DNA of 20,438 bases from a virus. A model generated the notes under the pieces. It was not told the DNA's origin. It did no database searches and saw only the letters and a program-made list of their open reading frames with translations. Both the position numbers and the translations under genes were made by a program. Within the stretch, counting starts at the first letter, position 1. Each line of letters opens with the position of its first letter. Positions 1 to 20,438 of the stretch are shown here, piece by piece. The DNA lies in IMG/VR virus record IMGVR_UViG_3300012920_000366, positions 1-20,438 of that record; one strand, written 5' to 3'.

Positions 1-156
1 AAGACCGTCGAGTACAAGACTGACGGTGGAAGAGAGGTTAAGTTCACAGCTACAAAGAAAGGAACAATCCGTGTCTCACCTTATAGGCCCAGAAGATCAG
101 TCAGACGAAGAAAGACTAGCAGAGGAGTTCTGCGAGGACTTGAAAAATCTGAGTGA
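1..156 (+). CDS. 3' end of a gene entering from the left (uncertain)
   Basis: Frame 1 is open from the first base to a TGA at 154-156 and gives 51 residues. The first part (TVEYKTDGGREVKFTATKKG) reads like the beta-rich, lysine-rich end of a small phage protein; the rest is arginine and serine rich and less convincing. It overlaps the next candidate gene in another frame by about 86 bases, so one of the two, or the overlap itself, may be wrong. A frameshift near bases 60-90 would also explain both. The function is unknown and the 5' end lies outside the window. Confidence 0.35.
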   Translation, partial: KTVEYKTDGGREVKFTATKKGTIRVSPYRPRRSVRRRKTSRGVLRGLEKSE

Positions 157-328
157 AGTATCGGAGGTACGGGGATGCAGCCAAAGAAGAATGGGACAAG
201 CGATGATTGGCTGCGGTCTTCAAGTCTTAAAAGAAGGGTGCAACGAGGACACGCGCAAGGCGTTAACGATAGCAAGGACTATGTTAACAGCGTGGAAGTC
301 GTTCGCAGAAGCAGAAGAAGAGGAGTAG
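71..328 (+). CDS. small acidic helical protein, unknown function
   Basis: The 85-aa product is rich in Glu, ends in a run of acidic residues and looks mainly helical, with three cysteines and a C-terminal half (about residues 40-80) that reads like a compact helical bundle. The proposed start is GTG at 71, because an AAGGA Shine-Dalgarno lies 7 bases upstream; an alternative GTG at 26 would give 100 aa. The gene ends 45 bases before a strong Rho-independent terminator at 374-411, so it is the last gene of a transcript that begins left of the window. I recognise no family. An overlapping ORF from an ATG at 175 in frame 1 has a better ribosome binding site, but its product is Ser/Arg rich and reads through the terminator, so I treat it as a shadow. 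Confidence 0.5.
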   Translation: MSHLIGPEDQSDEERLAEEFCEDLKNLSEVSEVRGCSQRRMGQAMIGCGLQVLKEGCNEDTRKALTIARTMLTAWKSFAEAEEEE

Positions 329-373
329 CAACGCACGAACAAACTGTTTCTTTGGACTGCGCCAAGTACTCCG

Positions 374-411
374 AGCGGAGTCGGTCTACCTTTCTCCCGA
401 CTCCGCTTTTT
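374..411 (+). terminator. Rho-independent terminator
   Basis: An 11-bp perfect stem (AGCGGAGTCGG at 374-384 with CCGACTCCGCT at 397-407) encloses a 12-base loop and runs directly into TTTTT at 407-411. The T-run follows the stem on the plus strand, so it terminates rightward transcription from the gene ending at 328. It separates that transcript from the recombination genes that start at 510, implying a new promoter between 412 and 509. Confidence 0.9.
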
Positions 412-438
412 AATTTCCAGAATATACACTGTAGACAT

Positions 439-468
439 TTGAGTACTGTACAGTACCAGATTTATTAC
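439..468 (+). promoter_or_regulatory. possible promoter with operator-like palindrome in its spacer
   Basis: A promoter is expected between the terminator at 374-411 and the gene at 510. TTGAGT (439-444) and TATTAC (463-468) are 18 bases apart and resemble -35 and -10 boxes, and the palindrome at 442-457 would fill the spacer. A second candidate uses TTGACT at 470-475, but its best -10 (TATAGG at 496-501) is 20 bases away. Neither is strong. The placement is inferred mainly from context. Confidence 0.22.
442..457. repeat. dispersed palindrome, copy 1
   Basis: AGTACTGTACAGTACC. The inner 14 bases (443-456) form a perfect palindrome. This is one of eight copies in the window. It lies between the terminator at 374-411 and the ribbon-helix-helix gene starting at 510, where an operator would be expected. 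Confidence 0.85.
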
Positions 469-509
469 CTTGACTTGAACCAGATAATGTGTCAGTATAG
501 GAACCTATT

Positions 510-701
510 ATGAGTGAGGACACTAACACAGTACAACTACCCAAGAAGCAGAAAGGTGACGAGCGGAGAAGTCTGCATGTCAGGATAACCGAGTGGCATC
601 ACAGCAAGCTGAATATGCTTGCGAGAGAAACGCACTGGAATAAGAATGAGATCGTCGAGAAACTTATTGAGCAGAGCGCAGTGGGGGAACACTCGGAATG
701 A
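510..701 (+). CDS. ribbon-helix-helix DNA-binding protein candidate (likely regulator)
   Basis: The 63-aa protein has the proportions of an Arc/MetJ/CopG-type ribbon-helix-helix monomer. A basic N-terminus (PKKQKGDERR) leads into a beta strand (SLHVRIT, about residues 21-27), a first helix (about 28-42) and a second helix starting at NKNEIVEKLIEQ (about 44-55). Such proteins are obligate dimers that insert the paired strands into the DNA major groove and often bind neighbouring half-sites cooperatively. The start ATG at 510 has an AGGA 7 bases upstream. A copy of the dispersed palindrome lies 53 bases before the start, so autoregulation and control of the other seven copies is a reasonable but untested inference. 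It is the first gene after the terminator at 374-411 and probably opens the early operon. Confidence 0.6.
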   Translation: MSEDTNTVQLPKKQKGDERRSLHVRITEWHHSKLNMLARETHWNKNEIVEKLIEQSAVGEHSE

Positions 702-706
702 ATTAC

Positions 707-772
707 GGAGCGTGGCACTGCCCTCTTGAGGCTTTTCTCATTGGCCTCACCTCCTTTGTGGTGTCACGCTCC
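707..772 (+). ncRNA. structured leader element upstream of the resolvase gene
   Basis: GGAGCGTGGCAC (707-718) can pair with GTGTCACGCTCC (761-772): 12 pairs with one G-T wobble. Inside, TGAGGC (727-732) pairs with GCCTCA (744-749), and a short GGC/GCC hairpin is possible at 714-722 as an alternative. The element fills almost the whole gap between the stop at 701 and the start at 786, whose upstream bases show no Shine-Dalgarno. It could control translation or processing of the downstream message. It lacks the T-loop of a tRNA. Confidence 0.4.
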
Positions 773-785
773 AATTAAAATCTCA

Positions 786-1121
786 ATGAATAGCAGAGAG
801 AAAGGTAAACGTGGAGAGAGGATGTGGCGAGATCAGCTAAAGTCTGCTGGCTACACAAACTCTAGGCGAGGGCAGCAATTCAGCGGCGATGAGTCCGCAC
901 CAGATGTAATCTGTGAAGACCTGCCACATCTCCACTTCGAAGTAAAATATACGCAGAGGCCAAACATAGAAGCGGCACTGATCCAAGCGCACTCCGACTG
1001 CGGCAGCAAGCTGCCAGTGGTGGCGAGCTACAGGACAGGCGGGAAGCTCAAGGAGTGGGTCGTGTCTATGCCAGCCGAAGCGTTCTTTAAAATAATACAG
1101 AACAATGCCAACGAACAATAA
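786..1121 (+). CDS. PD-(D/E)XK nuclease, Holliday-junction-resolvase-like
   Basis: The 111-aa protein has the layout of small phage resolvase-type PD-(D/E)XK nucleases. A basic N-terminal helix carries the motif I glutamate (GKRGERMWRDQL, Glu11). The central catalytic motif pairs Asp40 (SAPD) with Glu52-Val-Lys54 (HFEVK), and a helix with Gln67 (ALIQAH) follows. These residues normally bind the metal ion and cleave one strand of branched DNA. The ATG at 786 is preferred over the longer upstream frame from 726, because the extra 20 residues cover the hairpin at 707-772 and look non-coding. The gene overlaps the ERF gene by 17 bases, which fits a recombination operon. Whether it is a junction resolvase or another endonuclease of the fold cannot be settled here. 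Confidence 0.72.
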   Translation: MNSREKGKRGERMWRDQLKSAGYTNSRRGQQFSGDESAPDVICEDLPHLHFEVKYTQRPNIEAALIQAHSDCGSKLPVVASYRTGGKLKEWVVSMPAEAFFKIIQNNANEQ

Positions 1122-1647
1122 AACCGAAAGCTTGTACGAAGTACTTGCACGGCTTCAGCCGAAACTGGAGAGGGCAGAAAAGTCCTCCAAGAATCCACAC
1201 TACAAAAACAACTACGCTGGACTTGACGAGTTCATCGAGGTTGCCAGACCCGTGCTTAACAAGGAAGGCTGCTTCCTTACTCACACCCTTGACTTTGTGC
1301 CAGAGCGCACAGAGTTAAAGGAGGACGGCACGAAGGTTCACTACCCAAGGCAGGACTTTTGCACTTGCCGTATCATAAGGGGAGAGCAAGAGATCAAGAC
1401 TCAGATGCCCTTGCTAATGGGCGGACGCGAAGACGCGCAAGCCTTTGGCAGTGCGCTGACCTATGCCAGACGCTACACCCTGCAAGCACTCCTGTGCATT
1501 GCAACTGACGAGCCTGATGACGATGGCGTTAAGGCAGTCGGAGAGAAAAAGGTGGCAGCAATGGCTTCAGGAAGAGGCAACGGTAAAACCCCTACTTCAC
1601 ACCGCGCTGCGGTTGAGGCAAGGGCAGACGGTTTCCTAAAGCCATAA
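1105..1647 (+). CDS. erf: ERF-family single-strand annealing protein
   Basis: The 180-aa protein matches the ERF (Essential Recombination Function) family, which anneals complementary single strands during phage recombination and circularisation. The family pattern is clear: KNPHYKNNYAGLDEF at about residues 29-43 (typical 'K...Y..YA.ld.v'), then QAFGSALTYARRYTLQALL at 112-130, then an acidic DEPDDDG stretch at 135-141. The C-terminal 40 residues are basic and low in complexity, as is usual for the family's tail. It overlaps the resolvase-like gene upstream and is followed by a split nuclease and an SSB-like protein, the normal partners of an annealase. The stop codon TAA (1645-1647) lies inside a palindrome at 1640-1657. 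Confidence 0.92.
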   Translation: MPTNNKTESLYEVLARLQPKLERAEKSSKNPHYKNNYAGLDEFIEVARPVLNKEGCFLTHTLDFVPERTELKEDGTKVHYPRQDFCTCRIIRGEQEIKTQMPLLMGGREDAQAFGSALTYARRYTLQALLCIATDEPDDDGVKAVGEKKVAAMASGRGNGKTPTSHRAAVEARADGFLKP

Positions 1648-1657
1648 CATTATGGCT
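1640..1657 (+). repeat. palindrome over the erf stop codon
   Basis: AGCCATAA (1640-1647) and TTATGGCT (1650-1657) are perfect inverted arms separated by CA, and they include the TAA stop codon of the ERF gene. In RNA this would make a hairpin of about 7 pairs with a tetraloop. The right arm shares GGCT (1654-1657) with the long stem 1654-1763, so the two structures exclude each other. It is not followed by a T-run. Confidence 0.5.
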
Positions 1658-1763
1658 GCTCACGGTATGGTGCTACGAGAGATTCGTGGACGAGGTTTCC
1701 GTAGGGGTTTTCATATATCTCCTCTCCTGCGGTGTTACCTGTTAGAAACAAACGTGAGCAGCC
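1654..1763 (+). ncRNA. candidate multi-helix structured RNA between erf and the nuclease
   Basis: An 11-bp perfect closing stem joins GGCTGCTCACG (1654-1664) to CGTGAGCAGCC (1753-1763). Inside, CTACGA (1673-1678) can pair with TCGTGG (1684-1689) around a GAGAT loop. GTTTC (1695-1699) can pair with GAAAC (1745-1749), and nested in it CCGTAGG (1699-1705) can pair with CCTGCGG (1726-1732) with one wobble. The two inner helices compete for one base. The element occupies the whole 125-base gap before the ATG at 1773, which has no visible Shine-Dalgarno. It could be a cis-regulatory leader, a processed RNA or an inserted structured element. Folding was done by eye, and no known class was recognised. 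Confidence 0.45.
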
Positions 1764-1772
1764 TACTTTAAT

Positions 1773-2015
1773 ATGACCGATATAAACCACAGCGAGAGGG
1801 CGCATCACCCAGACTTTCCTCCGTCTTCCCTCCCAGCATTTGCGAAGTGTCCCTGCTACAAGTCATCTGACACAGTGGGGCAAGCAGCAATCAGGGGGAC
1901 ACAGCTTCATGAGAAGCTTGAGGAAATACTGTGCAGTACTGAATTGGTTAAGGAGATAAAGAAAGCAAATACCCAGAGAAAGGAAACAAGTGGGAGAAAA
2001 CATATCAAACACTAG
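1773..2015 (+). CDS. N-terminal fragment of a Cas4/RecB-like Fe-S nuclease
   Basis: The 80-aa product starts like a complete phage PD-(D/E)XK nuclease of the Cas4/RecB type: a Pro-Ser-Ser-Leu helix start, a cysteine pair (Cys26, Cys28 in FAKCPCYK) and the characteristic ARGT.LHE helix (IRGTQLHEKLEEIL, 40-53, His46). It then stops before any catalytic motif. The catalytic Asp, Asp-Leu-Lys and three to four further cysteines are in the ORF at 3011-3601. Residues 60-62 (KEI) are encoded by AAGGAGATA at 1950-1958, which recurs at 3035-3043 in the other fragment in the same codon phase; beyond it the reading is basic junk-like sequence (18 residues) to a TAG. The start lacks a visible ribosome binding site and follows the structured element. 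It may be a dead fragment or one chain of a two-part enzyme. Confidence 0.6.
   Translation: MTDINHSERAHHPDFPPSSLPAFAKCPCYKSSDTVGQAAIRGTQLHEKLEEILCSTELVKEIKKANTQRKETSGRKHIKH
1925..1940. repeat. dispersed palindrome, copy 2
   Basis: AATACTGTGCAGTACT: one mismatch (position 2) from the perfect form. It lies within the N-terminal nuclease fragment, encoding part of ILCSTE, and ends 9 bases before the left copy of the AAGGAGATA direct repeat that bounds the insertion. Confidence 0.8.
1950..1958. repeat. left copy of 9-bp direct repeat bounding the insertion
   Basis: AAGGAGATA, read as Lys-Glu-Ile in the N-terminal nuclease fragment. The same nine bases occur at 3035-3043, again as Lys-Glu-Ile and in the same codon phase, in the C-terminal fragment. 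The match does not extend on either side. Confidence 0.6.
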
Positions 2016-2274
2016 AAGCCCTGATAAGATTAGGGATGACGCTATCCAGTGGTTCAACACCATAGCACCACTGAAGTACAATGAAGGACAGGCAAAGTCT
2101 GAGGTGACTGACAACCTAGACAAACACCCAGACCTAATCGGAGCATTAGGTGAAGAGATCGTAGACGCAGTGTTCTATCTTGGAAGCCTGTCGCATCAGC
2201 TTCAGAAGAAGGACAGCAGGATAGCCGAGCTTGAGAAACAGGTGGAGTTCTACAAGGAGCTATCCCAGCGATGA
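1990..2274 (+). CDS. MazG-like all-alpha phage protein candidate
   Basis: The 94-aa helical protein has a KYNEGQ segment (about residues 29-34) and then DLIGALGEEIVDAVFYLGSL (48-67). That arrangement, KY.xGQ... followed by a helix with an EExxDA pattern (Glu55, Glu56, Asp59), resembles small phage proteins related to the all-alpha MazG/dUTPase-type NTP pyrophosphohydrolases, where such acidic residues bind magnesium. A coiled-coil tail (QLQKKDSRIAELEKQVEF) follows. The start is GTG at 1990 with AAAGGA just upstream; the gene overlaps the end of the truncated nuclease ORF by 26 bases. It is the first gene of the inserted cassette and shares an ATGA overlap with the next gene. NTP hydrolysis is a suggestion only, since one metal-binding motif is visible rather than the full set. 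Confidence 0.45.
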   Translation: MGENISNTRSPDKIRDDAIQWFNTIAPLKYNEGQAKSEVTDNLDKHPDLIGALGEEIVDAVFYLGSLSHQLQKKDSRIAELEKQVEFYKELSQR

Positions 2275-2756
2275 GCCTAGCCATCAATACGCCGCGAGGT
2301 CAGGAAGCTTTGAATCATGAGCGGGATTGCATCTCTCTCTACCGAAGCCTTTACCCTGACTACTCCTTTATAGAAACTGATAAGGATAAGCCAGCGGCTA
2401 TTGATGGTGTTTTATACATGAAGAAGAGCGACTGCCTTCAGGCCGTTGTTGAAATAAAGTGCAGGAACATGACGCACGAACAGTTGTTCTCTGACTACGG
2501 GGGCGAGTGGCTGGTTGCTAATGCAAAGATAGAGAAAGGCAGAATGATAAGCCACCTGTTATGTGTTCCGTTTGTCGGGATGCTGTACCTGATACCCGAC
2601 AAGACCATCCTGACTATCAGGATAACAGACAGTACCGGACAGTACTGCATAGACTTTGACGTAAGAGACACGACAACAAAAGCTACCATCAACGGTGGAA
2701 GCGTCAAGCAACCCAACGCATTTATACCGATGGACAAGGCGAAGGAGCATAAATGA
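2271..2756 (+). CDS. PD-(D/E)XK-fold nuclease candidate inside the insertion
   Basis: The 161-aa protein shows a nuclease-like core. An N-terminal helix has Glu17 (NHERDCISLYRSLYPD), then Ile-Asp45 (PAAIDGVLY), then a strand with Glu61-Ile-Lys63 (QAVVEIKCRN), followed by a helix with Lys and Gln/Asn residues. This is the order of motif I glutamate and the D...(E)xK catalytic pair. The C-terminal 60 residues are beta-rich and not recognised. It starts by an ATGA overlap with the MazG-like gene and ends by an ATGA overlap with the 28-aa microgene, so the three are probably translationally coupled. A copy of the dispersed palindrome (2631-2646) lies in its coding region and reads as DSTGQYC. Because it sits in a segment that splits another gene, a homing-endonuclease role is possible but unproven. 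Confidence 0.5.
   Translation: MSLAINTPRGQEALNHERDCISLYRSLYPDYSFIETDKDKPAAIDGVLYMKKSDCLQAVVEIKCRNMTHEQLFSDYGGEWLVANAKIEKGRMISHLLCVPFVGMLYLIPDKTILTIRITDSTGQYCIDFDVRDTTTKATINGGSVKQPNAFIPMDKAKEHK
2631..2646. repeat. dispersed palindrome, copy 3
   Basis: AGTACCGGACAGTACT inside the gene at 2271-2756. It is identical, read on the opposite strand, to the copy at 15783-15798. With the preceding AC it can also be read as two 10-bp direct repeats of ACAGTACYGG type. Confidence 0.8.
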
Positions 2757-2839
2757 ACTTGAGGGATTTAGAAGTTATCACGGCTATAATCATAGCACTT
2801 GCCGCGCTAGGTCTAGTGATAAGGGTTGCAACGGCATGA
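2753..2839 (+). CDS. 28-aa single-span membrane microprotein
   Basis: ATG at 2753 begins a 28-residue peptide: a short charged N-terminus (MNLRDLEV), then a continuous hydrophobic run of about 17 residues (residues 8-24, TAIIIALAALGLVI), then a single Arg and a short end. It would span one membrane. The case for it being real is the translation signal (AAGGAG 7 bases upstream) and the exact ATGA overlaps with the genes on both sides (2753/2756 and 2836/2839). Similar tiny membrane peptides occur in phage early operons with varied or unknown roles. The function is unknown. Confidence 0.6.
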   Translation: MNLRDLEVITAIIIALAALGLVIRVATA

Positions 2840-3024
2840 ACGAGCGCGAACAAATTAAACAGTGGGAAGCCATAGCCAAGGAGGTGTTGGTGGACAAGGG
2901 CGCAAGCTGTAGCCACATAGAGTCTGTGCTGGTGGGCATCACCAGAAGCAAGGACAACTGGCTAAGGGAGCAGCTTGAGAAGAAAAAAGAGAAAGCTTGG
3001 AAGGCAGCTAATGTCAAAGATTAA
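2836..3024 (+). CDS. 62-aa helical protein, unknown function
   Basis: The product is short, charged and mostly helical, with a lysine-rich amphipathic C-terminus (about residues 45-62) that could bind nucleic acid or form a coiled coil. The ATG at 2836 overlaps the stop of the 28-aa gene as ATGA, with AAGG about 10 bases upstream. The frame is open further upstream, but the added sequence would be antisense-like filler across the microgene, so the short form is preferred. Its 3' end overlaps the start of the nuclease C-terminal fragment by 14 bases. It is the last ORF wholly inside the putative insertion. No family recognised. Confidence 0.55.
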   Translation: MNEREQIKQWEAIAKEVLVDKGASCSHIESVLVGITRSKDNWLREQLEKKKEKAWKAANVKD

Positions 3025-3601
3025 AGGATACCCAAAGGAGATAGTCTGGGCTGCGTCCTACATTCTTTCTGTCGCTGGCAGGAAGAAGCTAATCAGCGAG
3101 CAGCGCGTGTCTATCATGCGGGACGGGGAAGAGATAAGCTTTGGCAGTATGGACGCTTACTGCAAGGGGCATCTGTTCGACCTGAAGACTGGCATGAAGA
3201 GAGACTACAAGCAGCAGATGGCTGCGTATGCGTTGGGAGTAATGCAGAAGTTTGGAGACAAGAAGCTGACCTGCCACCTAGTCTACTCTAGGTTCAAGAA
3301 TGTAGAGACATTTGATATAGAACTTGAGGAGGCGGAACGCATTGTGTACGGGATAGTGGACTCAGTTAAAGACCCTACACGTTCACCTTGGCCTTGCGAT
3401 TACTGCCGCTGGTGCAGCAGGAAGGATAACTGCACAGCCATCAAACACTTTAGCTATACAATCGCCGGACAGGTTGAGGCGATGAAGCAAATAAATCTCG
3501 ACGATCCGTTAGACCCTGCCGTTAGAGAACGGTTACTATCCATCGTGGATGCGGTGGAGGATTGGGCATGTCGGATGCGGGACAAGGTAAAAAAGATATA
3601 G
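3011..3601 (+). CDS. C-terminal fragment of a Cas4/RecB-like Fe-S nuclease (catalytic part)
   Basis: The 196-aa product holds the catalytic half of the nuclease whose start is at 1773. It has SEQRV (Glu30), a metal-binding Asp48 (FGSMDAY), the Asp57-Leu-Lys59 motif (HLFDLKTG), the QxxxY-type motif (YKQQMAAYALGVM, 66-78) and a cysteine cluster CDYCRWCSRKDNC (Cys129, 132, 135, 141) typical of Fe-S nucleases of the Cas4/AddB type. Those enzymes need one more N-terminal cysteine, which here is on the other fragment. The ATG at 3011 has GGAAGG about 6 bases upstream, so it can be translated alone. Only the first eight residues (MSKIKGYP) precede the KEI repeat at 3035-3043. It is probably an exonuclease partner of the ERF annealase; whether it works without the N-terminal part is open. 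Confidence 0.75.
   Translation: MSKIKGYPKEIVWAASYILSVAGRKKLISEQRVSIMRDGEEISFGSMDAYCKGHLFDLKTGMKRDYKQQMAAYALGVMQKFGDKKLTCHLVYSRFKNVETFDIELEEAERIVYGIVDSVKDPTRSPWPCDYCRWCSRKDNCTAIKHFSYTIAGQVEAMKQINLDDPLDPAVRERLLSIVDAVEDWACRMRDKVKKI
3035..3043. repeat. right copy of 9-bp direct repeat bounding the insertion
   Basis: AAGGAGATA, read as Lys9-Glu10-Ile11 of the C-terminal nuclease fragment. It matches 1950-1958. Joining at the repeat gives LVKEIVWAASYI in one frame. Confidence 0.6.
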
Positions 3602-3605
3602 TAAT

Positions 3606-3902
3606 ATGCCTGAGAAAAATAAATACAACTACATTAAGGTCGCTAAGAAGGGCTACCTTTACAACAACGAAGACAAGCAGGAAGGAAGCCCTGCGCCTGA
3701 CGTTAAAGGCAGGATAGTCGAGCTTGAATTGAAGAAGCTTGAGCCGTATGCCGATGAGGAAGGTAAGGTCACTGTGGCTTTAGCCGGATGGCGAGAGCAG
3801 GATCAAGAAGGCACTGACCGACTCGGCTTGCAATGCCAGTACGTCGAGAAGCAGGGCGAAGCTCCGGCTGAGTCTAAGCCAGCCTCCAACTCACCATTCT
3901 AG
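3606..3902 (+). CDS. small protein with SSB-like C-terminal tip
   Basis: The 98-aa protein has a beta-rich core with alternating hydrophobic residues (KGRIVELELKKLEPYA, about 35-50; KVTVALAGWREQ, about 54-65) that could form an OB-like fold. A flexible Glu/Ala/Pro/Ser tail follows and ends in Ser-Pro-Phe. Bacterial and phage single-strand binding proteins end in a disordered tail with a terminal Pro-Phe that docks partner proteins, and the ERF-nuclease neighbourhood is where an SSB is expected. The evidence is the tail, the context and the aromatic residues; no SSB family signature is certain. It starts 4 bases after the nuclease stop. Its TAG stop (3900-3902) uses the first two bases of a dispersed palindrome. 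Confidence 0.4.
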   Translation: MPEKNKYNYIKVAKKGYLYNNEDKQEGSPAPDVKGRIVELELKKLEPYADEEGKVTVALAGWREQDQEGTDRLGLQCQYVEKQGEAPAESKPASNSPF

Positions 3903-3916
3903 TACTGGACAGTACT
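3901..3916. repeat. dispersed palindrome, copy 4
   Basis: AGTACTGGACAGTACT. Its first two bases complete the TAG stop of the gene ending at 3902. Identical, on the other strand, to the copy at 7678-7693. It can also be read as two 10-bp direct repeats of AGTACTGGMC. Confidence 0.9.
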
Positions 3917-3918
3917 GG

Positions 3919-3964
3919 CCCCCTCCTCTCTCTTTTACGCTGCAAGTTATGAGGGGGGAGGGGG
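3919..3964 (+). promoter_or_regulatory. long GC-rich hairpin before the DnaA-like gene
   Basis: CCCCCTCCTCTCTC (3919-3932) pairs with GAGGGGGGAGGGGG (3951-3964) over 14 positions with two G-T wobbles and an 18-base loop. It begins 2 bases after a dispersed palindrome and ends 23 bases before the ATG at 3988. No T-run follows, so it is a poor intrinsic terminator. It could protect a 3' end, act as an attenuator or separate the two genes' translation. Confidence 0.45.
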
Positions 3965-3987
3965 TTAACAAACATATAGGAGATAAC

Positions 3988-4377
3988 ATGAAAGATAAAA
4001 ATCAACCGCCACTCACCAATAAGGAGAGAGCTATGCTGCAAATGTCTATCGTCGCATCCTGCTTTGGGTTCGGAGTTCAAGACTCGGACGTACTTAGCTA
4101 CAGAAGGACTGAGAGGATAGTACTGGCTAGACAGACAATCTACTGGCTATTAAGAAAGTCAGACTTTACATACCCTAGAATATCTCTGGCAGTTAACAGA
4201 GATCACGCTGCTACCATCAAGGGGTTTAAGCAGATCGAAGGCATACTGGAGCTAAACCTAGAGGGTGGTTACTGTGACTGCATAAAGAATTCATTTAAGT
4301 ATTACAAAGACTTCTACAGGGAGCATTTGAGGAAAGAGAATGAGAGAGCAAAAGAAAGGATCAAAGATGTTGTTTGA
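3988..4377 (+). CDS. DnaA domain IV-like DNA-binding protein
   Basis: The 129-aa protein resembles the C-terminal DNA-binding domain of the replication initiator DnaA. It has RRTERIVLARQTIYWLLRKS (39-58, the 'R..ivlARqiamyLlRe' helix), then TYPRISLAVNRDHAATIKGF (61-80), whose NRDHAAT corresponds to the DnaA signature 'GRDHSTV' recognition helix. The AAA+ ATPase and other DnaA domains are absent, so it can bind but not melt DNA. A lysine- and tyrosine-rich helical tail follows (about 97-129). The ATG at 3988 has an excellent AGGAG 5 bases upstream; the in-frame GTG at 3949 would lie in the hairpin and is rejected. It may direct the phage origin or compete with host DnaA. The binding site is unknown. 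Confidence 0.75.
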   Translation: MKDKNQPPLTNKERAMLQMSIVASCFGFGVQDSDVLSYRRTERIVLARQTIYWLLRKSDFTYPRISLAVNRDHAATIKGFKQIEGILELNLEGGYCDCIKNSFKYYKDFYREHLRKENERAKERIKDVV

Positions 4378-4594
4378 CGAAAACAGGCCAGTAAGGAAAC
4401 CCGCATCCGTATGGGAACTGAAGCAGGTTCTTGAGGCTATAGATGAGAGGCGCAAGGAACTTGCTTGGCACAGGAGCGAGTGTGCCGGAGGGAACTTCGT
4501 CTGGAATAATGACGAGGCTAAGAAGGAGTTCTATGATTTGGGCGGAAAGCGCAAAAGGGTCTTGAGCAAGTTGGCTACTGCTATGCTCGACTGA
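4367..4594 (+). CDS. 75-aa charged helical protein, unknown function
   Basis: The product is helical and basic, with conserved-looking segments PVRKPASVWELKQVLEAIDER and FVWNNDEAKKEFYDLGGKRKR. I recognise no family. The ATG at 4367 has AAGGA 6 bases upstream and is preferred over ATG at 4340. It overlaps the DnaA-like gene by 11 bases and is the last plus-strand gene; its last 14 bases overlap the 3' end of the convergent minus-strand gene. Confidence 0.6.
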   Translation: MLFDENRPVRKPASVWELKQVLEAIDERRKELAWHRSECAGGNFVWNNDEAKKEFYDLGGKRKRVLSKLATAMLD

Positions 4595-4847
4595 TCCTTG
4601 ATACGCATCCAGTAGTAATGGCGGTGGCGTCAACTATTGGATCAACAGTGTCTTCAGGGTACTGGCTTGAGGACACTATAATAAACTCCTTTTCTATAGA
4701 GAGGAGTACCCCGTTGGTTATACAGGTGCAGGGGCGCACTTTGGAAAGCTCGCATTGAACATAGCCAGCGGGGTCTAGCCACTCTATCTCTACCTTCTTC
4801 CCGACCCAGCTTTTGGGTATCTTATTTTTGTATGTTCTGCCAGCCAT
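4581..4847 (-). CDS. 88-aa beta-rich protein, unknown function
   Basis: The basic N-terminus (MAGRTYKNKIPKSWVGKK) leads into VEIEWLDPAGYVQCELSKV and GVLLSIEKEFIIVSSSQY, then an isoleucine/valine-rich end. The spacing resembles small SH3-like phage proteins of the form 'W.D..G...v...G.l...ed.i.va', whose role is unknown. The start has GGGAG about 10 bases upstream. It overlaps the nuclease gene upstream by 26 bases and is the last gene of the minus-strand block, converging on the plus block with a 14-base overlap. Confidence 0.6.
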   Translation of the reverse strand: MAGRTYKNKIPKSWVGKKVEIEWLDPAGYVQCELSKVRPCTCITNGVLLSIEKEFIIVSSSQYPEDTVDPIVDATAITTGCVSRISRA

Positions 4848-5259
4848 CTCTGTATTTCTCCCAGTTGCAAGTTCCTATCCTTCCCCTGCCCAGACCCGCT
4901 GGGAATATGGTTGCATGATACTTCTTCATCCTCTGAATGTCAGCAACCGGAATAACATAATACCCGTCCTCGTTAATCCCTTCAAAGTCTTTTGAGTAGG
5001 GGGCAAAGAGGACAACATAGTCGCACTGCTTTTTCCCGTAATGCTGTTTGACCTTGCTGCCGTGGGACAGGCATATCCTGTAGCTGCCACTTTGCTGTAG
5101 CTTGCCAGTCTTAACCTGAATCCTGTAGCAACCGCCGCCTTTCTCAGCGATTAGGTCGTAAGGCTCACTGCCTATAGGGAACGATATATTAAATCCCAGT
5201 TGCGCCATCTTAGACGCAACCGCAAGCTCACCGCCCGTTCCCACCTTGAGGTTGTCCAT
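4822..5259 (-). CDS. PD-(D/E)XK endonuclease-like protein
   Basis: The 145-aa protein follows the pattern of the small PD-(D/E)XK endonuclease family that includes some intron-type endonucleases. GTGGELAVASKMAQLGF (7-23) carries the motif I Glu11. FPIGSEPYDLIAEK (27-40) carries Asp35, and CYRIQVKTGK (44-53) carries Gln48-Val-Lys50, the variant '(Q)xK' catalytic strand of the group. The remainder (YVIPVADIQRMKKYH) is typical of its C-terminus. It lies alone between the giant virion gene and a small unknown gene, a position where free-standing nucleases often sit. Copy 5 of the palindrome ends 7 bases upstream of its start, and a GGGGG run there is the only ribosome-binding candidate. Cleavage target and role are unknown. 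Confidence 0.65.
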   Translation of the reverse strand: MDNLKVGTGGELAVASKMAQLGFNISFPIGSEPYDLIAEKGGGCYRIQVKTGKLQQSGSYRICLSHGSKVKQHYGKKQCDYVVLFAPYSKDFEGINEDGYYVIPVADIQRMKKYHATIFPAGLGRGRIGTCNWEKYRDGWQNIQK

Positions 5260-5266
5260 AGCCCCC

Positions 5267-5282
5267 AGTACTGTGCAGTACT
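5267..5282. repeat. dispersed palindrome, copy 5
   Basis: AGTACTGTGCAGTACT, a 7-bp inverted repeat around two bases. It fills most of the 24-base gap between the giant gene's stop (5284-5286) and the endonuclease start (5259). Identical to the copy at 12023-12038. Confidence 0.9.
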
Positions 5283-5283
5283 A

Positions 5284-8200
5284 TTACTTGTTATCTCTCA
5301 AATACCTGAACGCATGATAGTCTTTCGGCCTAACAGCACCAGATTTAATAAGCTCGTTTATCACATTCTTGCTCTCCTCATCGCCAACCCCCTTGAAATG
5401 CTCCTTGAGGTACTGGCCCCTATCCCAACTGTTCTGAATCCTGCCAAAGTCTTCAGGCAACAAGGCTCCCAGCAGTGCAGCTTCTTTATTCTTTGAGGCT
5501 GCTATTGACTTAACGCGCTCGATAATCGACCTGTAAAATTCTTCGCGCTTCAGATTCTCTTCAGGACTTAGCTTCTTACTGGAGCCGACAGCGTACTTCC
5601 TAGCAGCCTCGATAACAGCCTCGTTAACATCGCCGCCCTTTATGTTCTTTGCAGATTTAAGGAGAAGGTCTTTGTTCTCCTTAATGAACTTGTTAACCAA
5701 AGCGTCCCTTCTTCCGGTTCCATATTTACCAGTACGCTCTCGCTCCACTGCGATGTCTATGGTTGTGGGTTCCTTTGGCTCGTCCATCAAGCCAGCCTTA
5801 ACAGCCGTCTCAACGTAACCTCTCTGAAGTTCAAGCACTTCATCAGTAGCCGCAAACTTCTTGTCCCTCATAAACTTAATGAGGGCATCCTGCGCTTCTT
5901 TAGATGTGGAGGTTCCAACCCTTAACGGCTGCTTACTCTTAACAGAGGATTTAATTATATCCTTAATAAGCTCCTCGGCGTTGGCATCAGAATACTTCTT
6001 GCCGAATCCAAGAACATTCGGCTTGCTCATTTCGTTATCAATAAACTGGTCAGCCAGAAGCTTTGCCTTAACAGCGTCACCTTCCTCAATAGCGGCAACA
6101 ATCTCAGATTTATCAGCAGCGATCTGTGTGGGTGAGAAGCTCCCCTTCAGTGTTGGAGTTCTCTCAACATCTTTAGACTTCTTGACTGCGTACAAGCTCT
6201 CCTTCATGAATCTGTCGTTCACGAACCTTCTCAGCTTTTTGTTTGCTGCCTTTATATCCTGTCTCCTGTCTCCGGTAATTTCTCTATATCCGGCAGCAGT
6301 GCTTCCTGCGCCAGCTACAATTCTCAGACCTTCATCTAAGGTTTGCAGAGACGCCCCAGTTTCTATGGCAGAACCTACAGCTTCTTTAGTCTGATTGATT
6401 GCGTCAACTACAGGCACTCCAACCGGATCAAAGCTTCCAGTTTTCTTGTACCTTAGCGCAGTGCCTCCTATGTACTCTCCAAACAAATCCCACTGTCCGC
6501 CAAGTGCTGCGTTGTTTACCGCTCTATTGGCAAGCATCAGCAAGCCCTTTCCAGAATCATCCTTAAACGCTTCCGCTATCTCCTCATAGCTGGCATCCTC
6601 TCTATCCCTCCCGAACAATCTGTTAGTTTGCCCAACAGTCTCACCAGCTAACTGTGTTGCGGCAAGCCATTTAAGAAATGGTTTTGCATTACCGTTCTCA
6701 AGCTCTCCAATAATGTTCTTATGCAGGTGTCGCTGCATTTGTTGGCCCCAGTTTTGAAACTTAAAAACAGTCCTCCATCCATCGTTCTGCATAAACAACG
6801 GAAGCTGGTCGAACCTGTATCCACCTTGCGTTTCCTTAGTCCAGCTTTGCAGAAGCCTTCTTGTTTCTTCGTGGGATTCAGGGTTGAAAGGAACTTCAGT
6901 CCTCTTCCCCATCACATTGGCGAACCTTTCATTCGCAACCTTAGACAAATCTATATTGTTGTTGTTTGCGAATCTTTGAGCGGAGGCTAGGTTCTTTGCC
7001 TTTTGCCCGCCATTTTTCAAAAGCCCGTCTAGCAATTTTTTCTGTGACTGGAGCCTGTTAAATGCTGGCCCTGATTTAGCATTCTTAATGCTATGAATGT
7101 TCCTAACTAAATAGACAATCTGCTCTGCGTTCTCAACCTCATCGTACAAGTCCATCCACTCTCTTCTGGCTAAGTCCCCAGCTATAGTACCCTGCTTTCT
7201 AATAAAATCTTCAGCACCAGAAAATCCTGTCGCCCTTAGAGCCTTGCCGACTACCCCCTGACCTCCGGCTCTTGAGCCTTTCGTTAAAGACTGGCTGTCC
7301 ACCATAGCAGTCACCCTGCCAATGTCGTTCCCTGTTGCTCCCAGTCTTTCGGCTAAATGTTGTGCCTTCTTATTGCCCCTTATTTTTGATCCTATTTCAG
7401 AAAAGGTGTCGGCAAGCTGCATAATTGTAGCCCTAGCCATAGGCTCAGTGCCAGTAATCGTCCAAGTTTTGAATGCTCCTGTAAGGTTCTTAATAGCAGA
7501 TGACGGGTTAGCAATAAAAGCAAAGGTAGCCGCTTGGTTAGCTCCACTAGCAAATGAGCTTCCGCTTGGGCTAAATATCACTTTATGAATGTCATCAACA
7601 TATTTCTTGGTATTTCGATCAGACTTGCCTTGAGATATAACCCTAAAAAGAAAGTCAGGGTTATCAATAGCCCGACCAGTACTGTCCAGTACTTTGTCCT
7701 GACCTCCAAAGTGGCGTATTTGAGCCAAGCTTCTTGCAGAGTCATCAAGGTAAGCAGCACCTAAGTCTGGGCTAAAGTCCAAGGCTTCGGGGGGAAGATC
7801 GGCCAAGGTTCTGCCTCGCTCTAGGTGGCTGAAAAAATTAGAAGAGCCTCCACCTCTTGCTATTTGATCTTTAAATTCAACGTAGTTTTTAAGCTTTTTC
7901 TCTAGCGTTGCTTTATCCTTTGCGCCGAATATACGCAGCAACTCCTTTGCTTCTTTTGAGTCTCTTCTTATGTCGAAAAGCCTGAAGTTATCCTCTATAA
8001 GCTCCTCGTATTCCTGCTTCAGCTTTCTGGGCCAGTAAGCCTCATGCTGTCTGGCCTTCCTCCAAGAGTCACCATCTTTTACGATTATGTTTAGTCCCCG
8101 CATTTTCCGTCCGGCTTGCTGTGAGGCGTCAGACCACCCGTCCACAAGAGCCTTACCCATAGGTGACATCCTTGTGTAATAATCTTTAGACCTAGCAATC

Positions 8201-10131
8201 CTCATGTTCTCTGCTATCTGGCCTTCATGCAGGTAGGCGGGTTGGTTAATTTTAAGCTGAGTAAGACCCTTGGCTTTGTCTTCGTACTGGGTACGCACTG
8301 TCGCGGACTCATCACCCCTTACGCCGCCTGTTTCAGAATGCCTTCTACGCATCCACTCTGAAAACTCTTCATTAGCTAACTCGGTTTCCTTTTTATTTCT
8401 AAACAATCCATATCCAATTCCCTCCGCTTTATTTAGAAATCTTGCTTGATAGTCAGCGGCAAGGAAGTTGCCATCATCAACTGAGTGGCGAAGACCTTTG
8501 GCAAGTTGGAACAATGCGCTCTTCTCTCCTGCGCCACCCTTTTGTGCTGCCCTCTCCAAAATGTCAGCAGTGCCCATATAGAGCCTGTTAACCATAGGGG
8601 TGGGCAATGTGCTGATCTTAGTAACCGCTCGGTCAATAGCTCCGGCAACACGAGACGTGTCGCTATTTCTCATAGCCCACTTGAACACAGGGTCTGTAGC
8701 GTACTTGCTGATAGACGAACCCAGCCATCCTTCACCCATCCTTTCTATGTTCTGGCCTTCTGTCACCAGTTCGGAGCCTTTTAATTTAACGCCGTACTTA
8801 CTGGTCGCCTGACTGCTGGCCTGTCTCCCTAAGTCCACCAAAGTTGCAGCAGCCTCCTCGGCGTCCATTCGAGAAAGAGAGTTCAAGAATTTAATTTCAT
8901 ACTCAAGAAGCTCCTTCTCAGAAATAGCGTGATTGCGGTAGAAGTTTGGAGGTCTGTTCTCCGCCATATTGTCCCGCAAAATCCCAGCAAGATTCCTTCT
9001 TGATTCCCTACCAGCCCCAGACATCCCGTCCGTAACGGACTTGATAAGTTTATCTTCAGCTTTGGCAATAGCCTCATCCGATAAAGAGCTACTGCGGTAA
9101 CTGTTTTCTAGGTTTTGTTTGTTTCGTAAAATAGTAATAACCCTCTGCATCATTTGAGGGTCAGAGTTGTTAATTAAGACTTTGGGGTTTGAGTCAATTA
9201 GGGCTATGTCTTGTCTAAGTCTCTTAGCCAACTCCTTAGCAGCGTTCCTTTTTCCTTTTGTTGATGCGTGTTTACCCATAAACACAGCCTGTTGAACCTT
9301 TTCCCTGAGAGCATCCTTAACCTTGAGGTTGTCATTCGCAATCTGCTTAGGTGTAGCCTTAACCTTAGAGAGAGGCGATAATAGCGCACCAAGACCAAGG
9401 GCTAGTTTGTTCCTATCCCAGACTTCGATAAGATCAGGAGAAAGGGGCTTGCCTTCCTCTAGGATGCTTGCGGTTTGCAGGGTAAGCTCGTTAATCGTGG
9501 CAGCTTCTGTCCCACCAACAATAAATCTCATTACAGTTGGAGCTTGGCCCAAAGTGGTCAAGGCAGACTGTCCCATCAGCCCCATACCCATAGCTTCCGC
9601 AGCCTCTCTGCCAGTGGTAGGCTTACCGGACGCACTGTCAGCCATTATGCGTCCTACTAAAGCCCCACCGCCCAGCACTGCTGCTTTGCCGAGCGGATTT
9701 GGTACAGCTTGAGCGTACGGCCAAACGGCAGCCACCCCTGATCCAGCCCCAACGCCACCCCTTGCTGCTCTTAGCCCCTCTTCTGCGGTTTCCTCAGAAG
9801 CCCCAGTTGCTTTCATGATGGGGTCTATAAGGATTTCACCACTAGCAACATCCTTAACGCCCTTTGCAACACGTTGAAGACCAGTTATGGCAGTATCAAG
9901 TCCGCCAGTCCCCTTTGTTATTGTCTCCCCTGACCTTACCTTTTCTCTTTCTCTCTTCTGCTCTTCAGTAAGGGATGTGGGTGAGCGCAACTCCCTTCTA
10001 AGTTTTGCTAGAGGAGACTCTGGAGAAGGGTAATCAAGTGAAAGCTTTTCCTTATCAACCTCTTCGTCAGAGTCTAAGCCCAGACTTTTCCTAAGCTCCC
10101 TGTTAAGCTCTTCTAAAGTTTTTTCTGGCAT
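5284..10131 (-). CDS. giant internal virion / DNA-ejection protein (T7 gp16-like position)
   Basis: At 1615 aa this is by far the largest gene. It starts with charged helices (residues 1-70), then an Ala/Gly-rich, partly hydrophobic region (about 115-215), followed by long helical segments rich in Lys, Glu and Arg to the end. No lytic transglycosylase motif was seen. Its position, last of a gene series matching T7 11-12-13-14-15-16, and its size (T7 gp16 is about 1300 aa) suggest the large internal core protein that is ejected into the cell and helps DNA entry. A match to 'large polyvalent' phage proteins is also possible. There is no clear ribosome binding site; it lies 14 bases after the preceding gene and is probably coupled to it. 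Copy 6 of the palindrome is inside it. Confidence 0.6.
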   Translation of the reverse strand: MPEKTLEELNRELRKSLGLDSDEEVDKEKLSLDYPSPESPLAKLRRELRSPTSLTEEQKREREKVRSGETITKGTGGLDTAITGLQRVAKGVKDVASGEILIDPIMKATGASEETAEEGLRAARGGVGAGSGVAAVWPYAQAVPNPLGKAAVLGGGALVGRIMADSASGKPTTGREAAEAMGMGLMGQSALTTLGQAPTVMRFIVGGTEAATINELTLQTASILEEGKPLSPDLIEVWDRNKLALGLGALLSPLSKVKATPKQIANDNLKVKDALREKVQQAVFMGKHASTKGKRNAAKELAKRLRQDIALIDSNPKVLINNSDPQMMQRVITILRNKQNLENSYRSSSLSDEAIAKAEDKLIKSVTDGMSGAGRESRRNLAGILRDNMAENRPPNFYRNHAISEKELLEYEIKFLNSLSRMDAEEAAATLVDLGRQASSQATSKYGVKLKGSELVTEGQNIERMGEGWLGSSISKYATDPVFKWAMRNSDTSRVAGAIDRAVTKISTLPTPMVNRLYMGTADILERAAQKGGAGEKSALFQLAKGLRHSVDDGNFLAADYQARFLNKAEGIGYGLFRNKKETELANEEFSEWMRRRHSETGGVRGDESATVRTQYEDKAKGLTQLKINQPAYLHEGQIAENMRIARSKDYYTRMSPMGKALVDGWSDASQQAGRKMRGLNIIVKDGDSWRKARQHEAYWPRKLKQEYEELIEDNFRLFDIRRDSKEAKELLRIFGAKDKATLEKKLKNYVEFKDQIARGGGSSNFFSHLERGRTLADLPPEALDFSPDLGAAYLDDSARSLAQIRHFGGQDKVLDSTGRAIDNPDFLFRVISQGKSDRNTKKYVDDIHKVIFSPSGSSFASGANQAATFAFIANPSSAIKNLTGAFKTWTITGTEPMARATIMQLADTFSEIGSKIRGNKKAQHLAERLGATGNDIGRVTAMVDSQSLTKGSRAGGQGVVGKALRATGFSGAEDFIRKQGTIAGDLARREWMDLYDEVENAEQIVYLVRNIHSIKNAKSGPAFNRLQSQKKLLDGLLKNGGQKAKNLASAQRFANNNNIDLSKVANERFANVMGKRTEVPFNPESHEETRRLLQSWTKETQGGYRFDQLPLFMQNDGWRTVFKFQNWGQQMQRHLHKNIIGELENGNAKPFLKWLAATQLAGETVGQTNRLFGRDREDASYEEIAEAFKDDSGKGLLMLANRAVNNAALGGQWDLFGEYIGGTALRYKKTGSFDPVGVPVVDAINQTKEAVGSAIETGASLQTLDEGLRIVAGAGSTAAGYREITGDRRQDIKAANKKLRRFVNDRFMKESLYAVKKSKDVERTPTLKGSFSPTQIAADKSEIVAAIEEGDAVKAKLLADQFIDNEMSKPNVLGFGKKYSDANAEELIKDIIKSSVKSKQPLRVGTSTSKEAQDALIKFMRDKKFAATDEVLELQRGYVETAVKAGLMDEPKEPTTIDIAVERERTGKYGTGRRDALVNKFIKENKDLLLKSAKNIKGGDVNEAVIEAARKYAVGSSKKLSPEENLKREEFYRSIIERVKSIAASKNKEAALLGALLPEDFGRIQNSWDRGQYLKEHFKGVGDEESKNVINELIKSGAVRPKDYHAFRYLRDNK
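7678..7693. repeat. dispersed palindrome, copy 6
   Basis: AGTACTGTCCAGTACT within the giant gene. On the coding strand it reads AGTACTGGACAGTACT and encodes part of VLDSTGR; this is the same 16-mer as copy 4 (3901-3916). Confidence 0.9.
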
Positions 10132-10145
10132 TTTAAATCAGAGGT

Positions 10146-12002
10146 TTATTGTGGGAGTGGTGGGACATTAGGTGCGGGTTCAGGTTTTTGTTTCGGCGTA
10201 GCCCCAAGACCAAACAATTTTCTGTACAAAGCTGTATCAATTATTTTTTGATCAGCACCCAGCCCTTCTTGGCTTTTATCAATTTCAATCAAATACTTTT
10301 CAGCCGTGCTGGCTGCATCTGGATCGCCTGTTTTTTGTTTTTCCAGTAATGCTGCTAGAACTGTTTTTGATTCTTCTAAGCTGTTAAGTAAATTAGCGTC
10401 TTTAAGAGACTCAAAAACTACGCTGTACTTTTCAGGTTCAGAAATGGTCAAGTCAACTGCTGGCATAGTTGCTGTTATCATTCTCTTATACTGCGCGAAA
10501 TCCCTTCCCATCTGTTTCTGTTGTTCTTCAGTAAGCTCTACTCCAGCGTCAATTTTGGGATACATTACAATCCCGCCTTGCAGGTTTGTAGCGAAACCAA
10601 ACGAGTAAGGGACTTCTTCCTCGTCTTCATCAACAATTTTTTCAGCGGAAATTGAACCATCTTCGTCTGTTACTAAATTCCAGCCAGTGCTTAATGTTAG
10701 CGCGGATGCAAGTCTAGCTTGTTTCTGAGCCTCGTATAAACGCACCATCGCCGCATCATCTTGTGGGTCAGCATCTACGTCCTGCTGCGCTTGAGAGAGG
10801 GCATCGTTCGCCCTTTCAATTATAGCAAACTTTTGTTCGAAAGCGTTTGGCTCCCTTAAAAAAGGTACTTCTTTTTCCAAAATGCTCTTAACAGTGGCTA
10901 AGTCTGTAACCTTTTTAAGCTGATCCCAGTTCACGCTCGCATCATCAGGGGGCATCATATTTTGAATTGAAGTAACAAAACCAGAAATCTTTGCTTGAGA
11001 AGCTTTCATTTCGGAAGCTTGCTTTGCCTGCATACCTCTTTGCTCTTTAAGTTCGTTGTTTTCAGCACTTTCCCTACCCTCACTGAATTGTTCGCGTAGC
11101 GCATCCTCTAGTCTGGGGTTGTCTTCCACAAGCTGATCTAGCTCGGCATAAGCTGTGCTGTCTGGGTTAAGGTAAGAGTTGGCCCCAAGATTGGCGGCGC
11201 GTTTTATTATTGCAGAATTTCTTGCTTCTCTTGCTTGCTGTTTATCTTCGGCTGAAGTTTGAGAAGACCCAGTATTAAAAGCACTCTGAATTAGTCTTTG
11301 ATCGCTCAGGTCGCCTTCGTACTGATCTAAAATAGATTGCAACCCTTCCCTATTGCCTTCCCGACCTAAAGCAGAGGCTTGATCTACATTGGCTTTTAAG
11401 AGGCTTGACTCCTTTTGCTTACCCTCTTTCTTTAAAAAAGCTTGTTTGGAGTAGTAGTATTCCGGCTTGGTCAAGTCTAACGGTTCATCTCCACCAGCGT
11501 TTGTGTAGGCGGCGTAGCTAGTTCTGGTTCTTTCGTCCCTCGCATCCTGCAAGGCTTTAGCTACACTGGTTTTCTTCTCAGCGGCTGCAAGCTCTTCAAG
11601 CTTCATCTCCCTTAAAACATCTTCAGGAGTCCTTTGGGTTGTTGCAGAGAGGCTAGGGTCGTTAAAGATATTGCGCCTCTCCTCTCCAAACTTAGGAAGC
11701 TGACGAGTCCCCTCCGGCATAACATTAGGAATAGGAGTTTCGTCCCCCTTAATCTGGCTGTATGGCTGGTTCAAGCTTGGGGCTAAGGAGGCACGAAGCT
11801 CGGCTTCTTTCTGCCGCCTCTTGTCGCCTTCACGAAGATTGTATATGCGCTCATCATACCTGCGCTGGCTTTCTCGAAGATCGTCTTCTCGCTCTTGCAG
11901 AGCTTTAAGAGCGGCCTTCCGCTCCCTTCTGTCGGTAGCTTTTTCGTATGCGCGTTCAAATCCGCGACCAGCTTCTTCAAAGAATTTTCCCCAAGTTGCC
12001 AT
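10146..12002 (-). CDS. internal virion protein, T7 gp15-like position
   Basis: The 618-aa protein begins MATWGKFFEEAGRGFERAY and continues into a highly charged coiled-coil-like stretch (about residues 18-75, rich in Arg, Glu, Lys). Most of the rest is helical with many Gln, Ala and acidic residues, and the end is proline rich (QKPEPAPNVPPLPQ). No transmembrane span or enzyme motif is visible. It lies between a 380-aa gp14-like gene and the giant gp16-like gene, the slot of T7 gp15, an ejected core protein. That role is inferred from order, length and composition. AAGGA lies about 9 bases before the ATG. Copy 7 of the palindrome lies 20 bases upstream of the start. Confidence 0.55.
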   Translation of the reverse strand: MATWGKFFEEAGRGFERAYEKATDRRERKAALKALQEREDDLRESQRRYDERIYNLREGDKRRQKEAELRASLAPSLNQPYSQIKGDETPIPNVMPEGTRQLPKFGEERRNIFNDPSLSATTQRTPEDVLREMKLEELAAAEKKTSVAKALQDARDERTRTSYAAYTNAGGDEPLDLTKPEYYYSKQAFLKKEGKQKESSLLKANVDQASALGREGNREGLQSILDQYEGDLSDQRLIQSAFNTGSSQTSAEDKQQAREARNSAIIKRAANLGANSYLNPDSTAYAELDQLVEDNPRLEDALREQFSEGRESAENNELKEQRGMQAKQASEMKASQAKISGFVTSIQNMMPPDDASVNWDQLKKVTDLATVKSILEKEVPFLREPNAFEQKFAIIERANDALSQAQQDVDADPQDDAAMVRLYEAQKQARLASALTLSTGWNLVTDEDGSISAEKIVDEDEEEVPYSFGFATNLQGGIVMYPKIDAGVELTEEQQKQMGRDFAQYKRMITATMPAVDLTISEPEKYSVVFESLKDANLLNSLEESKTVLAALLEKQKTGDPDAASTAEKYLIEIDKSQEGLGADQKIIDTALYRKLFGLGATPKQKPEPAPNVPPLPQ

Positions 12003-12022
12003 AATATGTATTCCTTATAGAC

Positions 12023-12038
12023 AGTACTGTGCAGTACT
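12023..12038. repeat. dispersed palindrome, copy 7
   Basis: AGTACTGTGCAGTACT, the same 16-mer as copy 5. It occupies the 34-base gap between two virion genes, and its last two bases form part of the TAG stop (12037-12039, read on the minus strand) of the upstream gene. Confidence 0.9.
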
Positions 12039-13179
12039 AAGGCCCAAATAGTTTGCCTCCAAGCTTTTCACCAAATCCAGCATTTCCTGCTAACCCTCCG
12101 GCAATTCCGCCTAATATTGCTCCGGCTCCTCCACCCTGATTATTCATTTGAGTTCCGTAAATGTTAGCTTGAGTGCCGAACACGTTACTCGCAAACCCAG
12201 TGGCGTTCGCCCCAGCGTTAGCATCAAGCCCCATACCGCGCTGCATCTGGGGCATCGTAAATGGTGACGCCCCCTGTTGCAGACCGGACATCGCAGCACC
12301 CTGCGCTGCAATCGGTTGTAACCCTAAGTAGGACTGGATATTGCCAATGTCCTGCTGACGGGCACCAATTTGCTGTTGCGAGCCTACGTTACGAGCTTGA
12401 TTGATCTGCTGCACACGCTGAATCGCATTAGCAAACGATTGCTGCGCCATAGCGTTGGAGCGATCAGCTTCAGTCTGGCCACTTGCCAGTAAGCCCAGAG
12501 CTTCACCACGCCGCCGCTGACCTAGCTGCATACCGCCTTCCAGTTTCGCAATCGCTTCGCGTAATCCAGCACCAGTTCCTAAAGCCTGTCCGCGAGCAGC
12601 AGCAGCCCCTCGTACACCCTGCTCTAATGCGCGTTGTTGCGCCCCTGTGAGCCTTTCACCGGACATTAGCTGGTCTAGTACCTGTTCCTCAAGCTGACGC
12701 CGCATTTCGGCAGTCTGACCTGTGTCAGTACGCAACTCAGGGGCATCACCAACCTCCTCATATTGCGTTCCTGACGCCAGTTCCTCTGCTGTCCCTCGCC
12801 CTTCACGCAGTTGACGGGCAAAGTCTTCCCGCAAGCCAAACCCTTCTGGGTCTAGCTGCTGCATTTGTTCCCGCTGCGCGGCAACAAACTGTGGGCCGAA
12901 CTCAACGAGATTGTCTAGCTGGGCTTGCGTTAGCTGCGGGACAAGATCAATCAGGCCGGACATCTCAGCCTTCGTGAGATCAATATCTCCGAAGCCCCTG
13001 AAGTCCGCAGTACGCATTTCCCCCGTCCGAGGGTCTTCGTACTCGACCATTGTCCCCTGACGCGCTGCTGACTCAATCAGTCGGCGCGTTGGTAGCGTCT
13101 CTATGTCTGCGAAAACCCCTTCGCGATTTGCCTCGCTATAATCAGGAGCCGCTGGTGGTGTTGGTGATTTTTTGCCCAT
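12037..13179 (-). CDS. internal/ejection protein, T7 gp14-like position
   Basis: The 380-aa protein opens with MGKKSPTPPAAPDY, a beginning common in phage virion proteins between tail and core genes. The middle is rich in Gln, Arg, Ala and Glu and looks like long helices (about residues 110-290). The last 80 residues become Gly/Ala/Asn rich, with AGAILGGIAGGLAGNAGFG near the end, a flexible, weakly hydrophobic segment that could insert in a membrane. T7 gp14 and relatives are ejected into the cell envelope early in infection. The assignment rests on gene order and composition. AGGA lies 8 bases before the ATG, and the gene follows the GNAT-like gene by 4 bases. Confidence 0.55.
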   Translation of the reverse strand: MGKKSPTPPAAPDYSEANREGVFADIETLPTRRLIESAARQGTMVEYEDPRTGEMRTADFRGFGDIDLTKAEMSGLIDLVPQLTQAQLDNLVEFGPQFVAAQREQMQQLDPEGFGLREDFARQLREGRGTAEELASGTQYEEVGDAPELRTDTGQTAEMRRQLEEQVLDQLMSGERLTGAQQRALEQGVRGAAAARGQALGTGAGLREAIAKLEGGMQLGQRRRGEALGLLASGQTEADRSNAMAQQSFANAIQRVQQINQARNVGSQQQIGARQQDIGNIQSYLGLQPIAAQGAAMSGLQQGASPFTMPQMQRGMGLDANAGANATGFASNVFGTQANIYGTQMNNQGGGAGAILGGIAGGLAGNAGFGEKLGGKLFGP

Positions 13180-13183
13180 TTTA

Positions 13184-13588
13184 CTATCCTAAAAAACGTC
13201 TTTTAATTTTGTCCATATCAACAACTGTCGCTCTGTTGTTATATTTGTGGCGCATCCACGCCATACTATGTGCGGTCTGTGACCATCTGTTCCATAACAT
13301 CTCGTACATCCGGTTCATGCAGCGCGGAAACCTGCTTACACAAGCTTCTATATAACAAATGCCCCCTTCCGTATCCTTATAATGCTCATTACACTGCTTT
13401 TCAGTGTCCACCATCCGCAATAATGTCAACCCAACTAGCTGTCCTTTCGCCTTGACAGCGTAATAACGGTCATTATTCACAAACCACTGTACCCAATCAA
13501 GCAAACGCTCACGATCCCAGTCCGCACAGAAGTCAAGATTCTCCGCTAGGAAATCTGCCATCTCTACTGTGGATTCTGGGTGTGTCAT
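13184..13588 (-). CDS. GNAT-fold-like protein, T7 gp13 position
   Basis: The 134-aa protein has the succession of a small acetyltransferase fold: an N-terminal helical part (1-40), strands YYAVKAKGQLVGLTLLRMVD (42-61), a strand CYIEACVSRF, then a long helix MNRMYEMLWNRWSQ and a final strand. The usual acetyl-CoA loop (Q/RxxGxG/A) is not clear, so catalysis is doubtful. Its size and place, between tail tubular B-like and gp14-like genes, match T7 gp13 (138 aa), which is needed for virion assembly. It starts with an ATGA overlap with the upstream tail gene and has no separate Shine-Dalgarno, so it is probably made by coupling. Confidence 0.5.
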   Translation of the reverse strand: MTHPESTVEMADFLAENLDFCADWDRERLLDWVQWFVNNDRYYAVKAKGQLVGLTLLRMVDTEKQCNEHYKDTEGGICYIEACVSRFPRCMNRMYEMLWNRWSQTAHSMAWMRHKYNNRATVVDMDKIKRRFLG

Positions 13589-15510
13589 CGCTGTGGATTG
13601 ATAGTATCTGGGAATGCTGACGTTTTTACGGAGTGCAAAGACAGTCGGCCAGAGTCTGTAGCCACTACAAACTGTATGTCCTCAAACTTGCCCTTGCTCA
13701 AGAGGTTAAATCCCTTAACAAAGTGACGTTTACCGTTGCCTACCACAACATCAGACGCAAGCTCCCCTAAGAATGTCTGAGTAAGATCATCTAATTGTTC
13801 AGTTTCTATTTCATACCCGTTCTCTTGCAAGATTTGTGACTCGTAACCGTCCATATCTTTTAGAAAAAAGAAACTAACTTTTTGGTCTTGTGCAAGCTGG
13901 TTGTCTATATCGAACTCAACTTGATACCCAGTCTTAGGTGCGTAAATTTCCTTAAAGTTATAGGCGCGAGTAACCAACTCAGTCTCGTAAGGTGTGGTTT
14001 GGTCTAGGTAGAAACTTTCAGACTCGTCATCTAGCTCAATAAAGTTTAGCCAAGTGTAGATTTTGCCAGTTTGATCACCAAATTGAAGTCGGGTCTTACC
14101 GCTAAAATTTGTAACTGCAAAGTCATTGGGTTGCCAGCCAGTCCAAAACCCGCTCCAAGACTTTTGCTCAGTGTTGTAAACATATGTTCGGTTCGGAACC
14201 TCTTCATTATTAGAGCAAACAGAAATTAAATAACGCTTGTCGTAAAATGCAGAACAAGACTTAGATTGAAACCCGTCCGTATTCTGCTTGAACTGATCAT
14301 TTATAGGAGCAGAGATAGGAGTAGAAACATCTGTCTGAACCCCAGACTCAATTGTAGACAGGCTTCTTACGCCATCAGAGGCTAGGAAAAACACATCAGA
14401 GCCAACCTGTTGCACCGACCTGTGCGCCACACAGCCTACCCTATTGTTAATCAGCTTAATAGACCAGTCAGCGACTGCTGCCGCTGGGTTAGCCTCAACA
14501 ACCCACACGCTGCGTTCTTTAAAAACAAGTAAGTTAAATGAGTACCAAGAAGCTATGGCGGTTATTGGGTCGCCTGTGCCATCGCCAACCCGTATAGCGT
14601 TGCCTATAATGTCCCAACTCTCACCATCTAAAATGTCACTAACGTAAAGAGTGTCGCTGGGTACGGCGGTGTCAGCAGATGTGCAAAACAATCTGTTAGT
14701 GTGTGAAGTAAGTAACTTTGGCTTAGATGGAATTTGCGACAGGTGCGCTACACCTTTTGCGTCAGTGCCGCCAGACGGGGCAGACGATAAAGTAACTGTA
14801 GGCGGGACTGTAGAGGTGTATCCAGAGCCTCCGTCTGTAATACTAATGCTTTGAACCTTTCCTCCATACCCTAAAACAGCCGTTCCAGCGGCTGTTGAGC
14901 CACTGCTAGTAGAGAATGTTACGGCAGGAACTGATGTGTACCCGCTTCCAGTTTCAGTCATCTCGACACTGGTTATCTTACCTACGGTAATTACTTGAGA
15001 AGCAGAAGCATCGTCTATGTAAGCCAGATTCCCAACACCATCGCAGTAATACATCCGGTCAACAAGTTGAGCAAAGTAAACTGAATCTGCCGTCGAGCCA
15101 AACGTGCCGCCTGTATCAGCAATAGAGCCAGTCTCACCAACAATCTTAATCTTATAAGAACCAGCAGAAGTGTCTGACTCCGCTACAACAATTTTCTCAA
15201 CTGTTGGAGTGTCAAAATAAGCAATAGAACCAACAGACCCAGTAAGGTTAGAAGTCCATACGGTAAGAGTAGCGTCCCACGTTGTTGTTATGTCATCCCA
15301 AACCGAATCAACAACATCGCCAACTAGCTGTGCCACACCTTTACGGCTTACAATATTACCGAAGGTATCAAAATCGGTGTTCTTCCCTATAGAGTAAGCA
15401 CCCTCGGCAATCGTGTTCTTACGCACATTACTAGCCTGACCACCGGAAAATGATACGTCCCCGTCGAAGGCAATCTGATCGTCAAGCTGGCTGTTCTCTT
15501 GTATAGGCAT
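13585..15510 (-). CDS. tail tubular B / gp12-like tail protein
   Basis: The 641-aa protein starts with the typical pattern of podovirus nozzle/stabilisation proteins: FSGGQASNVRKNTIAEGAYS (21-40), then KNTDFDTFGNIVSRKG (43-58), the 'N.d....G.l..R.G' segment. A long beta-rich body follows, as expected of a beta-propeller tail component (T7 gp12, P22 gp10 relatives). Residues about 176-257 hold a two-copy repeat with TGSGYTSVPAVTFS and GGSGYTSTVPPTVTLS, probably an inserted carbohydrate- or surface-binding-type beta domain. The gene overlaps the gp11-like gene by one base (TAATG) and the GNAT-like gene by four. It would form the distal tail tube through which DNA leaves. Confidence 0.72.
   Translation of the reverse strand: MPIQENSQLDDQIAFDGDVSFSGGQASNVRKNTIAEGAYSIGKNTDFDTFGNIVSRKGVAQLVGDVVDSVWDDITTTWDATLTVWTSNLTGSVGSIAYFDTPTVEKIVVAESDTSAGSYKIKIVGETGSIADTGGTFGSTADSVYFAQLVDRMYYCDGVGNLAYIDDASASQVITVGKITSVEMTETGSGYTSVPAVTFSTSSGSTAAGTAVLGYGGKVQSISITDGGSGYTSTVPPTVTLSSAPSGGTDAKGVAHLSQIPSKPKLLTSHTNRLFCTSADTAVPSDTLYVSDILDGESWDIIGNAIRVGDGTGDPITAIASWYSFNLLVFKERSVWVVEANPAAAVADWSIKLINNRVGCVAHRSVQQVGSDVFFLASDGVRSLSTIESGVQTDVSTPISAPINDQFKQNTDGFQSKSCSAFYDKRYLISVCSNNEEVPNRTYVYNTEQKSWSGFWTGWQPNDFAVTNFSGKTRLQFGDQTGKIYTWLNFIELDDESESFYLDQTTPYETELVTRAYNFKEIYAPKTGYQVEFDIDNQLAQDQKVSFFFLKDMDGYESQILQENGYEIETEQLDDLTQTFLGELASDVVVGNGKRHFVKGFNLLSKGKFEDIQFVVATDSGRLSLHSVKTSAFPDTINPQR
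14740..14985 (-). repeat. two-copy GSGYTS repeat within the tail protein
   Basis: Two units of about 40 residues in the tail protein share the core GSGYTS..P.VT.S (residues about 188-200 and 228-241), each preceded by a short strand (VEMTET, ISITDG) and followed by a Ser/Gly/Ala-rich loop. The pattern is common as an inserted module in phage tail proteins. Coordinates are derived from residue positions and are approximate. Confidence 0.6.
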
Positions 15511-16235
15511 TAGCTTACAACATCTCGGAAGTTAATCTCTTGTTCAGTGTGCGGGATTATGCGGCTAATATTCTGTTTCTGACCATTCTCTAGGTCGCGC
15601 ATAATTTGGATGTGCGATGCAGCCTCAGTAAATTTAAGCTGGGCTTTTTGATACTGGCGAGAACGCTCAAGCATATCGCCTTCTGCAAAAGCAAGCAGTG
15701 CGTTATCAATCCCATTAAGGGTAGGAGAGTCATTGTCCCCTAACGCAACCCACTTTAGCTTGCCCAGCACAAATAAAGTACCAGTACTGTCCGGTACTGG
15801 CACAGGCTTGATCCGGCAGTTGCCACTTCCGTCTTTAGGGAGGTTGACAAAGTTGGTTGGGGTAGCCCTACGGGAAGAAACATTCTCCCACATATTAGGA
15901 TCAAGCTGGAAAAACGTAACCCACTCTTCGTTAAAGATGTTCACACCGTCAGTATCTCCGGTTTCGGTGAACCGAATAGCCACTGGAAAATCAATCTTAG
16001 TAGTGGGCGCAGAAGAGCTTTGGTAAAAGGTAACTGTGGGCGTAGAGTCTAAAACAATCTCTGTGTCCTGTGCAGCTACAGCTTTAGATGCAACACCTAG
16101 CGTCTCATCCCACAGCCCACTGTCCCAGATCATTTGGTAACGGCGATTGATAAAGTCTTTGCAGACAGATACAGACGAGCTATCGGTGTCCGAGAGCTTC
16201 GTCGTTACAAAGTTGGATAGCTCAGTAAGTGTCAT
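15510..16235 (-). CDS. tail tubular A / gp11-like head-tail connector protein
   Basis: The 241-aa protein begins MTLTELSNFVTTKLSDTDSS, followed by CKDFINRRYQMIWDSGLW, which is the characteristic opening of podovirus gp11/gp4-type adaptor proteins ('...l...v...l.d......v...iN.ry..i....W'). A beta-sandwich-like middle (VVLDSTPTVTFYQS..., about 55-160) is inserted and a helical end (LLAFAEGDMLERSRQYQKAQLKF) closes the fold. Such proteins make a ring between portal and nozzle. T7 gp11 is 196 aa. It is linked to the fibre gene by ATGA and to the gp12-like gene by TAATG overlaps, which supports a fixed assembly order. Copy 8 of the palindrome lies within it. Confidence 0.7.
   Translation of the reverse strand: MTLTELSNFVTTKLSDTDSSSVSVCKDFINRRYQMIWDSGLWDETLGVASKAVAAQDTEIVLDSTPTVTFYQSSSAPTTKIDFPVAIRFTETGDTDGVNIFNEEWVTFFQLDPNMWENVSSRRATPTNFVNLPKDGSGNCRIKPVPVPDSTGTLFVLGKLKWVALGDNDSPTLNGIDNALLAFAEGDMLERSRQYQKAQLKFTEAASHIQIMRDLENGQKQNISRIIPHTEQEINFRDVVS
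15783..15798. repeat. dispersed palindrome, copy 8
   Basis: AGTACTGTCCGGTACT within the gp11-like gene. On the coding strand it is AGTACCGGACAGTACT, identical to copy 3, and encodes part of PVPDSTGT. Confidence 0.8.
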
Positions 16236-17347
16236 GTTTTAATGATATAATTTAAGACAATGTAAGGTTGCAAGTTGTTGTGCGCCGTTCCCCCGCCAGT
16301 CGCAGAAGTAGTTTGGGTTGACGTCCCATTAGGTGTTCTGCTGGCATTGCTGCCATCCGCGTTTCCAGTGCTGCCGCCCAAAGAGATAGTGTGCGTGTGC
16401 GATGGTAATTCTGAAACTGTCAGCGTGTGAGTGTTTGCCCCACCAGTGTTTCCTAAATCAGCTAAGTCAGGGCTGAGGGTTTGAGAACTATCAAAGCCGA
16501 TAGCCACTTTTCCGCTTAGGTTTGGCAAATTAAATGTAGTAGAGCCATTCCCGTTGCCGTAAGCGTAAGCGTTCGTCCCGCCAACATCTTTTAAAAGATC
16601 ATGCAACGCGCTATGAGTTGCTCTGGAAACAGCAGTTCCGTCACATAAAAGCCAACCCGCTGGAGGCGATGACGCTGCGTATTGACAAATAGAACCAGTT
16701 GGACTTCCAGCCGCGCCAGCCGCATCAGCGTAAGCCGTTGTTGCAACCTTAGTAGAGTTATCACTTGAACTTTGTGTAGTGGCGGTAACTCCGTCAGCAA
16801 GGACAGATGTAGCAGTGACGTTTCCTGTAGTGTCTCCGGTGACGTTGCCAGTAAACACTGCCGCATCGTCGCTTCCCACGTTGCCGTTTAAAATAGTTGT
16901 AACCGCTGCACTCGCGTCCGTTGTCTTAATGTCGCCTGTCAGGTTGCCAGTAACATCGCCAGTAATATTGCCAGTGAATGTTGCAGCACTATCACTTCCA
17001 ACATTAGCATTTAAAATAGTTGTAACCGCCGCACTTGCGTCTGTTGTCTTTATGTTTCCAGTCAAATCCCCTGTTGAGTCCCCAGTAATATTTCCTGTTA
17101 CATTGCCAGTTACGTCACCTGTAACGCCTCCAGTTGCAGTGATAACCCCTGTAACACCTAGTGTAGTGTCGAATGTGACAGCCCCAGTTGCATTTAAGGT
17201 GCCAGCACGAACTCCAGAGGTTGAAAGCGTTAATCCGCTGCCTGTGCCGTTGCCGTTAGTTACGTTTCTAAATGTGCCATCCAGACTGGCTACGTTTAAA
17301 AGCTGTGAGTAGGTACTGGCTACTGTGCTTCCTTGTAAATCACCCAT
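16232..17347 (-). CDS. tail fibre with tandem repeats and C-terminal collar domain
   Basis: The 371-aa protein has three parts. Residues about 50-180 are a run of TGNVTG/TGDVTG tetrapeptide-like repeats with a 41-residue tandem duplication (KTTDASAAVTTILN at 100 and 141). Residues about 195-212 carry the hinge VATTAYADAAG. From about 214 a phage tail collar domain begins: PPAGWLLCDG (228-237), GNGNGSTTFNLPNLSGK (264-280), LPSHTHT (314-320) and a closing HNNLQPYIVLNYIIK (356-370). In T4 short tail fibres the paired His of such H-x-H motifs bind metal and hold the receptor-binding trimer. It is probably an adhesin. The start overlaps the lipoprotein gene's stop as TAATG. It lies just before the tail tubular genes, unlike T7 where the fibre comes last. 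Confidence 0.85.
   Translation of the reverse strand: MGDLQGSTVASTYSQLLNVASLDGTFRNVTNGNGTGSGLTLSTSGVRAGTLNATGAVTFDTTLGVTGVITATGGVTGDVTGNVTGNITGDSTGDLTGNIKTTDASAAVTTILNANVGSDSAATFTGNITGDVTGNLTGDIKTTDASAAVTTILNGNVGSDDAAVFTGNVTGDTTGNVTATSVLADGVTATTQSSSDNSTKVATTAYADAAGAAGSPTGSICQYAASSPPAGWLLCDGTAVSRATHSALHDLLKDVGGTNAYAYGNGNGSTTFNLPNLSGKVAIGFDSSQTLSPDLADLGNTGGANTHTLTVSELPSHTHTISLGGSTGNADGSNASRTPNGTSTQTTSATGGGTAHNNLQPYIVLNYIIKT
16805..17050 (-). repeat. 123-bp tandem duplication in the tail fibre gene
   Basis: Two adjacent units of 123 bases (41 codons) begin with KTTDASAAVTTILN and run through NVGSD.A..FTGN.TGD.TGN. Their DNA differs mainly at third codon positions and a few other sites, so the duplication is not brand new and both copies have been kept under protein selection. 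Confidence 0.75.
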
Positions 17348-17556
17348 TATTTTGCCTCAATTCTACGTTCTAGTTCGTTTATATATTTTGCAAGCTCTAT
17401 AACTAATGCCTGACTTTCACTGTTCTCCGTCACCTGCTCCATCCCCAATGGATGCCTTTCCGCTATCTCCCGAAACCCGTCCAGCTTCACGCTCACGCCG
17501 CAACCGCCGCTCGCGAGCAGCAGTAATAAGATCAATAACAGCTTTATCTTTTTCAT
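17347..17556 (-). CDS. small lipoprotein candidate (o-spanin-like), nested with the upstream gene
   Basis: The 69-aa protein starts with MKKIK, a hydrophobic run of about ten residues (LLLILLLLLA) and a cysteine at position 19 (LASGGC), which together make a bacterial lipoprotein signal, although the lipobox (S-G-G-C) is not ideal. About 50 mature residues follow. The ATG at 17554-17556 is chosen; a TTG six codons upstream also reads. The gene overlaps the 81-aa gene by 140 bases in another frame, the arrangement seen for Rz/Rz1 spanin pairs near holins. I see no membrane anchor in the overlapping partner, so a spanin role is a suggestion. It ends by a TAATG overlap with the fibre gene. Confidence 0.55.
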   Translation of the reverse strand: MKKIKLLLILLLLLASGGCGVSVKLDGFREIAERHPLGMEQVTENSESQALVIELAKYINELERRIEAK

Positions 17557-17662
17557 CTTTTCTTTGCTGTGCAACGTGTGCTGTGTGGATGTCCCCTAGC
17601 CGCTCCAGCGCGTCCAAAATCTTCGGCACTGCGCGAAGAGCGGCTAGGAGATCAACTATCAT
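17417..17662 (-). CDS. 81-aa charged protein of the lysis cluster, unknown function
   Basis: The start ATG at 17660-17662 overlaps the holin stop as ATGA, so coupled translation is likely; the longer open frame upstream runs inside the holin gene. The product begins MIVDLLAALRAVPKILDALERLGD, an amphipathic helix, followed by a lysine- and arginine-rich helix (about 34-62) and a Gly/Ser/Asp end. It has no obvious transmembrane span, so it is not a normal inner-membrane spanin, even though it overlaps a lipoprotein gene by 140 bases. It could be a cytoplasmic or membrane-surface partner of the holin. Confidence 0.55.
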   Translation of the reverse strand: MIVDLLAALRAVPKILDALERLGDIHTAHVAQQRKDEKDKAVIDLITAARERRLRREREAGRVSGDSGKASIGDGAGDGEQ

Positions 17663-17853
17663 TTTTTGGTAGCGTATTCCTTCACTGCATCGACAATGCC
17701 CTGTCCGCCAATATAGGCTGGGACAATGACAATCACTGCGCCGATAATTTGCTCTGACATTTCCGGTGAGACTCCCGCCCACTCAGTTGCCAATACGGTT
17801 AAAACGCCGCCAATGGCGACCCACAACTTTCTGCTTTTTAGTTTATCTTTCAT
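17659..17853 (-). CDS. holin candidate
   Basis: The 64-aa protein has the features of a small phage holin: a basic N-terminus (MKDKLKSRKLW), a first hydrophobic span (VAIGGVLTVLATEWAGV, about 11-28), a short polar turn with acidic residues (SPEMSEQ) and a second span (IIGAVIVIVPAYIGGQGIV, about 36-54), then a charged tail ending in Lys-Lys. Holins oligomerise in the inner membrane to trigger lysis. The ATG at 17851-17853 has GGAGAG just upstream and lies one base after the end of the XhlA-like gene; the longer frame from 17895 lacks such a signal. No endolysin is visible in the window, so the enzyme must be elsewhere or within another protein. Confidence 0.75.
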   Translation of the reverse strand: MKDKLKSRKLWVAIGGVLTVLATEWAGVSPEMSEQIIGAVIVIVPAYIGGQGIVDAVKEYATKK

Positions 17854-17854
17854 A

Positions 17855-18076
17855 TTACTCTCCACCAAACAACTTACTAAACGCTGCCGCTCCACCCGCT
17901 GATCCTAATCCAATTGCTCCTACAAGTTTCCAACGAAACTCCTCTAAATATTTTAGTCTAAGTGAATGATTATTCATACGCTCCGCAATTTCATCGAGAC
18001 GGTCAGCGATTGCTATTTGACGAGATTCAATTCTCGCTAATTGCGCTGATAATGAATTAGGGTCGTATTCCGCCAT
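17855..18076 (-). CDS. XhlA-like coiled-coil membrane protein (holin accessory)
   Basis: The 73-aa protein has a coiled-coil-like N-terminal part (LSAQLARIESRQIAIADRLDEIAERMNNHS, about 9-38) and a C-terminal hydrophobic segment (LVGAIGLGSAGGAAAFSKLF, about 51-70), the layout of the haemolysin/XhlA family of cell-surface proteins that act with holins. It directly precedes the holin (one-base gap) and shares a TAATG overlap with the 54-aa basic gene upstream. It probably tethers or modulates the holin at the inner membrane. The hydrophobic segment is glycine and alanine rich, so its membrane insertion is likely but not certain. Confidence 0.6.
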   Translation of the reverse strand: MAEYDPNSLSAQLARIESRQIAIADRLDEIAERMNNHSLRLKYLEEFRWKLVGAIGLGSAGGAAAFSKLFGGE

Positions 18077-18240
18077 TACTTACCCACTTTTTTCATAGCA
18101 GCCCGATGCGCTTGCCCAAAGGTCTTGCCAGATTTCATTGCCTTACGCATCTCCGTCATATGCTTACCACTGTGGTGTGCTGAGTGACGTTTAAGCGTGG
18201 CCTGTTGGCGTGCTGTTAAGGCTTTCTTTTTAGTAGCCAT
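18076..18240 (-). CDS. 54-aa very basic protein
   Basis: This ORF starts at ATG 18238-18240 and ends with TAA at 18076-18078. The product (MATKKKALTARQQATLK at the start, AMKKVGK at the end) has about a quarter Lys/Arg, several His and only two acidic residues at most, which suggests DNA, RNA or polyanion binding or a virion packing peptide. Its stop overlaps the start of the XhlA-like gene by one base (TAATG), and its start overlaps the end of the 18-codon ORF before it. These couplings and the shared codon style support translation. Family unknown. Confidence 0.65.
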   Translation of the reverse strand: MATKKKALTARQQATLKRHSAHHSGKHMTEMRKAMKSGKTFGQAHRAAMKKVGK

Positions 18241-18286
18241 ATCCGCCCTTTTTACCCTTTTTAGTTTTCTTCTTATTTGTCGGCAT
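18230..18286 (-). CDS. 18-aa Lys/Gly microprotein candidate
   Basis: ATG at 18284-18286 opens an 18-codon ORF, MPTNKKKTKKGKKGGYGY, that stops at 18230-18232. It has a good AGAGGA ribosome binding site about 8 bases upstream. It begins 14 bases before the end of the assembly-type gene and overlaps the first 11 bases of the 54-aa gene. Half the residues are lysine or glycine. Very short basic, GY-ended peptides occur in marine phage genomes. Its size makes it uncertain; it may instead serve as a translational relay to the next gene. Confidence 0.45.
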   Translation of the reverse strand: MPTNKKKTKKGKKGGYGY

Positions 18287-18764
18287 TTTTATTTTCCTCT
18301 TGTTTTGCTTTAGCCGCAGCCAACCTAGCCTCGTCAGCCTCGCGTGCTGCAACTTCGTTAGGATTCAGCGGCCATTCCTGTTTAATTAAATCTAGATCAG
18401 TGTAAGTAGCAGCAGCGTTGTATTCGCCTTCCAACCGATCCGCTTCAGCCAGCACGGCAGTACGGTATTCGGCCCACTCGGTTGGCACTGCACGTTGACG
18501 CTCCACGGAAGCTACAATTTGCCAGTCCGAACCTGCCAGCATTTTACCCGCAGTGCCTTTGGCCCGCGCTATGCCGTCACTCTTCTCACGCGCTAGCGGC
18601 GCACGAACTACTGGCGGTTCTTCTATCTCCTTCCAAGAAATGCCTTGCGCTTCACGGTCAGCCGGATTGGACAATCGAAGCCAGTTGGCGGGGAATGAAA
18701 TGTTGTTATGGTTGAACGCCTTGTCTAGGGGCAGTGCGCGACCTTCTGTTGTGATATATGGCAT
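18273..18764 (-). CDS. tail fibre assembly-type protein
   Basis: The 163-aa protein has the pattern of tail-fibre assembly/chaperone proteins. The N-terminal part gives 'NISFPANWLRLSNPADREAQGISWKEI' style beta segments (about 20-47), and the C-terminal part has GSDWQIVASVERQRAVPTEW (78-97) followed by AEYRTAVLAEAD, the usual 'TDW...r..e.g..vP.e...YR..lr' signature. A Trp-Pro segment (QEWPLNPNE) and a Lys/Ala/Glu-rich tail end it. It follows the SPRY fibre gene by nine bases, and its start carries an AGGA signal that overlaps the end of that gene. Such proteins help fold or attach the fibre encoded just before them. Confidence 0.7.
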   Translation of the reverse strand: MPYITTEGRALPLDKAFNHNNISFPANWLRLSNPADREAQGISWKEIEEPPVVRAPLAREKSDGIARAKGTAGKMLAGSDWQIVASVERQRAVPTEWAEYRTAVLAEADRLEGEYNAAATYTDLDLIKQEWPLNPNEVAAREADEARLAAAKAKQEENKNADK

Positions 18765-18773
18765 GATTAAATC

Positions 18774-20438
18774 CTATCTTGCGTTGGCGTGTTTGAATGG
18801 TGTAGATGCTATTGCGAACCCTACTAGGTCGCCTGACCCAATAGATGAGTTTGAGCTACGAACTCTAAATCCGTTACTTAACAGGTCTAGGTAGTCTGTA
18901 GAAGATTCAGACGCTGGACTATGAGCCTTGAGGGCATCATTATCCACGTTGTATCCCTCTCGCTTTTCGTCAAATATTAGCCAATCTCCCGTACTGTCTT
19001 TTCGTTTTAGAATCACCCAAGATGGCCTAAATCCAAGATAGCAAAATGCATCCGATGAAGTGTCTAGCGCGAACGCCTTGCTAAATCCTTCGACGCCAGT
19101 AAACGCCCAGATGCGTAGGTTGAATCCGAACTCGTCGGTATCAGCAAAAGTTGAGCCTAATTTGATGTAATCAGCGTGAGCCGCACCTGACGGGAAATAA
19201 GTGCTGTCAGGTGCTTGGGCTGAATCGTAATCTAGGTACAAATAGTTTCCGCTGGTTAAATCTTTATGAAAGGCAATAAATCCAGTAAAGTTTTCAGAGT
19301 AGGCATCGGTAGTAACAAAGAAAAACTCCGGTGCTGCTGACAAGCTGTGCGCCACCTCAAGGTTGCCGCTGGTCGCTGGTGACACTTCAATCGTAGTCAC
19401 CCCCGCTGATGAGTTGTAATGTTCATTGGTCGGTGCAGTGTAAGAATTGTTCCAAGATGAACTGTCTCCAGTGCTTCCTAGCTTCCAGAGCCACGCCACA
19501 TATCGTTCAGCCACTGGGGTGCCGTAAGGGTTATTATCATAATAATTTGTTTCCCCCGCTTTATCTACCGTAATGCCTCGGTTTGTACCCGACCCCGCGC
19601 TAAACGAAATCACCCCTTCCTCGCCAGAATTTAGGTATGGGCCACCTTCGCTAGAAATTACATCGGCATCTATGTTATACCCTCCTGTGCTAGTGCCTGT
19701 AATTGTGTCGAACAAGTAATGTCCGTATTCATTGTAGGAGCTTGCGGTATAAGATGCTCCGGCACTGTTGTCTCGATCTTTTATCCACGCCATCCCAACG
19801 TCAAAGTTTACCCCAGTAACATTTTGCGTAGAACCGCTGCTATTTACTAAATCTGAATTGCCAACGTAGGTTAGTATCCCAAAATGCTCTGACGGCGTAA
19901 CGGCTGGGGTGCCGAGATTTCCGGTGTTCAGGCTTTGGAATCCGGTGGGCGGAGCGTAGTAAAATTCGGATTGGCTAGTGTCCTGCCCGCTTGATTTGTT
20001 ATTAGCGAATGTTGGGTCTTGCCCTGCGTTTAATATAAATACATCAGCATTTGCATTACAGAAAATCGCTGGCCCCCAAGTATGACCAGACAAATCGCTA
20101 AACGCTGGCGTTGCTGTGTTGCCCGAAATGGCACTAGCGGTTGTGGTGGTGGAAGCGTCGTCTGTGTACCAAGTCCCATTCTTTCCGCACCACAATTTAT
20201 TATTATCTAAATCTAGTGCAAACTGGAGTATGTCACCTTGGTCGTAATCTACAAAAGCCGAGCCAGTGTTTGAGCCATTAAACTTCATCCCAGCGTGGCT
20301 CTCGCCAGCAATGTTTCCGCTGCCATTTTTACTAGCCCAAGCTCGGCCTGTTCCATCGGTGTCGCCGCAGAGATAATTAGTAGTCGGCTCATCCCCGCCG
20401 CGAGAATAATAGCTGCTAATCCCAACGCGCGGATAATC
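18774..20438 (-). CDS. SPRY-domain tail fibre/adhesin, N-terminus outside the window
   Basis: The frame stays open from the right edge to a TAG at 18774-18776: 554 residues are visible, and the internal ATG at 20286-20288 is not the likely start because the reading continues upstream without a stop. Near the edge the sequence gives a SPRY-like domain: SYYSRGGDEPTTNYLCGD, then GDILQFALDLDNNKLWCGKN (about residues 68-87 of the visible part), then GTWYT and GPAIFC...VFILNAGQDPTF. This matches the 'gD.igvalDldn..l.f..nG.w' heart of SPRY and the 'aFs dlsg' to 'lNfGQ.pf' end. The remainder is rich in Ser, Thr, Gly and Tyr with beta-strand repeats (GYVAW-like, FYFFVTTDAY), as in phage adhesins. It is probably a surface-contact fibre, with its assembly protein next. 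Confidence 0.75.
   Translation of the reverse strand, partial: DYPRVGISSYYSRGGDEPTTNYLCGDTDGTGRAWASKNGSGNIAGESHAGMKFNGSNTGSAFVDYDQGDILQFALDLDNNKLWCGKNGTWYTDDASTTTTASAISGNTATPAFSDLSGHTWGPAIFCNANADVFILNAGQDPTFANNKSSGQDTSQSEFYYAPPTGFQSLNTGNLGTPAVTPSEHFGILTYVGNSDLVNSSGSTQNVTGVNFDVGMAWIKDRDNSAGASYTASSYNEYGHYLFDTITGTSTGGYNIDADVISSEGGPYLNSGEEGVISFSAGSGTNRGITVDKAGETNYYDNNPYGTPVAERYVAWLWKLGSTGDSSSWNNSYTAPTNEHYNSSAGVTTIEVSPATSGNLEVAHSLSAAPEFFFVTTDAYSENFTGFIAFHKDLTSGNYLYLDYDSAQAPDSTYFPSGAAHADYIKLGSTFADTDEFGFNLRIWAFTGVEGFSKAFALDTSSDAFCYLGFRPSWVILKRKDSTGDWLIFDEKREGYNVDNDALKAHSPASESSTDYLDLLSNGFRVRSSNSSIGSGDLVGFAIASTPFKHANAR

Follow-up and report, generated by a model that had tools for sequence, protein, structure and literature searches.

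A conserved structured RNA between erf and a Shine-Dalgarno-less gene in an uncultivated phage lineage, with a possible role in translation

The gap between the erf gene and the next gene of an uncultivated phage (IMG/VR record IMGVR_UViG_3300012920_000366; the whole 20,438-nt stretch is hereafter the window) contains a structured RNA, E2, whose fold is conserved on the plus strand in related phages. The fold keeps a constant geometry relative to the flanking stop and start codons, and the Shine-Dalgarno sequence (SD) of the downstream gene is absent exactly when the element adjoins this same gene. An independent repeat of the SD pattern was found with another element (E1) at another gene. These features suggest a role of the elements in translation. 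Coordinates of the features in the window are given in Table 1; L-numbers denote loci of the relatives.

Table 1. Features of the window around the elements E1 and E2.
Feature	Position	Strand	Evidence or remark
RHH-like gene upstream of E1	510-701		
E1, flanked by the RHH gene and an SD-less gene at 786	703..775	+	z -7.4, covariation, model search
erf gene, ERF-family recombination protein	1105..1647	+	Pfam PF04404, E 1e-23
E2, type A, structured RNA, three-way junction	1654..1763	+	MFE -46.2 kcal/mol, z -4.57; L006 fold matches
P1 closing stem, 5' arm GGCTGCTCACG	1654..1664	+	exact pairing with 3' arm
Junction strand P1 to P2 GTATGGTG, conserved	1665..1672	+	identical in window, L001, L003 and L006
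P2 hairpin (1673-1678/1684-1689)	1673..1689	+	compensatory changes vs L006: two double, one single
P3 hairpin (1693-1696/1737-1740 and 1699-1707/1724-1732)	1693..1740	+	long helix also in L006
P3 apical loop, 16 nt	1708-1723	+	16-nt loop also in L006, where the P3 sequence is wholly different
Junction strand P3 to P1 CTGTTAGAAACAAA, conserved	1739..1752	+	L006 differs by one base
P1 closing stem, 3' arm CGTGAGCAGCC	1753..1763	+	exact pairing with 5' arm
AU-rich spacer, 9 nt, without SD, then ATG	1764..1772	+	9 nt in 9/10 loci, 7 in L202
SD-less gene downstream of E2, 80 aa	1773..2015	+	66-83 aa protein conserved in relatives

Fold and conservation of the erf intergenic RNA

The erf stop ends at position 1647 and the next ATG stands at 1773, leaving a gap of 125 nt (1648-1772). 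The initial annotation had described a perfect 11-bp stem closing a 110-base segment that has at least three possible inner helices and fills the entire gap. The stem is exact and is the longest perfect stem in the gap (1000 dinucleotide shuffles: mean 5.7, maximum 9, none reaching 11 bp), and the segment takes up most of the gap rather than all of it. The inner helices are P2 and a two-part P3, which together with P1 make a three-way junction. When its folding energy was compared with dinucleotide shuffles, as had been proposed, the 110-nt plus-strand segment lay far below shuffled sequence (0/200 as low), and its reverse complement folded more weakly (-33.2 kcal/mol, z -3.0). No Rfam 15 family matched the window at the gathering score, in line with the earlier statement that no riboswitch or ribozyme was recognised. 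At a relaxed threshold, E2 and eight relatives gave no credible match, the sole weak match to E2 being to an archaeal sRNA model (E 0.31, 17.1 bits vs cut-off 88). No intrinsic terminator (a GC hairpin with a short loop and a T run after it) was called at the E2 site in the window; a TTTTTT is present 3' of the stem in L006.

Using the Erf protein as query in IMG/VR and reading each erf-downstream gap, we found that nearly all close erf relatives carry an element with this architecture at the corresponding position, whereas it was absent from L201 and L211, in which a different gene lies 3' of erf. The element is present as a single copy, fixed at one site of the operon, and a BLAST search of the phage collection with the gap DNA as query returned no match. 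The elements most similar to that of the window (type A) are found in L001-L003, which are near-identical to it, and in L006, whose erf is 53% identical. L006 shares the closing stem and nearly all junction bases, and its element (-49.7 kcal/mol, z -6.24) forms the same three-way junction. Compensatory changes occur in P2, in P3 (replaced entirely in L006) and in closing stems of the equivalent elements elsewhere. The covariation anticipated for the 11-bp stem itself did not appear in type A, where this stem is uninformative because it is invariant in all four sequences; the P2 covariation is weak, with four sequences only. The reading of the segment as a structured RNA candidate is supported.

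More distant relatives carry three other closing stems (TGGTGAACGGGCGG, TGGAGGGTGGGCAG and TGAGGGATGGGCAG) around cores B (GCAGCGAU...UMCGCCGUGA), C (GCAAAGAUAGCC...GGCUACGCCGUGA; L205 differs at the first base pair) and D, which is C-like. These cores are unrelated to type A and occur within the other closing stems, which covary strongly. All 14 closing pairs are intact in 15/15 elements, with double changes in 6/14 (7/15 if the next inner pair is included), and the covariation score (15 elements, 15 pairs) is 0.413 vs 0.231 in shuffled data (0/500), with few independent events behind it because there are only about three closing-stem haplotypes (plus type A). Most B and C relatives fold at z -2.7 to -4.2. 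Stem types and core types occur in mixed combinations, which suggests exchange. In L013 (2838-3057), cores B and C stand in tandem in one gap, each with a different closing stem. Types C and D could form a loop/junction pseudoknot (CGGC/GCCG), unproven because its four core pairs never vary. Copies beyond the phage lineage were also considered; 30 hits to the B core came from bacterial genomes, but none has more than 6 closing pairs (true elements have 14), and they are therefore attributed to chance.

The conserved molecule is an RNA in the same direction as the genes (mRNA strand), since closing-stem wobbles are G.U on the plus strand and never A.C, and since the covariance model scores far higher on the plus strand. 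Three other candidate signals were rejected. A 39-aa frame that crosses the window element is not conserved in relatives: it is shifted in L001 by a 1-nt insertion relative to the window and L003, and it is missing from L006 and from types B-D. Mimicry of 16S rRNA was suggested by the resemblance of P3 to 16S helix 45 (ACGAGGUUUCCGUAGGGG), yet against the whole 16S the match does no better than shuffles (p 0.2), and the likeness is missing in L006. The 3' end of erf (1585-1595) can form an alternative perfect 11-bp pairing with P3 (1701-1711), which is full in the window and in L003 (one G.U), has a mismatch in L001 and is absent elsewhere.

Stop-to-start geometry, the Shine-Dalgarno contrast and element E1

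At the ten loci that have this gene directly 3', the stem begins 5-6 nt after the erf stop (6 nt in the window), and the distance from its end to the ATG is also nearly constant (Table 1). These distances are kept across unrelated closing stems and across gaps of 87-126 nt. We scored the SD as the duplex energy of the region upstream of the ATG with ACCUCCUUA. For the ATG at 1773, the energy was -1.9 kcal/mol with stem bases included and +3.1 kcal/mol for the spacer alone; the missing SD had been remarked on in the initial annotation and became the most useful lead. Across the loci, this gene scores +1.5 to -1.9 kcal/mol next to the element, against -5.6 to -9.1 where another gene lies between them (L009, L010, L011, L048 and L205) or where there is no element (L201 and L211). 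The two groups are fully separated (p 3e-4; p 0.005 after collapsing lineages, both computed without a tree). The genes inserted directly 3' of the element are SD-less in L009 and L048 and have a strong SD in L010, L011, L197 and L205. Upstream of the helix, duplex energies were mostly 0.6 to -3.2 (L006: -4.5, L205: -5.9). A split ribosome-binding site of the T4 gene 25 type is not supported, because no consistent SD lies 5' of the stem.

E1 has a closing stem at 707-721/758-772 and an internal loop with a conserved CCTCCTT (CCUCCUU), the anti-SD core. It occurs as one copy per genome (e.g., L202:2472-2541 and L013:1885-1958), and among 16 sequences both sides have changed in 9/18 pairs. The gene 3' of E1 is clearly SD-less if E1 is adjacent and mostly SD-bearing otherwise (p 1.6e-4, without a tree). 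In L006, which has no E1, the gene otherwise found behind it starts inside the upstream stop region.

Other observations concern the surrounding genes. The protein encoded directly downstream of E2 (66-83 aa in the relatives) has no Pfam match and, judged by eye, may be the N-terminal piece of a DUF2800-like nuclease (PD-(D/E)XK-type). This nuclease seems to be split into two pieces (1773-2015 and 3011-3601 in the window) in all relatives; the C-terminal piece has a DUF2800 match starting at profile position 103, and several small genes lie between the two. Another long GC-rich hairpin (window 3903-3987; L006:5950-5993) was found 5' of a DnaA-C-like gene, which has an SD. On the minus strand, the large proteins of the late region (5284-10131, 10146-12002 and 12037-13179; 1615, 618 and 380 aa) had no PHROGs match.

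Possible functions of the elements

The constant geometry and the SD contrast, observed for two elements and two genes, favour a positive role in cis, and we tentatively read E2 as an intercistronic RNA that bridges the erf stop and the next start for SD-independent translation. E2 would be part of an early polycistronic mRNA, in which the closing stem would draw the gap together and place the erf stop (6 nt 5' of the stem) beside the next AUG (9 nt 3' of it). SD-independent initiation at the next gene could then come from ribosomes that terminate at erf or from 30S subunits attracted by the fold, and E1 would be a second such bridge in the same operon. The conservation of the inner junctions suggests an additional binding or regulatory function, possibly as a module that modulates initiation. 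Against this reading, bridging by itself needs no conserved junction bases or cores, and some genes directly 3' of the element bear their own SD (L010, L011, L197 and L205).

Known systems resemble a stop-to-start bridge in part. In termination-reinitiation coupling (PMC10666635, PMC12548453), an SD-less downstream start is likewise fed by ribosomes of the upstream gene; however, the known cases depend on an overlap or a very short gap, and at about 20 nt almost no linear coupling is left (PMC10666635), whereas the linear distance here is 87-126 nt. In T4 genes 25 and 38, an mRNA helix brings distant initiation signals together, shortening the SD-AUG spacing from 22 to 5 nt and from 27 to 11 nt (PMC3014915, reviewing Nivinskas 1999 and Malys and Nivinskas 2009). 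There, too, a phage intercistronic helix sets the working distance of initiation signals, but it brings the SD to the AUG, whereas E2, with no SD upstream, would bring the stop codon, and the elements described here are 70-110 nt long with a conserved core.

A role in mRNA processing or stability is an unlikely alternative, in which RNase III or another nuclease would cut the helix and leave protected 3' ends and short-leader SD-less mRNAs. RNase III processes the mRNA between T7 early genes, and the RNase III sites of phage early mRNAs are likewise long hairpins in early intergenic gaps; the long GC-rich helices in two gaps of an early operon and the short AU-rich spacer before the ATG would fit. 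Even so, RNase III makes few sequence demands, whereas the junctions are conserved in sequence, and processing alone leaves the fixed 9-nt spacing and the link to SD loss unaccounted for. The fold might also block post-termination ribosomes and keep the level of the downstream protein low. In a synthetic E. coli operon, structure after the stop codon lowered re-initiation (PMC7518266), which counts against bridging, and such ribosome termination structures are common in bacteria. E2 resembles them as a stable RNA structure directly past an operon stop codon, its stem beginning 5-6 nt downstream. Nevertheless, we consider insulation improbable, because the ordinary class is a statistical folding tendency with a proposed insulating effect, defined by folding energy and not by conserved cores, whereas E2 is a specific conserved RNA that stands at a fixed distance from the next start, where the SD is lost; neither this constant distance nor the strong SD on the separated gene is accounted for by insulation.

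The conserved inner cores, and their exchange within a fixed stem, resemble diversified specificity, and the E1 loop exposes an anti-SD core, as might be expected of a small RNA processed from the mRNA and acting in trans (e.g., an anti-defence or host-shut-off RNA). This is quite unlikely given the single copy at a fixed operon site and the lack of promoter or terminator evidence around the element, and it does not account for the geometry or the SD contrast. An undescribed class of self-cleaving ribozyme or ligand-binding riboswitch is very unlikely: the type-A junction has conserved unpaired bases and types C and D may contain a pseudoknot, but the invariant core pairs leave the latter unproven, Rfam gave no match even at the relaxed threshold, and two unrelated cores at one site speak against a single catalytic or ligand core. 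Least probable of all is a recombination site or hairpin acting at the DNA level, with an incidental RNA fold. Genes have been inserted directly after the element in L009, L010, L048 and L205, as such a site might produce, but G.U wobbles are confined to one strand, and both the fold and the model score differ between strands, which points to RNA.

Returning to the bridge, a broader and more doubtful proposal is that modular structured RNAs serve as stop-to-start bridges across about 100 nt, with exchangeable inner cores that set regulation; such RNAs would permit (re)initiation independent of an SD and be a bacterial counterpart of structured internal initiation or of a ribosome-shunt element. 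Mechanism aside, two RNA families absent from Rfam are new, E1 and E2 (the latter with several core types), and both sit in a defined uncultivated phage lineage. These phages provide a natural experiment in which one gene occurs with and without the element. If the bridge reading is true, ribosomes crossing about 100 nt without an SD would represent a new way to control operons and supply a usable genetic part.
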